Of a DNA stretch of 64,000 nt, positions 1 to 64,000 are shown piece by piece (the stretch's first letter is position 1; each line of letters starts with the position of its first letter). The stretch is from Abyssibacter profundi (GTDB taxonomy: Bacteria > Pseudomonadota > Gammaproteobacteria > Nevskiales > OUC007): NCBI RefSeq assembly GCF_003151135.1, contig NZ_QEQK01000010.1, positions 1-64,000 on the forward strand, in the 5' to 3' direction. A program made the position numbers and the translations under genes. Under the pieces are notes generated by a model. That model had not been told where the DNA came from, searched no databases, and was given only the letters and a program-made list of their open reading frames with translations.

Positions 1-101
1 CCCAACAGGCGTGCGATGGAACTAAGCGTGGCGCCCTGGCCGTGCTGAATCATGATGGTCGCACGCTCTTCTGGGCTCAGGTGATGGTAGCTGGATGACA
101 T
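1..101 (-). CDS. IS30-family transposase, N-terminal fragment (runs off window)
   Basis: Reading the minus strand from the ATG at 101 gives a protein beginning MSSSYHHLSPEERATIMIQH and ending in SSIARLLG at the window edge. This is the typical N-terminal helix-turn-helix of IS30-family DDE transposases (Y-x-x-L-x-x-E-E-R, then a recognition helix). Only 33 codons are inside the window, so catalytic residues cannot be checked. The element would extend to the left of base 1. Confidence 0.8.
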   Translation of the reverse strand, partial: MSSSYHHLSPEERATIMIQHGQGATLSSIARLL

Positions 102-104
102 GGC

Positions 105-140
105 AACACTCTTTTTGGATAGTGTTGCACTTGTTTCCTG
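105..140. repeat. Probable terminal inverted repeat region of the IS30-like element
   Basis: Just upstream of the transposase start lies GGCAACACT, ten bases, then AGTGTTGCAC, an 8-bp inverted repeat, followed by TTGTTTCC. A GTGCAACAC-type end is common in IS30-family terminal repeats, so the outer end of the element probably falls at about 133-140, a few bases from the stop codon of the neighbouring lipoprotein gene. The other end is outside the window, so the boundary is an inference. Confidence 0.45.
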
Positions 141-143
141 AGC

Positions 144-695
144 CTACGGAGTACCCTCTTCGAAATAGCGGTTTCGCCAGATCGCGCGAACACGCTCCTT
201 CCCAGGGAGTCCGGTAAAGACGATGTGCATTCTGTCAGGGTTGGGGTTCCGGTATCCGTGCTCGCAACGGGGCCTGCCGCCAGTTCCAGAGTCAAATAGA
301 TAGCGAGACGCATTGCGAACGCACTCCGCGTCCTTCGGCCCAACGAAGGTGTTGATGGACGAGCGTAGCTCTATATCGTGCGTATTGGTCCGTAAATACG
401 GAGATTCGCCAAAAATAATTTCAGGCTTTGGGTCGCGGCAAGCGAGGAGTTTCTGAACATCGTCGACCCTCATACCCAATTCAATGCCAACGATATCGTG
501 CGTTGGGTAGCTATTCACTTTGTCTGATGCCGCTAGTCGCGGCGGGCATTGAGCGGCGGTGTCATGGATATTGGCGGACTCAGCTTGGCCCATAGCGTCG
601 GCGCCATTTTCTTCTGGATCGCTTGCACCACACCCGACCAGAGCAGTTAAAATGCAAATTGCAGGCAATTTTCTGAAACACTTCCCCATTATCAT
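144..695 (-). CDS. Hypothetical lipoprotein
   Basis: A 183-residue protein starting MIMGKCFRKLPAICILTALVGC: a basic n-region, a hydrophobic core and a lipobox (LVGC), so an exported lipid-anchored protein is likely. The start at 695 is chosen because AGAGGG lies eight bases before it and it places the signal peptide at the N terminus; an in-frame ATG at 722 is less likely. The mature part has four more cysteines and no family I recognise. The stop codon lies within about 10 bp of the presumed IS30 end, so the C terminus may have been altered by the insertion; I cannot tell. Confidence 0.6.
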   Translation of the reverse strand: MIMGKCFRKLPAICILTALVGCGASDPEENGADAMGQAESANIHDTAAQCPPRLAASDKVNSYPTHDIVGIELGMRVDDVQKLLACRDPKPEIIFGESPYLRTNTHDIELRSSINTFVGPKDAECVRNASRYLFDSGTGGRPRCEHGYRNPNPDRMHIVFTGLPGKERVRAIWRNRYFEEGTP

Positions 696-779
696 GGATG
701 CTACCCTCTGTCGTTTAGACATTTGAAAAACGCGCCGTACAGTGGAAACGAGCATTCTTCCTGATCTGTAATGAAATTC

Positions 780-1049
780 TCAGATTGCTGATTGCGCCCG
801 ATTACGGATATCCTGCAAAGACTCGTTCATTTTGAACAGCACAATTAGTAGTTCGCACCAGATACGGACGCCTATCGCCCCGCCGCCCATAATACAAAGA
901 CCAAGCAAGAATTTACCGAATGAAAATCCTCCGAATCCAATAAACATGAATCCAACGCCACTCCAAGCAACAAAAAATAGAAGCAGCCAATACACCATGG
1001 TAATGATCCGCGGCGTAACCATCGAATCGAAAAACAGAATTTTTCTCAT
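780..1049 (-). CDS. DUF4282-like small membrane protein
   Basis: An 89-residue protein beginning MRKILFFDSMVTPRIITMVY, followed by two hydrophobic segments (about residues 17-40 and 46-75) and a short charged tail. The opening, a phenylalanine-rich stretch then D-S-M-x-T-P, then a membrane segment, matches my memory of the DUF4282 family; its function is unknown. AGGAG sits seven bases before the ATG at 1049, so this start is preferred over the longer frame opening at 1094. It lies among lipoprotein genes on the same strand, each with its own ribosome site. Confidence 0.65.
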   Translation of the reverse strand: MRKILFFDSMVTPRIITMVYWLLLFFVAWSGVGFMFIGFGGFSFGKFLLGLCIMGGGAIGVRIWCELLIVLFKMNESLQDIRNRAQSAI

Positions 1050-1107
1050 TGTTACTCTCCTGCTGGTATAGAGGTGGCGAATCCTGCTCGCCAAAACGTA
1101 GTGACGA

Positions 1108-1428
1108 TCAGTCCGACTGACGACTCAGCGTCACGCCCATGGGGCCGACGAGCGCTTCCGCATCGCCCTCGATGCGGAAGATCTGGCTGACACCGCCCAT
1201 CATTTCGAGGTGGAGTTCATTGCCGTCGATCGTGTACTCGAGCTCCATGACGGTTCCCATGGTGTTCATCCGTGCAGTCCCGTTCGGTTTGAACTGGTAC
1301 TCAACGATGCCCATTTCATCCGTATACGTGCCGTTCAGACCGGAGCCGCAACCAGCAACCGTGATGATGAGCAGCGGCGCGATGATGAGCGCTAGCAGCC
1401 GCCTTCCAATGCGTAAGACTCCGAGCAT
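1108..1428 (-). CDS. Small lipoprotein
   Basis: 106 residues starting MLGVLRIGRRLLALIIAPLL and ending the signal with a lipobox (TVAGC). The mature domain (about 75 residues) has NGTYTDE, YQFKPNGTA and YTIDGNELHLE, a short beta-rich pattern seen in small bacterial lipoproteins that test for a lipocalin-like or META-like fold; I do not assign a family. GGGAG lies seven bases before the ATG at 1428. The frame extends upstream to 1644, but that part overlaps the end of the next gene and has no signal-peptide sense. Confidence 0.6.
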   Translation of the reverse strand: MLGVLRIGRRLLALIIAPLLIITVAGCGSGLNGTYTDEMGIVEYQFKPNGTARMNTMGTVMELEYTIDGNELHLEMMGGVSQIFRIEGDAEALVGPMGVTLSRQSD

Positions 1429-1468
1429 TTCAATCTCCCGTACATGTAGTGAGGTAGCGGACACCCGA

Positions 1469-2167
1469 TCAACTGGTGCCTTTGGATGCCTTTCCGTCCA
1501 GCGCGGCGAGTTCGGCTTGCAAGGCCTCGATCTCAGCGTTGGCTTCGGCGATGGGTTGCTGAATATCAACGAGCTGCTTTTTCGCCAGGGACTGTGCGAA
1601 CGCGGTCGCGTCCGCTTCTGACTTGAACGCTTGGTCCCCGACAAGCCAGGTTTCCTTTTTACCGATCAGGCCTTGCTTCTCTGTCTTTTTCTGTACTTCC
1701 GGCGCGGCTTGCGCACGCGCGGACAGCTCCTCGATCAAACGCAGCTTCTCAGCGATGGATGCCTTCAATCTGTTTTCTCGAAGCCGAGCCTCGTAATCCT
1801 CTGTACGAACCTCAACCCGCCGTTGCAGCAGCGCGACAAAGCCCTTGCACAAAGTGACGCCCCAGCCATACCCGAGCCCCCAGCCCCAACCACCTCCACC
1901 AGTTCCTGTGCCCCAGGAATGGGTACTTGAGCGCGAGTAGTCATATGAGCGGGCCCCGTTGAGTGGAAGCACGGACTTGATTTCCAAGTTATCCGCCATG
2001 CATTTCCGAGCGAGCAGCGCTAGGCCTCGCTCCATCGACTGCTCATTGATCGTCCAGTCGTTGCGGTCCCAGATTCCCTTGTCGAATTTTCTGTTATCGC
2101 TTCCCCGGGATGAATGGTCGTTCTCGACCTTCCAGACAAACCATTCGGTTTCGAACAGAATTGGCAT
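1469..2167 (-). CDS. Hypothetical protein with Gly/Trp-rich hinge and coiled coil
   Basis: 232 residues, no signal peptide. The N-terminal third (starting MPILFETEWFVWKVEND) is polar; a Gly/Trp-rich run (GGGGWGWGLGYGWG) at about residues 90-105 leads into a long charged helix with E/K/A heptads from about residue 125 to the end, probably a coiled coil. GAAGGG stands seven bases before the ATG at 2167, which is preferred to the GTG two codons earlier. I do not recognise the family. Confidence 0.5.
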   Translation of the reverse strand: MPILFETEWFVWKVENDHSSRGSDNRKFDKGIWDRNDWTINEQSMERGLALLARKCMADNLEIKSVLPLNGARSYDYSRSSTHSWGTGTGGGGWGWGLGYGWGVTLCKGFVALLQRRVEVRTEDYEARLRENRLKASIAEKLRLIEELSARAQAAPEVQKKTEKQGLIGKKETWLVGDQAFKSEADATAFAQSLAKKQLVDIQQPIAEANAEIEALQAELAALDGKASKGTS

Positions 2168-2220
2168 TGCCACACCCTTCAGTTGATTAATTCCAGCGGC
2201 ACACGACCAACTGAAATCCG

Positions 2221-2619
2221 CTAAAAACCCAACGGCGTCTTCGTTTCCTGACTCGTCTCGTCGTACAGGAAGTGTTCGACGACATCGTTCTCGTCGAAAA
2301 TGATCGTGAGTTTCTGGAAATCGGTATCACTATTTCCGAGAAACGAACCAACGAAGGGGATGTAGGTTGCGGGGTTCACGACGGTCTTCGAATGTTGATA
2401 GTAGAACTCTCGATGACCATCAGATGTCAGGCCCGTCTGAATCGGGTCACCAAACATTGCCCTGACTTCGGACAATGTGGTGACGCCTTCCTTCAGGGTT
2501 GCGACATCGTCTGGCTTGATCTGTGCGGACCCACCTGCTGCGACGCAGCCCGCCAGCACCAGACTGAACATCAGCACGGATATCATCCGCTCCTGTACGA
2601 CTGCTCTTTTAGATTTCAT
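2221..2619 (-). CDS. SmpA/OmlA (BamE-like) lipoprotein
   Basis: 132 residues: a signal peptide ending in a lipobox (LVLAGC), then KPDDVATLKEGVTTLSEVRAMFGDP, the helix-turn pattern of the SmpA/OmlA fold in which a glycine-threonine turn precedes a V-x-x-x-F-G-x-P strand, then YYQHSKT and a strand ending in VVEHFLYD. Proteins of this fold are outer-membrane-anchored; BamE itself assists beta-barrel assembly. This is probably a paralogue rather than BamE, given its accessory location. GAGGG precedes the ATG at 2619. It is divergent from the kinase gene at 2904. Confidence 0.7.
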   Translation of the reverse strand: MKSKRAVVQERMISVLMFSLVLAGCVAAGGSAQIKPDDVATLKEGVTTLSEVRAMFGDPIQTGLTSDGHREFYYQHSKTVVNPATYIPFVGSFLGNSDTDFQKLTIIFDENDVVEHFLYDETSQETKTPLGF

Positions 2620-2763
2620 CGTGCATCCCTCTTGGTCATGAAAGGCTGATTCACGAGAGTCCGGCTGGCTTGGCTGCGATTGAAGTAAACCCCTGAACCG
2701 AGCCAAAGCCGATCGACCTCGAGTGCTGATGAAAAGACTGCCGGTATTGATACCCGAGAGTCC

Positions 2764-2790
2764 TCAAGCTGGTTTCAAGAAACCTTCAAG
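2764..2790. promoter_or_regulatory. Three TCAAG direct repeats phased at 11 bp, with overlapping palindrome
   Basis: TCAAG occurs at 2764-2768, 2775-2779 and 2786-2790, exactly 11 bp apart, so all three face the same side of the helix. GGTTTC-AA-GAAACC (2771-2784) is a perfect inverted repeat inside the array. It lies in the divergent gap between the lipoprotein at 2619 and the winged-helix kinase at 2904. OmpR-type winged helices characteristically bind tandem direct repeats spaced about one turn, so this is a candidate binding site for the kinase's own DNA-binding domain. Confidence 0.5.
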
Positions 2791-2903
2791 CCACCCTTTC
2801 CGAGGACCACAGATACGCGATATGGTTAAAAACGCTCGGCACACCGGGCTGGACAAATAAAAGGGTTTCGGCGTTTTCCGAATCACGCTTGGGGAATGAT
2901 GAA

Positions 2904-5621
2904 ATGAGCGAAAGCAGCCACCTGTATCGCTGGCGGTTTGGCGACATGCAGTTCGATGAGGCGAGACTGGAGCTGCGCGTATCGGGACTCGCAGTCGATG
3001 TCGAACAAAAACCACTGCAAGTCCTCGCTCAGTTGCTACGACACGCAGGTGAAGTCGTCACCAAAGAAGAACTGTTCGAGTCGGTGTGGCAGGGGCGGGT
3101 GACGGTCGATCATGTTCTAGCCACCGCCATCGGAAAGTTACGCAAGGTCTTCGGAGACGAGGGCACGAAAATCATCGTGACTGTTCCCAGAGTGGGGTAC
3201 CGATTGGCCGTTCCGGTTGAGCGCGTAGCCGTCGGACGTGCCCACGCGAGCCAAATGGATCTGACGCCTGGCGCAAAAGTGCCTGGCCGTGATCACTTTC
3301 AGCTGGTCCAGCAGCTGAGTCCGTCCGGCAGCAGTGAAGTCTGGTTGGCACAGCACAACAAGACAGGTGAGCGACGCGTTTACAAGTTCAGCCCAGACGG
3401 CAGCCGCCTGTCATCCCTTAAACGGGAGGCGACATTGTTCCGCGTTTTGCGTGAGAGCCTGGGGGAACGTAACGATTTTGTCCGCATCATCGACTGGAAT
3501 TTCGAAACCGCACCATTCTTTCTGGAGTGCGAATTCGGCGGACAAAACCTTTCGGATTGGGCGCAAACCCATCACGCGCTGGACAACATGTCACGGGATG
3601 AACGCTTGGCGTTCTTCGTCCAGATTTGCGACACCGTTTCGGCGGCGCACAGCGTGGGAGTTCTTCACAAGGATTTAAAACCCGGCAACGTGCTGGTTGC
3701 TGATGAAGACGGTTCATGGCGCACTCGATTAACCGATTTCGGTAGTAGCCGCCTGTTGGAACCCGGTCGACTAGACGAACTCGGAATCACCAGCCTGGGC
3801 CTGACGCTGACTCAAGGAATTGGCGGAGACTCCAGCAGCGGCACGCCACTTTATCTGGCACCCGAACTGGTCGCAGGACACGCGCCTACCGTGCAAAGCG
3901 ACGTCTATGCATTGGGCACCATGCTCTATCAGATACTCGTCGGCGATTTATCGCGCCCCATGGCACCGGGATGGGAATACGACATAGACGATGCGTTGCT
4001 TCGGGAAGATATCGCTCGCGCTACAGATGGCCATCCGGTGCGGCGACTGGCCAGTGTGTCCGATCTAACCGAGCGACTGCTCAATTTGGCTGCGCGTCGC
4101 AAAGAAGCCGAACGATTGGAAGCGTCGGAGCGCGAAGCACAACGGGCAGCGCAAGAACTGGAGCGCACCCGAGCTCGCCGCCCTTGGATACTGGCATCCA
4201 TTGCCTTGCTAGCCGTGGCGCTGACGTTGAGCTTGGTCCAATCTCGGCATGTCGCCGCTGCGCGCGACGAAGCTGCGACACGCGCGCGGCAAGCGCAGGC
4301 GTCTACAGATTTCTTACGCGATGTGTTGATCAATGCCGACCCACGCACACCTGGCGTGCGTCCGGACACCAGCATTCACGATGCGCTTGAAAACGCGGCC
4401 GGATTGCTGGATCAGCGGTTTCATGAGGACCCAGATGTTCGGATCGCCATCATGCAGTCGCTTTCACAAATCTACGATGGCCTCAAAGATCACGAAGCCT
4501 CAGCAAAACTATTGTCAGAGATTGTGGAGCACCTCGAAACGCAGGAAGGCGAATCTGCGCCCGAGACCTTGAGGATGCAGTACGAATTGGCACAGGCGCT
4601 ATTTGCCCAAAGTGATTTCGACCAAGCGCGCGCAGTTCTCGCCAAAGCGGATTCGAACGGAGGCCTGGACCCAGAGGTCGCAGGTGCTGTTGTTGTCCAG
4701 GCCAACAACATCCACGGTCAGCTGCACCTCCATCAAAACGACGCGGCAGCTGCCATCCCATGGTTCGAGCGCGCGATTGAACTACACGGCGCTTTTACGC
4801 CGAACGACCACACCAGTGGACTCATGCTTCAGATGGACCTCTCCCAGTGTTACTCCTTCTCAGGGCAACAGGACAAGGCAGTCGCGCTACTGGACGCGCT
4901 TTTCGAGGATGGCGCACTTGTGAATGAGGCGTCACTCTCTCCTTGGATCGCCACGCGGGCACGCGATATCTACGCCCGGGCGTTGGTGTACGCGGGACGT
5001 GCTGAAGAAGCTGAGCCCATGCTATTGCAGCTCATCACTGACCTGAGCGAGTTCTACGCCCCTGATCATTCCATCATCGCTGAGGTTCGGATGGTTTTGG
5101 GCAGCAGCTACGCCTCGCAAGGCCTGTCACAGGAGGCATACGCGCAGACCGCGCTGGCCGAACGTGCATTCTGCGCGCAGCACGGAGATCACCAAATGCA
5201 TTGTCTGGGCGCCAAAGCCAATGCCAACTGGCTCAATACCTTGCTCGGCAATGCATCGGATGCGATCGCAGGATTGCGGGAGGTGCGTAACGTGTTCGTT
5301 CAACTCGTGGGTGATCAGGCGCCGGCATCGAATGTCCTCAGCTATTACCTCGCCGTCGCCCTACTGCAAATCGAAGAAACGCAAGAATCTGGTGCACTCT
5401 TGGACACACTCCACCCGGACCTACTTGAGAAAGGAGCCCCGGACACTGTGCTTTGGGATGTGATGGTCGAAGCAATCCGCATGAAACACCGCATTCTGAC
5501 TGGTGATTCAGGCACCCAATTGCTAAACGACTTCAATACGGCGATCCACACCCTTCGTGAAGGTGGCATGAAAGCAGATCACCTGGCTCTGTATGCCGTC
5601 GATGGGATGCACAATGAATAG
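2904..5621 (+). CDS. Winged-helix / Ser-Thr kinase / TPR membrane regulator
   Basis: 905 residues with four parts. Residues 8-105 form an OmpR/CadC-type winged helix (LELRVSGLAVDVEQKPLQVL, then the PRVGYRL wing). Residues about 135-375 are a protein kinase: VYKFSPDG supplies the ATP lysine, HKDLKPGN the catalytic loop, DFGSS the metal site, APEL the activation segment end, and VQSDVYALG the F helix. The glycine loop is degenerate (LSPSGSSEVW). A single membrane segment lies at about 425-445, followed by about 460 residues of TPR-like helices. Start: ATG at 2904, ten bases after GGGG; a TTG five codons earlier is in frame. With this topology the winged helix and kinase lie in the cytoplasm and the TPR part outside. 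It probably senses envelope signals and both phosphorylates and regulates transcription; partners unknown. Confidence 0.85.
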   Translation: MSESSHLYRWRFGDMQFDEARLELRVSGLAVDVEQKPLQVLAQLLRHAGEVVTKEELFESVWQGRVTVDHVLATAIGKLRKVFGDEGTKIIVTVPRVGYRLAVPVERVAVGRAHASQMDLTPGAKVPGRDHFQLVQQLSPSGSSEVWLAQHNKTGERRVYKFSPDGSRLSSLKREATLFRVLRESLGERNDFVRIIDWNFETAPFFLECEFGGQNLSDWAQTHHALDNMSRDERLAFFVQICDTVSAAHSVGVLHKDLKPGNVLVADEDGSWRTRLTDFGSSRLLEPGRLDELGITSLGLTLTQGIGGDSSSGTPLYLAPELVAGHAPTVQSDVYALGTMLYQILVGDLSRPMAPGWEYDIDDALLREDIARATDGHPVRRLASVSDLTERLLNLAARRKEAERLEASEREAQRAAQELERTRARRPWILASIALLAVALTLSLVQSRHVAAARDEAATRARQAQASTDFLRDVLINADPRTPGVRPDTSIHDALENAAGLLDQRFHEDPDVRIAIMQSLSQIYDGLKDHEASAKLLSEIVEHLETQEGESAPETLRMQYELAQALFAQSDFDQARAVLAKADSNGGLDPEVAGAVVVQANNIHGQLHLHQNDAAAAIPWFERAIELHGAFTPNDHTSGLMLQMDLSQCYSFSGQQDKAVALLDALFEDGALVNEASLSPWIATRARDIYARALVYAGRAEEAEPMLLQLITDLSEFYAPDHSIIAEVRMVLGSSYASQGLSQEAYAQTALAERAFCAQHGDHQMHCLGAKANANWLNTLLGNASDAIAGLREVRNVFVQLVGDQAPASNVLSYYLAVALLQIEETQESGALLDTLHPDLLEKGAPDTVLWDVMVEAIRMKHRILTGDSGTQLLNDFNTAIHTLREGGMKADHLALYAVDGMHNE

Positions 5622-5719
5622 CCATCTGTTGATACGGTCGCACGCTCGTCAATCGCTACTCCCGTCCTCCGCGCGCCGACACTGCCCCCCCATTTGACGC
5701 CAACTAGCCGGCGGTGACC

Positions 5720-6499
5720 TCAACCGGAATCCCGCTGCTTCTTTTCGGCCTGACGCTGCGCGTCGACCTCCCGCGACCCCGGCACCAGAATCTGCGCCGC
5801 GATAATCCCGATCTCGAACAGGATGTACGCCGGCAGCGCCAGTAGCGTCTGCGACACGATGTCTGGCGGGGTGAGCAGCATGCCGAGCGTGAACACGGCA
5901 ACCAGCACGTAGGGGCGTTTCTGCTTGAGTGCACCGGGCGTGGTGAAACCCGCCCAGACCATCAGCACGATGGCCACCGGTGTTTCGAAGGCGGCCCCGA
6001 AGGCCAGAAACAGCTTGATGACAAAGTCGAGATAGCGACTGATGTCCGTCATCACCGCCACGCCCTCCGGTGCCACCGACACCAGAAAACCGAATATCAG
6101 CGGAAACACGACGAAGTAGGCGAAGGCAATGCCCAGGTAGAACAACAGCGAACTGGACAGCAGCAGCGGCACCGCCAGACGTTGTTCCGACTTGTAGAGC
6201 CCAGGCGCGACGAAGGCCCAAATTTGGTAAAGCACCCAGGGCATGGCGATGACCACGGCCAGGAGCATCGCCAGTTTGAAAGGTGTCAGGAATGGCGCCG
6301 CCACTTCGGTGGCAATCATGCTGGTGCCAGCAGGCATCTGCGCCAGCAGCGGCCCTGCCAGATACGAAAAGATGGGCTGGGCGAAGAAAGCCAGCGGCAG
6401 GAACACCACGATGACGCCCAACATGGCCCGGATCAGCCGCGTCCGCAGCTCCAGTAAATGCGACAACAAAGGCGCGTCGCCGCCCAGGCTGTTACTCAC
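5720..6499 (-). CDS. tatC: Sec-independent protein translocase TatC
   Basis: 259 residues, multi-spanning inner membrane protein that binds twin-arginine signal peptides. It shows the family hallmarks: LLSHLLELRTRLIRA at the N terminus, the FLTPFKLA region, a Y-Q-I-W-A-F-V-A-P-G-L-Y loop, GIAFAYFVVFP, and DIVSQTLLALP near the C terminus. The GTG at 6499 overlaps the tatB stop (GTGAGTAA), which supports it as the start over an ATG 18 codons upstream inside tatB. It is the last gene of tatABC behind hisE. Confidence 0.96.
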   Translation of the reverse strand: MSNSLGGDAPLLSHLLELRTRLIRAMLGVIVVFLPLAFFAQPIFSYLAGPLLAQMPAGTSMIATEVAAPFLTPFKLAMLLAVVIAMPWVLYQIWAFVAPGLYKSEQRLAVPLLLSSSLLFYLGIAFAYFVVFPLIFGFLVSVAPEGVAVMTDISRYLDFVIKLFLAFGAAFETPVAIVLMVWAGFTTPGALKQKRPYVLVAVFTLGMLLTPPDIVSQTLLALPAYILFEIGIIAAQILVPGSREVDAQRQAEKKQRDSG

Positions 6500-6800
6500 C
6501 CGATTGAGCCTGTTTGGGGGTGTCTTTTTGCGCAGATGTCTCGGTCTTCCCATCGTCGCTCTTCACGTTGATGTCGGCGACCGACTGCTTCATGACCCGC
6601 TGCGCTTCGGCAAAGGATTTGGCCGCTTCCGACTTGCGCGTTTCGCGCTCCAGCTCGGTTGTCAGATTCCGGACAAACGCCCGGGCCCGGCCGGTCCACC
6701 GCCCCACCGTGCGTGCGGCGGTTGGCAGGCGCTCAGGCCCCAGCACGATGAGCGCAATGCTGAAGATCAGCAGCAGCTCCCAGAATCCGATATCGAACAT
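6492..6800 (-). CDS. tatB: Sec-independent protein translocase TatB
   Basis: 102 residues: MFDIGFWELLLIFSIALIVL membrane helix, the GPERLP hinge that marks TatB, then an amphipathic helix and a polar tail. With TatC it forms the twin-arginine signal receptor. It lies 20 bp after tatA and overlaps tatC. Confidence 0.95.
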   Translation of the reverse strand: MFDIGFWELLLIFSIALIVLGPERLPTAARTVGRWTGRARAFVRNLTTELERETRKSEAAKSFAEAQRVMKQSVADINVKSDDGKTETSAQKDTPKQAQSGE

Positions 6801-6820
6801 GGCTTAGCTAAAACCAGGCG

Positions 6821-7090
6821 TCAGGAGGACTGTCGCTCGCCGGTTTTGGTGTCCGATGACTCGGCCGACTCCGACTGTGCAGCCGACAGCGACGCTGGCT
6901 GCGCGGGCTCGTCAGACTGGCCGTCCTGCTTGGCCTGCTCTTCCTCGCCGTCCTTCATCGCCGACTTGAAGCCCTTGATGGCGCCGCCGAGATCACCGCC
7001 CAGATTGCGCACGCGTTTGGTGCCGAACACCAGCAGCACAATCGCAAGAATGATCAACAGCTGCCACATACTGATTCCGCCTAGACCCAT
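6821..7090 (-). CDS. tatA: Sec-independent protein translocase TatA
   Basis: 89 residues: membrane helix [20 protein letters not shown], the FG hinge, an amphipathic helix ([18 protein letters not shown]) and an acidic tail. Forms the pore-like oligomer of the Tat system. Starts two bases downstream of the hisE stop, so hisE and tatA are probably co-transcribed. Confidence 0.95.
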
Positions 7091-7092
7091 GA

Positions 7093-7425
7093 CTACTTGC
7101 CCTCCGCAGCTCTCGCTGCCTTTTCTTCAAGACCGGACACACCGAAACGGCGCTGCAACTCGGCGAGCACCATCGAGGCATCCAGCGCGTGGTGATTGAG
7201 TAGGACCATCGAGTGGAACCACAAATCCGCAACCTCGTGGACCAACCCCTCGGCCGACGGTGACATGCCGGCGATGATCACTTCCGCCGCCTCTTCGCCC
7301 ACTTTCTTGCCAATCGCCGCCGGTCCACCTGCATGCAGACGGGCGACATACGATTGTTCAGGAGACGCCTGACGCCGCTCAGCTAACAGCGTGTCAAGTT
7401 CGGCGAGGATGTCGGAAGAAGACAT
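7093..7425 (-). CDS. hisE: Phosphoribosyl-ATP pyrophosphatase HisE
   Basis: 110 residues. Carries the MazG-like helical signature: [29 protein letters not shown], then [14 protein letters not shown]. It hydrolyses PR-ATP to PR-AMP and pyrophosphate (histidine step 2). The ATG at 7425 is preceded by GAAGG; the frame upstream reads through the hisF end. This is HisE alone; HisI (PR-AMP cyclohydrolase) is neither fused nor adjacent. Confidence 0.93.
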
Positions 7426-7519
7426 ATTGCACCTTCTGCAGATTGCAGAATCGTGAAAACCTTGAAGCGGGAGCCGGGCATCGGCAAGGCCCAGGTGGCT
7501 CGCACCGCCCTGAGTATCG

Positions 7520-8311
7520 CTAGCGCCGCACGGGCACGCCCCGCCCGGCCAGGTAGTCCTTGGCTTCGCCCACGGTGTGCTGGCCAAAATGGAAAATGCT
7601 GGCAGCCAGCACCGCATCCGCATGCCCGGCCATCAGCCCATCGTACAAATCATCCAGCGCACCAACCCCGCCGGAGGCGATGACCGGCACCGGCACCGCA
7701 TCGGCCACGGCGCGGGTCAGGTCGACATCGAAACCTTCTTTGGTGCCGTCGCGGTCCATGCTGGTCAGCAGGATTTCGCCCGCACCCAATTCAACCAGAC
7801 GCTGCGCCCACTCCACGGCATCCATGCCGGTCGATTTCCGCCCGCCATGGGTGTAGACATGCCAACCCGTGGGCGCCGCATCCTGCTTGCGCTTCTTCTT
7901 GGGGCGGCGGGCATCGATGGCACCGACAATGCACTGCGAGCCGTAACGCTCGGCGGCCTCCGAGACGAACTCAGGCCGATCCACCGCTGCCGTGTTAATC
8001 GACACCTTGTCTGCCCCGGCATTGAGCAGGGCACGAACATCCGCATTGGTGCGCACGCCGCCACCCACGGTCAGCGGGATATAAATCTGCGCCGCAGCGG
8101 CTTCAACCACGTGAATCAGCGTCTCGCGATTATCGGAGCTGGCGGTGATGTCCAGAATGACCAGCTCGTCAGCGCCTTGCTGATCGTAGCGGCGGGCCAC
8201 CTCGACCGGATCGCCAGCGTCTTTGATATCGACAAACTTGACGCCCTTGACCACCCGCCCCTTGTCCACATCCAGGCAGGGCACGATGCGCTTGGCCAGA
8301 CCGCTGGTCAT
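7520..8311 (-). CDS. hisF: Imidazole glycerol phosphate synthase subunit HisF
   Basis: 263 residues, a (beta/alpha)8 barrel. [19 protein letters not shown] holds the first catalytic aspartate and [15 protein letters not shown] the second. It uses ammonia from HisH to cyclise PRFAR to IGP and AICAR. There is a lysine/arginine-rich insertion ([13 protein letters not shown]) before WHVYTHGGR that is longer than in most homologues. The ATG overlaps the hisA stop (ATGA). Confidence 0.96.
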
Positions 8312-9060
8312 GACGGGGCTTGGGCCTCGTCCACCAGCGCCTGGGCTTCACCGAGATCCAGCTTGCCCTCGTAGAGCGCCCGACCAATCACCGCGCCGGC
8401 GACGCCTGAATCCTGGATCTTGGCCAGCTTGCGAATATCCTCGATGTCCGAAATCCCGCCAGAGGCGAACACCGGCACCGCCACGGCCTCGGCCAGCTCG
8501 CGGGTCCCTTCGACATTCACACCCTGCATCATCCCGTCGCGGTGAATGTCGGTGTAGATAAAGGCCTCGGCGCCGTCGCGCTCGAAGTGCTGCGCCAGAT
8601 CGAGCAAATCATGCTGGGACAGCTTGCTCCAGCCATCCACCGCGACCTTGCCGTCGCGCACGTCCAGGCCCACAAGAATGTGGCGGGGAAACTCGATGCA
8701 CAGGTCCGCCAGCAGGTGCGGCTCGTTGATCACCTTGGTGCCGAGGATGACGTACTGCACCCCGGCCTCAAGACAGGCCACAACAGCATCCTCGTCACGA
8801 ATGCCGCCACCCACCTGGACAGGAATATCGCCCATCGCATTGGCGGCTTCGGTAATCGCCTGAATGGCCGCCAGGTTCTTCGGCTCGCCGGCGATGGCGC
8901 CATCCAGATCGACCAGATGCAAGCGGCGCGCACCGGCCTTGATCCACTTGCGCGCGACGTCCACCGGGTCATCGGAGAACACCGTCACGTCGTCCATGCG
9001 GCCCTGGCGTAAACGCACGCACTGGCCATCCTTGAGGTCAATTGCGGGGATTAACAACAT
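8308..9060 (-). CDS. hisA: ProFAR isomerase HisA
   Basis: 250 residues, a (beta/alpha)8 barrel. [18 protein letters not shown] holds the catalytic aspartate; GAQ-like phosphate-binding turns (VGGGIRD, ASGGISD) are present. Isomerises ProFAR to PRFAR in histidine synthesis. Lies between hisH (1 bp gap) and hisF (4-bp overlap), consistent with one operon. Confidence 0.95.
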
Positions 9061-9061
9061 G

Positions 9062-9709
9062 TCAGGCCTGCCCGTCCCAGTGCACGAAGTTGGCGAGAAG
9101 CGTCATTCCGGCTCCCTGGCTTTTCTCTGGATGAAATTGAACAGCGAAGATATTGGGCTTGATCAGCACGGAGGCGAAATCGAGGCCGTGACGGGTCACG
9201 CCCAGGACATCGGCATCGTGCACTGGGCGTGCACGGTAGCTATGCACGAAGTAGAACCATGCATCCTCAGACACACCTTCCAACAACGGATGCGCGCGCG
9301 TGTGGCGCACCTGGTTCCAGCCCATGTGCGGCACCTTGAACCGATCGGCGCCCTCGTCCTGTGGACCCGGTTCAGGAAACGCTTCGACAGTCCCCTCGAA
9401 CAGGCCCAGCGTGTCGGCGCCGCCGTTCTCATCCGAATGCTCGAGCATGATCTGCATGCCCAGGCAGACGCCGAGAATCGGCACGCGGCCGGCGGCTTCC
9501 CGTACGAAGGCATCGAGCTCCAGGCGCTGCAGCTCCTGCATGCAATGCTTGGCACCACCGACACCCGGCAGCACCAGATGCTCGGCCCGAACCAACTTGT
9601 CAGGGTCGTAGGTGACCTCGACGCGGTCTTCAGCCGAGACGCGAGAAATCGCCTTGGACAGGGAATGTAGATTTCCCATGCCGTAATCGATGATCCCAAT
9701 CGACGCCAT
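9062..9709 (-). CDS. hisH: Imidazole glycerol phosphate synthase glutaminase HisH
   Basis: 215 residues, class I glutamine amidotransferase. IIDYGMGNLHSL N-terminal signature, LPGVGG, nucleophile cysteine in GVCLGMQ, and the His/Glu pair in FAVQFHPEKSQ complete the triad. Supplies ammonia to HisF. Confidence 0.96.
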   Translation of the reverse strand: MASIGIIDYGMGNLHSLSKAISRVSAEDRVEVTYDPDKLVRAEHLVLPGVGGAKHCMQELQRLELDAFVREAAGRVPILGVCLGMQIMLEHSDENGGADTLGLFEGTVEAFPEPGPQDEGADRFKVPHMGWNQVRHTRAHPLLEGVSEDAWFYFVHSYRARPVHDADVLGVTRHGLDFASVLIKPNIFAVQFHPEKSQGAGMTLLANFVHWDGQA

Positions 9710-9811
9710 CAGACGGTCTCCGACCCGAAGGGCTTTGGGGCACAGACGCTAAGCAACAAACGGTTCACGGCAAGTCCAGACTCGTAGTGCAAGAGCAGTG
9801 AGGCTCGCTCG

Positions 9812-10405
9812 CTAGAGCGTGCCCTTGGTGGAAGGCATCTGACCCGCAGCCCGCGGATCCAGCGTGGTGGCGGCCCGCAGCACACGGCCAAACGCCTTGA
9901 ACACGGTTTCGGCAACATGATGCGCGTTCACGCCACGCAGGTTATCGATGTGCAGGGTGACCTGGGCGTGGTTCACGAATCCCTGGAAGAACTCGGAGAT
10001 CAGGTCAACGTCAAACGCCCCGATCCGGGCCCGTGGGTAGTCCACGAAGTAGTGCAGCCCCGGCCGGCCAGAGAAGTCGATCACCACCCGAGACAGCGCT
10101 TCATCCAGCGGCACGTAGGCATGGGCATAACGGGTGATCCCCCGCTTGTCGCCCACGGCTTTGGCCACCGCCTGGCCCAGCACGATACCGGTGTCCTCAA
10201 CGGTGTGATGATCATCGACATCCAGGTCACCGGTGGCCTTCACCGACAAGTCGATCAGACCATGTCGCCCGATCTGATCGAGCATGTGATCAAAGAACGG
10301 AATACCGGTCGCCAGATCGGTCTGGCCGGTGCCATCAAGGTTGATGCGCGCTGCGATCTGCGTTTCTTGCGTATCGCGCGCGACATCCGCAATCCGCGGG
10401 TTCAT
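9812..10405 (-). CDS. hisB: Imidazoleglycerol-phosphate dehydratase HisB (monofunctional)
   Basis: 197 residues, the size of a stand-alone dehydratase without the N-terminal phosphatase of enteric HisB. Two metal-binding repeats are seen: [14 protein letters not shown] and DYPR...[19 protein letters not shown]. Converts IGP to imidazole-acetol phosphate. A 102-bp gap with no evident gene separates it from hisH. Confidence 0.95.
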
Positions 10406-10498
10406 GCGAGCATCGGGGCAGGTGTCGGGCGAAGGATACTCCGATGTACCTCACTGGCAAACGGGCATGGCCTTTCCCGACGCGGCCGATCGCCCCAA

Positions 10499-10936
10499 CT
10501 ACGCCGATAGCCAGAAGGTGACAGGCCCATCGTTCACCAATGCGACCTGCATATCGGCGCCGAAGCGGCCGGTTTCGACCATCGGCAATCCGTGCCTGCA
10601 ACACTGCACCAGATGCTCGAATAGGGGCTGGGCGACCGCGGGCGGTGCGGCGGTGGAGAATCCCGGTCGGTTGCCCTTGCGCGTGTCGGCCACCAGCGTG
10701 AACTGCGACACCAGTAACAGGCCGCCCCCGACATCCGCCAGAGAACAGTTCATGCGTCCCTGGTCATCCGGAAACATGCGGTAGGACAGCATGCGCTGCG
10801 CAAGCCGCTCGGCGCGAGCAACATTGTCATCGGGCTCCACGCCGACCAGGGCCAGGGTTCCGCTCTTGATTGCGCCGACAACGACCCCATCCACGGTCAC
10901 GGAGGCGTTGTTGACGCGCTGCAGCAATGCTTTCAT
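10499..10936 (-). CDS. dtd: D-aminoacyl-tRNA deacylase
   Basis: 145 residues, full length. The two active-site motifs are present: LLLVSQFTLVAD (catalytic Thr/Ser strand) and the C-terminal NDGPVTFWL containing the cross-subunit Gly-cisPro. It removes D-amino acids mis-charged on tRNA. It sits 93 bp upstream of hisB on the same strand and may share transcription with the his genes. Its own leader shows no strong ribosome site and carries a palindrome 26 bp before the start. Confidence 0.94.
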   Translation of the reverse strand: MKALLQRVNNASVTVDGVVVGAIKSGTLALVGVEPDDNVARAERLAQRMLSYRMFPDDQGRMNCSLADVGGGLLLVSQFTLVADTRKGNRPGFSTAAPPAVAQPLFEHLVQCCRHGLPMVETGRFGADMQVALVNDGPVTFWLSA

Positions 10937-10961
10937 CTGTAGGAGTTATCTGACATTCGGG

Positions 10962-10976
10962 CAGTCCGACGGACTG
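10962..10976. promoter_or_regulatory. Perfect palindrome between dtd and the candidate sRNA
   Basis: CAGTCCG-A-CGGACTG is a perfect 7-bp inverted repeat with a one-base centre. It is flanked by a direct TGACAT repeat (10951-10956 and 10975-10980). It lies upstream of both divergent units, dtd (minus, 10936) and the candidate RNA (plus, about 11014), so it could be a shared operator. No named regulator's consensus is recognised; it does not match the usual GacA box. Confidence 0.35.
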
Positions 10977-11013
10977 ACATGGAAATGTTTTGTGAAGCGC
11001 GCATAATAGGCCG

Positions 11014-11247
11014 GGCCTGTTCAGGGACACGGAGTCCAGGGATGGTTAGAACGGGCGCGAGCAAGGATGGTGATTTCGAACCTAGCAAGGTTCCAATTTC
11101 GAAGGTCGCCGGGCAAGGAACGCCTGGTTTGAGCGGTTGGCCAAGAGCCGCTGGCTGGATGCCGACGTGAAGTGATGGTTCCCCAGTCGTCCCTCACGTT
11201 CATTGCCTTCGTACTCGGCCCGGTGCTTGCACCGGGCCATCTTTTTT
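11014..11247 (+). ncRNA. Candidate CsrB/RsmY-type regulatory RNA
   Basis: An intergenic stretch of about 235 nt with six GGA motifs in its first 150 nt (11024, 11031, 11040, 11065, 11117, 11157) and a strong terminator at its end. Several GGAs fall in hairpin loops: GGAC-ACGGA-GTCC (11025-11037), GGGC-AAGGAAC-GCCT (11111-11125) and GGC-TGGAT-GCC (11153-11163). ACACGGAGT, CAGGGATG and CAAGGATG match the CsrA/RsmA recognition pattern CANGGANG. A possible -10 (CATAAT, 11002-11007) puts the start near 11014; the -35 is poor. Such RNAs titrate CsrA/RsmA and so free target mRNAs, often for exopolysaccharide and secretion. Exact ends and promoter are estimates. Confidence 0.6.
11217..11247 (+). terminator. 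Rho-independent terminator
   Basis: GGCCCGGTG-CTTG-CACCGGGCC is a perfect 9-bp stem with a four-base loop, followed by ATC and six T. No protein gene on the plus strand ends before it, so it most likely ends the candidate regulatory RNA. Confidence 0.85.
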
Positions 11248-11320
11248 GGGGCAGCCCCCAGAACACCGGCTCCCGCTTCCGCTGACGTACACTGCGCCAC
11301 ATGCGTGTCGAGTCTTCCGC

Positions 11321-13915
11321 GTGCTAACGCTTACGTCTACTGAATCCCGCGCCCGCATTCGTCGGACACAGGCGGCGCTCGCCGCACGCGATGCCGGGCA
11401 GTCGGTCTGGGAATCCCCGCAGATTTTGTCGCTGGATCGCTGGCTCTCGGATACCTGGGCGGCCAGCTGGCCGGACGAGCAGGTCTTGCATCCGGTGCAA
11501 GAGCTGGCGCAGTGGATGGCCTGTGTTGAAGCCGACCCGCTGGGCGAGCAACTGCTGTCCTCGCGCAGTATCGCGCGCCAGCTGCGCGCGGCGGATCGTC
11601 TGGTCGCCAGCTACCACCTCAACCTCGACCAGGCACCGGCCTGGACCCCGGAGCAGGCCGCCTTTCAGCGCTGGCACCGCGCGCTAGCCAGCGAACGGCA
11701 AGCACGTGGCGAACTCACACAGGCGGCGCTGCCTCAGGCCTTTGTTCAACGCTTGCAGGCCGGCGCGATCCAGGCACCCGCCACGCTGCGATTAGACCTG
11801 TCCAGCGCCTACCGACTTTCGCCGGCCCAGCAACAGGCCCTCGATGCCCTGGCCCAGGCCGGCACACACATCGAGTCCGCACCAACGGGGGGCGCTTGTC
11901 CGCCACCCGAGGCCCGTCGCTTTGCCGATGCCCAGCAGGAACGCATCGCCTGTGCGCAGGCCATGGCGGCACAGCTGCGAGATCTGGATGCCGCCGCAAC
12001 GCCGCCCCGATTGGTCATCGCGGTCGCGAATCCGGATACCGAGCGCGTGGCGCTCAACGATGCACTGCAAACGACGTTGGGCATCACCGCCGCACACCGC
12101 GTTCCCCCGGCCTGGCGAACCGATCAGCCACCGCAGCTGGCCGACAATCCCTGGGCGGCGGCAGCGCTCGACATTCTCTCGCTGCGCCTATGGGATAACA
12201 GCTTGAGTCAGCTGTCGCGGCTGCTGCTCTCGGGCGCGCTGTGGTCGGCGGAGAGGCGCCTTGACTGCGCCCGCCTGGAGCGCCGCCTGCGTGAACGCTG
12301 TGCGCCACGCATTCACCTGCAAGACCTGGTCACCCAGTCCGGTCCGGATGCCCCCGCCTGCTGGCAACAACTCAGGGGCGTAGTGGCGGACGAGCCGCGA
12401 CAGGCATCGCCGGGCGAATGGGTCCGGCACTTCCAGCGTCGTCTGGAGGCCCTCGGCTGGGGCGCGGCGCCCGATCAGGCATCTGCAGCCTGGCAGAGTG
12501 CAGAAGCGGTGCGCGAGGCGCTGCAACAGCTGGCCGTGCTCGATCGCGCACTGGGCGCGATTAGCCAGACTGCGGCGGTCAGCTGGCTGCGGGAATGTCT
12601 CCGCGCCCGGCGGTTCGCGCCGCGCGTCGAGGCCTTGCAGCCCATCGTAATCTGCGATTTCGCCGCGGCTGCTGAGCTACCTGCGGATCACCGCTGGATC
12701 CTTGGCGCCGACGAGGCGGGCGTGCTCGGACGGCGACTCAATCAGCCCTTTATCGCCCGTGAGTTGCTGGGTGAGGCCCAGGTCCCAGGCGCCACGCCCA
12801 CGACTCAGCTGGCGGCGGCCACAGCCCTCACCCGCGCCTGGGGAGAGGACACACAGTCGCTCACCCTCAGCGTTGCCGACCTTGATGATACGGGCGCCGA
12901 ACGACGTCCGACGCAGCTCATCGACCCGCCAGTCGAGTGGACAGCGGCCACGGCCTCGCAGCAAGCACATACTGCATCGGCACCGCTGGACATGCAGCCG
13001 GAACCCGCACTTCCCGCCGTCGAAGATCCGCTGGCCGAGGGCATCCGTGGCGGCACAGGCCTGCTCAAGGCCTGCGCACAATCGCTGTTCGCAGCCATGG
13101 CGCAGTACCGTATCGGGGCCGAACCACTCGACGAGCCGGGCCACGGACTCAGCCCCCTGCTCCAAGGGCAGCTCATTCATGCCGTGCTCGCCGCCGTCTG
13201 GGAGCAGCTGGGCGATTCGCAACGGCTCCAGGCCTTGGACGAGGCGGCGATTCGCGAGCGGGTCGCCAGTGCTCTGGATTCGCATCTGCCGGACACCATG
13301 CCGCAGTCGCGATTTCCCCGGTTCGTCATCGAGGCGGAGCGTGCACGCATCGGTCGGCTGGTGATCGCCTGGATGCTGCACGAACAACGACGCAGCGAAC
13401 CGTTCACGGTCCTGGCACATGAGCGCAGCGCCGAGCTGGTCTTCGAAGGCCTGCCGTTGAGCCTGCGGGTGGATCGGCTGGACCGCGTACTCAGCCGTGA
13501 CGGCGAACGCCTGCTCATCATCGACTACAAGACCGGCAAGGACGTCAAACCCGGTGGCTGGCAAGCCGACCGCCTGAACGAACCCCAGCTCCCGCTTTAT
13601 GCAACACCGGAAGCGCTGGCCGCACTGCATATCGACCGCGCCGACGGGATTGCCTTTGCCCATGTGCATGCCTACCGGCGCAGATTGGCATCGGCGACCA
13701 ACTGGGCCGCCCGCCTGATCGACGGCGACCCCACACCACGTGGCCAGTCCGATTTTGACGAGCTGCTCACCCAGACCCATGCGCGCCTGCGCTGGCTGAC
13801 CCAGGCCTTTCTGTCCGGGCAAGCTGACTACACGCCCGGCAGCCTCAAGGACTCCCCGTTGGCCGTCCTGGTCCGGGACGAGGCAATACACGACGAGACG
13901 GATGCCTCCTCATGA
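11321..13915 (+). CDS. AddB-like / PD-(D/E)XK nuclease DNA repair protein
   Basis: About 865 residues from a GTG at 11321. The N-terminal half resembles the helicase-like part of the gammaproteobacterial AddB-like repair family (LTLTSTESRARIRRTQAAL, then WESPQILSLDRWL). The C-terminal third is a RecB-type nuclease: GQLIHAVLAAVW (His motif), LRVDRLDRV and the catalytic LLIIDYKTGK. It ends with an ATGA overlap onto the helicase gene, so the two are translated together and probably form a double-strand break resection complex. The start is uncertain: the open frame reaches back to a TTG at 11246 inside the preceding terminator, and no good ribosome site is seen. Confidence 0.85.
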   Translation: MLTLTSTESRARIRRTQAALAARDAGQSVWESPQILSLDRWLSDTWAASWPDEQVLHPVQELAQWMACVEADPLGEQLLSSRSIARQLRAADRLVASYHLNLDQAPAWTPEQAAFQRWHRALASERQARGELTQAALPQAFVQRLQAGAIQAPATLRLDLSSAYRLSPAQQQALDALAQAGTHIESAPTGGACPPPEARRFADAQQERIACAQAMAAQLRDLDAAATPPRLVIAVANPDTERVALNDALQTTLGITAAHRVPPAWRTDQPPQLADNPWAAAALDILSLRLWDNSLSQLSRLLLSGALWSAERRLDCARLERRLRERCAPRIHLQDLVTQSGPDAPACWQQLRGVVADEPRQASPGEWVRHFQRRLEALGWGAAPDQASAAWQSAEAVREALQQLAVLDRALGAISQTAAVSWLRECLRARRFAPRVEALQPIVICDFAAAAELPADHRWILGADEAGVLGRRLNQPFIARELLGEAQVPGATPTTQLAAATALTRAWGEDTQSLTLSVADLDDTGAERRPTQLIDPPVEWTAATASQQAHTASAPLDMQPEPALPAVEDPLAEGIRGGTGLLKACAQSLFAAMAQYRIGAEPLDEPGHGLSPLLQGQLIHAVLAAVWEQLGDSQRLQALDEAAIRERVASALDSHLPDTMPQSRFPRFVIEAERARIGRLVIAWMLHEQRRSEPFTVLAHERSAELVFEGLPLSLRVDRLDRVLSRDGERLLIIDYKTGKDVKPGGWQADRLNEPQLPLYATPEALAALHIDRADGIAFAHVHAYRRRLASATNWAARLIDGDPTPRGQSDFDELLTQTHARLRWLTQAFLSGQADYTPGSLKDSPLAVLVRDEAIHDETDASS

Positions 13916-16900
13916 GTACGCCGGCTGATCAGCAGGCCCGTGACCGTGCACTGCGCCTGGACCGCCACGTCATCACCATCGCCCCCGCGGGATCCGGCAA
14001 AACCGGCCTGCTCGTCCGCCGTGCGCTGCGCGCCCTGGCCAGCGTCGACACTCCGGAAGCGGTGGTTTGCATCACCTTTACCAACAAGGCCGCCGCCGAG
14101 ATCCGGCTGCGGATCGTCGAGGCGCTGGAGTTGGCCGAGGGCCCCGTGCCGGACAAGCCCTTTCTGCAAGGCCTCTACGCCGATGCCGGGGCCGTTCTCG
14201 ATCAGGACCGGGCCAAGGGCTGGGCCCTGCGCCGCCACCCGGACCGCCTGCAGGCCATGACCATTGATGCGTTCAATCAAACGCTGGCGGTCAGACTGCC
14301 CATCCTCTCCGGCTTCGGTGGCCCCATGGCCATCACCCAGGACCCACAGGCGCTTTATACCGACGCCGTCCTGGCGGTCTTCGAGGACGAGGCCCACGGC
14401 GCCACAGAGGCGGCAGACCGACAGGCCATTCAACGGGTTCTGGCCTGGGCCGATAATCGGCTCGACCAGCTGCTGCCGGCACTCACCGGGTTGCTCGCCC
14501 AGCGCGACCAGTGGATCGAGCATCTGGATGCGCTGCTGGACGCGGAGGGCACCGCTGATCGCCAGCTCCTGCACAGCTTGGTGCGCCATCATCTGCGCCG
14601 GACCGCCGCCGCCTTGCCTCCAGGCGCGCAGGTTGCTATTGCCGATGCAGCCGCACACGCCCGAACGCACTGGCCCGACCCGGACCAACATGCGGAGCTG
14701 GATCTCGGCGCCTGGCCGGCCGAAGACCCCGACCAGCTACCGGCTTGGCGATTTGTCGCGCACCTGCTGCTAACGGGGCAGGGCGAATGGCGCCGCACCG
14801 CCAACCGAACGCTGGGCTTCCCGACCTCGGATCGCGCCGCCAAGGATGCCTTTGTCGACACGCTGCAGGTCTTGGCGTCCAGCGCCCACAGCGACGCCTT
14901 GCGCGGCCTGCTGGATCGCGTGCGCCGGCTCCCCGAGCCGTCACTGCCCGAAGACAGCCGAACATTACGGGCGGCCCTCGGGCGTGTGCTGCGCTTGGCC
15001 TACGCGCAGTTACGACTGCAGTTTGCCAGCCGCAGCGAGGCCGACTTCACCGAGGTGGCACTGGCTGCCATTACCGCGGCCAGCGGCGAAGGTGGTAGCG
15101 AAGCCATCGCCCGCACCGACGCCCAGATCCGTCACCTGTTGGTCGACGAAATGCAGGACACCAGCGAATCGCAGATTCGCCTGCTCCGCGAGCTCACCGC
15201 CAACTGGCAGCCCGGTGATGGCCGTTCGTTGTTCCTGGTCGGGGATCCGCAACAATCGATTTACGCCTTTCGCAAGGCGGATGTCCGGCTGTTCGTCGGC
15301 TTGATCGAGACAGGCCAGCTCGGCGCGCTGACGCTGCACGTCGAGCAACTCAGCGCCAATTTCCGCAGCACCCCGGCGCTCATCGATTGGTTCAACGGCC
15401 AGCTCGGCCGACTCTTTCCCGACCGGTCAGACCGCACCATCGGCACCGTCACCTATGCGCCCTGCACACCTGGCCGGACAAACGGCAGCGCAACCGGTGT
15501 TCAAATCATTGCCGTGCCCAGTGCTGCGCGCGACGACGAGGTCAACGCCGCTGTTGACACCATCGTCGCGCTGGCCCACAGCACACCGAACAATGAGCGC
15601 ATTGCCATCCTCGCGGCCACCCGCCCGCAACTCACACCGGTATTGGATGCCCTGCGAGCACGCCTGGACGAACCCGTCCAGGCCGTGGACATCGATCCCC
15701 TGGCTGATCGACCCGACGTGCGCGATGTCGTACAGCTCATCCGAGCGCTCCGTCACCCAGAAGACCGCCTGGCCTGGACCGCGCTGCTGCGAGCACCATT
15801 CGTGGGACTCCAGTGGGCAGACCTGGTCGTCCTATCACGCGGCCGGGTCGGGGCAAGCTGGCCGGATCGCCTCAGAGCGCCGCTCCCCGAGGCCTTGTCC
15901 GAAGACGCCCGGCGACGCCTGGAGCGCCTGCGGCTCGCGCTGACACTGGCCGAATCTCGCCGTGCGGATCTTGCCGACGCGGCCGATGCCTTGTGGACGG
16001 CCCTGTCGGGCCCGGCCTGTGTCTCCGGCGAGGACTTCGATGCCATTCGTCGGCTGTTCCGGCTGCTCCGACAATGCTGTCGAGGGGGAGAGCTTGATGA
16101 CTGGGCGGGCTTCGAGCGTCAACTCGCGCAGTTATACCGAGGCGCCGGCCGGGGCCGGATCGAGGCACTAACCATCCACAAATCCAAGGGACTGCAATAC
16201 GAACATGTCGTGCTGGTGGGCTGCGGGCGGCCACCGCGCGGGTCAGACCGCCCGCTGCTACACCTCCGCAGCGTGGATGATGGCGTTCTGCTGATTCCGC
16301 GCCCCGAAGATGAGCAGCTGCCGGGCCACGCCCAGTACGATTTTCTCCACAGCCTCTCCAGCGATGCCGGTGAAGCAGAGGCCATGCGCCTGCTCTACGT
16401 TGCGGTCACCCGGGCGCAGGAGTCGCTCCACCTGGTCGCAGGGGTCGGGACGGATTCGCGTGGCCAGTTCAAACCACGCGCCCGATCGATTGCGGCCCGG
16501 CTATGGCCGGTGCTCGCCCCCACATTCGAACCACTGGAGCCGGAAGAGCCCGCCGAGACGCCGGACACCGCCACGGACTCGGCCGGCACGCTCCCGACCT
16601 TGGCCAGACTGCCCAGCGACTGGTCGGCGCCCTTACCGCCACCGCTGTGGTCACCGGCTGAACGCCGGACGCTCAAGCCCAGCGAGCAGGTCCTGGAGCC
16701 AGATGCCATCACCGGCGTTGGTGACCTGCAGGCCACGCTCATCGGCAACATGTTTCACGAGGCCATGGAACGCGTCATCGTCGACGGTATCGAACAATGG
16801 TCCGATGCTGGACGGACACGCCAGACGCCCATGCGCGCGGGCTTTCGGCGCATGGGCATGCCCGAAGATCAAATCGACATCGCAACAACGCGAGTCAGCG

Positions 16901-17274
16901 ACCTGATCGAGCGCACCCTAGCGACCGACTGTGCGGCCTGGATGCTGGGTGAGCACCCATGGCATGCCAGCGAGTACGCCATCTCCGGCTGGGTCGACGG
17001 GCAGTGGGTCTCGGCGGTGATTGACCGCTGTTTCGAGACCGCGACCGGGGAGCTCTGGGTCATCGACTACAAGACCACGCGCCATCCGATTGTCGACCCG
17101 ACAGCCCGCAAGCAATACCAGGCGCACGCCATCGCTCAGTACACCGGCCAGCTCCAACAATACGGCCGACTGCTGGCGCAGCTTCGAGGGCGAGACCAAG
17201 CCCGACTCGGGCTCTACCTCGCTGAGCTGGGCAAGTTGATTGACCTCAGCGACGGCATTTCGGCTACAACCTAG
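13912..17274 (+). CDS. AddA-like UvrD/Rep helicase-nuclease
   Basis: 1120 residues, superfamily 1A helicase. Motif I APAGSGKTGLLV near residue 24-35; Ia TFTNKAAAEIR; II LLVDEMQDTSESQ; III LVGDPQQSIYAFR; V ALTIHKSKGLQYEHVVLVG; VI LLYVAVTRAQESL. The C terminus carries a RecB-type nuclease motif, LWVIDYKTTRHP, preceded by GNMFHEAMERV. Thus both subunits of the pair have a nuclease, as in AddAB. Likely acts in recombinational repair of double-strand breaks. Confidence 0.9.
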   Translation: MSTPADQQARDRALRLDRHVITIAPAGSGKTGLLVRRALRALASVDTPEAVVCITFTNKAAAEIRLRIVEALELAEGPVPDKPFLQGLYADAGAVLDQDRAKGWALRRHPDRLQAMTIDAFNQTLAVRLPILSGFGGPMAITQDPQALYTDAVLAVFEDEAHGATEAADRQAIQRVLAWADNRLDQLLPALTGLLAQRDQWIEHLDALLDAEGTADRQLLHSLVRHHLRRTAAALPPGAQVAIADAAAHARTHWPDPDQHAELDLGAWPAEDPDQLPAWRFVAHLLLTGQGEWRRTANRTLGFPTSDRAAKDAFVDTLQVLASSAHSDALRGLLDRVRRLPEPSLPEDSRTLRAALGRVLRLAYAQLRLQFASRSEADFTEVALAAITAASGEGGSEAIARTDAQIRHLLVDEMQDTSESQIRLLRELTANWQPGDGRSLFLVGDPQQSIYAFRKADVRLFVGLIETGQLGALTLHVEQLSANFRSTPALIDWFNGQLGRLFPDRSDRTIGTVTYAPCTPGRTNGSATGVQIIAVPSAARDDEVNAAVDTIVALAHSTPNNERIAILAATRPQLTPVLDALRARLDEPVQAVDIDPLADRPDVRDVVQLIRALRHPEDRLAWTALLRAPFVGLQWADLVVLSRGRVGASWPDRLRAPLPEALSEDARRRLERLRLALTLAESRRADLADAADALWTALSGPACVSGEDFDAIRRLFRLLRQCCRGGELDDWAGFERQLAQLYRGAGRGRIEALTIHKSKGLQYEHVVLVGCGRPPRGSDRPLLHLRSVDDGVLLIPRPEDEQLPGHAQYDFLHSLSSDAGEAEAMRLLYVAVTRAQESLHLVAGVGTDSRGQFKPRARSIAARLWPVLAPTFEPLEPEEPAETPDTATDSAGTLPTLARLPSDWSAPLPPPLWSPAERRTLKPSEQVLEPDAITGVGDLQATLIGNMFHEAMERVIVDGIEQWSDAGRTRQTPMRAGFRRMGMPEDQIDIATTRVSDLIERTLATDCAAWMLGEHPWHASEYAISGWVDGQWVSAVIDRCFETATGELWVIDYKTTRHPIVDPTARKQYQAHAIAQYTGQLQQYGRLLAQLRGRDQARLGLYLAELGKLIDLSDGISATT

Positions 17275-17406
17275 TCAACTATGGATTCGCTTTCCCACCT
17301 GGGACGAAGCGACCACGATTTTCCCGATGAGACAGCCGTTCAGGCCCGGAGCTTGCGCGTAAAGTTTGCGTTAAACGCGTGGGGCGTTTGACGCATCCTG
17401 ATTTCT

Positions 17407-17423
17407 CGGCACGCAACGTGCCG
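17407..17423. other. Small hairpin in the leader of the propeller gene
   Basis: CGGCACG-CAA-CGTGCCG is a perfect 7-bp stem 20 bases before the start codon at 17443. It could affect translation or be an operator; no T run follows, so it is not a terminator. Confidence 0.3.
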
Positions 17424-17442
17424 ATCAACCGCCAGACTAATT

Positions 17443-20400
17443 ATGCGAGCTTCCTATCTTGGCCTGGGCTGCACAGCAGCCATTGCGGCAGTCGTTTCAG
17501 TGGCTGTCATCCATCCTTTTGAATCCGGCGATGCCGCCTTGGCCGCCGACGCCTGCCCGCCGGGCTATGACTGGGTCGATCCCGTGGCATTTGCACGGGA
17601 GTTCAACCCCGGACTGAGCGACGCCGCAGCCCAGCGGCTGCATGACCGGTTTGGCGAGCAGACCTGTGCCAACCGCCGGCTGCCGGAATCTCTGACCGAG
17701 ATCGACCAGTGGAGCCAGGCCAAGCTGCAGGCCTCCGGCCATCCCGGCCAGGCCTTCCGCAAGGCCGTCGAGCAAAAAGCCGCCCTGCTCACGCAGCAAA
17801 AGGCGGTACCTAACGCGCAGGGCGAGTGGGAGGAGTACGGCATCGGACCGCAGGTCTCTGATGAGCAATTCCCCGACGGCTCGAACGACGGCATACCCGT
17901 CGTGGCGGGGCGTGTCGACGATTTCGCCTACGACCCCGAGGCCATGCGCCTGTTCGCCTCCGTTGGCACCGGCGGTGTCTGGGCTTCGGATGCTGTTGAC
18001 GGCGATGTCGGCACGCTGGGCGATGCTTGGTACCCCATTGGCGACAACCTGCCGACGCTGGTCAACAGCTCGCTGACCTGGACGACCGCTCAGGGCGGCC
18101 GGCTGATCGTGCTCACCGGTGAGCATGTACAGGGCGGCAATACCTATGTCGGCCTGGGCGCGCTGTACACCGATGACTTGGGTGAGACCTGGCAGCAATC
18201 CGTTGGCCTGCCCGATGGCGTCGGGGGGTCCCGCATCACGGTCGACCCGTCGAACCCGAACATCATCTACGCCGGCACCCATGGTGGCTTGTTCCGCTCC
18301 GATGACGCGGGCGCAACGTTCACCAATGTTGCACTCCCAGTGTCCCCCGAATGCGCGGGCAATGAAGACTTCACCGGCCCCTGCCAGCTCGCGAATGTTG
18401 TGACCGATGTGGTCGTGAAGATCCCCGGCGGTGCCACCGAGGAAACCTGTGACCCGGCCGGCTGCCCGGTACTGGCCGCCGTGGGCTATCGCTCGGGCAA
18501 CCTGCCCTATGCCGACGGCACGCCCCAGTCGCCAGGCAACGGGCTGTACCTATCGCAAACAGGCGAGGCCGGCAGCTTTGCCCGCATCGATGACGGCAGC
18601 GGGGCCCCGGCCGGCTTTGCGCCGTTCGAGAAGATCGGGCGCGTGGAGTTCGGGATCGCCAGCGGCGAAGACCAAGACCACAACATCGTCTACGCCATCG
18701 TCCAGGATGCCGCGCTGCTCAACGGGGGCGTGGCCTATATCGACTCGCTGATCGGCGGCGGCATCGAAGTGCCCGATCTGCCCTGCGAACAGCTGCCAGC
18801 CGGCGACCCGCAGTTCGTCTGCGAGCTGGTCGAGGACACCGGCGCGCTGAGCAGCACGGCGCTCAACGGCATTTATGTGTCCACCGACTTTGGCGAAAGC
18901 TGGACGCAGCTGGCCGATGAACTGGAGATTCTCACCAGCGGGTTGGTCGGTGGTTCATCGCTGGCTGCGGCCGCAGCACTGGGCGTCGGCCCGGGCATCC
19001 AGGCCTGGTATGACCTGTGGATTGCACCGGACCCGACCGCAACCGACCCGCTGACGGGTGCGCCCACCCGCCTGACCTTCGGGCTGGAAGAAATCTGGCA
19101 GACCGAGTCATCGGGCATCGTCCCCATCAATGGCATCACGCAGCAGCTCAACCCGCTGGACTTCGGCGTGGTCGGCACCTACTTCGCCGGCAACACCTGC
19201 CTGTTCCTCATTGGCAATGTGGGGGGTGTCGGCACGCCGATCTGCCCGACGTACGACGGCATTATTAACGGCACCACCACCCACCCCGATCAGCATGTCG
19301 GCTTTTACATCCCGGATGAGGTCAACGGTGGCGTGTGGCTGTTCGCCGGTGGCGACGGCGGCGTCTACAAGCAGTACTCGGCTGATCCGATCACTCAGCC
19401 GTTCAGCAATGCCCGCTGGGAAGATGGCGCCAACGAAGGCTTTTACACACTGATGAACTACGGCATCAGCGTGGCCAAGGACGGCACGGTCTACTACGGC
19501 CTGCAGGACAACGCCTCCGGCAAGATCGAGCCCGACACCCGCCGACAGGTCCGCATTTACATCGGCGACGGCATGTGGACCGCGGTGGACCCGGATGACT
19601 CGCAAACGGCGTTCGTGCAAACGCCTGGCTTGTCCATCAACCGCACCAATGACGGCGGCGAAACCTTCAGCTTTGCCGATCCGGGTGAAGCCGAAGTGGG
19701 CACGGCGCACTTCCTGGGGCCCTTCTTCATGGATCCGCAGAATGCGGACCACATGATTGCCGCAGGCACCATGGTGGCGGAAACCACGGACGCCACGACC
19801 GAAACCAACTGGGTCAACGTGTTCGATCTGGGCGTCAGCCCGGTCACAGGCCTGCCCTACCAGTCTCGCCATCGTTCGTTGGATCTGGAGGGCGATGCCG
19901 CCTACGTCGCCTACTGCGGCAGCTGCTCGGTGCTAGACGGCAACGCGCAGTTCGATTCGGGCATTGCCACCAATGTGGGCGGCGACCTGCCGCCACAGGC
20001 CGGCACGTCAGATGGCTGGCACCACGCCACGGCAGCGGGCCTGCCCAACCGCTTCATCTATGGCCTGGAGATCGACCCCGAAGACCCGCAAACGGTCTAC
20101 GCGGCGCTGGGCGGCTACTCCACGGCCCGATGGCTCGGTGAAGGCGGCTACCTGGACGAGAACACCAACATCGGTGCCGGCCATGTGTTCAAGTCCACGG
20201 ATGCCGGCGAGAGCTTCGTCGACATTTCCGGCAACCTTCCGGATGTGGTGACCACCGCCATCATCAAGCGGGGCGAACAGCTGATCGTGGGCACCGACAT
20301 CGGCGTGTTCATCTCCAGCGACCTGGATGGAACGGAGTGGGCACCGCTGGGCGACCTGCCGAACGTGCCCATCAACCAGCTGGTGTTGCAGCCCGGTGAT

Positions 20401-20604
20401 GACAGCAAGCTCTTCGCCGCCACCTTCGGCCGCGGCGTGCAGCTGTTCAACTTCGACAACGCGACGACACCACCGGTCACGCCCGGCCCGTCCACCCCGG
20501 GCACGGGGACTGGCGCGGGCGGCGCAGTCCTGCCGCTTGGGTTGCTGATGATGCTCGCTGGCGGCCTCTGGCGTCGCCGCCGGCCACAGCATCACCTGGT
20601 GTAA
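17443..20604 (+). CDS. Secreted Asp-box beta-propeller protein with C-terminal sorting tail
   Basis: 1053 residues. A hydrophobic N terminus (LGLGCTAAIAAVVSVAV) is a probable signal peptide. The body has repeated Asp-box motifs typical of BNR/sialidase and VPS10-type propellers: YTDDLGETW, FRSDDAGATF, YVSTDFGESW, NRTNDGGETF and FKSTDAGESF. The end is a Pro/Thr/Gly linker, GGAVLPLGLLMMLAGGLW and RRRR, the tripartite layout of GlyGly-CTERM-type sorting signals handled by rhombosortase-like proteases. Catalytic residues of a sialidase are not apparent, so it may be a binding or surface protein; substrate unknown. Confidence 0.75.
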   Translation: MRASYLGLGCTAAIAAVVSVAVIHPFESGDAALAADACPPGYDWVDPVAFAREFNPGLSDAAAQRLHDRFGEQTCANRRLPESLTEIDQWSQAKLQASGHPGQAFRKAVEQKAALLTQQKAVPNAQGEWEEYGIGPQVSDEQFPDGSNDGIPVVAGRVDDFAYDPEAMRLFASVGTGGVWASDAVDGDVGTLGDAWYPIGDNLPTLVNSSLTWTTAQGGRLIVLTGEHVQGGNTYVGLGALYTDDLGETWQQSVGLPDGVGGSRITVDPSNPNIIYAGTHGGLFRSDDAGATFTNVALPVSPECAGNEDFTGPCQLANVVTDVVVKIPGGATEETCDPAGCPVLAAVGYRSGNLPYADGTPQSPGNGLYLSQTGEAGSFARIDDGSGAPAGFAPFEKIGRVEFGIASGEDQDHNIVYAIVQDAALLNGGVAYIDSLIGGGIEVPDLPCEQLPAGDPQFVCELVEDTGALSSTALNGIYVSTDFGESWTQLADELEILTSGLVGGSSLAAAAALGVGPGIQAWYDLWIAPDPTATDPLTGAPTRLTFGLEEIWQTESSGIVPINGITQQLNPLDFGVVGTYFAGNTCLFLIGNVGGVGTPICPTYDGIINGTTTHPDQHVGFYIPDEVNGGVWLFAGGDGGVYKQYSADPITQPFSNARWEDGANEGFYTLMNYGISVAKDGTVYYGLQDNASGKIEPDTRRQVRIYIGDGMWTAVDPDDSQTAFVQTPGLSINRTNDGGETFSFADPGEAEVGTAHFLGPFFMDPQNADHMIAAGTMVAETTDATTETNWVNVFDLGVSPVTGLPYQSRHRSLDLEGDAAYVAYCGSCSVLDGNAQFDSGIATNVGGDLPPQAGTSDGWHHATAAGLPNRFIYGLEIDPEDPQTVYAALGGYSTARWLGEGGYLDENTNIGAGHVFKSTDAGESFVDISGNLPDVVTTAIIKRGEQLIVGTDIGVFISSDLDGTEWAPLGDLPNVPINQLVLQPGDDSKLFAATFGRGVQLFNFDNATTPPVTPGPSTPGTGTGAGGAVLPLGLLMMLAGGLWRRRRPQHHLV

Positions 20605-20611
20605 TGACCCG

Positions 20612-20636
20612 CCCCGGCCGCCTCAGGCGGTCGGGG
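20612..20636. terminator. Candidate bidirectional terminator hairpin
   Basis: CCCCGGCCGCC-TCA-GGCGGTCGGGG forms an 11-bp stem (one G-U pair) between the convergent propeller and histidine kinase genes; the loop is the kinase stop codon. No clear T run follows on either strand, so termination strength is uncertain. Confidence 0.4.
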
Positions 20637-21912
20637 CATTCTGGCTCCGGGGACTCACCCGGACACAGCGTCCGCCCAGCTCGCTACTGCGGATCTCATA
20701 GTGCCAGCCATAGGTCTCCAGCACGGTCTCGACCAGTCCAAGGCCCAGGCCGCTGGAGGACGCCGGCTGGCTTGCGGTGCCCGCATCATGCACCTCGAAA
20801 CCCGCGGCCTCCGCTTGCACGCGCACAGGCAACCCGCCGTGGCGCAAGGCGTTGTCAATCAGGTTCCAGACCACCGCGTACAGGTCCCTCGCCTCGATCG
20901 GCACGCGTAACCTGTCGGGTACGCGCAGCTCGATGTCTGCCGGCGTGATGGCGTGATCCACGCAGCACACCTGTACCGCTCGCCGGATCTGCTCAGCCAG
21001 CAACACAGGCTCCAGCCCGGGGGTCGGGCCATGGATGCGCGCCTTGGCCACCTCCTGCTCTATGGGCGGCAGCATGCGACGCACACGGGCTAGTACGGTG
21101 CGGGCAGGCACGGTGTCGGCGGCCTCGGCATCCTGCTGCAGTGCGGCCAGCGGAGTCTTGAGTTCGTGAGCCAACCGGGCGACCGCATCGCGGTGCCGCG
21201 CCACCGTTCGAGCATGCTGATCCAGCACGCTGTTAAAGCCTCGTACGAGACCCTGAAATTCCAGAGGCACCGCCGCATCCAGCCGTTGCCGGCGCGCCTG
21301 ATCCAGATCCTCCAATTGCCGCTGCAGCAAATGGATGGGCCGGGCCGCGGCGGCAATCGCCAGCCCGGCCGTCACGATACTGAGCAACCAGATGATGACG
21401 CCGCCGCGCCAGAGCGCCCCGATGACATGGCGGGTTTGCGTATCCAGCGGCTCAGCGGGTGCGGCAATCAACATCATGAATCGACCCGGCTCCGGCCCGA
21501 CAGGCAGCGGTACCAGGACGGAGATCAGGTCCTGATCCAGCGGGCCCTGCTGACGCCACAACTGCGGTTGTCCGCCGTGCTCAAATGCCTTAACAGCGCC
21601 ATCCAGCAGCGGGAAGTCGGTCAAGGATGCAGAGCGCGCGTACTGCGCAGGCACCTGCCCGGCCGGCCAGGCAACCAACACCCAGTAATGACCGGAGTAA
21701 GGCTGGGCATACTCGCCCTGTGACCACTGCTCTGGAGACTCAAAAGGCAGGAACGCAGACAGGTGCTCTGCTGTGGCTTGCAACCGGGTCCTGGCGGCCT
21801 GTTCCATGGCAGCGCGCAGCTGCCCGGCCAGCCAGAACCCGGCGAGTAACAGCACCACGCCCACGGCCACCGCCACGGCGCCACCCAGCCGCCATCGTAG
21901 CGACTGCATCAT
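20623..21912 (-). CDS. Sensor histidine kinase (PhoQ/QseC type)
   Basis: 429 residues. Membrane segment LGGAVAVAVGVVLLLAGFWL near the N terminus, a periplasmic domain of about 130 residues, a second segment (GGVIIWLLSIVTAGLAIAAA), HAMP-like linker, then H-box RLAHELKTPLAAL, N-box VVWNLIDNALRHGG and G-box SSGLGLGLVETVL. The ATG at 21912 overlaps the stop of the response regulator (ATGA), so the two form a two-component system. The signal is unknown; exported PepSY-like proteins encoded upstream in the same operon may modulate it. Confidence 0.9.
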   Translation of the reverse strand: MMQSLRWRLGGAVAVAVGVVLLLAGFWLAGQLRAAMEQAARTRLQATAEHLSAFLPFESPEQWSQGEYAQPYSGHYWVLVAWPAGQVPAQYARSASLTDFPLLDGAVKAFEHGGQPQLWRQQGPLDQDLISVLVPLPVGPEPGRFMMLIAAPAEPLDTQTRHVIGALWRGGVIIWLLSIVTAGLAIAAAARPIHLLQRQLEDLDQARRQRLDAAVPLEFQGLVRGFNSVLDQHARTVARHRDAVARLAHELKTPLAALQQDAEAADTVPARTVLARVRRMLPPIEQEVAKARIHGPTPGLEPVLLAEQIRRAVQVCCVDHAITPADIELRVPDRLRVPIEARDLYAVVWNLIDNALRHGGLPVRVQAEAAGFEVHDAGTASQPASSSGLGLGLVETVLETYGWHYEIRSSELGGRCVRVSPRSQNAPTA

Positions 21913-22586
21913 GGCGACCGACGGAACAGCGTCACCGCGTAACCCTGGCCGGGCACCGTCACAATCAGCGCCGCTCCCAGTCGCTGACGCAGACGACGAA
22001 TCCATTGCTCCACGGCGTTGTCCGACGCCACCGCTTCCAGATCACGGACCTGGTCCATCAAATGGGCCTTGCTCACGGCGCGCCCCCGCGCGGCAACCAG
22101 CACACCGAGCACCCTGCGCAGGGTCGGCGACAAGGCCAGTTGCTCACCTTCGCGCTCGACCGACTCGTCAACCAGGTCGAATCGCACCGAGCCATCAGGG
22201 CCCAGGCGTAAGGGTTCGCGCAGCGATGCGTTGCCCTGCATCAGTCGTCGCAGACGCGCCAGCAGTTCACGGCCATGAAATGGCTTGCCGAGATAGTCAT
22301 TTGCTCCGGCTTCCAGTCCGTCCGCCCGCTCATCGGGTGTTCCACGAGCCGACAGCACGAGCACGGGCGTGTCGATCCCCCGGTGGCGCCACTGGCGAAT
22401 CAGATCCAGCCCATCGCCATCCGGTAACCCGAGATCCAGTACCACAGCGGCAAACCGGGTCGTACGCACCCAGGTGTCCGCCTCGTCGGCCCGTGCCGCC
22501 GATTCCGCATCCAGCCCCGCCGCCTGCAGCTGTTCGCATAACCCGGACCGCAAGGCCGGATCATCGTCAACGACCAGAACGCGCAT
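21909..22586 (-). CDS. OmpR-family response regulator
   Basis: 225 residues. Receiver: MRVLVVDDDPALR acidic pair, phospho-acceptor in VVLDLGLPDGDG, Thr/Ser switch VLSAR, lysine in YLGKPF. C-terminal winged helix with LSPTLRRVLGVLVAARGRAV and a degenerate-looking ending PGQGYAVTL. AAGG seven bases before the ATG at 22586 decides the start over the GTG directly upstream. It overlaps the small exported protein gene upstream by 20 bp. Confidence 0.92.
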   Translation of the reverse strand: MRVLVVDDDPALRSGLCEQLQAAGLDAESAARADEADTWVRTTRFAAVVLDLGLPDGDGLDLIRQWRHRGIDTPVLVLSARGTPDERADGLEAGANDYLGKPFHGRELLARLRRLMQGNASLREPLRLGPDGSVRFDLVDESVEREGEQLALSPTLRRVLGVLVAARGRAVSKAHLMDQVRDLEAVASDNAVEQWIRRLRQRLGAALIVTVPGQGYAVTLFRRSP

Positions 22587-22881
22587 CACGCCGCCTTGCG
22601 GGGTACCACCGACCGCTGTCGGGTTCGATCACAAAGACCTGCACACCGGCCCGGGTCTTCCATTGCACCAGCAAAGTGTCGCCGCTGGGTTGCTGGCGCA
22701 GCATGGACCCGCCATGCCGCGCCTGTATCTCGGACATAGCCCGCGAAACCGCCTGGGTGCTCCAGCCATCGCGCACCCGGTGTTGTAAGGGGTCGCCTAT
22801 CGGCCGTGCCATGGCCGGCCCCACAGACGCTGCCAGCAACCCGGCGCATAACAACCAACGAATCGATTTGTTCGCTACCAA
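22567..22881 (-). CDS. Small exported PepSY-like protein
   Basis: 104 residues from a TTG start at 22881, preceded by GAGG at a good distance and overlapping the stop of the upstream gene (TTGGTAG). The N terminus (IRWLLCAGLLAASVGPAMA) is a signal peptide. The mature part, with VRDGWSTQAVSRAMSEIQARHGGSML and VFVIEPDSGRWYP, fits one PepSY-like module: helix, strand, and a conserved D-x-x-T/S-G-x-V-like end. Its overlap with the response regulator gene links it to that system. Confidence 0.6.
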   Translation of the reverse strand: MVANKSIRWLLCAGLLAASVGPAMARPIGDPLQHRVRDGWSTQAVSRAMSEIQARHGGSMLRQQPSGDTLLVQWKTRAGVQVFVIEPDSGRWYPARRRDARSGR

Positions 22882-23357
22882 CGCCAGCCTCGGTGGGGAT
22901 GCAGCGGAAAGTAGCCAACAACCTGCCCCGAGAATGCGTCCAGCACAACCCGAATCGATCCATGACCGTGGCGATGACCGATCAGCGTCCACAGGCCGTC
23001 GTGGAAGTGCGCGCTGCGAATGCCCAGCGCGTAGTGCTGCGCCGCCAGGCGTCGGGCCTCGTACTCGCTAATCCAACGCCGGTCACGAGGGTGTCGATGG
23101 TGACGCCCATACCACGGGTCATGCCGCCTCGGACGGTGGCCTCTGCGGTGATCGGGTCGGCCGCGCCGGTGGTACCCCGGCGGCGCGTGGTCGCGGCCAC
23201 GCCCATGCTTCGATTCTTCGGCGTGGCGACCGCGCTTGGCATCGGCTCGATCCACCGCATCCAGCAAGGCCTGCTCGCGGGGGGCCTGCGCCTCGGCGGT
23301 TGAAGAAAGGGCGGCAACGGCCATCACCACCAGAACGATCAGCTTGAGTGGGTCCAT
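22875..23357 (-). CDS. Exported His/Arg-rich protein with PepSY-like C terminus
   Basis: 160 residues. Signal peptide LKLIVLVVMAVAALSSTAEA; then about 60 residues very rich in His, Arg and Gly (RRGRPDHRRGHRPRRHD), a possible metal-binding or polyanion-binding stretch; then WISEYEARRLAAQHYALGIR and IRVVLDAFSGQVVGYFPL, the strand pattern of PepSY domains. GGAG before the ATG at 23357 sets the start. It heads the four-gene run ending in the histidine kinase. Confidence 0.6.
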   Translation of the reverse strand: MDPLKLIVLVVMAVAALSSTAEAQAPREQALLDAVDRADAKRGRHAEESKHGRGRDHAPPGYHRRGRPDHRRGHRPRRHDPWYGRHHRHPRDRRWISEYEARRLAAQHYALGIRSAHFHDGLWTLIGHRHGHGSIRVVLDAFSGQVVGYFPLHPHRGWRW

Positions 23358-23425
23358 CTGCGCTCTCCAGTCTCTCAGGAGCGACCAGCATGAACCGGCC
23401 AGCTGAGCGATCGCTGACAACTGAA

Positions 23426-24262
23426 TTAGCGCACGCGGACCGCCTGACGTTGGCACCACTGGATTAGCTCGTGCTTACGCCGCAGACCGAGCTTGTCCAT
23501 TAATTTATAGGTGTGAGAGGACGCCGTTGTCGGCGCCATATGCAGCGTCTCGCCGATCTGGCGGTAGGTCTTTCCGGCGCACAGCTCACGAACCACCGCC
23601 CACTCGCGTTCGGTGATCGCCGGCATATCCTGACGGGCCTCTCGCACGGTCAAATCAAAGTCGTCGTGGTTCCGCCGCACCTGGAAATGCAGCCCACGCC
23701 AGATGATGCCGCCGGCGGCCACCCGGGGGGACCAGCGGAGCTGAAACGGCAGCGACTCCAGCGCGTGCCCCGCATCCAGCCGGTCCGTGATCAGGGCTGT
23801 GAAACGCGGGTTCGCCCACAGGATACGGCCCTCGCCATCCACCGTAGCCCGACCGGTGTCTGGCGCCGCCTCCACAACGGACGACGGTGCCCCGACGCCT
23901 CGACGCGCATAGCGATTGCAGATCGACCAGGCATTGGCGGCGTGCAGCAAGGCGGCGTCCAACTCATCCGCCCGGGCAGCGCCTGCTGCTTCCTGGAGCA
24001 AACAGAACTCGTGCAGATCACGATCTGCCGGGGCCTCGACCACCCGCTTGATCACGCCTTCAGCCGGTAGTTCGGCCGGCAGCTGATCCACCAGAATCTG
24101 GCGGCGGTCTGCTTGCGCATTCGGTTCCAGACAAACCCACTGCAAGGCACGAACGCCCCAGCGCTGATTCAGCGCATCGGCCAGCCCGCTTGCCAAACGC
24201 CCCGGCGGCGTATCCGCCACCCTGGCGTACATCGAGGCAATCCACTGATGCCCGTCGACCAT
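23426..24262 (-). CDS. LuxR-family transcriptional regulator
   Basis: 278 residues. The C-terminal 65 residues are a LuxR/FixJ helix-turn-helix: PAITEREWAVVRELCAGKTY, RQIGETLHMAPTTASSH, then LMDKLGLRRKHELI. The N-terminal 200 residues are an unassigned sensor region with a PAS-like stretch (TVDGEGRILWANPRFTALI). The ATG at 24262 with AGGGGG upstream is chosen; an open frame reaches back to a GTG at 24343, but that codon lies in the loop of the protease terminator. Confidence 0.8.
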   Translation of the reverse strand: MVDGHQWIASMYARVADTPPGRLASGLADALNQRWGVRALQWVCLEPNAQADRRQILVDQLPAELPAEGVIKRVVEAPADRDLHEFCLLQEAAGAARADELDAALLHAANAWSICNRYARRGVGAPSSVVEAAPDTGRATVDGEGRILWANPRFTALITDRLDAGHALESLPFQLRWSPRVAAGGIIWRGLHFQVRRNHDDFDLTVREARQDMPAITEREWAVVRELCAGKTYRQIGETLHMAPTTASSHTYKLMDKLGLRRKHELIQWCQRQAVRVR

Positions 24263-24320
24263 CCCCAGTACCCCCTTCCAGCGCTGATCAGCGACCTGCG
24301 ACCGTGACCCGGCCGCAGAA

Positions 24321-24357
24321 ACGAAAACGCCCGAACTCGACACTACGAGTTCGGGCG
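24321..24357 (-). terminator. Rho-independent terminator of the subtilase gene
   Basis: A perfect 12-bp stem (CGCCCGAACTCG with CGAGTTCGGGCG, loop of six) at 24328-24357, followed on the minus strand by TTTTCGTTT. It stands 30 bp after the subtilase stop. Confidence 0.9.
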
Positions 24358-24387
24358 TGAACGTCTAGTCAAACTGTCGGGATGGCA

Positions 24388-26325
24388 CTACTCGGGCTTT
24401 CCCCCTTTGCCATTCACCTGCGGAGGGTCCGGGTAAACCCACCGGTTCACCTGCAAGTCGATGGTGTCCAACTCGGGCAGCAGGCTGTCCAGCGTCGTGC
24501 CGCCACTGCCGGCACCGCCCCAGGTATAGCCATCGACCGTGGTACCGCCGCTGCCGGCGCCGCCCCAGGTGTAACCATCCGCCGTGGTGCCGCCACTGCC
24601 GGCGCCACCCCAGGTGTAGCCATCTGCCGTTGTGCCACCGCTGCCAGCGCCACCCCAGGTGTAGCCATCTGCCGTTGTGCCACCGCTGCCGGCTCCACCC
24701 CAGGTGTAGCCATCCGCCGTCGTGCCACCGCTGCCAGCGCCACCCCAGGTATAGCCATCCGCCGTCGTGCCACCGCTGCCGGCGCCGCCCCAGGTGTAAC
24801 CATCCGCCGTGGTACCGCCACTACCGGCTCCACCCCAGGTGTACCCACCCACCAACGAGTACAGGCCGTCCCAGCGCGACCCATCCTGGTCGACAGCCTC
24901 ACCGGTCTGGGGGTCACGCAGGAAGAATTCGCCGTCCTCGTCCTGGGCGGCCGGCCCCAGATAGTGCTCTTCACCCGCCAGGTCTCGGGCGATATTCAGA
25001 CCTCTGTTCGCGCAACCAGACATCGCGCTGTAGACCGCATGCGGCGCGTAGATCACCCCGGCGCCCTGCTGGAAGAAGGAATAAAGCAGTTCGCCAGTCT
25101 CTGTGACGACCGGCTTGGATGCGTTAATCAGTCGGCACTTCACTTCATCCGGAGTCAGTCCGGGTTCGGCTTGAAGCAGCAAAGCGGCCACACCCGAGAC
25201 CACAGCGGCCGACTGCGACGTGCCCGACATGGTGAAATACAGACCCTGGCGGTCCATATACTCGGAATAGTTCTTCGCCAGCTCACCATTCGGATTCATA
25301 TGGGCGGTGATATGCCCGCCCGGTGCGACCATCTCCGGCTTGACGAATCCCTCGTAGGTGGGACCGCTCGCAGAAAACGACGAGACGAAGTCGTCCGTGT
25401 GGTCTTCCGGCGTGTAGTTGTCGTCTACCGACCCCACCGTCACCACGTAGGGGACGTTCCCAGGGACGCCCACCGAAAACGGCTCCGGCCCGGTGTTGCC
25501 AGCCGAAGTGACGACCACCAATCCGTCCTGCCAGGCCCGCATCACGGCCTGGTTCAGCGGGTCATCCCAGTACGCCGACAGTGCTTCGGCGCTGAATGAA
25601 AGATTCAGAACGCGAATGTTCAGGCGTTCGCGCTGGTCCAGCACCCATTGAATGCCCTCCAGCACATCGATGTACGACGCTTCGCCGTTGCTATCGAATG
25701 CCTTGACGACATACACGTCCGCACCGGGCGCCACACCTTCGTAAGCGCCAGACGGGCTAAGCTCCCGGCCGGCGATCACGGATGTCACATGGGTACCGTG
25801 ACCGCTGTCATCGGCCACCTGCTCTCCGTCAAAGCTGATCGGTTCTCCGCCGGTGTACAGACCCTCAGTGCTCACGCCCTCGGAGACGTCGATTTCTTTG
25901 GCCACCTTCTGCCATAAGCCGGTATCAATGACCGCAACGCCGACACCACGACCGTCGATGCCACTGGCGTGGAGCACATCGGCACCCACCCACTCACCAA
26001 AAAATGTCTCGGGCGTCCGGCCGCTGACCTTAACCGGCTGATCGGCGTAAACCCGGACACCCTCGTGCCGGCGTACACCTTTTAACTGCCCGTCCGTGAG
26101 TCGCGCACTCACTGCACGAATCGCGGCCAATTCGCTTATGAGCTCGCCGCCCACCCGCAAAATCAGTGCCTGGGCAACCTCTGCACTACTCGCCTGCACG
26201 ATGTACTGAGCAGCGGGCTCCACCTGCGCCCCCTCCACGGTACGGTCCGCCCGCTCTTGCGAGAGGGACATGAATCCCATTGACGCCGCAAGCGCGGCAC
26301 CTGTTATCCAAATGAAAAATTTCAT
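24388..26325 (-). CDS. Secreted subtilisin-like serine protease with C-terminal repeats
   Basis: 645 residues. Signal peptide FFIWITGAALAASMGFMSL, then an inhibitor-like propeptide. The S8 catalytic domain covers about 120-450: Asp in VAVIDTGLW, His in DDSGHGTHVTSV, oxyanion Asn in VVTSAGNTGP, Ser in SGTSQSAAVVSG. After a linker come eight copies of a 15-residue unit, GYTWGGAGSGGTTAD, then a 32-residue tail. Complete triad, so likely active after export. The repeats are probably a low-complexity, Trp/Gly-rich adhesive or spacer segment. It is divergent from the propeller-GGDEF-EAL gene and ends at a strong terminator. Confidence 0.92.
   Translation of the reverse strand: MKFFIWITGAALAASMGFMSLSQERADRTVEGAQVEPAAQYIVQASSAEVAQALILRVGGELISELAAIRAVSARLTDGQLKGVRRHEGVRVYADQPVKVSGRTPETFFGEWVGADVLHASGIDGRGVGVAVIDTGLWQKVAKEIDVSEGVSTEGLYTGGEPISFDGEQVADDSGHGTHVTSVIAGRELSPSGAYEGVAPGADVYVVKAFDSNGEASYIDVLEGIQWVLDQRERLNIRVLNLSFSAEALSAYWDDPLNQAVMRAWQDGLVVVTSAGNTGPEPFSVGVPGNVPYVVTVGSVDDNYTPEDHTDDFVSSFSASGPTYEGFVKPEMVAPGGHITAHMNPNGELAKNYSEYMDRQGLYFTMSGTSQSAAVVSGVAALLLQAEPGLTPDEVKCRLINASKPVVTETGELLYSFFQQGAGVIYAPHAVYSAMSGCANRGLNIARDLAGEEHYLGPAAQDEDGEFFLRDPQTGEAVDQDGSRWDGLYSLVGGYTWGGAGSGGTTADGYTWGGAGSGGTTADGYTWGGAGSGGTTADGYTWGGAGSGGTTADGYTWGGAGSGGTTADGYTWGGAGSGGTTADGYTWGGAGSGGTTVDGYTWGGAGSGGTTLDSLLPELDTIDLQVNRWVYPDPPQVNGKGGKPE
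24487..24846 (-). repeat. Eight tandem 45-bp coding repeats in the subtilase
   Basis: Eight in-frame copies of a 45-bp unit encode GYTWGGAGSGGTTAD. The copies differ mainly at synonymous positions (for example GGTGTAG/GGTATAG/GGTGTAA in the plus strand), with amino acid changes only in the last two copies (TTVD, TTLD). Protein identity with silent divergence suggests purifying selection on the peptide rather than a very recent expansion. Confidence 0.95.
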
Positions 26326-26448
26326 GATGATTTGGCCTGTGTGAGGCGGCCAATCCTTGAGCCCCAGAAAATATGATGGTCCGCGCCTGCCTTGGGCGAA
26401 CCTTATTGCTTTCAGTCAAAATCGTACGTTCACAACATAGCCTGCACA

Positions 26449-26465
26449 ATCGTAAGAGATACGAT
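26449..26465. promoter_or_regulatory. Inverted repeat in the subtilase/propeller divergent gap
   Basis: ATCGTA-AGAGA-TACGAT is a 6-bp inverted repeat between the divergent starts at 26325 and 26556; ATCGTA occurs once more at 26421-26426, 28 bp earlier. It may be an operator shared by the two genes. No matching regulator consensus is known to me. Confidence 0.3.
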
Positions 26466-26555
26466 CTTTCACCCCTCCGCCTCCCGGAACGGGGCTGATC
26501 AGGCGACCAACGGTGGATTGCAGTTTCCTCACACCGAACGCGGCATACTTTCCCC

Positions 26556-29500
26556 ATGGCTCGACCCACACGACTTGGCCGACTTCACCGACTGGGCTGC
26601 GCACTGCTGGCCGCATGTGCCGGTCTGGCATCTCCACTCGCCTATGGGGCGCCGGTCAACCCACTGGCATTTGATCGGGTTAGCCTGTCAGATGGCCTGA
26701 GCCAAAGCACCGTGCTGGACATGCATCAGGACGGTTTCGGGTTTGTCTGGCTGGCCACGGAGAATGGTTTAAACCGCTACGACGGGCGAACCATCAAGAC
26801 GTACTACCGCACACCCGGCGACGAAGGCGGCCTCGGCAGCGACTACATCTGGGCCATTGAAGAAGACGCAGACGGGAACCTCTGGCTCGGCACCGACGAC
26901 GCAGGCCTTATCCGATGGAACCGCCAGCGCGATGTGTTCGAGCCCATCACACTGCGCGGACTCAACGGGAAGGTGCTGACCGGAACGCGGGTCAGTGACC
27001 TACTCGTGACCGGAGAGGACGAAGTCTGGATTGCGACCCGAACGGCCGGTGTTCTCGTCATCAGCACGCAGGGAGAAACCCTTGCCCAGTACCTGCATGA
27101 CCAGCCCTCACCGCTCGGCGAGCGGCTGCGGCGAGTTTCCTCGTTATTGCGATCACGCGACGGGTCCGTCTGGATTGGCACTGAGCAGGGTGTCCATCAG
27201 ATCAGCGCCGACCGCTCGACACTCAACAGCTATGTCCTGAGCCCGCAATCAAGGCCGGAACAGGCGCCTATCGACAACAATATTTCCACCCTGATGCAAG
27301 ACCTGCAGGGCCGGATCTGGGTCGCGACTTTCGAATCTGGCATCTCGCGGCTGGACCCCAACACAGGCCGTTTCACACACCTGACGAGCGCCGACTCAAG
27401 CCAACCCCAGCTGGCAGGCAACCGCGTGCGGGCGATGATGCAGGACGCCGATTCGCGTATCTGGCTGGGCACCGACAACGGCGTGACGCTGCTTCGCAAC
27501 GATGGCACCGCACAACAGATTCGCCACGAGCCGGCCAATCCGTTCAGCCTGCCAAATGATCTGGTCATGAGCCTGATGCAGGATGCCTCGGGTCTGATCT
27601 GGATCGGTACCCGCGGAGGCGGGGTCGGCGTCTGGAATCCGCGAAGCTGGTCCATGGGACCACGCACGCCTGAAGAACTGTCAGGCGTGCATGTCAACAG
27701 CTTCCTTGAATGGGAGAACGGCTCTACCTGGATTGGCACCATCGGCGCCGGCCTGCTGGAACTCACGGCATCGGGCGAGATCGGTCCGGCCCTGCCGCCT
27801 GGGCAACGCGCGCAGTTGCAGGACAGCGTCATGTCGCTGCAGCGGGATGCCAGCGGCACCGTCTGGATTGGCACGCTGTCGGCCGGGCTGCTGCGCTACG
27901 ACCCGTCCCACAAGACATTAACCGCGCTCCCTGTCGCACCCAAACGCAAACCATCGGAGCCTTGGCAGCGTGATGCCATCGGCGCCCCCGGCATCATGTC
28001 ACTCGCCGAGGGGCCTGCGGGCACATTGTGGGCGGGCACGTTCAACGGCGGTGTCGCCCGCATCGATAGTCAAACACTGGCGATCGAACGCCTCGGCTTT
28101 GAAGGTGAACTCGCCGGCATGGAACACGTGCGGGCCACGGCTTTGGCCGTTGCGCAAGACAGCGAACTTTGGATTGGCACCGAGGCCAACGGACTCACAG
28201 CACTGGACCTCGTCACCGGCCAGGTCACCCGATATCGGGCGCGGCCCGATGTGGCGCATCAACTGCCCTCCGATTCAATCTACAGCCTGCACGTCGACAC
28301 GCAGGGGGACGTCTGGGTGGGAACAGCCGCGCGCGGGCTTGCCCGACTGTCACGGCGTTCCATTGAGGATGCAGCGCCCCGCTTCGATCTCATCACCACC
28401 GCTGACGGCCTGTCCAGCAATGTGATCTTTGGGATTGAACCCGACAGCGACGGGCATCTGTGGCTGAGCAGCAGTAATGGGCTCATGCGCTATCACCCGG
28501 CGACCCGAGATGTGCGGATCTTTCACCAGGGTCACGGCACGTTCAGCGATGAGTTCAACTTCGGTGCACACCACCGTGCTGAAGACGGCACGCTCTACTT
28601 CGGTGGGCCCGGCGGATTCAACAAGATTGACCCCGCCGCCCTGCAGATGAATCGACGCCCGCCCTCTGTGCTGCTGACCGATATTTTGCTTTTCGGCGAG
28701 TCCCTGCCCAATGACCGCCCGGCTTACCTCACCCGCGCCATCGAACTCGATCACGACCAGGACGTCCTCGCCTTCGAGTTCGCCGCGACTGATTACACCG
28801 CCCCGGAGCGCAATATTTACTCGGTCAAACTGGAGGGTTTCGATCGGGAGTGGAGTACGCCCAGCACCCGCAACCGGGCGACGTACACCAACCTGGACCC
28901 CGGGCGTTACACACTGAAAATTCGCGCGGCCAATAGCGACCGGGTCTGGGCGTCAGCACCCTATGAACTCGCCATTGAGATCCGGCACCCACCCTGGGCC
29001 ACGTGGTGGGCGTGGCTGGCGTATGTGGCCATGGCCGGTTCGTTGCTTTGGCTGTTTCTGCGCCTGCGCTTTCGGGCTCAGGAGCGCGATGCCCGCCTCA
29101 ACCAACTCGCCTATTACGACCGTATTACGGGCCTGCCCAACCGGGATTTGTTCGAGCAGCGCGGGGCCGAGGCATTGCGGCGAATCGAGGGAAGCACCGA
29201 TCACCTGGTGGTCCTGTGCATCCGGTTCGCGATTCCCAAGCAAATCGGCCAGTCCCTGCCACACGACATGGCGAACGATATGTGGAGCAGCCTGGCCGCT
29301 CAGTTGGTCCGGGCCATCCACAGTCATGAGCACGCCGTTGGCCGTGGAGATGTCGCCCGCCTGGACGCCGACCAATTCGTCATCTTCATGCGAATCGCAC
29401 CTGAGCAGGATGATCTCGCTGCATTGACGGAACGCCTCAAGGCGGGCTGGTCCGAAGGACTGGTGGTGGGCGAACATCGTGTTTCGGTTGCCGCAGCCAT

Positions 29501-30422
29501 CGGTGTGGCACGTGCGCCGGAACACGCCCGGGACATCGGCACGCTGGTGCACTACGCGGTGACGGCCGCCACTGCACACTCCAGCCCGCAGCCCGGGCAG
29601 GTGGCGATTTACGACGACGAGATGACCTCGCGCCTGGAATCCCGCCTGCTGCTGGAGACGCGACTGCGCCAGGCCATCACCCAGGATGAACTCGAACTGT
29701 ATTTACAGCCGAAATTCACGCGGGCGCGTCAAATCGTCGGCGCCGAAGCCCTGCTGCGATGGAATAGCCGTGAACTCGGGTGGATTCCGCCGTCCACGTT
29801 TGTACCGCTGGCCGAGGAGTCCGACCTGATCCAGGACCTGGACGCCTGGGTCATCCATAAGACCTGCGCGCTGCTCAAAGCCTGGGACAGCCCGAAACTC
29901 CTGACCCTGCGCATTGCAATCAACCTGTCTGCGGCCAACCTCAATCAGGCGCATACCGTCCGGGCGCTGGTGCAGGCCACGGCTTCGGCAGGCATCGACC
30001 CAGCGCGCATTGAAGTGGAGCTGACCGAATCGGCGCTGCTATCGGATGTGGAGCAGACACGGGACACCCTGCGCGAGCTCAAAGAGGCGGGTTTTTCCAT
30101 CGCCCTGGATGACTTCGGCACAGGCTACTCGTCGCTGACCCACCTCAAATCGTTTGCCATCGACACGGTCAAAATCGACCGCGAGTTCGTGCAAGGCGTC
30201 GACCAGGCCGGGCAGGAACAGTCGATTTGTAGTGCGATTGTGGCACTGGCCCGCAGCCTGGGCCTGACCACGGTGGCCGAGGGTGTGGAGACCGAGGCCC
30301 AGTTTCAGACGCTGGTCGGGCTCGGCTGCGACGACATCCAAGGCTATCTACTCGCCAAGCCCATGCCGACCGGAGAATTCCGGCAACTGGTTGAAAACAC
30401 CGCAGTACACGAGGCAGGCTGA
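26556..30422 (+). CDS. Two-component-type propeller / GGDEF-EAL membrane protein
   Basis: 1288 residues. Signal peptide, then about 700 residues of seven-bladed propeller repeats of the Reg_prop type (QDGFGFVWLATENGLNRYDG, ADGNLWLGTDDAGLIRW, DLQGRIWVATFESGISRLD and more), a Y_Y_Y domain (VKLEGFDREWSTPS), one membrane segment at about 816-840, a GGDEF domain and an EAL domain. The GGDEF site reads LDADQF, so cyclase activity is unlikely. The EAL domain keeps AEALLRW, INLSAANL, VELTES, LDDFGTGYSSL, VKIDREFV and VAEGVET, so c-di-GMP hydrolysis is expected. It probably senses an extracellular or periplasmic ligand, perhaps a polysaccharide, by analogy with hybrid two-component systems. Confidence 0.9.
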   Translation: MARPTRLGRLHRLGCALLAACAGLASPLAYGAPVNPLAFDRVSLSDGLSQSTVLDMHQDGFGFVWLATENGLNRYDGRTIKTYYRTPGDEGGLGSDYIWAIEEDADGNLWLGTDDAGLIRWNRQRDVFEPITLRGLNGKVLTGTRVSDLLVTGEDEVWIATRTAGVLVISTQGETLAQYLHDQPSPLGERLRRVSSLLRSRDGSVWIGTEQGVHQISADRSTLNSYVLSPQSRPEQAPIDNNISTLMQDLQGRIWVATFESGISRLDPNTGRFTHLTSADSSQPQLAGNRVRAMMQDADSRIWLGTDNGVTLLRNDGTAQQIRHEPANPFSLPNDLVMSLMQDASGLIWIGTRGGGVGVWNPRSWSMGPRTPEELSGVHVNSFLEWENGSTWIGTIGAGLLELTASGEIGPALPPGQRAQLQDSVMSLQRDASGTVWIGTLSAGLLRYDPSHKTLTALPVAPKRKPSEPWQRDAIGAPGIMSLAEGPAGTLWAGTFNGGVARIDSQTLAIERLGFEGELAGMEHVRATALAVAQDSELWIGTEANGLTALDLVTGQVTRYRARPDVAHQLPSDSIYSLHVDTQGDVWVGTAARGLARLSRRSIEDAAPRFDLITTADGLSSNVIFGIEPDSDGHLWLSSSNGLMRYHPATRDVRIFHQGHGTFSDEFNFGAHHRAEDGTLYFGGPGGFNKIDPAALQMNRRPPSVLLTDILLFGESLPNDRPAYLTRAIELDHDQDVLAFEFAATDYTAPERNIYSVKLEGFDREWSTPSTRNRATYTNLDPGRYTLKIRAANSDRVWASAPYELAIEIRHPPWATWWAWLAYVAMAGSLLWLFLRLRFRAQERDARLNQLAYYDRITGLPNRDLFEQRGAEALRRIEGSTDHLVVLCIRFAIPKQIGQSLPHDMANDMWSSLAAQLVRAIHSHEHAVGRGDVARLDADQFVIFMRIAPEQDDLAALTERLKAGWSEGLVVGEHRVSVAAAIGVARAPEHARDIGTLVHYAVTAATAHSSPQPGQVAIYDDEMTSRLESRLLLETRLRQAITQDELELYLQPKFTRARQIVGAEALLRWNSRELGWIPPSTFVPLAEESDLIQDLDAWVIHKTCALLKAWDSPKLLTLRIAINLSAANLNQAHTVRALVQATASAGIDPARIEVELTESALLSDVEQTRDTLRELKEAGFSIALDDFGTGYSSLTHLKSFAIDTVKIDREFVQGVDQAGQEQSICSAIVALARSLGLTTVAEGVETEAQFQTLVGLGCDDIQGYLLAKPMPTGEFRQLVENTAVHEAG

Positions 30423-30452
30423 TGCGATCAGCCCCTCCGTACCCGGATTCAG

Positions 30453-32015
30453 ATGACCCCTCCCGATTCGCATGGCCTGGACGCACTCGAAACACGGCAG
30501 GCCGATGCGCTGGCCATGGGTGGCCCCGACCGGATCGCGCGCCAGCATGCAAAGGGCCGCCTGACGGCCCGCGAGCGCATCGCCACCCTGCTGGAACCCG
30601 ACAGTTTCGACGAACTGGGCCTGCTGGCCCGCAGCGACCTGCCCGAGGCCCGGGACCGCACCCCTGCCGACGGTAAGATCTGCGGCTACGGCCAGATCGG
30701 CGACCGTACCGTGGCGGTGAGCGCCGATGACGTGACGGTCCTGGCCGGCGCGGGCGGTCGCATCGGGGTGGGCAAGCAGATGGCGCTCATGGCCTACGCG
30801 CAGCGCAAGGGCTATCCGATGATTCACCTGGGTGACGCCGGCGGCGCCCGTGTCCCCGACATCATGGGCTCGGACGGCATGATGAGCATGGTTTATCGCA
30901 TCGACCAGCCGCCGCGCGACCGGAGCATCCCCTTGCTGACACTCATCATGGGTGAGTGCTACGGCGGCCCGACCTGGACAGCGTCTGTGTCCGACATCGT
31001 CATTCAGGTCAAAGGCACGGCCATGTGCGTCGGCGGCCCATCTATCCTCGAGATCGCGACCGGCGAACAGGCCACGGCCGAGGCCCTGGGCGGCCCGGCG
31101 CTGCACGCGCACACCACCGGGCTGGTCGATTTATTCGCCGACAGCGATGAACACGCGCTGCAACTGGCCCGACACTGTCTGAGTTATTTCCCCTCCAGCG
31201 CCCGCGACCTGCCCCCCGTGGCCCCGACCTCCCAGCCGGTGGACACGCCGCTACCCGAGCTGCTGGACATCGTGCCCACCGACCCGCGCCAGCCCTACGA
31301 TATGCATCGGCTGCTGGAGCAGGTGGTCGACACGGGTTCTCTGCTGGAACTCAAACCCAGCTACGACGGCAGTCTGATCACCGCGTTGGCGCGCATCGAC
31401 GGCCATGTCGTCGGATTGCTGGCCAACAATCCCAAGGTGACCGCCGGCGCCATGGGCCCAGGAGCCTGTGAGAAAGCCACCAGCTTCATCTGTCTCTGCG
31501 ATTCGTTCCACATCCCGCTGGTGTTCCTACATGACACACCGGGCTTCTTCGTTGGGCGCCGTGCCGAAGAACGGCAGATGCCGCTCAAGATCATGAACTT
31601 CATCGAGGCCCTGCATCACAGCCGCGTGCCCCGGGTCAGCCTGGTGGTGCGCAAGTCCTACGGCATGGCCCACTGCAATATGTCCGGCGGCAACATGGGC
31701 AATGACCTCATGCTGGCCTGGCCCGGTGCCGACATCTCATTCATGGCCCCGGCGGTTGCCGTCAACGTGGCCCACGGACGACGCCTCGCAGCCCTCCCCG
31801 ACGAGGAAGGACAGGCACTGCGTGCACAGATGATCGAGGACATGAGCCGGGCCAATGCCCCTTGGCCCGCAGCCGAGCGCAACCTGATCGACCGCGTGAT
31901 CGACCCGCGGGACACGCGCCGCGAGCTGGCCCGGGCCTTGGCCCGGGCGCGGGGCAGTGACGGTGAGGCCGGTCGCAGCCAGCGGCGCTTGGCCAACTGG
32001 CCGCGAATGGCCTGA
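30453..32015 (+). CDS. Acyl-CoA carboxylase, beta (carboxyltransferase) subunit
   Basis: 520 residues. Both crotonase-like halves are present: GRLTARERIATLLEPDSFDE at the start, GGARVPD, then the C-terminal half with GSLITALARIDGHVVGLLAN, LHDTPGFFVG and KSYGMAHCNMSGGNMGNDL. This family carries carboxyl from biotin to propionyl-, methylcrotonyl- or related acyl-CoAs. No biotin carboxylase alpha subunit lies nearby, so its partner is encoded elsewhere and the substrate cannot be named. 30 bp after the GGDEF-EAL gene. Confidence 0.88.
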   Translation: MTPPDSHGLDALETRQADALAMGGPDRIARQHAKGRLTARERIATLLEPDSFDELGLLARSDLPEARDRTPADGKICGYGQIGDRTVAVSADDVTVLAGAGGRIGVGKQMALMAYAQRKGYPMIHLGDAGGARVPDIMGSDGMMSMVYRIDQPPRDRSIPLLTLIMGECYGGPTWTASVSDIVIQVKGTAMCVGGPSILEIATGEQATAEALGGPALHAHTTGLVDLFADSDEHALQLARHCLSYFPSSARDLPPVAPTSQPVDTPLPELLDIVPTDPRQPYDMHRLLEQVVDTGSLLELKPSYDGSLITALARIDGHVVGLLANNPKVTAGAMGPGACEKATSFICLCDSFHIPLVFLHDTPGFFVGRRAEERQMPLKIMNFIEALHHSRVPRVSLVVRKSYGMAHCNMSGGNMGNDLMLAWPGADISFMAPAVAVNVAHGRRLAALPDEEGQALRAQMIEDMSRANAPWPAAERNLIDRVIDPRDTRRELARALARARGSDGEAGRSQRRLANWPRMA

Positions 32016-32042
32016 ACGCTCAGAGCAGCGCGGATTGAGGCC

Positions 32043-33020
32043 TTAGCTGTCCAGCAGTCCGGTCAGCCGTTGGCGAATCAGCGTCTCGGCATCGCGCATG
32101 ATGCGATCAACCAGTTCCTGCACGGTGGGGATGTCGTGGATCAGCCCCGCCACCATGCCGCAGGACCAAGCGCCAGCATCCATATCGCCGTCGAGCATGA
32201 CCTTGGGGTAGACGCCCGCGACTTCGTCCTTGATGTCATCAAAGCTGATCTCGGAACCAAGCTCCCGCTCCTTGGCCAACAACCGCTCGACGGCCGCATT
32301 GGTGAGCACTCGCTCGGTGTTACGCAGCGGGCGCATGACCAGCCGCGTATCGAGCTCGGTGGCCGCAAGAATCGCCTGCTTCACGTTCTCGTGCACCGGC
32401 GCCTCCTGGGTGGCGATGAACCGCGTGCCCATGTTCATACCCTCGGCACCCATAGCCAGCGAGGCCACCAACGAACGTGCATCGGCCATGCCGCCGGACG
32501 CCACAAAGGGAATCTCCAATTCCTCGGCCGCACGCGGCAGCAGAATCATGTTGGGGATGTCGTCCTCCCCCGGGTGACCGCCGCACTCGAAACCATCCAC
32601 CGACACGGCGTCGCAGCCAATCGACTGCGCCTTGAGCGCATGGCGCACGGTCGTGCATTTGTGGATGACCTTGATGTCGTGCTCTTTCAGCAGGGGCAGC
32701 CACTTGGCCGGGTTGTTCCCAGCAGTCTCGACGACCTTCACGCCACCGTCGATGATGGCCTGCACGTACCCGGGGTAGTCGGGCGCGTTGACGATGGGCA
32801 GAAAGGTCAGATTGACGCCGAACGGCTTGTCGGTCATATCGCGACAACGCGCGATCTCATTGGCGAGATCGGCCGGCGTCCGCTGCGTCAGCCCGGTGAT
32901 GATTCCCAGCCCGCCGGCGTTGGACACCGCGGCGGCCAGCTCGGCAAAGCCGACGAAGTGCATGCCACCCTGAATAATTGGGTGCCGGATTCCGCACATT
33001 TCGGTAATTCTTGTTTTCAT
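32043..33020 (-). CDS. Nitronate monooxygenase / FabK-like flavoprotein
   Basis: 325 residues, FMN-dependent TIM barrel of the 2-nitropropane dioxygenase family. RHPIIQGGMHFVGFAELAAA, SNAGGLGIITGL, FGVNLTFLP, then the phosphate-binding DAVSVDGFECGGHPGEDD and ASGGMADARSLVA. The GH pair in ECGGHPG fits the catalytic histidine region of the family. The ATG at 33020 follows GGGGCGAG. Oxidises alkyl nitronates or acts as an enoyl reductase; the sequence alone does not separate the two. Confidence 0.85.
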   Translation of the reverse strand: MKTRITEMCGIRHPIIQGGMHFVGFAELAAAVSNAGGLGIITGLTQRTPADLANEIARCRDMTDKPFGVNLTFLPIVNAPDYPGYVQAIIDGGVKVVETAGNNPAKWLPLLKEHDIKVIHKCTTVRHALKAQSIGCDAVSVDGFECGGHPGEDDIPNMILLPRAAEELEIPFVASGGMADARSLVASLAMGAEGMNMGTRFIATQEAPVHENVKQAILAATELDTRLVMRPLRNTERVLTNAAVERLLAKERELGSEISFDDIKDEVAGVYPKVMLDGDMDAGAWSCGMVAGLIHDIPTVQELVDRIMRDAETLIRQRLTGLLDS

Positions 33021-33104
33021 CTCGCCCCGGACGGCTCTCAGCAAATGGAGTCGGGACGCTAGTGCAATCCGGCGGCAGCGGCAAACCACAGCTGGCCCGA
33101 CACC

Positions 33105-33962
33105 TCAGGCCGCGGCCCGCAACCAGCGCCTCAGCAGCCAGAACTGGGCCGCCAGCAAGCCCAGCACCGTGAGTACCAGGACACCACTCATGGCCGCGGC
33201 ATAGCCGAACCGCAGATACTCAAAGGCGTTCTGGTAAATGTAATGCGGCAACAGCAGCGTCGCGAATTGCGGCCCGGTCTTGGTCACCACCAAGGCCGGC
33301 ACAAAAGCCAGCTGCAGCACCAGCACGATGTCGCGGGCGGCCAGCAGCAGCACCACCGGCCACAACGCAGGCCAGGTCACCCGGGAAAAAGCGAACCAAC
33401 GGCCGCCCCCCTCTACCGCACATAACTCGTAGCGCTGCGCAGGCACATGGCGGCGGGTGGCCATGAGAACCAGCACCAGCTCGCCGATCAGAAACGCCAG
33501 CACAATCACCAACGCAGTCCTGGCACCACCTACCGTGAGCAACCACTGCGCGCCGCCATATTCCAGGCTATTGAGCAGCCAGGCGGCCGGCCCGAAGAAC
33601 GGGTTGAGTATCCATAACCAAGCCATCGCCCAGACCAGTTCCGGGACCACAACAGGCGTGAACACCGGCACCAGCGCCGCGCTCGATAGCCGGCTGCGAC
33701 CGGCCAGCGCCAGGCCCAAGACCACCGCCAGCGCCAGCCGAAGCGGAACGGCGAACAGCACCAGCCAGGCCGAGTTCTTCGCCGCGGTCAGAAACAGGGG
33801 GTCGTCGAGCAAGCGGGCCAGATGCGCCCAGCCGACCCACTGAGGCGGGTTCAGCGCGTCATAGCGAAAAAACCCGAGACCCAGCGTCGCCAGCAGGGGC
33901 AACCAGATCAACAGCCCGGTTGCGATCAGCGCGGCGGCGGCCATCCAGGCTCCGGATTTCAC
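33105..33962 (-). CDS. Sugar-type ABC transporter permease (MalF/UgpA family)
   Basis: 285 residues, about six membrane helices. The EAA-loop region reads YELCAVEGGGRWFAFSRVTWPAL, the site that contacts the ATPase; it is degenerate in the usual E-A-A. Last gene of a four-gene importer; overlaps the ATPase gene (ATGA). Confidence 0.85.
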   Translation of the reverse strand: MKSGAWMAAAALIATGLLIWLPLLATLGLGFFRYDALNPPQWVGWAHLARLLDDPLFLTAAKNSAWLVLFAVPLRLALAVVLGLALAGRSRLSSAALVPVFTPVVVPELVWAMAWLWILNPFFGPAAWLLNSLEYGGAQWLLTVGGARTALVIVLAFLIGELVLVLMATRRHVPAQRYELCAVEGGGRWFAFSRVTWPALWPVVLLLAARDIVLVLQLAFVPALVVTKTGPQFATLLLPHYIYQNAFEYLRFGYAAAMSGVLVLTVLGLLAAQFWLLRRWLRAAA

Positions 33963-35032
33963 AACGCCTGCCCCGTCTTGGCGTCAAACCAGCGAATCGC
34001 CTCGGGCGATAATCCGAGTTCGACCGTCGCCCCCAGCTCGAACGCGGCCTCCGGTTCCACCCGGACCACGACGGTTTGCGCCCCGGCCTGCAGGTGCAGC
34101 CATTGCACATCACCCAGATGCTCCAGACGCAGAACCTGGGCAGGCACCCGCCAGTCATCGGCCCGCGCGGGCGCCCAGCGTGATCCGCTGACATGGAGCT
34201 GTTCGGCCCGAACGCCGGCCAACAGCCCCTCTTGCCGGGGCGCGCTTGGACAGACCGCCCCCAGCAGCCGGGTCTGATCGTCCGCAGATTCAGCGGGGAG
34301 CAACTGCATGGCCGGGTTGCCCAAAAACGCCGCCACACTGACCAAGGCAGGGCGTGAGTACAGCGCACGGGGCGCATCGAACTGCTGGAGCTGCCCGTCG
34401 ACCAGCACGCCCAAGCGATCCGCCATGGATAAGGCCTCAGCCTGGTCGTGCGTGACATACACCGTCGTCCAGCCCTGTCGGCGATGCAGTTCGAGAATTT
34501 CCTGCCGCATGCGGGCACGCAGCGGTGCATCAAGGCTAGACAGCGGCTCGTCCATTAACACCAGCCGGGCGTTCCGCAACATGGCCCGGCCCAGCGCCAC
34601 ACGCTGGCGCTCGCCGCCTGACAGTTGCGCGGCCGGACGGTCCAGCAACGCCTCCAGCCCCAGCCGCCCGGCCACTTCTGCCGCCTGTTGGCGGCCGTCA
34701 CGGCGCGAGATGCCCCGCGCCCGGAGCCCGAAGGCCAGGTTGTCGGCAACACTCAGATGCGGGAGCAGCGCGTGGTCTTGGAACACCAGCGCCACTTCGC
34801 GCTTGCCCGGCGAGAGGCCGTCCAGCACCGCCCCACCGGCCTCGATCTGGCCACCCGCCGTAGGCACCAGACCGGCGATCGCACGGAGCAGCGTCGATTT
34901 ACCGCTGCCCGACGGGCCCGCCAGTACGACGAACTCGCCAGCCTCTGCCTCGAGATCAATATTGCGCAGGACCGGGCGCCCGCCGAGTTCGACATGCAGC
35001 CCCCGAAGACTCAATCCGGCTGCCGCACTCAT
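33959..35032 (-). CDS. ABC transporter ATPase (MalK/UgpC family)
   Basis: 357 residues. Walker A LAGPSGSGKSTLLRAIAGL, Q-loop LVFQDHALLPHLSV, signature LSGGERQRVALGRAML, Walker B LVLMDEPLSSLDAPLR, H-loop VYVTHDQAEAL. The C-terminal 120 residues form a TOBE/OB regulatory domain as in MalK. Provides energy to the two permeases. Confidence 0.93.
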   Translation of the reverse strand: MSAAAGLSLRGLHVELGGRPVLRNIDLEAEAGEFVVLAGPSGSGKSTLLRAIAGLVPTAGGQIEAGGAVLDGLSPGKREVALVFQDHALLPHLSVADNLAFGLRARGISRRDGRQQAAEVAGRLGLEALLDRPAAQLSGGERQRVALGRAMLRNARLVLMDEPLSSLDAPLRARMRQEILELHRRQGWTTVYVTHDQAEALSMADRLGVLVDGQLQQFDAPRALYSRPALVSVAAFLGNPAMQLLPAESADDQTRLLGAVCPSAPRQEGLLAGVRAEQLHVSGSRWAPARADDWRVPAQVLRLEHLGDVQWLHLQAGAQTVVVRVEPEAAFELGATVELGLSPEAIRWFDAKTGQAL

Positions 35033-36366
35033 AGCTGCTCCCCGGCTGGCTGTGGCTTGAGCAGATCTCCGGCGGCCGCCTCGATCCGTGACACCAGCAG
35101 GTAACCGTCGCGTAGGCCGAATGACTGCTCCCCGGCCATTTGCGCCGCCGACTCAAACATCCACTCTTCGATCACCGGGTTGATGCGCGTTTCGATTTCG
35201 TACCAGGCGGGAATATTCGGCGTGCGACGCAGCTGGGGAATGGTGTCCAGGAACACGCGGGCCGATGCGGGCGGCTGATCGGGATCGAGGAATGCGTCGC
35301 TTTCGGCCACCGACTTGCGAACCGGCACGATACGGCCCGAGGCGGATAGCAAGGCCTGACCCTGCTCGCCTGTCGCAAACGCAATAAAGTCGCGGGCCGC
35401 GGCCTTGTTCGAACTCCCCCGGCCCAGGCAGTAGGCATCGGCATGGAGCACCGATGCGGCTTCCCGATAGCGCGGCAGCGGCGCCACATCCCAGTCCAGG
35501 CCGTCGACTGCACGCAAGGCGGCCGAGAAGCGTCGGCTGTTCAACGTCATCGCGGCACCACCCCGGATGAAACGCGCGTCCGGCTGCTCAGCGCGTCGCT
35601 CGATCAAGGGCGGTATCACGCCCACCTCGTTCTTCAGTCGCTTGAGGAACAACAAGCCGGTGACGGCCTTGGGTGTGCGCAAATCGAAACGCGTGGGCTT
35701 GTCCACATCGTTGACCAGCCGACCGCCGGTTTGCCACACGAAAGGCGCCAGCCGCACGATGGACGGATCGACATCCAAGCCGTAGATCTCCGGCCGGCGA
35801 TCGCCATCCAAATCGCGGGTCAGCGCCTTGGCCGCGTCGTGAAAATCGCTCCAACGCCAGTCCGGGCGGGGCGGCTCCACGCCGTACTCGGCGAACAACG
35901 CTCGATTCCAATAGACCACCAGCGACGACACGTTCTGGGGCATGCACATCAGCTGGCCCTGGTACGTGAACCCCTCCAGCGGCGGCGCGTAGAACGCCTC
36001 GCGGTCGAACAATCCTGCGGCCTCCAGCAACGGACCAACCGGTTCCAGTACATCGCTGGCAATAAACTGCCCCCAACGTCGAAAGTTAATCAGGAACAGG
36101 TCGGGGGCATTGCCCGCGGCAAAGGCCGTGGTCAAACGGGTGACGTGCTCGGGGTGACGCCCGACCGGTACAAACTCGACCTGCACGTCGGGCCGCTGGG
36201 CCTCGAAGGCCTCGATCAGGCTGCGGTAGGCACGCGCCTCCACCGGGTCGGCCACCGCCTGCAGCCGAAGCTGGGTTCGGTCAGATTCGGTCTGGGCCCC
36301 ACAGGCCGTCAGCAGGCCGAGGGCCAGGCACAGCAGGGCACGCGCAAACAGCGAAGCAATCGACAT
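35029..36366 (-). CDS. Extracellular solute-binding lipoprotein (family 1)
   Basis: 445 residues. Signal peptide with lipobox GLLTACG, then a typical sugar-binding layout: EARAYRSLIEAFEAQRPDVQ, TAFAAGNAPDLFLINFRRWG, LMCMPQNVSSLVVYWNRALF, and a C-terminal hinge region with ARDFIAFATGEQG. Likely binds a sugar or sugar-like polymer fragment. Lies directly next to the first permease gene (TGAATG). Confidence 0.9.
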   Translation of the reverse strand: MSIASLFARALLCLALGLLTACGAQTESDRTQLRLQAVADPVEARAYRSLIEAFEAQRPDVQVEFVPVGRHPEHVTRLTTAFAAGNAPDLFLINFRRWGQFIASDVLEPVGPLLEAAGLFDREAFYAPPLEGFTYQGQLMCMPQNVSSLVVYWNRALFAEYGVEPPRPDWRWSDFHDAAKALTRDLDGDRRPEIYGLDVDPSIVRLAPFVWQTGGRLVNDVDKPTRFDLRTPKAVTGLLFLKRLKNEVGVIPPLIERRAEQPDARFIRGGAAMTLNSRRFSAALRAVDGLDWDVAPLPRYREAASVLHADAYCLGRGSSNKAAARDFIAFATGEQGQALLSASGRIVPVRKSVAESDAFLDPDQPPASARVFLDTIPQLRRTPNIPAWYEIETRINPVIEEWMFESAAQMAGEQSFGLRDGYLLVSRIEAAAGDLLKPQPAGEQL

Positions 36367-37173
36367 TCAATCTCCCAGGGTGCGATTCAGGGCACGCGGC
36401 GCAAAAAGCAGCACCAGAACGACAGGCAGGGTGAGCAACATCGATGCCGCCATCAGCACGGACCAGTTACTCGCACCCAGCAATTCCAGGGCATAGAGCA
36501 TGAGCGGGGCGGTTTGGGACTGTTCGCGATGCAGGTACAGCAGCGGGTCGGTGAAGCTGGCCCAGCACCAGGCGGTTGCGAGCAAGGCGGTGGCTGTCAG
36601 CGCCGGCCGCGTCTGCGGCACGACCACCCGCCACCAGATTCGCCACCAGCCGGCGCCTTCCAGTCGCGCCGCTTCAAGCTGCGACAGGGGCACGGACCGG
36701 GCGGCCGCAAAACACAACAAGACCAACAACGGGTGCCCCCCCATGAGCGCTGGCGCCCACAGCGGCGCCCAACTCCCCCCCAGGCCCAACCATTGAAACA
36801 GCAGAAATCGCGGTAACCAGATGGCGGCGTAGGGGATGGACGCTGCGCCCACAAGCAGCGCCAAGGCCAGCAGCTGGCCGCGGGGTGTCATCAGCCGTAA
36901 CCCCAGCCCGGCCAGACTGGCCGTGGCCACAGCCAGGGGAAGGAAGACCAGCAACACGAGCAGGGAATTGAGCAGGCCGCGCGCCATGGGCACCAGCTCG
37001 AACACGGCCGCGTAGGCCGCCAGCGAGGGTGATTCGGGCCACAGTGCCCCAGGCACGGGGGCCGATCCGGGCGGCTGCAAGGCAGCGACCGCCAAGAGCG
37101 CGACCGGCGCCGCAAAGGCCAGTGCGATCACCATCAGCAAGACCGATCGCAGCCACGCGCCGACCCGAAACAT
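36367..37173 (-). CDS. Sugar-type ABC transporter permease (MalG/UgpE family)
   Basis: 268 residues, about six membrane helices, with the EAA-like loop LEAARLEGAGWWRIWWRVVVPQTRPAL. First gene of the importer operon. The order permease, binding protein, ATPase, permease differs from the usual binding protein first. Possible cargo: alginate-derived or compatible-solute sugars, but nothing in the sequence shows which. Confidence 0.88.
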   Translation of the reverse strand: MFRVGAWLRSVLLMVIALAFAAPVALLAVAALQPPGSAPVPGALWPESPSLAAYAAVFELVPMARGLLNSLLVLLVFLPLAVATASLAGLGLRLMTPRGQLLALALLVGAASIPYAAIWLPRFLLFQWLGLGGSWAPLWAPALMGGHPLLVLLCFAAARSVPLSQLEAARLEGAGWWRIWWRVVVPQTRPALTATALLATAWCWASFTDPLLYLHREQSQTAPLMLYALELLGASNWSVLMAASMLLTLPVVLVLLFAPRALNRTLGD

Positions 37174-37240
37174 AGGGGAGCCCCCGCAAGATGAGCGGCG
37201 GATTATCCTCGAAACGGCCGTAGGCGGCAGGGCTGTCTCG

Positions 37241-38098
37241 TCAGGCTGCGCTCAGAGCCTCTGCCCCATGTTCCTGCATCCAGGCCACGATGTCCGTCAT
37301 CTGCAGAGCTTCCTGGGCCGCCAGCGTGGCTGCGCTCAGCGTTTGCTCATCCACCGCCGCTCCGTGCCCGATTCGCTGGGCGCAGACCTGACGCGCAATC
37401 CGCACCAGCCCCCATGCTCCCCACCCCGCCGTTGCGGGCCGCAGGCAATTCAGCGCCGTTTCGTAGACGGCCGTGCCGAGATGCCAGCGCTTGGCCAGCA
37501 CGCCGCCTAACGCGCTGGCGTGATGCCGCGCCGCCACGTAGTAGTCGGAGGCCGACCCGATATTCACCAGCGCTGGCGCCGCACTGAGCAACGGCACCAT
37601 CCCCACGTTGTGAAACAGGCCGATCGTGAATGCCGTGTCGGCATCCTCCAGACCAATTTCTGCGCAACTGACTTGCCGTAGCAGCGTGGCCACCTGGGCG
37701 GCCAACGCCCACTCCTTGCTGAGCAGGCCTGCCAGCGCCGGGTGTCGAGGCTGAAAAGCCGCCTGCATCGCCTGGTGCATGACGCGATCCCGTGTCGCCT
37801 GCGCGCCCAGCCGGGTCACCGCATCCCGTACCGAAGTCACCTCGTTGACGCCGCGCGTCGCTGCGGTGTTGGCAGCCGCCATCACCGTAGCGGCTGCCGA
37901 TACGTCGGACTCGACGACATCGACAATGTCAGCCAGGGAGAAATCCTCCGACTGAATCACCTTGAGCAGGCGCATCACCACCTGCGGGGGCGCCGGCAAC
38001 GACTGCTGCGTGGCAAGCCGAATCACGGATTCCTGGGTGATGGTTTCGATCACGAATGCTGCCGTCGGGTCAGAGAGACGTCTGTTTAACGGCCGCAT
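37241..38098 (-). CDS. HDOD-domain protein
   Basis: About 285 residues from an ATG at 38098. The HDOD core shows SLPAPPQVVMRLLKVIQSED, IVDVVESDVSAAATVMAAAN and GLFHNVGMVPLL; the metal-binding HD pair is absent (FHNVG), as in other HDOD proteins. Such domains act in signalling and surface behaviour. Start not firm: no clear ribosome site, and the frame is open to 38227, overlapping the divergent gene. Confidence 0.75.
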   Translation of the reverse strand: MRPLNRRLSDPTAAFVIETITQESVIRLATQQSLPAPPQVVMRLLKVIQSEDFSLADIVDVVESDVSAAATVMAAANTAATRGVNEVTSVRDAVTRLGAQATRDRVMHQAMQAAFQPRHPALAGLLSKEWALAAQVATLLRQVSCAEIGLEDADTAFTIGLFHNVGMVPLLSAAPALVNIGSASDYYVAARHHASALGGVLAKRWHLGTAVYETALNCLRPATAGWGAWGLVRIARQVCAQRIGHGAAVDEQTLSAATLAAQEALQMTDIVAWMQEHGAEALSAA

Positions 38099-38199
38099 CC
38101 CGGGTGGCTTGAGACCCTCTTGCTCGTAATTTCTACGATGTTCAACACATCCTCCGCCGCCCACGGTGGACGGTCGCCCCCTGTGCGCGAGACCTGACC

Positions 38200-39942
38200 A
38201 TGCGGACACCAGATTCGGCCCAGCCACCCGGCATCGTCGCCCTGCCTACAACGGTGGAAGCGCTTCGAGACAACATGCCGCCCGAGCGTCTGCGCCAGGC
38301 GGTCAATCTGGCGCTGGACAACATCCGCGATGGCGTCGTCATGGTCGACACCAGCGGCAAGGTCCTGCTGTGGAACACGGTGGCTGAGCGGCTGCTTGGC
38401 CGCGGCCCGGTCATCACATCCCCGGAACACTGGGCGGAGCTCTACGGCGTTTATCACCTCGACGGCGTCACGCTTTACGCCCCCGATGAACTGCCACTGG
38501 CTCGGGCCATGGCGGGCGAAGAAGTCGTCAACTACGAGCTGCTGCTGCGACCGGGCAACGGCAGTGAGTCCCGCCTACTCCGTGGCCGCGCCACGCCGCT
38601 GTACGACGGCGAGCAGCAGGTGGGGGCAATCACCGCATTTCACGATGCCACCGAATACGATGAACTGCTGCGACGGGTGCGCTATCGCTCCCTGCATGAC
38701 CATAAGACCGGCGCGCAGAACGGTGCCAGCATCTGTGAAACCATCGATGCGATGCTTGGCGAACTGGAGGGGCAGGACGGCAGCGGCTTTGGCGTGCTGT
38801 TGCTCAACCTCGACCGCTTTGGCCTGACCAACAGCGTCATGGGCCGGGCCGGGGCCGATGGCGTGCTGCGCCGGGTCGCCAGGCTCCTAATGCAACGCGA
38901 CCAAACGATTGCGGTAGGCCGACTCTGCGCCGACGAATTCGTACTCATCACGGCAGCGGCGGACCTCGGTCAGGTCCAGCGCGAAGCCAATCAAATCATT
39001 TTTGCCCTGCGCTCGCTCGAGCTGACACCTGCCCACGTGGGGTATCAGCTCACGGCCAGCGTAGGCGCCAGCTGGTTGGGAGCCGGCGCCGTCAGCAGCG
39101 CTGACGAACTGCTGGCACATCTCACCCATGCGGTGGAGGACGCCAAGGCCGACGGTCGCAACCGGTCGGTCCCCATCGAGCTCGGTGCGGCCAGCCCGCC
39201 CCATCTGCACGGTGGCCGCGTCAACGACATCATCCGCGCGCTGGACGAGGACCGAATCTGCCTGTTTGCCGAGCCGATTGTCCGCGAAGGCGGCGGCATC
39301 GCCGCACTGGAAATCCTGACCCGCCTGCGTGACGACCAGGGCGATCTCAGCCTGCCAAGACATTTCCTGCAAACAGCGGAACGCTTTGGTCTTATCGCAC
39401 AGATTGACATCCGCAACCTGTCCAGCCTGCTGCGCTGGATGCGCCAGCGCGTCGACAATCGACAGACGCTGCCTCGCATGCACATCAACCTGTCGTCGCA
39501 GACCCTGATCGCATCTGAGCACTTTCGCGATTGGATGAGCCTGCTCATCGAACACGTTCGCCTAGCCCAGCAGATCACCGTCGAAGTCACCGAAACATTC
39601 GCCATGCGAAACCCCGCCGAAAGCGCGATGCTGCTGCAACAGATCCGCGAACTCGGCTGCCGCGTCGCCCTGGATGATTTCGGCGCCGGCTACAGCTCGC
39701 TGTCACAACTCAAATTATTGCCACTCGATTATCTGAAGATCGATGGCTCCCTGGTGCGAAATGTGCTGGACGATCCGCAGGATCGCGCCATCCTCGACAC
39801 CGTCATCCGGCTGGGCAAAGCACTCGACCTGCCGCTCATTGCCGAACATGCAGCCACCACGGCCCATGTCGACGCCTTGTTCGCGATGGGGGTGGACTTC
39901 GTCCAGGGATACGGCGCAGATCGCGGCGCGCCGCTCGATTAA
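38200..39942 (+). CDS. PAS-GGDEF-EAL protein, probable c-di-GMP phosphodiesterase
   Basis: 580 residues without membrane segments. PAS at about 25-140 (NIRDGVVMVDTSGKVLLWN), GGDEF at 165-310 with the site reading LCADEF, so no cyclase activity is expected, and EAL at 335-575. The EAL keeps metal and catalytic positions: LEILTRL (Glu), MHINLSSQTL, VTVEVTETFA-type Glu, LDDFGAGYSSL, YLKIDGSLV and IAEHAAT with the first Glu; the following VQGY is present. It is therefore a likely phosphodiesterase, with a changed loop (AEHAAT in place of AEGVET). Confidence 0.87.
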   Translation: MRTPDSAQPPGIVALPTTVEALRDNMPPERLRQAVNLALDNIRDGVVMVDTSGKVLLWNTVAERLLGRGPVITSPEHWAELYGVYHLDGVTLYAPDELPLARAMAGEEVVNYELLLRPGNGSESRLLRGRATPLYDGEQQVGAITAFHDATEYDELLRRVRYRSLHDHKTGAQNGASICETIDAMLGELEGQDGSGFGVLLLNLDRFGLTNSVMGRAGADGVLRRVARLLMQRDQTIAVGRLCADEFVLITAAADLGQVQREANQIIFALRSLELTPAHVGYQLTASVGASWLGAGAVSSADELLAHLTHAVEDAKADGRNRSVPIELGAASPPHLHGGRVNDIIRALDEDRICLFAEPIVREGGGIAALEILTRLRDDQGDLSLPRHFLQTAERFGLIAQIDIRNLSSLLRWMRQRVDNRQTLPRMHINLSSQTLIASEHFRDWMSLLIEHVRLAQQITVEVTETFAMRNPAESAMLLQQIRELGCRVALDDFGAGYSSLSQLKLLPLDYLKIDGSLVRNVLDDPQDRAILDTVIRLGKALDLPLIAEHAATTAHVDALFAMGVDFVQGYGADRGAPLD

Positions 39943-39960
39943 GATAGCCGGCCGCAGTTA

Positions 39961-41058
39961 TTAGACCAGGGCCAGACCCGACAGCGCCGCGACGGCCCAA
40001 CGGGCCAATCCCGCCAGACGCTGCAACCAGGGCGACCGCGGCCCCAGCGCCACCGACCAGGCGCAGGCGCTGCAATGCACCAGCGCCAAAGGCAACAACG
40101 ACCAACCGCCAAACGCCGTTGTCCCGACCAGGCCCAGTACGGCCAAACCGCTCCCCACCAGCGCGGCGGTTCGCAAGCGCAGGGCCCCCGTCGCCAAGGG
40201 GTTGGCGTACCGGCCGGTGTTCGCTCGCAGCTCTCGGTGAGGTTGTGCGTACCAGAGTCCCGCGACCACACGGCCAGCCAGGCCCAGTGACCAGTAGGCG
40301 GCCACAGCCAACCACTGGCTCGCCGACAGTCCACCCGCGACAAAACCGCTGAATGCCCAGACGCTTGCGATGAGGATGAGTTCCGCCACCCACTGCCGTG
40401 GGCGCAGCAGACGCCGCCAGGGGCGCCATCGCGCGAACCCGGCCGGCGGCGCAGACAAATGGAGTGCGGAGACTCCCTGCTGCCCGGCCAGGCGTCGGAC
40501 CGCGCGACGCAGCAACCCGCCCAGACCGACGGTGTGAATGTGACCGGCCAGCGCCCAGACCCGCAGATCCGACCGCGAATCGCCGACATAGTCGAACCCG
40601 CGCTCGCCAAAGCGCTGCGCCAGCCACTGCGCCTTGTGCTCGCCTTTCAGGTTGATGTCGGGCGTCGAGCCATGATGATCCGCCACGCCCCCCAAATGGT
40701 CCGCGATCGCCGCCACCAGTGAGGCGTCGGCAGCCGACACCAGATGCACCGACCGGCCCTGCTCACGGGCATCTGCCATGCAGGCCTGCACGTCGCGATT
40801 GTAGGGCAGCACACGCACGTCCAGTCGACTGGCCTGAGCCAGCTGCGCCTTGAGCGCGGCCTGACCCTGACGCAGCCTGCGAAACGCGAGCAGCGTTTGC
40901 AGCGGCTGCCGTCGCAGGCCCTCGATGAGCGTCTCGTCGAAGAGATCGCTGCGCAGCAGCGAGTGATCGATGTCGACAACCAGCGGCCTGGGTGGCGTCG
41001 GGCCCAATGGCTGGACAGGTGCGGCGGGCTCGGTCACGGACGCAACGCTTGCTGGCAC
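39961..41058 (-). CDS. HAD phosphatase fused to a degenerate UbiA-like membrane domain
   Basis: 365 residues from a GTG. The N-terminal 215 residues are a HAD fold: PLVVDIDHSLLRSDLF (nucleophile Asp), VHLVSAADASLVAA, GEHKAQWLAQRFG and YVGDSRSDLRVWA. The C-terminal 140 residues resemble HAD-fused UbiA prenyltransferases, starting PWRRLLRPRQWVAELILIAS, with four or five hydrophobic segments. The Asp-rich prenyl-diphosphate motif expected at about RANTGRYANPLATG has lost its aspartates and the domain is short. Possibly the HAD part works on lipid-linked substrates while the membrane part only anchors it. Confidence 0.75.
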   Translation of the reverse strand: MPASVASVTEPAAPVQPLGPTPPRPLVVDIDHSLLRSDLFDETLIEGLRRQPLQTLLAFRRLRQGQAALKAQLAQASRLDVRVLPYNRDVQACMADAREQGRSVHLVSAADASLVAAIADHLGGVADHHGSTPDINLKGEHKAQWLAQRFGERGFDYVGDSRSDLRVWALAGHIHTVGLGGLLRRAVRRLAGQQGVSALHLSAPPAGFARWRPWRRLLRPRQWVAELILIASVWAFSGFVAGGLSASQWLAVAAYWSLGLAGRVVAGLWYAQPHRELRANTGRYANPLATGALRLRTAALVGSGLAVLGLVGTTAFGGWSLLPLALVHCSACAWSVALGPRSPWLQRLAGLARWAVAALSGLALV

Positions 41059-41220
41059 CGGAGTCGCATCATCGACAGCACGAAGGTAGCGACGGATACG
41101 CCCCGGCGGGCGGTTGCCCGCACTGCAGCCGGCCCCGGCGTGCGGAGCAGGCTTTGATCATTCCAGAGGAACGGGGAAGTACGCCGCCGTCTCGGTGGCC
41201 GTGATTCAATCCGCGTGTCC

Positions 41221-42183
41221 CTAGGGCGTCAGACGCCCAGCGCGACGCCGCGACGCCACCAATGCCGGCGCGGTCTCGGCGGCAGCCAACGCGCGCAGTA
41301 GCACCATGTAGTCGTCGGCCAACGGCGTGCCATCAGCAACGACCGGACCGGCTGCCAAGACATTCAGCATCTGCTGCACCCAGCGCTGCGACGCCGCCTC
41401 TGAGCGGTCATCCAACAGCTGATCCAACACGCTACCCGAACCCGCGAGCAGGGTCAGGTCCGTCACCGAAAAGCGGGCGTCTCCGGTTTGATCAAAGGCG
41501 TCCAGGTCGGACAGCGCAGCGGGCTGCGGACGCAGGACGGTGCAGGCAGGGACCAGTCCGGTAGCCGTACAGCGCGGAACAGGCACGCCGGCCGCGCGCG
41601 GCGCTTCGGTAATAGCCAGCAGCAGTTCAACGGTCGACAGGGCGCAGCCCATGAATTCGAAATTCACATCGCCCTGGTACTGACAGGCCCGCCGCATGAT
41701 GGCGGCTTCATTGGGATAACCCGCCAGTTCGGCTCCGTCGGCCAACGTATGCATGCTCGTGCGCAGTGCAATCCAGAACGGATCATTCACCAGATGTTCG
41801 GCACAGTGATAGCTGCCGAACTCATTGGGCACACCGGTCAGGCTGGGATCACGCTCGCAGTTCGCATAATCGCGTGCGGCCTCATCTTCACCCAAGGTGG
41901 TGTAAACCGTCCCGACCACTTCGTGCTCACGGAACAGCATGAAGCTGGCAGCGTGCAGCGCGGTGACCTCAACGCACTGCAACCACTTTTTGGGGTCCGT
42001 GCAGTTCTTGCGTATCTCGCTGGCAGATTGCGGGTAACCGGCCGTGTCCAGCACATCGGCCAGCAGCAAGGCCGCATCGACCAGCGCCTGTTCATGCGGA
42101 AACACCTGTGCCTGCGCGGGTGCAGATGCCCCGGCCAGCAGACCCAGCGCCAATACGAGCTTCAAGGTGATTCGTTGCAACAT
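41221..42183 (-). CDS. Secreted Cys-rich protein with an internal repeat, downstream of algA
   Basis: 320 residues from the ATG at 42183. Signal peptide LVLALGLLAGASAPAQA. The mature part has eight cysteines and two related segments: LADVLDTAGYPQSASEIRKNC and LADGAELAGYPNEAAIMRRAC, each followed by a second Cys, which suggests an internal duplication with paired disulfides. The C-terminal third is Ala/Leu-rich helical. Family not recognised. It follows algA on the same strand after 126 bp, so it may be an extra member of the alginate operon. A 7-bp palindrome overlaps the stop codon. Confidence 0.6.
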   Translation of the reverse strand: MLQRITLKLVLALGLLAGASAPAQAQVFPHEQALVDAALLLADVLDTAGYPQSASEIRKNCTDPKKWLQCVEVTALHAASFMLFREHEVVGTVYTTLGEDEAARDYANCERDPSLTGVPNEFGSYHCAEHLVNDPFWIALRTSMHTLADGAELAGYPNEAAIMRRACQYQGDVNFEFMGCALSTVELLLAITEAPRAAGVPVPRCTATGLVPACTVLRPQPAALSDLDAFDQTGDARFSVTDLTLLAGSGSVLDQLLDDRSEAASQRWVQQMLNVLAAGPVVADGTPLADDYMVLLRALAAAETAPALVASRRRAGRLTP

Positions 42184-42309
42184 CCTGCACCCGGTCGATG
42201 AACGACCTTCCCCAGTCGATTTCACAAGAATATCACCTGCGCCCGGTCCGGCCAGTGCCGGCCGGCGGATGCGGTTGAAGCACCCGCCGGGCGGACACCG
42301 GCAAAGCGG

Positions 42310-43845
42310 TTAGACCGTCGCCGCCGCGGGCGTCTGCGATGGCGATGCCGGGCCTGATGCCGCCGCCTCGGGCTCGGAAGTCTCCGAGCGCCCGTAGACG
42401 TCGTCGAATCGAACGATATCGTCCTCGCCCAGATAGGCGCCGGACTGCACCTCAATCAGATCCAGCGGGATGTTCCCGGGGTTCTCCAGACGGTGCGTCG
42501 TGCCGATGGGAATAAAGGTGGATTCGTTCTCCGACAGCATGAAGCGTTCGCCGCCGCGTTCAACCACAGCGGTCCCCTGGACAATGACCCAATGTTCGGC
42601 CCGGTGGTGGTGCATTTGCAGGCTGAGCTTGGCGCCGGGCTTCACCGAGATGCGCTTGGTCTGGAAGCGACTGCCGTAGGCTATCGACTCGTAGAAGCCC
42701 CACGGACGATAGACGCGCTGTAGGTGCTCGGCCTCTTCCCGACCGAGCGATTCCAGCTGCTTGACCAGCGTCTTGACCGATTGGGCATCCTGCTTGTGCG
42801 CGACCAGAATCGCATCGGCGGTTTCGACGACGATGAGATCACTGACGCCCGACAAGGCTACCAGTCGCTTGCTGGAATGCACGATGTTGTCCTGCGCGTT
42901 CTGCAACAGCACATCGCCTTGCGTCCGATTCCCGGCATCGTCAGCGGCCGGAAGCCGATCCAGATACGTCCACGACCCTACGTCATCCCAGCCCGCGTCC
43001 ATGGGCATTAACGCGATCCGATCCGTGCGCTCCAGCACCGCATAGTCGATAGAGATCGACCGGCAGCCACGAAACGCCACCGTATCCAGGCACAGCATGC
43101 GACCGTCGACCTCGGCGCCGATCAGGGCATGACGTGCGTTCTGCATCAGGTCGGGCTCCAGCGCCTCCAAATCTTCCAACATGCGATCGGCGCGGAACAG
43201 GAACATGCCGGCATTCCAAAACGTGTCCTGGTCAGCCACGTAGTTTTCGGCGATCTCGGCATCCGGCTTCTCGACAAAAGCGTCCACGGTGCGGACGGCC
43301 CGACCATTGGCCGGCAGGCAGCGCACGTAGCCGTAGCCAGTTTCCGGTCGGGTTGGCTGAATGCCAAAGGTCACCAGTTCGCCAGCCTCGGCCACGTCGG
43401 CCGCCGCGTTCACGGCGGCAACGAAGGCCTCGGTATCGTCGATGGCATGATCCGCCGGCATGACCAACGCCATGGCATCAGGTCCGTAGCGGTTGGCAAC
43501 CTGCTGGGCGGCGATCGCCACCGCGGGCGCGGTATCTCGGCCCGCTGGCTCCAGCACGATGCAGTCCGGCTCATGATCGATTTCGGCCAGCTGCTCGTCG
43601 ATTAGGAATCGATGTGATGCACTGCCCACAATCATAGGCGGGGCGACGCGGGCAATGGCTGCCGAACGCAGCACCGTTTGCTGAAACAAGGAGCGGCGCT
43701 GCCCGCCCAGCGCCAGAAACTGCTTGGGCTTCTGGCGACGGGACAAGGGCCAGAGCCGGGTTCCGGAACCGCCTGCGAGAATAACCGGAACCACAATGCG
43801 TCCCGGTGTGCGAGCGGGGTGCTCAGAGGTATAGGGGTCTTCCAT
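42310..43845 (-). CDS. algA: Mannose-6-phosphate isomerase / mannose-1-phosphate guanylyltransferase AlgA
   Basis: 511 residues, bifunctional type II enzyme. N-terminal guanylyltransferase: VILAGGSGTRLWPLSR, KPKQFLAL, then VDAFVEKPD. C-terminal cupin isomerase: YRPWGFYESI, LSLQMHHHRAEHWVIVQGTA, and PIGTTHRLENPG. Makes GDP-mannose from fructose-6-phosphate via two of the three steps for alginate precursor. Last canonical gene of the alginate operon. A 15-residue N-terminal extension precedes the core. Confidence 0.92.
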   Translation of the reverse strand: MEDPYTSEHPARTPGRIVVPVILAGGSGTRLWPLSRRQKPKQFLALGGQRRSLFQQTVLRSAAIARVAPPMIVGSASHRFLIDEQLAEIDHEPDCIVLEPAGRDTAPAVAIAAQQVANRYGPDAMALVMPADHAIDDTEAFVAAVNAAADVAEAGELVTFGIQPTRPETGYGYVRCLPANGRAVRTVDAFVEKPDAEIAENYVADQDTFWNAGMFLFRADRMLEDLEALEPDLMQNARHALIGAEVDGRMLCLDTVAFRGCRSISIDYAVLERTDRIALMPMDAGWDDVGSWTYLDRLPAADDAGNRTQGDVLLQNAQDNIVHSSKRLVALSGVSDLIVVETADAILVAHKQDAQSVKTLVKQLESLGREEAEHLQRVYRPWGFYESIAYGSRFQTKRISVKPGAKLSLQMHHHRAEHWVIVQGTAVVERGGERFMLSENESTFIPIGTTHRLENPGNIPLDLIEVQSGAYLGEDDIVRFDDVYGRSETSEPEAAASGPASPSQTPAAATV

Positions 43846-43886
43846 GATCGTGCTCTCCTGAAAGGTGAGACAAAGCGTTCGAACCG

Positions 43887-45047
43887 TCAGGTCGCCTGAG
43901 GCGGGCCGAACAAAGCGGTCAGATCACCGCCGACGCGGTAGTTGTTCAACGGCCGGTACGCCTCGAGACGCTTACGCATCTCCCCGGTGCAAGCTTCCAG
44001 GGCGCAATACGGCTCCAGCCAGGTGAACTTCGACGGCTTGAAATCCTTGAGTTGCTGATCGGCACCCGCCTTACGGGCAAAGCGCTCGGGGTTGCCCAGA
44101 CCCGCCATGACACGATTGGCCAGTCGGGTCAGCGCGTGGTTGCCTCGGGATTCCAGGTCCAGGCCATTGGCCTGTCCGAATGCCGCCATCATCGCCAACG
44201 GTGGCAGCGCGTAGTTGTGATAGAACAGCGCGCGCGTCTTGCGACGCAGTTCGTTGTTCAGATAGCCCTCGTCCGTAATCTGCTGGGCCGCACGGTCGTA
44301 CTGTGCCACCGCCCAGTCGAACAGCGATCGGTCATCACGGACCACCGCAACAGCCATGACCGACCACGCCGCCCAATACTCGTGATTGTTGAACTTGCGT
44401 TGCGGCACATTGCTCCAGTCGGCGATGACCAGCGTGGCCAGTTCGGCCAGCCAGTCCTCAATTTCTGCTGCCTGGTCCGGGTAGGGCTTGAGCGGATCAC
44501 TGACGGACAGCTTCAGGCGCAGGTAGGCCGCCGCGACACTGCCCAGCGCCCATTTGCGGACCGACTTGCCGGTGTGAGTCGTCACCTCGCCGGTCAGCCC
44601 ACCCAGGCGGGCCCATTCCAGCATCCAGTCCAGCGCACAACCCACGGCCTGGGGATCCCCCGTGTCGAGATACGCCTCGACCAGGCGGCTGATTCCACGC
44701 TCCAGGTCGCGAATGCCATCGACCTGCTCCCGGTACCTGGCCTCGGCCTGCTTGTTCAGATCGTCGCGGGCGGAATCGGATCCCTGGTACTTGCTAGGAA
44801 AGTCGAGTGGCCCGGTATGTGGCGTGCTCATCTCGGGGCAGCCCTCAAAGCGCGCCTTGCTGGCTGCAGCGGCATAGAACCCGGCAGGCGCCTGCAGTCG
44901 TTGTGCCGGTTGGTCGTCGATGGTGGCCTGCACCTGCGCTGTGTTGCCGTTGGGGCCGGACGGTGTGGCACAACCGGCCAGGAGTAGCAGGCCGGCCACA
45001 GGCGCAACCAGAATCTGGTTTCGGAAAAGGTCTGGTGTTCGGGTCAT
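43887..45047 (-). CDS. algL: Alginate lyase AlgL, predicted lipoprotein
   Basis: 386 residues. Family PL5: substrate-site PSKYQGSD (Lys), catalytic RKFNNHEYWAAW (Asn-His) and RRKTRALFYHNYALPPL (Arg/Tyr) agree with known AlgL. Cleaves polymannuronate in the periplasm and clears mis-exported polymer. The N terminus reads VAGLLLLAGCATP, a lipobox, so unlike the soluble Pseudomonas AlgL it is probably lipid-anchored. Lies between algX and algA. Confidence 0.9.
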   Translation of the reverse strand: MTRTPDLFRNQILVAPVAGLLLLAGCATPSGPNGNTAQVQATIDDQPAQRLQAPAGFYAAAASKARFEGCPEMSTPHTGPLDFPSKYQGSDSARDDLNKQAEARYREQVDGIRDLERGISRLVEAYLDTGDPQAVGCALDWMLEWARLGGLTGEVTTHTGKSVRKWALGSVAAAYLRLKLSVSDPLKPYPDQAAEIEDWLAELATLVIADWSNVPQRKFNNHEYWAAWSVMAVAVVRDDRSLFDWAVAQYDRAAQQITDEGYLNNELRRKTRALFYHNYALPPLAMMAAFGQANGLDLESRGNHALTRLANRVMAGLGNPERFARKAGADQQLKDFKPSKFTWLEPYCALEACTGEMRKRLEAYRPLNNYRVGGDLTALFGPPQAT

Positions 45048-45058
45048 GGTGTCCTCCG

Positions 45059-46495
45059 TCAGACTCGGCGCTCGCAGAGCTTGACCGTGGCTTCGACACC
45101 ATCGGGCAGCGGCGGCTCGCCCCGGTCGGGGTCGGGGCCCACATCCACGCCAAGGAAGACCGCGTCAGAGAAATCTTCGCCCTCGCGCAGATTGATCATG
45201 AAGCGGCCTTGGGTATCGATATGCCGCGAGCGCTCGATGGTGAAGTTGTCGTTCTTGCCGTTGGTGTACCAGATCGAGAAATGCAGCTTGTCGATATCAG
45301 GACGACTGAGTTGCACATCGAGCAGGTGGTCCCTGCCGCGCAGGGTTTGTACCGTGCCGCCGCCGTTGAACAGCGTCTCGGTCAGGCTGTGCGTCTTCAG
45401 CGGTCGGGTGACCTCGAGCACGGAGGCTCGATTGGCACAGCCGTTGTCCACGGCAGGCAGGATCTGCCGGAACAAATCCTCGTCATCGAAGTTGCTGTAG
45501 ACAGGCATTTCCCAGATCAGAAACCGGGGTGGGTCCGTCCGGAAGTCCTCGCTCATCAGGTACTGCAGCAAGGCGCCGTCAATGCCGCCGCCGGTTACCG
45601 AGACATTGAGCACATCCACGCCAAGCGCCTCGGACAGGAACCCGGCGAAGTTGTAGGCGGCATCGCTGTTGCTGGTGCCGGCCAGCACCACCTGTGGACG
45701 TTGCGACTCACCCAGCAAGTCGGCTCCGCTGCCCTCTGTAGAGGTCGTAAACCGGGGCATGACCTGCTCCGGATAACCGAACCCACACATCCGCTGGACC
45801 GCCCCGGCATAGGTGCCCTCCTTGCGCACGACGCCCTGCTGTCGGGTGGTGAACGACTTGCGGGGAATCTGGGCAAAGCCTTCGGCCGCCCGCAGCGTCT
45901 CGGCCACTTGCTGGGCAGTCAACTTGGCGCCATGCGGGGTCCAGTGGTGATCCCGCTTGAAATAAAACGGCGCCTCCACCGGGCCATACGCCAGCTGGCC
46001 CAGCTTCGGCACGATCACCCCTTGCTGCCGCAGGTCTTCGAGAAGCACCTGATAACCCACGCGCGCCATGTCACGTGCAAAGCCCTGAGCGATGTGATCG
46101 GGCAGGTGCTCCCAGGCCATCACCCCACGCGGAGGGATCGGCAGCATGACCAGCGAGACGCCATGCTCGGCCAAGCGGCGCTGTAGTAACCCGATGGCTT
46201 CGTAGGTGTCAGGCTGTAGCGCAAACCGGTCGAGCAAATCGTCCTCGGTGCGGAATAACCAGCCGTCATCGCCCTGGACGATCATCCGAAAACCGTCGAG
46301 GTAGCCCTGATACGTCGCCGGGTCCGAGGCTGCCGGACAGAGATTGCAGCAGGCCTGGAGCTCGTACTTGGGCAGCGGTGGAAAGGCCGGCGGCGATGAC
46401 TGGGCGCCGGCGCTCGCGGTCACGCCCAGCAGCCACAGACCGGCCATCCACTGGCCCGCCCGCCGCAGCGGATGCGTTGTCGTCGAAATGATCAT
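45059..46495 (-). CDS. algX: Alginate O-acetyltransferase AlgX
   Basis: 478 residues, signal peptide WMAGLWLLGVTASAGA. SGNH/acyltransferase domain with DHHWTPHG (Asp/His) and VVLAGTSNSDAAYN (Ser), the triad positions known from AlgX; C-terminal beta-sandwich with Tyr/Trp-rich strands for polymer binding. Paired Cys in QACCNLCPA. It transfers acetyl to mannuronate in the periplasm together with AlgJ and AlgF. Confidence 0.92.
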   Translation of the reverse strand: MIISTTTHPLRRAGQWMAGLWLLGVTASAGAQSSPPAFPPLPKYELQACCNLCPAASDPATYQGYLDGFRMIVQGDDGWLFRTEDDLLDRFALQPDTYEAIGLLQRRLAEHGVSLVMLPIPPRGVMAWEHLPDHIAQGFARDMARVGYQVLLEDLRQQGVIVPKLGQLAYGPVEAPFYFKRDHHWTPHGAKLTAQQVAETLRAAEGFAQIPRKSFTTRQQGVVRKEGTYAGAVQRMCGFGYPEQVMPRFTTSTEGSGADLLGESQRPQVVLAGTSNSDAAYNFAGFLSEALGVDVLNVSVTGGGIDGALLQYLMSEDFRTDPPRFLIWEMPVYSNFDDEDLFRQILPAVDNGCANRASVLEVTRPLKTHSLTETLFNGGGTVQTLRGRDHLLDVQLSRPDIDKLHFSIWYTNGKNDNFTIERSRHIDTQGRFMINLREGEDFSDAVFLGVDVGPDPDRGEPPLPDGVEATVKLCERRV

Positions 46496-46527
46496 GAGTG
46501 CAGTCCTTGCACAGGTTCGAATGGGAT

Positions 46528-47163
46528 TCAGTCGATGACCCAGGTCAGCCGGGGCTGGCCCCGACCCGGGGTCACAAACAGGCTGAAGGCGCGGCCACGC
46601 GCCAGATTGACCGGCTCGGTCGTCGCCAGCTTCCGATCGCCGGAGAACACCCCCAGCGTGATGCGCAGCGGGTTGACCTCGCGAGTGGCGAATGCGCCGG
46701 CGCCTGCTTCGGCAATGGATGTCGCGCCGTCCTCGGTCTTCAGTTGCAGCGCTTCGTCAGCGGTCAGGTTGTAGAACACCACCAGGGCTTTCAGGCCGTC
46801 CTCCGGCGGACGCAGGCTGTGGACCTGCAGGCCACCGGCGTCCACCGTGACCGTGTAGTAGCGATCCGCCTCCAGTGATTCGCTGCGCGCCTCACTGCCG
46901 GTCGAGATCCTGTGGGTGCCCGCGGGCACAAAGACATAATCGCTGGCCTCGAACTGATCCAGCGTCTCAACCGGCTCGCCGCCAATCGAAGCGTTGGTCA
47001 GGCTGGTAGGCGTGGCATTGAACATGCGCACAAACGCCGAACCCGGCGGGGCTTCGGGCCCGTAAAGGGCGGCGTCGTCCGCCTGAGCCAGCGGGGTGAA
47101 CAGTCCGGCCAGCAGGACCAGCCAGGCCCAGCAGTGCTGACGGAATATGTGCACGGTGGTCAT
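46528..47163 (-). CDS. algF: Alginate O-acetylation protein AlgF
   Basis: 211 residues, signal peptide WLVLLAGLFTPLAQA, then ALYGPEAPPGSAFVRMFNAT and a beta-rich body. The ATG overlaps the algJ stop (ATGA), which fixes the start over the longer open frame. Periplasmic adaptor in alginate acetylation. Confidence 0.9.
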   Translation of the reverse strand: MTTVHIFRQHCWAWLVLLAGLFTPLAQADDAALYGPEAPPGSAFVRMFNATPTSLTNASIGGEPVETLDQFEASDYVFVPAGTHRISTGSEARSESLEADRYYTVTVDAGGLQVHSLRPPEDGLKALVVFYNLTADEALQLKTEDGATSIAEAGAGAFATREVNPLRITLGVFSGDRKLATTEPVNLARGRAFSLFVTPGRGQPRLTWVID

Positions 47164-48290
47164 ACGCGAATCTCCATGTGGCGTCGTGCGTGGGTGGTGC
47201 GCAGCGGCGGCAGTTCGGTTTCCGTGTCCGGCTGCACCAGATAGCGCTCGGGGATCTCCCAAATCACCAGCCGGGGCCGGGTGGACTGCAAGGCATCGCT
47301 GGCAAGAAAGCGGGCCATGGGTCTGAACGGTCCATGACCGGCTTCGGCGAGATTGACGACATCACGCGCCAGGGCCTGCTGCAGCGCGCCCGTGAAATGC
47401 CAGAGCGGATCGGCGCTGTAGCTTGTGCCGACCAGCGCCACAGGCACGGATGCCGGCTCGCCGAACAGCGCCTGCGCCGATGCGGACTGCAGCGCTGCTG
47501 TCTCGATGCGTGGTACGGGCTCAGGCGGTGGTAGTAAGGATTCGAAGACCGGGGCCAGAGGCAGGTAGTTCATCAGGTCGCCGCGGTGCTGCACGGTCTC
47601 GACCAGACGTGCTTCAAAACGTCCGGATTCGGCACCGTCGAGGCTCAGCTGCATCCGGCGATCCGCCGCCAGCGACTCGGCCACACAATCCGCGCCGGCA
47701 GGCGTCCAGTGGGTGTCTGTCTTGAGAAACACCTGCCGCCCGCCCTTGCAGCGTTCCATCGCAGCCAGCAGGTCAGGCACCAGCAAACCGGCGCTGCGCA
47801 GCTGACGTCGGGCCTGGCGGTACAGGTTCTGATGGACCGGGCTCGGGTCTCGGCTGCCGCGGTATTCCGCGTAGATACGCGCCTTGGACGGCACCAACGC
47901 GATGGCCAGGTCGATGCCACGCTCCGCCAGATGGCGATCGACGGCACGTATCCATTGCACATGCTGGTGCAAATGCGCCTGGGCCTGCGGATAGGGTCGA
48001 AACTCCTGCTCGGTAAAGAACCAACCCTGCTCGCCCACGATCAACCCGTCTCGCCCCTCGGCCAACAGGCGAAACCGCAGTGCGCCCCACAGGTTCTGGC
48101 CCAGTGTCCTGAGCGGGAAGTGCTCGTTGAAATGAGCCTCAAAGGCACCGGCGGCCTCCCCGTCGGCCCAGCGAACATCCTCTGGCCATTGATAGGACGC
48201 CGCCTGCACCACGGACCAAAGTCCGAGTGCTAAGATCAGCGGCGCCACAATGGCAACAGCAATCCAGGCATTGGGTGTTTGCATACGCAT
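47160..48290 (-). CDS. algJ: Alginate O-acetyltransferase AlgJ
   Basis: 376 residues. N-terminal membrane anchor IAVAIVAPLILALGLWSVV, then the AlgX-like acyltransferase domain: EGRDGLIVGEQGWFFTEQEF, KTDTHWTPAG (Asp/His) and VALVGTSYSADPLWHF (Ser). Follows algI with three bases between. Confidence 0.9.
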   Translation of the reverse strand: MRMQTPNAWIAVAIVAPLILALGLWSVVQAASYQWPEDVRWADGEAAGAFEAHFNEHFPLRTLGQNLWGALRFRLLAEGRDGLIVGEQGWFFTEQEFRPYPQAQAHLHQHVQWIRAVDRHLAERGIDLAIALVPSKARIYAEYRGSRDPSPVHQNLYRQARRQLRSAGLLVPDLLAAMERCKGGRQVFLKTDTHWTPAGADCVAESLAADRRMQLSLDGAESGRFEARLVETVQHRGDLMNYLPLAPVFESLLPPPEPVPRIETAALQSASAQALFGEPASVPVALVGTSYSADPLWHFTGALQQALARDVVNLAEAGHGPFRPMARFLASDALQSTRPRLVIWEIPERYLVQPDTETELPPLRTTHARRHMEIRV

Positions 48291-48293
48291 CCC

Positions 48294-49721
48294 CTAGAAC
48301 TGGAAGTAGAGAAACGGCGAATACGCGTCGGCCGACAGCTTCAGCACCGCGGCGACAAACACCGGCAGTGCCAGCGCAGCGCTCCAGCGCATCAGCCTGC
48401 GGTGTCGAACGGGAGCGGCAGCCTGGGCAGCCAGTCGGTCACCCGCACCACCGATCACCAGTACCGCCACGCCAAGACCCAGCAGCGCCAGGTTGAATTG
48501 GCTGATGGCGGCGACATAGGCCGGCGAGAGTCCGGTCGGGCCCAGCCCGAACAAGGCGGCATAGATGCGTCCAGCGTCTGCCAGCGACTCGGCTCGAAAG
48601 GCCACCCAACCCAACATCACGAAGAGCAGGGTCAATGCCCAGCGTAGGGGCCGGAAACCGGCTGGTCGGCCATCCACGCCCAGGGCCCGCTCCACGGCGA
48701 GAATCGCGCCATGCCATGCGCCCCATGCCACGAACGTCCAGTTGGCTCCATGCCACAGACCACCCAGCACCATGGTCAGCAGCAGGTTGACGTAGGTCCG
48801 CAGCCGGCCACGGCGATTCCCGCCCAGGGAGATGTACAGATAGTCCTTCAGCCAGGTCGACAGGCTGATATGCCAGCGCCGCCAGAACTCGGTAATCGAC
48901 TGCGCCACATAGGGCTGACGAAAATTTTCGATGAACCGAAAGCCCATCATCAGCCCCAGCCCGATCGCCATATCGGTGTAGCCGGAGAAGTCGAAATACA
49001 GCTGGACGGTGTAGGCCAGCGTGGTCAGCCAGGCATCGGCCATGCTGGGGTCTTGCAGGGCGAAGCCGGCATCGGCCAGCGGCGCGACCGAGTCGGCGAT
49101 CAGCACCTTCTTGATGAACCCCTGCATGAAGCGGGCAACGCCTTCACCAAAGAGATCGCCGCTAAGCGGGCGATGCCGTAGCTGCGGCGCCAAGTCCTTG
49201 TAGCGCAGCACCGGGCCTGCGATGAGCTGCGGGAACAGGGCGATAAAGGCCGCAAAATCGATGGGGTTATCCGCGGGGGGAGTATCGCGGCGATACACAT
49301 CGATGACGTAGCTAACCGCCTGGAAGGTATAAAAGGAGATCCCGATGGGCAGAACAACGTCCGCCAAATGAAAGGGTGCGACGCCTGCGGAGGTCAGCAT
49401 CAGGTTGAAGCTGTCCACGCCGAAGTTGGCGTACTTGAAGTAGCCCAGTACCGACAGGTCCGCGATCACCCCGGCCAGCATCCAGTTGCGCGCCCGTCTG
49501 GGCGCTTGGTCGACGTGGGCCGCGTGAATGCGGCGGCCGACCGCGTAATTGACCACCGTGACCAACACGAACAACGCCAGAAAATCCAGCCGCCACCAGG
49601 CGTAGAACGCGTAGCTGCCAACCACGATCCAGGCGTTGCGCCAGCGTGCTGGACTCAGACAGTAAACGCCCAGAAACGCCGGCAGAAACACGAACAGAAA
49701 GATGTTCGACGAGAACACCAT
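48294..49721 (-). CDS. algI: Alginate O-acetyltransferase AlgI (MBOAT)
   Basis: 475 residues, about ten membrane helices, starts MVFSSNIFLFVFLPAFLGVY as in AlgI. The invariant MBOAT histidine is in TMVLGGLWHGANWTF; SITEFWRRWHISLSTWLKDYLYI is the other hallmark. It passes acetyl groups across the inner membrane to AlgJ/AlgF/AlgX. Starts one base after the algG stop. Confidence 0.94.
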   Translation of the reverse strand: MVFSSNIFLFVFLPAFLGVYCLSPARWRNAWIVVGSYAFYAWWRLDFLALFVLVTVVNYAVGRRIHAAHVDQAPRRARNWMLAGVIADLSVLGYFKYANFGVDSFNLMLTSAGVAPFHLADVVLPIGISFYTFQAVSYVIDVYRRDTPPADNPIDFAAFIALFPQLIAGPVLRYKDLAPQLRHRPLSGDLFGEGVARFMQGFIKKVLIADSVAPLADAGFALQDPSMADAWLTTLAYTVQLYFDFSGYTDMAIGLGLMMGFRFIENFRQPYVAQSITEFWRRWHISLSTWLKDYLYISLGGNRRGRLRTYVNLLLTMVLGGLWHGANWTFVAWGAWHGAILAVERALGVDGRPAGFRPLRWALTLLFVMLGWVAFRAESLADAGRIYAALFGLGPTGLSPAYVAAISQFNLALLGLGVAVLVIGGAGDRLAAQAAAPVRHRRLMRWSAALALPVFVAAVLKLSADAYSPFLYFQF

Positions 49722-49722
49722 C

Positions 49723-51264
49723 TCAGCCGTCCACCTTGCGTCGGGCATTGTCGGGCTCGATCACCACGGCCTGGCGCTGACGGATCATGACGTCCAGCAC
49801 CTCGGGCAGGTGCTGTCCCAGCACGCCGGACATCTGCACGCCGGTGGTATTGGCCGGCGCGAACATGTCGACGTCGTAGAGTTCCACGCTCACCGGCTGA
49901 TCGATGGAAATCGGCCCACCGCCGTTGTGGATGAGACGGCCGCCGACCACGACCATCGATATCCGCGTGTCGTAGGGGTCCAGTGACAGGTCGCGAGTGG
50001 GGTCGTTCAGCCTGCGGATATGCCCGTTGATACCGGTATACGCGTTGGCGATGGCCCGGTTTTCGTAGAGCTTGATGCCCACGCTGTTACGCACCCGGTA
50101 GCCATGCGCCTCATTGCCGATGCTCTGGTTGGCGTACAGCAAATTGTCCGGTGACTCATAGATGGTGATGCCATCCGAGCCGTTACCGTGCACCTTGTTA
50201 TAGGCCACGATGTTGCCGGTGCTCTGCCGGTCGACCATGATCCCCGACCCGGTGTTGTCGTAAGACTCGTTCCGGAAGATCCAGCTGTTGTTGACCTCGC
50301 GCGACACGATGATGCCGTGTCGCTGCCGGGTGCCGAAGGCGGTGTTCCGGGCAATGATCAGCCGGTTGGAGCGATCATGCGGGTCGATGCCATAGACCAC
50401 GCTGTTCTTGTAGGTGTTGTTGACGATGACAACATCGTCGGCCTCATAGCAGTAGAAGCCATACAACAAGCCGTCGAAGGTGGAGTCCAGAATCCAGCCG
50501 GTGGGCCGCTGCCTGTGCCGGTGACGATCAACGCTCTTGCTGTACTGGGAAAAACTAATGCCGTAGGACTTGGTCCCGCCGTAGCCCAGGTGGACGAACC
50601 GGCTATTGAGCAGAAAGGTTTCCGAGCCCCCCCAGGACACCATGAAGGGCCGGAAGTGACGCTTGTCGACATAGGCAGCCGGCGCGCCCGCCGTCTCATT
50701 CCAGGCCACAATTTCGGAATCGGCGACGAAGAGGCGCCCGTCGTTGACCAAAAATGCGCCGGCCTGCTGGGACAACCGCAGCGACCGCACCGAACCGTCG
50801 ATGAGCAAGGTGGCCGACGCTGCAATCAGCAGAGGCAGCCGCAGCGTGTAAATGCCTTGACCGCTCACTTCCAGCTGGTACGCGTCTACCGCGCGCTGCA
50901 CATCGGATAGGCGGAACAACCCGCCGCTGAGCACGATGGCAATGGGGTTTTGGCGCTGGCGCTGCGCCCAGGTTGCCAGCCGCCCGTCACTGCCCACAAA
51001 CTCGTCGAACTCGACCCGCTCCACCATGCGCTGCAGCCGGACCTCACCAGGCGAGCGCCGGACGATCTTGTTCAGTGCGGCTTCGCGGGTATAGCCACTG
51101 ATATCCGGCAGCTCAGGCGGCGACATGGCCAGGTTTGAAGGTTCGACCGACCGCACGACATAGCCGCTGGCCTGCTGAGCCCCCAGCGCGGGCGCAGCGC
51201 CCAACAGACTGACCGCGATCGACAAGGCCGTGGCGGCCCGGCCCATTGATGCAAGCCCATTCAT
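49723..51264 (-). CDS. algG: Poly(beta-D-mannuronate) C5 epimerase AlgG, copy 1
   Basis: 513 residues. Signal peptide GRAATALSIAVSLLGAAPALG, N-terminal domain, then a right-handed parallel beta-helix (CASH repeats) with the catalytic YGIDPHDRSNRLI. Converts mannuronate to guluronate in the periplasm and helps protect the polymer. It shares the whole length with the upstream neighbour, including the end (IRQRQAVVIEPDNARRKVDG against VRQKKAVVIELDNVRRKVEG), so the two are a tandem duplication. Confidence 0.9.
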   Translation of the reverse strand: MNGLASMGRAATALSIAVSLLGAAPALGAQQASGYVVRSVEPSNLAMSPPELPDISGYTREAALNKIVRRSPGEVRLQRMVERVEFDEFVGSDGRLATWAQRQRQNPIAIVLSGGLFRLSDVQRAVDAYQLEVSGQGIYTLRLPLLIAASATLLIDGSVRSLRLSQQAGAFLVNDGRLFVADSEIVAWNETAGAPAAYVDKRHFRPFMVSWGGSETFLLNSRFVHLGYGGTKSYGISFSQYSKSVDRHRHRQRPTGWILDSTFDGLLYGFYCYEADDVVIVNNTYKNSVVYGIDPHDRSNRLIIARNTAFGTRQRHGIIVSREVNNSWIFRNESYDNTGSGIMVDRQSTGNIVAYNKVHGNGSDGITIYESPDNLLYANQSIGNEAHGYRVRNSVGIKLYENRAIANAYTGINGHIRRLNDPTRDLSLDPYDTRISMVVVGGRLIHNGGGPISIDQPVSVELYDVDMFAPANTTGVQMSGVLGQHLPEVLDVMIRQRQAVVIEPDNARRKVDG

Positions 51265-51267
51265 GGC

Positions 51268-52782
51268 TTAGCCCTCGACCTTGCGCCGGACGTTATCCAG
51301 TTCGATGACCACGGCTTTCTTCTGCCGGACCATGACGTCGAACACCTCATGCAGGTACTCGCCCAGCACACCATCAAGCGCGAACCCGGTTTCGCTGGTG
51401 GGCGCCAGCATCTCCACGCCGGCCATTTCGATACTCAAGGGCTGCTCGATGGCGACGGGGCCGCCGCCGTTATGCACCAGCCGCCCGCCGACGATGACCA
51501 TCGAAAATTCGTCGTCGTAGGGGTCTAGCTCCAGATCACGCGAACCCGGCGGCAACACCTTGGCGTGCCCGTTGATACCGGTATAGGCGTTGTTGATGGC
51601 GATGTTGTCGTAGAGCTTGATATTCGTGCTGTTACGCACGCGGTAGCCATGCGAACCGTTGCTGACGCTCTTGTTCCCCCAGATGATGTTGTCGGGGCTT
51701 TCATAAAGGGTCAGGCCATCGGAGCCGTTGTCGATGAACTCGTTGTCGGCAACCACATTTCCGCTGGACTGCCGGTCCAGCACCATGCCGGACAAGGCAT
51801 TGCCGGTACTGACATTGCTGAACAGCCAGCTGTTGTTGACCTCGCGGGAGATGATGATCCCGTGTTTCTTACGCGTGCCGGACACATGGTTCTCGGCAAT
51901 GATCAGCCGATTTGACCGGTCATGCGGGTCGATGCCGTAGACGATGCTGTTGGTGTAGGTATTGCGCGCGATGACGACATCATCGGCCTCGTAACAGTAG
52001 AAGCCGAACCACATGTCCTCGAACTCGGAGTCGATAATCCAGCCCGTCGGATGCGAGCGCTGGAGAATCTTGTCCTGGGCCGGCGTGTACTGGGAGATCG
52101 AGAAACCGTAGGACTTGCTCTCGTCGTAGCCGAGGCTCTCGAAGCGCGTATTCGCCGCGTACAGCTCCGTGCCGCCCCAGGACAGAATGAAGGGACGAAA
52201 CCCCTTTTCGTAGCGATAGCGGGCGGGCGTACCGGCCGACTCTCGCCAGCCCAACACCGCCGTGTCGGTCATGAACAGTCGGCCGTCGTTGACCAGAAAC
52301 GCACCAGCGTCTTCGGAGAGGCGCAACGCCTTGACCTGACCGTCAATGTGGAAAGTCGCATCACGCGACACCAGAATCGGCAGGCGCACCACGAACACCC
52401 CGGGCGAGGTCTCCTCAATGGCCTCGGGCCCCAGTGCAGCCGCGATATCCTGCGGGGTGACATAGCCGCTCCGCAGGACGATGGCATGGGGGTTGCGCCG
52501 CTGGCGCGCGGCCCAAACGGCCAGGCGACCATCGCCTCCGACGAACTCGTTCATCGGGTCCAGGTGCACCATGCGGACGGTAGAAATGCTGCCAGGGGTC
52601 CGCGAGCCAATCTTGTTCAGAACAGCCTGGCGGGTGTACGGCTGCAGCGACGGCAGCTCGGGCTTGGCCCGGTACAACACCTGGGGATCCTCGGAGCGCA
52701 CGATGTAGTCCGCTGCCAAGAGCTTTACCGGCGCCAGCATAAGCACCAGGCCCAGCAGGCTGAGGAGGGTTCGGGTCAGCAT
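51268..52782 (-). CDS. algG: Poly(beta-D-mannuronate) C5 epimerase AlgG, copy 2
   Basis: 504 residues from the ATG that overlaps the algE stop (TGATG). Signal peptide TLLSLLGLVLMLAPVKLLAA. Same architecture as copy 1: FVGGDGRLAVWAARQRRNPH, catalytic YGIDPHDRSNRLI and HGIIISREVNNSW. Differences lie mainly in the N-terminal domain and in several loops (for instance the DKILQRSHP and RYEKGFRPF regions), so the copies have diverged and may differ in pattern or partner. Which copy matches the Pseudomonas gene better needs alignment. Confidence 0.9.
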   Translation of the reverse strand: MLTRTLLSLLGLVLMLAPVKLLAADYIVRSEDPQVLYRAKPELPSLQPYTRQAVLNKIGSRTPGSISTVRMVHLDPMNEFVGGDGRLAVWAARQRRNPHAIVLRSGYVTPQDIAAALGPEAIEETSPGVFVVRLPILVSRDATFHIDGQVKALRLSEDAGAFLVNDGRLFMTDTAVLGWRESAGTPARYRYEKGFRPFILSWGGTELYAANTRFESLGYDESKSYGFSISQYTPAQDKILQRSHPTGWIIDSEFEDMWFGFYCYEADDVVIARNTYTNSIVYGIDPHDRSNRLIIAENHVSGTRKKHGIIISREVNNSWLFSNVSTGNALSGMVLDRQSSGNVVADNEFIDNGSDGLTLYESPDNIIWGNKSVSNGSHGYRVRNSTNIKLYDNIAINNAYTGINGHAKVLPPGSRDLELDPYDDEFSMVIVGGRLVHNGGGPVAIEQPLSIEMAGVEMLAPTSETGFALDGVLGEYLHEVFDVMVRQKKAVVIELDNVRRKVEG

Positions 52783-54170
52783 CACAGTTTCCAGCTCATC
52801 TCCAGAATCGCGCGATAAGTCGATTCCGCTCCGGCCCCGTAGGCCGCGCCGGGTTCGAACATCGAGGCCCGGAGTCGGACGACGCCGCTGGGGCCAGATT
52901 CACGCAGGATGACGCGATCGAAATCCTCGAAATAGCGGGAGATCACCACGTCATAGGACTGGCCCAGCTCGTCGTCGCCAGGCTGTGGATCCACACGCAG
53001 GCCACGCGATACCACCGGCGCATCCTCGGCATCACGCTGGAATTGGTGTGCGATCAGGCTGATGTCGAAACGCTCGGCCGGAAACGACAGGAACGCGGTC
53101 GTGACGTGCAGGTTGCTCAGCTCGAACTGCGCGGCCTCGCTGAAGCGGTGAATCTGACTACGGGTGCCGGTGAACCGGGCGCGATTGCTCTCCAAGCCCG
53201 TCTGCTCGAAGGTCTCGGAGTGACCGCTGGCATCGGTGCCACCAGAACCCAGGGCATACATCAGCCCGAACTGTGCCGGTAGCTGCAACGAAGGCCGGAA
53301 GCGCAGGGCCACCGAACCGCCGACGCCCTCGTTGTCCCGCTCGGTGTAGGTCACCGGGCCGCCGACCACCGGATCGGGCCGGGTGGCGAAGGTTTCCTCG
53401 CCGGTCATACCAAAGGCCTCGACCCAGTAGGCCAGGCGCTCGCGCGCATCCGGGTCGTAGTAATCGCTGTGCAAGGACAGGCTGACCCAGGTGAACTCAC
53501 GCTCGCGAAACCGCTCTGGCTCGTCACGGCGTTGTTCGCGTGGCAGGTCCACATCGTCACGCGCGTTGGCGGCCCGCAGGGCCAGATAGTGACCCGGACG
53601 GTACTGCGTGCCGATGTCGCCGAACAGATAGAAGCGATCTTCCTGATCTTTATCGACACCGGCGTCATCGGTACGGAATCCTTCCACTTGCTGACCGGCA
53701 CCCAGCGACCATTGCAGTAGCGTGGTTTCGAAGGCCCAGCGCACCGCCAGGGCATCGTCATCGAACCAGATCCCGTCATCCTCACGCAGCCGCTGCCGGC
53801 CCAGCCGCATGACCTCGCCCGGGAAGGAGGTGAGCGCGCCGATATCGATCCAGGCCTCGCGCAGGGCGATGTATTCATCCGAGGGTTGGGGTGTTTCATC
53901 CGTGTTCAGAAACACCTCGCCCGTGGAATAAAACGCCTGTACCCGCAGCTTGGTCGAAAAGCCCGGCGCATAGCGGGTGAACAATGAGCCATGCACCTCG
54001 GTGAAGAATTCGCTGGACTCCTCATCGCTGCCCAGGCCCAGGTCACGCGCGCCTTCGGCAAAACCACCTGCACGCAGCTTGATCTCCGTCTCGTTGCTCA
54101 TCTGGGCGCCGGCCGGCTGCGCGACCAGCGCAGCGACGCCGAACAACATCCATGTTGTCGTCTGTTTCAC
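52782..54170 (-). CDS. algE: Alginate outer membrane export porin AlgE
   Basis: 462 residues. Signal peptide WMLFGVAALVAQPAGA, then an 18-strand-type barrel: GQRL-like FPGEVMRLGRQRLREDDGIWFDDDALAVRW, alternating-residue strands and a C-terminal aromatic end (YRAILEMSWKL). Forms the outer membrane channel for alginate and works with AlgK. Confidence 0.92.
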   Translation of the reverse strand: MKQTTTWMLFGVAALVAQPAGAQMSNETEIKLRAGGFAEGARDLGLGSDEESSEFFTEVHGSLFTRYAPGFSTKLRVQAFYSTGEVFLNTDETPQPSDEYIALREAWIDIGALTSFPGEVMRLGRQRLREDDGIWFDDDALAVRWAFETTLLQWSLGAGQQVEGFRTDDAGVDKDQEDRFYLFGDIGTQYRPGHYLALRAANARDDVDLPREQRRDEPERFREREFTWVSLSLHSDYYDPDARERLAYWVEAFGMTGEETFATRPDPVVGGPVTYTERDNEGVGGSVALRFRPSLQLPAQFGLMYALGSGGTDASGHSETFEQTGLESNRARFTGTRSQIHRFSEAAQFELSNLHVTTAFLSFPAERFDISLIAHQFQRDAEDAPVVSRGLRVDPQPGDDELGQSYDVVISRYFEDFDRVILRESGPSGVVRLRASMFEPGAAYGAGAESTYRAILEMSWKL

Positions 54171-54181
54171 AGGTCTGCTCC

Positions 54182-55597
54182 TTAGTGAGATGCGGTCGTC
54201 GCGCTGGCGGACCCCGTTTCGGTCCCGCTGTCGCGCCCACCGGTCATGGCGAACTTGAGAAAAGGTTCTCGGCGCTGAACGCGCGCGTCGTACTCCTTCT
54301 CCGCCACGGCATTGCCTTCGGCACGCATGGCGTCATCCAGCTGTGGCTGAAGCTGGGCGATAAAGGCCTCGGCGCCGTCCACTTCGTTGGTTTCGGCGAT
54401 CCGTGCGAAGGCATAGGCATAGGCGGGATTGGCCTTGACCACCCGGTTCTCGGAGTAGAAGCGCGCCAGGTCGAGGTCGGCCCGGCGATACCCGGCCCGT
54501 GCGGCATCCAGCAGTAGCGGGGCCGCCCGGGTGTACTGGGCGTCACCGGCGAACCCCCGCATGTAGTAGCGCGCCAGGGAGAACTTGCCCGCCGGCAGGG
54601 CCTCGGCCGCCTGCTTGAGATAGTCCTCCGCGCGGTCCGGATCGATCTCCACCAGGGTGCCATTCATGTAGGCACGGCCCAGCGTCAGCGCCGCCTCGGC
54701 GGAACCGGCTTCGTGGGCCCGTTCCAGCATGCCGATGGGATCGGCATCCTCGATCAGGTCAGGCCGGTCAACGAGCAGGTCGCCCAGCCGGGCCAGTGCC
54801 TTGACGCGACGCTTGGCGGCAATCTCCAGCAGCTCGGCTGCACGCAACTGCTCCGGCGGCTGTGGCACGTCGTTGGTCAGCAGCGCCGAGGCCATCGCGT
54901 AGAGCAGGTCGGCATCCACGTCACGGCTGGGATACCGGGACAGGGCCTGATCGATCAACGCATCCATCCGCTCATCGTTCTGGCCCATGCGCGCATTGAG
55001 CACCAGGTCCGGCAGACAATCGTCCACCCGGCGGTAATGTCTGGAACACAGCTGAATCAGCTGGATGAAGTTCTCGCGTACACCATCGTTCTTGCGGTAC
55101 CAATCGATGACGGTGGCGATGTTGTCCGGGTCATCGGTTTCCAGCGCTTCCCCGAGCAACCGGCCGATTCGCGCATCGTCCACCAAGCCGGGGAAATCCC
55201 GATAGAGGCGAATGATCCGACGCAGGGCGTCCGGATGGCCCTGCTTCTTGAGCCGGACCAGCGCCTGTTCGGCGTTCAGCAGATGCTGCGGGTCACCGGT
55301 TTCAAGAAACCGCAGACGAGCCAGCGGTTCGATATCGAGCGGGTAGGCCGACACCGACGCCTCGTACCATCGAATGGCCTCCAGTCGCGACTTGGGCGTG
55401 TTGGCCTGCTTGTAAAGCCGCGCGAGGTAGTGCTGGGCTTCAACGTAACCGGCCTTGGCCAGCGGGCGCAGATTGGCTTCGGCCCGTTCGACCTCGCCGG
55501 CCTCCAGCGCCCGGATGCCACGCTCCAAATCGGGCAACAACACCGCTTGCGTCACCAGCGGCGTGCATAGCAGCAGCAATGTGACTAGGTGACGCAT
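54182..55597 (-). CDS. algK: Alginate biosynthesis TPR protein AlgK
   Basis: 471 residues, TPR/Sel1-like helical repeats (AGYVEAQHYLARLYKQ, GSAEAALTLGRAYMNG, AGYRRADLDLARFYSEN), as in AlgK, which recruits AlgE to the outer membrane. The N terminus MRHLVTLLLLCTPLVTQAVL is a signal peptide without a proper lipobox; the only Cys is in the core at residue 11. Pseudomonas AlgK is a lipoprotein, so membrane attachment here may differ. Confidence 0.88.
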   Translation of the reverse strand: MRHLVTLLLLCTPLVTQAVLLPDLERGIRALEAGEVERAEANLRPLAKAGYVEAQHYLARLYKQANTPKSRLEAIRWYEASVSAYPLDIEPLARLRFLETGDPQHLLNAEQALVRLKKQGHPDALRRIIRLYRDFPGLVDDARIGRLLGEALETDDPDNIATVIDWYRKNDGVRENFIQLIQLCSRHYRRVDDCLPDLVLNARMGQNDERMDALIDQALSRYPSRDVDADLLYAMASALLTNDVPQPPEQLRAAELLEIAAKRRVKALARLGDLLVDRPDLIEDADPIGMLERAHEAGSAEAALTLGRAYMNGTLVEIDPDRAEDYLKQAAEALPAGKFSLARYYMRGFAGDAQYTRAAPLLLDAARAGYRRADLDLARFYSENRVVKANPAYAYAFARIAETNEVDGAEAFIAQLQPQLDDAMRAEGNAVAEKEYDARVQRREPFLKFAMTGGRDSGTETGSASATTASH

Positions 55598-55601
55598 GGG
55601 C

Positions 55602-56780
55602 TCAGCTCTCGCTGGCGACTGCTGACGGCAGCGCGTCCGTCGTGAAGTCGCCCAATCGGGGCATGAACGCAGGCGTCATCATCGACACCTCGGCCGGCCG
55701 GTTGATGAAGTCGGTGGGCAAGGCGTTCTTGGGCTTGACGATGACTTCCAGCACGGCGTCGGTGGACACACCGCTGGCATGCGCCACCCGGACGATCTCA
55801 CCGGGAATGGACCCGTCGGTTCCGGCCAGCGAGACTCGGACCTCGCGGCCGGGTTTCAGGTCTCCCAGTCGCTTATAGCCAAAGCGCGCCACGACCAACG
55901 GCTCGCGGTCCATGTCCACCAGCTGGAACACTTGCTGGCCCTTGCCGACAAACTGACCATTGCCGACGAGCATGCGCTGCACGCGGCAGTTGCAGGGGCT
56001 GGTCACCGTGCCCTTGATCGTGTCTTCGAGCAGATCATTCAATCGCTGGCTGCTGAGGTTCGCCGCCATGGCTTCACTGCGGACGATCTCGAGCATGGGG
56101 GTTTCAAACGTGCCTAGCGGCGCCCCCTTTTCCACGCGGCTGCCCTCCTCGACCAAGCTGCGGAACGTGCCCTCCCGCGGCATGGTGACCGGAAAGCTGG
56201 CGCCCTCGACCGTGGCCACCGATGAGCTGGTGACGAACATCAGGCCGTAGAGCTCGGATGCCACGTACCCCAGCGCCATCACGCCGATCACAAAGCTGGC
56301 CGCGGTACCGAGCCAGGCGCGGGTGCGGCTACGCGGTTCGCCGCGGGCGGTCTTAGCCTGACGCGGGGCGACAAAGTTCTCACGGTTCATCGAATGCAGC
56401 ACATCACCCGCGTCGACCACCTCACCGCTGAGGTAGGCGGTGATCAGCTGGCGTAGCGAGACGATGGCCGTGCGGTCGAGATTATCGAACGCGGCACAGA
56501 TGTAGCCGTCCTCTTCCCGGACGACCACGAACTGGATCGGGATGGTGATTCCGATGCCTTCGAGGCTGACCGACACCGTGCCCTGCAGGCGCTGGCCCAT
56601 CTCGAAGCGGCCGGATTCCGGTGCGAATGACAGCCCGCCAACCGAGAGGTCGCGAATGTCGTGTTTTTGAACCGATCCGTCGTCCCTGCGGATGCGCAGC
56701 GCAGCGGGTAGCCGAACCCGGACATACTGTCGTTGCGTCTCGGATTCGTGGACGACATCGGGTTGATTACGTTGAGTCAT
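55602..56780 (-). CDS. alg44: Alginate co-polymerase Alg44 (PilZ, c-di-GMP receptor)
   Basis: 392 residues. PilZ domain with R17-Q-Y-V-R21 and D44-L-S-V-G-G49, the two c-di-GMP contact motifs at the same numbering as in Pseudomonas Alg44. One membrane segment (WLGTAASFVIGVMALGYVAS) then a periplasmic membrane-fusion-like domain (MPREGTFRSLVEEGSRVEKG). It activates Alg8 when c-di-GMP is bound, so polymer formation here is expected to follow c-di-GMP. Confidence 0.94.
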   Translation of the reverse strand: MTQRNQPDVVHESETQRQYVRVRLPAALRIRRDDGSVQKHDIRDLSVGGLSFAPESGRFEMGQRLQGTVSVSLEGIGITIPIQFVVVREEDGYICAAFDNLDRTAIVSLRQLITAYLSGEVVDAGDVLHSMNRENFVAPRQAKTARGEPRSRTRAWLGTAASFVIGVMALGYVASELYGLMFVTSSSVATVEGASFPVTMPREGTFRSLVEEGSRVEKGAPLGTFETPMLEIVRSEAMAANLSSQRLNDLLEDTIKGTVTSPCNCRVQRMLVGNGQFVGKGQQVFQLVDMDREPLVVARFGYKRLGDLKPGREVRVSLAGTDGSIPGEIVRVAHASGVSTDAVLEVIVKPKNALPTDFINRPAEVSMMTPAFMPRLGDFTTDALPSAVASES

Positions 56781-56807
56781 GATCCTGATTCCCTGGATGA
56801 AACGCCG

Positions 56808-58274
56808 CTAGACGACGAAAAAGACAAAAGCCATGAAGATGCTGGCGGCCGATGCCGTCATGGCCCGTGAAGACCAGCGGTTGAAGGCCGCCTGAAAGCG
56901 CCCGAGCTCGCGGACAAGCTTGGTGTCCTGGCGAGTCCAGGACTGTTGGTCCAACCGGTTGAAGACATAGATCTTCACCAGCGAACCGACGATCTGGGAG
57001 TAGTACAAAAGCACCGGGAACATCGGCCCCACCGGGTGCCCGGTACACCGCAACACAAGAGTGATGGCCAGCCGGGTCAGGCCGATCCACAGCACGTAGC
57101 CAACGAAGATCGCCCAGCCGTAGTACAGGGCCCCGACAATGGACACGGCCAGCCCGAACAGGCTCGTCCACATGGAGATGCGCTGATCCCACAGCACGTA
57201 CCAGGTGAACCAGCCCAACCGGCCAGGACCCAGCTTGGTCGCACGGGAGTTCTGACGCAGCGAGTTGCCGTACCAGCGGAACATCAATTTGCGGCTGGCT
57301 CGCCAGAAGGATTTGTCCGGCGGGTGCTCCACGGTATGGATGGCCGCATCGGGCGTGTAGTAGGTGTCAAAGCCCTGGCGAACAAGACTGAACCAGCTGG
57401 ACTTGTCGTCTCCGGTCAGGAACGCGAAGCGACCCAGTCGCCAGTGGTCCAGCGAATCGGACTGCACATCCTCGATGAACTCGGGGGAGGTGATGATCGA
57501 AGCCCTGAACACCGACATGCGCCCGGTCAGCGTCAGCACGCGCTTGGACAGGGCCATGGAGCACATGTACATGTGCCGCTGGGCAAAGCGCAGGCGATGC
57601 CATTCACGCATGAGCCGCGAGCCCTCAACGCTGCAGAACTCATTGGTGGTGAGCGCACCCACCTTAGGGAACAACGCGAAATAAGGCGCGGTTCTGCGGA
57701 CGATGCCGGGCTCGATTACGGTGTCACCGTCGATCACGGCGGCAATCGCGTCCGGCGGCGGCGCCGAGCGCGAAATGGCGCGAAAACCGTGGGCCAAGCC
57801 GTCCCGTTTACCGGTACCGGCGATACGCACGATGCGCAGCTCGATCCGGCCCTCGGGGTCTACCTTCTGGTGCAGGGCGCGGATCAGACCTTCGTCGCCA
57901 TACTCGACAATCGAGGCCACGACAGTGGCAGGCAAGCCACAGGTCAGCGCCTCTTGAAACGCGGCCATGTACACGCGGGCCGTGGTCCGTGGTTCGATCC
58001 GAAAACTGGTGACCAGGAGATACACGTGACTGGGCATGGCCGCCTCGCCCATGGCCTGCACCTTGCGGCGGGCAGCGGGGTAGGCGACATGGGTGAACCA
58101 CATAGCCCGGAGAAAGTGGTAGATGCCCAGCGAGTAACGCCACAGGCCCACCGCACCGAGAATCAGAATGAACTCGGAATGCGCCGGGTCGAAATGGGTG
58201 TGGGGCAGCAGGGCGGCGATGAGCAGCAGTGCCGCGATATAGGTCGACCACCCAAGGATGTCTCGAAGACTCAT
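56808..58274 (-). CDS. alg8: Alginate polymerase Alg8
   Basis: 488 residues, GT2 glycosyltransferase with N- and C-terminal membrane helices. DxD-like site [13 protein letters not shown], acceptor motif [10 protein letters not shown] and [20 protein letters not shown] between them; [21 protein letters not shown] matches the family. Polymerises mannuronate from GDP-mannuronic acid. Second gene of the operon. Confidence 0.93.
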
Positions 58275-58337
58275 ATCAACTCCCTGACCGTCGGGCTGGC
58301 GACCCGGGCTGTCGCCCGGATCGCCGACAGCCCGTCG

Positions 58338-59648
58338 CTACCAGCAGATGCCCTGGCGGGAGTGGTTGGACCGGTGGTTCATCAGCCCCACCAAGTCCAC
58401 CGCCATCTTGTCCTGTGGCAGATGCTCGTAGGCCTCGACGATCATGCGATCGCGGTTGCCCAGCACCATGAGCTTCGAGTCCCCGATCACCTCATCGATA
58501 TCCGAACGCAGCAGCGATGAGATGTGCGGAATCTTGGTATTGATGTAGTCGCGATTGGCGCCATGTACGCGGGCGTAATCGACGTTGCGATCAAAGATCG
58601 ACAACTCGAAACCCTTGCCGATGAGCGACTCGGCCAGCGTGACCATCGGCGACTCGCGCAGATCGTCCGTATCGGACTTAAAGCTCAACCCCAGCATGCC
58701 AACGCGGCGCTCACCAAAGGATTCGATGATTTGCAGCGCGCGGTCCACCTGCTGCTGGTTGCTACGCATGATGCCGGCGATCATCGGATGCTCGACATCA
58801 AGTCGGCCGGCCCGGTGCGTCAGCGCCCGGACATCCTTGGGCAGGCAAGACCCGCCAAAGGCGAAGCCCGGCTTCATGTAGTAGTCCGAGATATTGAGCT
58901 TGCGGTCCTGGCAGACGACTTCCATGACGTCGCGACCATCGATGCCCATGCTCTTGGCAATGTTGCCGATCTCATTGGCGAAAGTGACCTTGGCGGCGTG
59001 CCAGGTGTTGCAGGTGTACTTGACCATCTCCGCCACCTCGATGGGCTTGCGGATGATCGGGGCTGGCAATGCTTGATAGAGACGGTAAAGCTGATCGCCC
59101 GACCAGTTGTCCAGCTCGCCGATCACGGTCATGGGCGGCTCGCGATAATCCTTGATCGCCGTGCTCTCACGCAGGAACTCGGGGTTGACGCCCACGCCGA
59201 AATCTTCGCCGGCGCGCTTGCCACTCTCGGACTCGATGGTGGGGATGACGATTTGACGTGTCGTACCCGGCAGCACCGTGCTGCGCACGACCACGGTGTG
59301 CGCGGCCTGCTTGTGCTTGAGTGCACGCCCAATGTGTTCGGACACGGAACGCACGTAGCGCATGTCCAGGTCACCATTGCGCTGGCTGGGAGTGCCGACA
59401 CAGATCATGGACAAGTCCGTGTCGCGCACTGCCGCTTCGGCATCCGTCGTTGCGCGCAGCCGTCCGGCTTTGACCTGGCGACTGATCAGCTCGGCCAGCC
59501 CCGGCTCAACAATGGGCGATTCGCCCCGGTTGATCTGGTCAACCTTGCTGTCCGAGACATCGACACCCACGACTTCGTGACCATCCTCCGCGAAACACGC
59601 GGAGCAAACGGCCCCGACATAACCCATTCCAAAGATGCTGATACGCAC
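58338..59648 (-). CDS. algD: GDP-mannose 6-dehydrogenase AlgD
   Basis: 436 residues from a GTG at 59648 preceded by AGGAGAG. NAD-binding MRISIFGMGYVGAVCSACFA, catalytic cysteine in PGFAFGGSCLPKDVRALTH, and the C-terminal domain FKSDTDDLRESP. Commits GDP-mannose to alginate. First gene of the operon, with a sigma-54-type promoter about 105 bp upstream. Confidence 0.96.
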   Translation of the reverse strand: MRISIFGMGYVGAVCSACFAEDGHEVVGVDVSDSKVDQINRGESPIVEPGLAELISRQVKAGRLRATTDAEAAVRDTDLSMICVGTPSQRNGDLDMRYVRSVSEHIGRALKHKQAAHTVVVRSTVLPGTTRQIVIPTIESESGKRAGEDFGVGVNPEFLRESTAIKDYREPPMTVIGELDNWSGDQLYRLYQALPAPIIRKPIEVAEMVKYTCNTWHAAKVTFANEIGNIAKSMGIDGRDVMEVVCQDRKLNISDYYMKPGFAFGGSCLPKDVRALTHRAGRLDVEHPMIAGIMRSNQQQVDRALQIIESFGERRVGMLGLSFKSDTDDLRESPMVTLAESLIGKGFELSIFDRNVDYARVHGANRDYINTKIPHISSLLRSDIDEVIGDSKLMVLGNRDRMIVEAYEHLPQDKMAVDLVGLMNHRSNHSRQGICW

Positions 59649-59752
59649 GTCACTCTCCTAAGAAGGCAAAACCAATCCATGTCCCTTCCCCCAATCGAGA
59701 GTCGATTGCCACGTTCCCGCACCGACGAAAGCGCCGGCTTGCCAGACAAGTG

Positions 59753-59767
59753 GCAACCTCAGTGCCA
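59753..59767 (-). promoter_or_regulatory. Sigma-54 (RpoN) promoter of algD
   Basis: Minus strand TGGCAC-TGAGG-TTGC: the invariant GG and GC are exactly 10 bp apart, as required for -24/-12 promoters. The transcript would start near 59741 and have a leader of about 93 nt. algD of Pseudomonas is known to be read by AlgU and RpoN. I found no convincing AlgU (GAACTT-N16/17-TCTGA) box in this gap. Confidence 0.65.
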
Positions 59768-59884
59768 AATTGGATTCAGCTTTACGTATCAACCACTTGC
59801 GGTGCTGCACTGCGGAAGCGCGGATCGTGACCAGCGGCAAATGCGGCTTTTCTGTCGCCAATGACCAACAGCCGAAACCCCGGC

Positions 59885-59918
59885 CAACACTATGTGGTTG
59901 TTTTTAAAGTGAGTGTTG
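59885..59918. promoter_or_regulatory. Spaced inverted repeat upstream of the algD promoter
   Basis: CAACACT and AGTGTTG stand 20 bp apart, centred about 160 bp upstream of the predicted algD start, a usual place for an enhancer-binding protein of a sigma-54 promoter. The DNA between is AT-rich (TTTTTAAA), unlike its surroundings. Confidence 0.35.
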
Positions 59919-60223
59919 ACTGTCTCTGAAGAAAGACATCCGTTTAGCGGTGATTGAATGATCAGACCCGCGGGCCATCGTCTCCCGCGCCGGAATGGCT
60001 CGCGCCATCCAACCATCGCGCGATATCCGTAGGGCCGGCCGGCCGTTGTCGGGTAGCCGATCTGCGACAGAGCGAGCGTCGGTCATGCCGATCAACCCGA
60101 GTGGCTGGGCTGCGGGGACGCTTGGTGGACGCCAGCCTTCGGCCGGGTCACGTCGGAGGCTGGGATGACTGCGGCCGACACCCCGAGGCGGCGTCGCTCC
60201 GGCCTGTCAGTCAGCAGATCTGG
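59919..60223. other. Long non-coding leader between the regulator and algD
   Basis: With the promoter region this is a gap of 575 bp (59649-60223) without a convincing gene on either strand. Long gaps upstream of algD are usual and hold regulator sites; apart from the sites listed, I see no clear motif, tRNA or terminator here. Confidence 0.5.
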
Positions 60224-61123
60224 CTACCGCGCCGATGGCTCCCGAGTCGGACGCGCCGGTTCATCGGCGCTGCCGGGGCCTGCCGGGTCATCCCGGTCTT
60301 CCACAACAGTTTGGGGCAAGGCCACGCCGTCCAGCTCGGGCAGAGCGCTCTCTGGCTGACCGTCCAGCATGGAGGGATCGACCGCCAGCGGAGAGGCGCC
60401 CTCAATCCAGCTTGTGTCCAAGTCCAGATATTCCTCGTTCATTCGGGCGAGCTGCTTGAGCCGCCGCGCATCGAGAATACGAACCTGGCCTCGGCGCATG
60501 TCGACGACGCCCGTTTCGCGCAGGCGGCGAACCACCCGTGAAATATGCACTGACGTCAGCCCCAGGGCGTCTGCCAGTTGCTGCTGGGTCAGCGGCATCT
60601 CGAATCGGTCTTCACGCAGCGTGCAGCTGTCTTCCAGGCGCTGTTTGATCTCCAGCAGAAAATGACAAACCCGCGACAGTGCGTCACGGCGACCCAAGTC
60701 GAAAATTCGTTCCGACAGAATGGCCTCACGACGCATGGCAATCAGGACGAAAACGCCAGACAGTCGCGGTGCTTGCTGGAACATGGTGTTCAATCGACTT
60801 CGGGGAAACGGACATACGGTGGTATCCGTCACTGCACGCAAGGTCGACAACCGACGCGCAAACGCGACTTCGCGGGTGCCGATAATGTCGCCCGGCAGAT
60901 GAATATCGACGATCTGGCAATGGCCCGCATCGTCCGTGATCTCGCTGGCACACCAACCGCTGGAGACCACGAACAAGTCGTTACAAGCACTACCCTGCTC
61001 GGCAACCACGGCCCCAGCGGAGACGTCTTGCGGATGCTCTTCCAAAGCACGCAAAAACATCCGATCTGCCTCGGACAGAGACACCAGCCGATCATACGAC
61101 TGAACAAGGCAACTGTCGGCCAT
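60224..61123 (-). CDS. Crp/Fnr-family transcriptional regulator
   Basis: 299 residues from the ATG at 61123; ATG/TTG codons five or six codons upstream are possible. Cyclic-nucleotide-like jelly roll (GAVVAEQGSACNDLFVVSSG, HLPGDIIGTRE), long dimer helix, then a Crp-type helix-turn-helix: EMPLTQQQLADALGLTSVHI and SRVVRRLRETGVV. No FNR-type N-terminal Cys set. About 70 extra residues, acidic and Pro/Asp-rich, follow the DNA-binding domain. It is encoded directly upstream of algD on the same strand, so it may control the alginate operon. Confidence 0.85.
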   Translation of the reverse strand: MADSCLVQSYDRLVSLSEADRMFLRALEEHPQDVSAGAVVAEQGSACNDLFVVSSGWCASEITDDAGHCQIVDIHLPGDIIGTREVAFARRLSTLRAVTDTTVCPFPRSRLNTMFQQAPRLSGVFVLIAMRREAILSERIFDLGRRDALSRVCHFLLEIKQRLEDSCTLREDRFEMPLTQQQLADALGLTSVHISRVVRRLRETGVVDMRRGQVRILDARRLKQLARMNEEYLDLDTSWIEGASPLAVDPSMLDGQPESALPELDGVALPQTVVEDRDDPAGPGSADEPARPTREPSAR

Positions 61124-61290
61124 TGGATTCCCGGGCATCAAACCAATGTGTATCCCGCAGCAGCACCAGCGGCAAAACCCGTTCGTGCCGGCTGATGTCT
61201 ACCAGGGGCAATCTACGCGCCGGAACGGACAATCACCAGATGCTGTGAGCCACCGCCCTGTCCGCTCAGCCCCAGACGAGACCAAATCGG

Positions 61291-62334
61291 TCAGGCCAAG
61301 TTCCCAGGATGCCGGTTGGGTGCCACCGAACCGGTTTGCGGCTTTGTGGGCGGCTGCCGCCGCGAAGCGATAGGGCGAATATCCACGGAGTTGCCCGTTC
61401 CGAGGAAAATATCGCGGCCACCGCGGGCCACGAACAGGGCGGCATCAACAAACCGTTGCACCTGGTCGATGGTCACGGCCGGTACGTCGTGCGCCTCAAC
61501 GACTGTCCCGCCCACACTCACGGTAACGCGTCGGCTCGGCACATCGGCTCGCTCGATGTTCAGCAACTCCACGGCGCTGCGGATCTTTTCGCCCAAGGCC
61601 TCGACTTGCTGCGTGTCGTACCCGGGGACCAGCACGGCGAATTCGTCATTGACATAGCGCGCGACGGTGGCCCGCTCATCCGAGACCGTGTTTTGAATCG
61701 CTCTGGCGACATCCTGTAGGCAGTGATCGCCGTCGGTCTGGCCGTGGGCATCATTGAAGGATTCGAAAAAATCGACATCAATACGCAGCAATGCAAATGG
61801 GCGGTCTCGCGGCGAGTCCGACGCCCAGAGCCGTGCCAACGCCTCATCGAAACCGCGACGATTGACCAGCTCGGTTAGATGGTCGTGGTAGACCTTGGAT
61901 GCCAGCTCATCGAGTTGAAAGCCTGCCGTGACCGCCTGGGTTTCCAGCGCCCGCTGCTGCTGCAACTGTTCCGTCACGTCGTGCTGAATCCCCAGAAAAT
62001 GGGTCAACCGTCCATCTGGGTTACGCACGGGAGAGATGCTCAACTCGTTCCAGAAGCGCGACCCATCCTTACGTAGGTTTTCCACCACAACACGACAATG
62101 CAGCCCGGACGCCAGCGCATCGCGCAGCCGGTCCAGCTCGGGTTGACGATCAAGCCCCTCGTTCAAGAATCGACAATCACGGCCGAGCACCTCGGCCTCG
62201 GCGTATCCGGTCATGCGAGCAAATGCATGATTGATAAAGACGATCGGGTGATCGCCCCCATCACCGACCTGGGTGATGACGACGCTGTCCGCCGAGTCCT
62301 GCACCGCACGCATGAGGACATTGACATCAAGCAT
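61291..62334 (-). CDS. LOV-domain (blue-light) GGDEF protein
   Basis: 347 residues. Residues 10-125 match LOV flavin domains: IVFINHAFARMTGYAEAEVL, GRDCRFLNEG with the photo-adduct Cys at 54, NLRKDGSRFWNELSISPV with both flavin-binding Asn, and THFLGIQHDVT with the C-terminal Gln. Residues 145-320 form a GGDEF domain whose signature reads RYVNDEF: GG is replaced by VN, Asp-Glu kept. RIDVDFFESFND supplies the metal Asp. So light sensing is likely; cyclase activity is uncertain. GGAGG seven bases before the ATG. Upstream of the Crp/Fnr gene and the alginate operon. Confidence 0.87.
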   Translation of the reverse strand: MLDVNVLMRAVQDSADSVVITQVGDGGDHPIVFINHAFARMTGYAEAEVLGRDCRFLNEGLDRQPELDRLRDALASGLHCRVVVENLRKDGSRFWNELSISPVRNPDGRLTHFLGIQHDVTEQLQQQRALETQAVTAGFQLDELASKVYHDHLTELVNRRGFDEALARLWASDSPRDRPFALLRIDVDFFESFNDAHGQTDGDHCLQDVARAIQNTVSDERATVARYVNDEFAVLVPGYDTQQVEALGEKIRSAVELLNIERADVPSRRVTVSVGGTVVEAHDVPAVTIDQVQRFVDAALFVARGGRDIFLGTGNSVDIRPIASRRQPPTKPQTGSVAPNRHPGNLA

Positions 62335-62446
62335 CGCAGCCTCCAGTTAAAAACCTCGGATCACCTTGCGCAGGGCCTTCTGGCGGCACCAGAACATAGG
62401 TTAGTTGCGTTCGAAATGAATTGAACAATCGCCGGTGGCGGCGCCG

Positions 62447-63265
62447 TCACGCGCGAAACATCACACCTGCGTCAGCGAGCAGGCGCTCCACCAAACCCCG
62501 GTATGACGGGCCAAACAGCCGGTAATGGACCGATGCAGGCCACAGTTGGTACACCGGCAACCGTTCATCGGACTCAGACGAACTGCATCCGTAGCTTTCG
62601 AAGAATTCGCCGCCGGGCCGGGCGAACAAGCGCAGCATGGCCAAGTCGACTTCGGCATGGCCGAAATAGCAGGCAGGGTCGATGAAGGCGGCCACGCGAC
62701 CGTCGCGAACCAGCAAATTGCCGGTCCAGGCGTCACCATGTAGCAGCGCGGCGGCGGGCCGTGCCGGCAGCCGCTCCGGCAGGCTGGCAATCAGCCGCTC
62801 CGTGCGCTGTGCCAGCTCGCTCGGCAGGTCTGCTACCAGCGGCAGCAAGCGCTGCTGTCCCCAGAACGTCGGCCAGTGGCCGCAGGGTGTATTGAGAATC
62901 GGCACATCTCTAAAGGCGTAGTCGGCATGCCAGCCGTAGTGCGGACCGGTGGTCTGATGCAGCCGTGCAAACACCCGGCCCAGGTCCTGCCAGCTGGTCT
63001 CGACCCAGCCGTCGTGGTGAATCAACGAAAGGACCAACAGTGCGCTGTCTTGGGCGAGCACCTCCGGTGTGGGCACACCGGCTGCCGCCAAGCGGCGCAG
63101 CATCGTCGCTTCCTCTATGGCCTGGGGTGACGCCTTGGCCACCACAACCGCGCCACTGGCAAGTTCAAGACGGGCGACCGCCGCCACATCACCCCCTGAT
63201 ATCGCTTGGTGCTGTCGAATAGGCTCACCCAGCAGCACCGCGGCGCGGTCGATCCAGTGGGTCAA
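62447..63265 (-). CDS. Fructosamine/ribulosamine 3-kinase family protein
   Basis: 272 residues from a TTG overlapping the phosphatase stop (TTGA). Kinase-like fold: AISGGDVAAVARLELASG, VVVAKAS (ATP lysine), HQTTGPHYGWHADY, PAAALLHGDAWTGNLLV (catalytic loop) and AAFIDPACYFGHAEVDLAM (metal Asp). This family phosphorylates ketoamines on glycated proteins or metabolites, starting deglycation. Co-encoded with a low-molecular-weight phosphatase. Confidence 0.88.
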   Translation of the reverse strand: MTHWIDRAAVLLGEPIRQHQAISGGDVAAVARLELASGAVVVAKASPQAIEEATMLRRLAAAGVPTPEVLAQDSALLVLSLIHHDGWVETSWQDLGRVFARLHQTTGPHYGWHADYAFRDVPILNTPCGHWPTFWGQQRLLPLVADLPSELAQRTERLIASLPERLPARPAAALLHGDAWTGNLLVRDGRVAAFIDPACYFGHAEVDLAMLRLFARPGGEFFESYGCSSSESDERLPVYQLWPASVHYRLFGPSYRGLVERLLADAGVMFRA

Positions 63266-63729
63266 TCTTCGCCCAATTGCCGCGCCAACTCGGCAGCGCC
63301 TGCCGTCACATCGGCCCAGGTGACATCAAAACCGTCTGCCGCACCGAAGTACGGGTCGGCCACCGGTTCACCGGCGCGTCCCGGCACATGATCCAGCAAC
63401 AAGCTCAACTGGGCCGTGGCGTCAGGGGGCGCCAACGCCTGCAGATCGGCCAGGTTGTCGGTATCCAGCGCGACCACATGGGTGAACCGGATAAAGTCCT
63501 CTTCACAGACCTGCCGCGCTCGATAGCGGCTGATGTCCACGCCGTGGCGGCGCGCCACGGCCTGGGCACGAACATCCGGGGGCTGACCAACATGCCAGTC
63601 GCCCGTCCCCGCCGAATCAACACCCACCTCCAAATCGCGACGCTCACACTCCACGCGAAACGCAGCCTCAGCCAGTGGGGAACGACAGATATTGCCCAGA
63701 CAAACAAACAAGACGGCAGGTGACGACAT
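63262..63729 (-). CDS. Low-molecular-weight protein tyrosine phosphatase
   Basis: 155 residues from the ATG at 63729 after GAGG. P-loop VLFVCLGNICRSPLAE holds the Cys/Arg pair, and the general acid is in VADPYFG. Longer open frame upstream has no support. In eukaryotes a member of this family dephosphorylates ribulosamine-5-phosphates, so with the kinase it may form a protein repair or deglycation pair; alternatively it acts on tyrosine kinases of polysaccharide synthesis. Confidence 0.93.
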   Translation of the reverse strand: MSSPAVLFVCLGNICRSPLAEAAFRVECERRDLEVGVDSAGTGDWHVGQPPDVRAQAVARRHGVDISRYRARQVCEEDFIRFTHVVALDTDNLADLQALAPPDATAQLSLLLDHVPGRAGEPVADPYFGAADGFDVTWADVTAGAAELARQLGED

Positions 63730-63971
63730 CAGAGCCTCAAACGCGTATTCAGGCGTGATCAAGACAAGCTTGGCCGCCGAGATCAAGGCTGGGCCGTTTA
63801 GCATCACCACGACGCAACCCGGCCAAATACCCCGAATATCGGCCATACTCGCCAATCCGAGCAGCAGAACGCGACGCGAAGAATCTGTAACTCGTTGTTT
63901 TATATGACAATAAGACAATGGCACGCCCTGTGCTGAACAGGTCGCGACTTCAACCAACTTCGGGGAATCGT

Positions 63972-64000
63972 ATGAAACCGCTTATTGTCGCGACGGCCGC
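63972..64000 (+). CDS. Start of an exported protein (runs off window)
   Basis: GGGGAATCGT precedes an ATG that opens MKPLIVATA at the window's right edge, a probable signal peptide start. Only nine codons are visible, so nothing more can be said. The preceding 240 bp hold no gene that I can support. Confidence 0.4.

Follow-up and report, generated by a model that had tools for sequence, protein, structure and literature searches.

Between dtd, the gene for D-Tyr-tRNA deacylase, and an AddB-like gene, the window (the whole stretch of 64,000 nt analysed here, on contig C10 of a 3.74-Mb genome) carries a conserved block that we read, with a probability of roughly 85%, as a stand-alone small RNA gene of the CsrB/RsmZ type, which would be activated by GacA through an upstream box and would sequester CsrA. 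An earlier note on this DNA had suggested a CsrB/RsmY-like RNA at this place, and the suggestion is strengthened by conserved ANGGA loops, by orthologues of CsrA and GacA, by a GacA-box-like palindrome upstream and by Rsm-like RNAs at the same dtd-divergent position elsewhere. The elements of the locus are as follows.

10499-10936, minus strand: dtd, the divergent neighbour (PF02580, E 7e-54)
10938-10955, plus strand: GacA-box-like palindrome TGTAGGAGTTATCTGACA, its centre about 67 nt before the predicted start, at the same position in both congeners
10980-11007, plus strand: sigma-70-type promoter TGGAAA-N16-CATAAT, from a consensus scan, its -35 and -10 invariant in three species
11015-11247, plus strand: putative non-coding CsrB/Rsm-type RNA of about 233 nt with a predicted 5' end, recognised by identity to the congeners and ANGGA enrichment
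11217-11247, plus strand: intrinsic terminator GGCCCGGTGCTTGCACCGGGCC followed by a T tract, invariant in three species except for the loop

The consensus scan of the block between dtd and addB returned one promoter-like site where 0.1 would be expected by chance, and the start predicted from it, near 11014/11015, is the first base of an 8-bp stem. The terminator noticed earlier at the end of the stretch is indeed there, with a 9-bp stem of which eight pairs are G-C, a 4-nt loop and a T run. The end of the span first proposed for the RNA, 11008-11247, stands, while the RNA itself more likely occupies 11015-11247, with the promoter and the box lying upstream of the start first given. The AddB-like gene begins at about 11324, encodes a PD-(D/E)XK nuclease domain and is followed by an AddA-like UvrD helicase-nuclease gene.

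For comparison we used the window species, two congeners (G001 and G002) and a member of a sister genus of the same family (G003). The block expected in relatives between dtd and the AddB-like gene is present in both congeners, where it is 90.6-94.9% identical to the window, compared with 66-77% for the adjoining coding DNA of dtd and addB and 39-47% for the DNA between the terminator and addB. One of the few conserved bits in that last interval is a -10-like TACACT at 11287-11292 (TAAACT in G002), which may belong to a separate promoter for addB, leaving that gene a minimal leader or none. The alignment also bears on whether the stretch is protein-free, as had been claimed. A single frame of 63 aa (10979-11170) is open in the window copy and could be taken for a short protein gene, but it is confined to that copy, being broken in both sister species by a 2-nt indel and in-frame stops; we therefore rejected this reading, to which we give almost no weight. 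Judged by these features, the locus appears to have the promoter of its own, the intrinsic terminator and the non-coding character of CsrB/Rsm genes.

The predicted fold of the RNA places most of its GGA triplets where CsrA could reach them, and contains the following parts, all on the plus strand.

11015-11056, plus strand: 5' domain, an 8-bp stem GCCUGUUC/GAACGGGC around the hairpin GGAC-ACGGA-GUCC and an AGGGA site, supported by folds and by G003
11029-11033, plus strand: ACGGA hairpin loop, candidate CsrA site, GGA unpaired with probability 0.99, A-N-GGA in four of four genomes
11038-11042, plus strand: AGGGA, candidate CsrA site, GGA (at 11040) unpaired 0.88, AAGGA in G001 and ATGGA in G003
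11063-11067, plus strand: AAGGA, candidate CsrA site, GGA unpaired 0.15 with predicted pairing to the 3' tail, invariant in three species
11100-11211, plus strand: multibranched core closed by CGAAGGU/GCCUUCG, a fold common to three species and nearly invariant
11115-11119, plus strand: AAGGA in a 7-nt hairpin loop, candidate CsrA site, GGA unpaired 0.99, ATGGA in G001
11155-11159, plus strand: TGGAT hairpin loop on a 3-bp stem, candidate CsrA site, GGA unpaired 0.99

Four of the six GGA triplets are thus predicted to be unpaired: those of the loops ACGGA, AAGGA and TGGAT, which the earlier note had already singled out, and a fourth in AGGGA. ACGGA forms a 5-nt loop on a 4-bp stem and UGGA likewise lies in a 5-nt loop, so that the model has the exposed ANGGA/GGA motifs typical of CsrB/Rsm RNAs. 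Both CsrA targets (PMC7652899) and Rsm RNAs (PMC7911923) are described with GGA exposed in this way, in loops or unpaired strands. The six GGA motifs counted earlier are present, but they do not constitute an enrichment, since dinucleotide shuffles give 5.4, and the raw count is therefore not evidence by itself. The excess lies instead in ANGGA (5 observed versus 0.96 expected, p about 0.001) and in CANGGANG (2 versus 0.09, p 0.003), by the same shuffles. Whichever strand of the 64-kb window is scanned, five or more ANGGA within 233 nt occur only in stretches that overlap the RNA locus. All five ANGGA are retained in the three species, as the proposal of conserved GGA loops would have it. Folding energy is only mildly better than that of shuffled sequence (z of -1.4, -2.6 and -3.3 for the three species' RNAs), so the case leans on conservation more than on stability. 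Separately, pairing is possible in all three species between the AAGGATGG site (11063-11071) and CCATCTTTT, where the terminator ends (11237-11246), and CsrA binding at the former may compete with this long-range helix.

The sister genus retains a reduced form of the locus. All that G003 keeps is the 42-nt 5' domain, which lies ahead of addB and runs directly into it with no terminator. In the 8-bp stem of this domain two pairs differ at both bases without any pair being lost; this covariation, drawn from three distinct rows and below significance, is suggestive support for the stem. No GacA orthologue was found in G003, and the locus there appears to be eroded alongside.

The genome encodes CsrA, the CsrA/RsmA protein expected of a host of CsrB/Rsm RNAs, in one copy (PF02599, E 4e-26) downstream of an aspartokinase-like gene. 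A GacA/UvrY orthologue and a palindromic upstream box are usual in this class of RNAs, if not universal, and both were found, the box TGTAGGAGTTATCTGACA as a degenerate match. The GacA orthologue is 52% identical to E. coli UvrY, in agreement with its domains and its neighbourhood, in which a uracil-DNA-glycosylase-like gene and uvrC follow (neighbours named from reading the sequence). The box of the window is imperfect, and the linker behind it is unlike that of other families, with the -10 at 46 nt and CGAC not at 18 nt. When up to one mismatch was allowed, a search of the window genome for the GacA box of Pseudomonas found none. A perfect TGTAGG-N6-CCTACA box does occur at G000:C5:332581-332598 (L165), between subtilisin-like protease and fructose-bisphosphatase-like genes. 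It does not precede a GGA-rich RNA and was set aside; on its protease side is a leader with CCAGGATGG, CCACGGATCCG and AAGGAG, and given these motifs and the perfect box, CsrA may act on the protease gene and GacA may control it directly.

To follow the locus beyond the family, the DNA upstream of dtd was read in 85 genomes of the order, all of which have dtd, although in G063 a contig end truncates the region. In G005, G007, G021, G026, G042 and G065, a GGA-rich stretch that finishes in a terminator-like sequence runs divergently from dtd, apparently as two in tandem in G026 and G042. Taken alone, some of these show no significant ANGGA enrichment (p 0.096 in G007 and 0.08 for the first RNA of G026). 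The layout in other families, reading away from dtd, is box, CGAC, RNA and terminator. The palindromes in front are TGTAGGGCCAAACCTACA (G007), TGTAGGAAAATTCTTACA (G005), CGTAGGAAATATCCTACA (G021) and CGTAGGGAATTCCCTACA (G026), and that of G065, TGTAAGCCGTTTCTTACA, fits TGTAAG-N6-CTTACA exactly; the UvrY/GacA consensus is TGTAAGN6CTTACA (PMC4682653) and the Pseudomonas rsmY box is TGTAAGCATTCTCTTACA (PMC4353343). With at most one mismatch, the box stands beside dtd in 9 of 84 genomes and in none of 20 rounds of shuffles. CGAC follows exactly 18 nt after the box in eight genomes, and a -10-like hexamer about 44 nt after it, the latter figure being the softer because the search favoured 44. From position, box and spacing, all the dtd-linked RNAs may descend from one gene. 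The relatives' sequences are too divergent for the DNA and covariance searches tried, so it is divergence from dtd that links them, the opposite of the earlier expectation that a search by position would miss the RNA.

These loci also bear on whether the RNA could instead be the untranslated leader of an addB-addA operon, its terminator acting as an attenuator or riboswitch-like switch, possibly set by CsrA. Promoter, structured RNA, terminator and addB do lie in that order on one strand, and in G003 the 5' domain passes straight to addB. An attenuator would nevertheless be expected to stay with the downstream gene that it regulates, and this RNA does not: the gene on the far side is addB in the window family, an LpxL-type acyltransferase gene in G005, G007 and G009, and one for a TRAP-type binding protein in G006, G016 and G021 (all named from reading the sequence), while the constant neighbour is dtd. 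Moreover, apart from the -10-like hexamer, the DNA between terminator and addB is unconserved. Synteny and alignment thus led us to reject the leader reading, which we hold to be quite unlikely; since the right-hand neighbour changes between families, the RNA is a gene of its own, linked to dtd.

The box also tends to occur together with GacA. A GacA at least 64% identical to that of the window genome is found in 36 of the 85 genomes, and a box with at most two mismatches in 11 of these 36 versus 2 of the other 48 (p 0.0015, a value that ignores relatedness among genomes, whose shared ancestry makes the counts non-independent). The two exceptions, with a box and no detected GacA, are G002 and G065, whose assemblies are 94% and 79% complete, so that GacA could be missing from either; in G002 the RNA itself is intact. 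The dtd-linked locus is not universal, since the GacA-positive genera f2g12, f2g13 and f2g17 have no box beside dtd. In f6g7, f2g11 and f2g3, genera that together count 37 genomes and have no close GacA orthologue, no box-plus-terminator arrangement was found beside dtd. As a separate observation, the 14 genomes of f6g7 (e.g., G008 and G011), which have no close GacA orthologue, either lack CsrA or have a short divergent match of about 40 residues, an apparent loss of the Gac/Csr circuit.

Not all of the dtd-linked RNAs are rich in GGA. Those of f4 have only two or three and share GGTTCTCCAGCCT before the terminator, and those of f2g8 and f2g10 have few or none and share ATGGTTTTTCCTCC(TCCC) and carry ATGGTTTTTCCTCCTCCC; the RNA of G065 has a GGA part plus ATGGTTTCTCCTCCC. 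Short terminator-ended stretches at L089, L084, L115, L113, L124 and L126 (beside dtd in G009, G024, G030, G048, G055 and G058) have a half-box (TTTTCCTACA-like) in front, few or no GGA and a common ATGGTTTTTCCTCCTCCC-type stretch, and are possibly anti-Shine-Dalgarno sRNAs. At L099, L096, L097 and L098 (G006, G013, G016 and G010) lie RNA-like stretches in which the common GGTTCTCCAGCCT precedes the terminator; G006 and G013 appear to have two of them in tandem. In these loci and in G005, the Rfam anti-hemB family (RF02837) repeatedly gave weak matches, scoring 20-25 bits where the threshold is 49.5. The f2g8 and f2g10 RNAs, with an unpaired CCUCCUCCC-type stretch, resemble the alpha-r14 or cuckoo RNAs, in which CCUCCUCCC is the anti-Shine-Dalgarno motif (PMC10746234), but differ from them in having a single motif, before the terminator and behind a half-box; the window RNA differs in having no CCUCCUCCC motif.

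Such variants raise the possibility that the window RNA, too, is a GacA-box-controlled sRNA that works mainly by using its conserved core to base-pair with mRNAs, with CsrA binding playing a minor part. A simple row of GGA hairpins would not require a core as conserved as this one, and the f2g8 and f2g10 RNAs show that a dtd-linked RNA can have ATGGTTTTTCCTCCTCCC and scarcely any GGA. Against this, the five ANGGA are retained in three species, four GGA are predicted to be unpaired, and it is precisely the GGA-rich part that G003 keeps, so we regard this reading as unlikely and favour the CsrA-sequestering RNA. More tentatively, the dtd locus might be a single ancient sRNA gene under GacA control, built of a CsrA sponge on the 5' side and a pyrimidine-rich anti-Shine-Dalgarno module on the 3' side, the sponge having been lost in f2g8 and f2g10, which would leave a base-pairing sRNA, and being dominant in others such as the window. 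If so, a regulator would have switched from protein sponge to mRNA-pairing RNA while its promoter and place were retained.

Comparison with Rfam families did not place the RNA in any of them. None of 4227 Rfam families reached threshold in the window, including CsrB, CsrC, PrrB_RsmZ and RsmY at their gathering thresholds; weak matches to suhB and isrO covering the terminator were far below threshold and were dismissed. The RsmZ model found nothing over threshold in 21 genomes, and CsrB/Rsm families were absent among the Rfam matches to the relatives' dtd-linked loci. A DNA search of 61 relatives and plasmids gave only short, chance-like matches beyond the genus. A three-sequence covariance model, run on the order and on 369 genomes of the class, retrieved only the genus and the G003 5' domain, absence from the class being weak evidence with few candidates scored per genome; a degenerate 5'-domain pattern returned from genome contigs the genus and G003, plus unrelated taxa here and there, about as many as chance would give.

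In its architecture the gene recalls RsmX, RsmY and RsmZ of Pseudomonas (RF00195, RF00166), sharing a GacA-type palindromic upstream box, ANGGA in hairpin loops, an intrinsic terminator, a stand-alone position and a genome encoding CsrA and GacA. It differs from them in lying beside dtd, in its length of about 233 nt with a multibranched core and in its lack of an Rfam match, and the dtd-linked box is mostly TGTAGG-N6-CCTACA, not TGTAAG-N6-CTTACA. With CsrB and CsrC of enterobacteria (RF00018, RF00084) it shares repeated candidate CsrA sites, a UvrY/GacA-type box and, by analogy, an expected sponge mechanism. In contrast to them, the window RNA has only six GGA sites, and the distance from the centre of its upstream box to the predicted start is about 67 nt, compared with 182 nt for E. 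coli csrB (PMC4682653). Combining ANGGA motifs, a terminator and a GacA site in a search is an established approach (PMC5568370). Our literature search, whose scope excluded subscription journals, found no paper pairing csrB or rsmX with dtd and no report of CsrA sRNAs in Nevskiales.

The RNA is probably activated by GacA: phosphorylated GacA would bind the palindrome at 10938-10955 and activate the promoter at 10980-11007, and an RNA of about 233 nt would be transcribed up to the terminator. Its exposed ANGGA loops would bind CsrA dimers and withdraw CsrA from mRNAs, such that GacA signalling would relieve CsrA control of its targets. Transcription, binding of GacA to a TGTAGG-type box, binding of CsrA and the identity of the freed mRNAs are all steps that we infer from sequence.

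A CsrA-sequestering sRNA is a well-known kind of regulator, and what appears to be new here is the dtd-linked locus. It supplies what looks like the part so far lacking from the Gac/Csr circuit of this little-studied gammaproteobacterial order, together with a positional rule, in that looking for a TGTAGG-N6-CCTACA-type box beside dtd picks up such RNAs that sequence and covariance searches miss. With the locus intact in some relatives, eroded where no GacA was detected and altered in others, the evolution of a CsrA sponge becomes directly testable.
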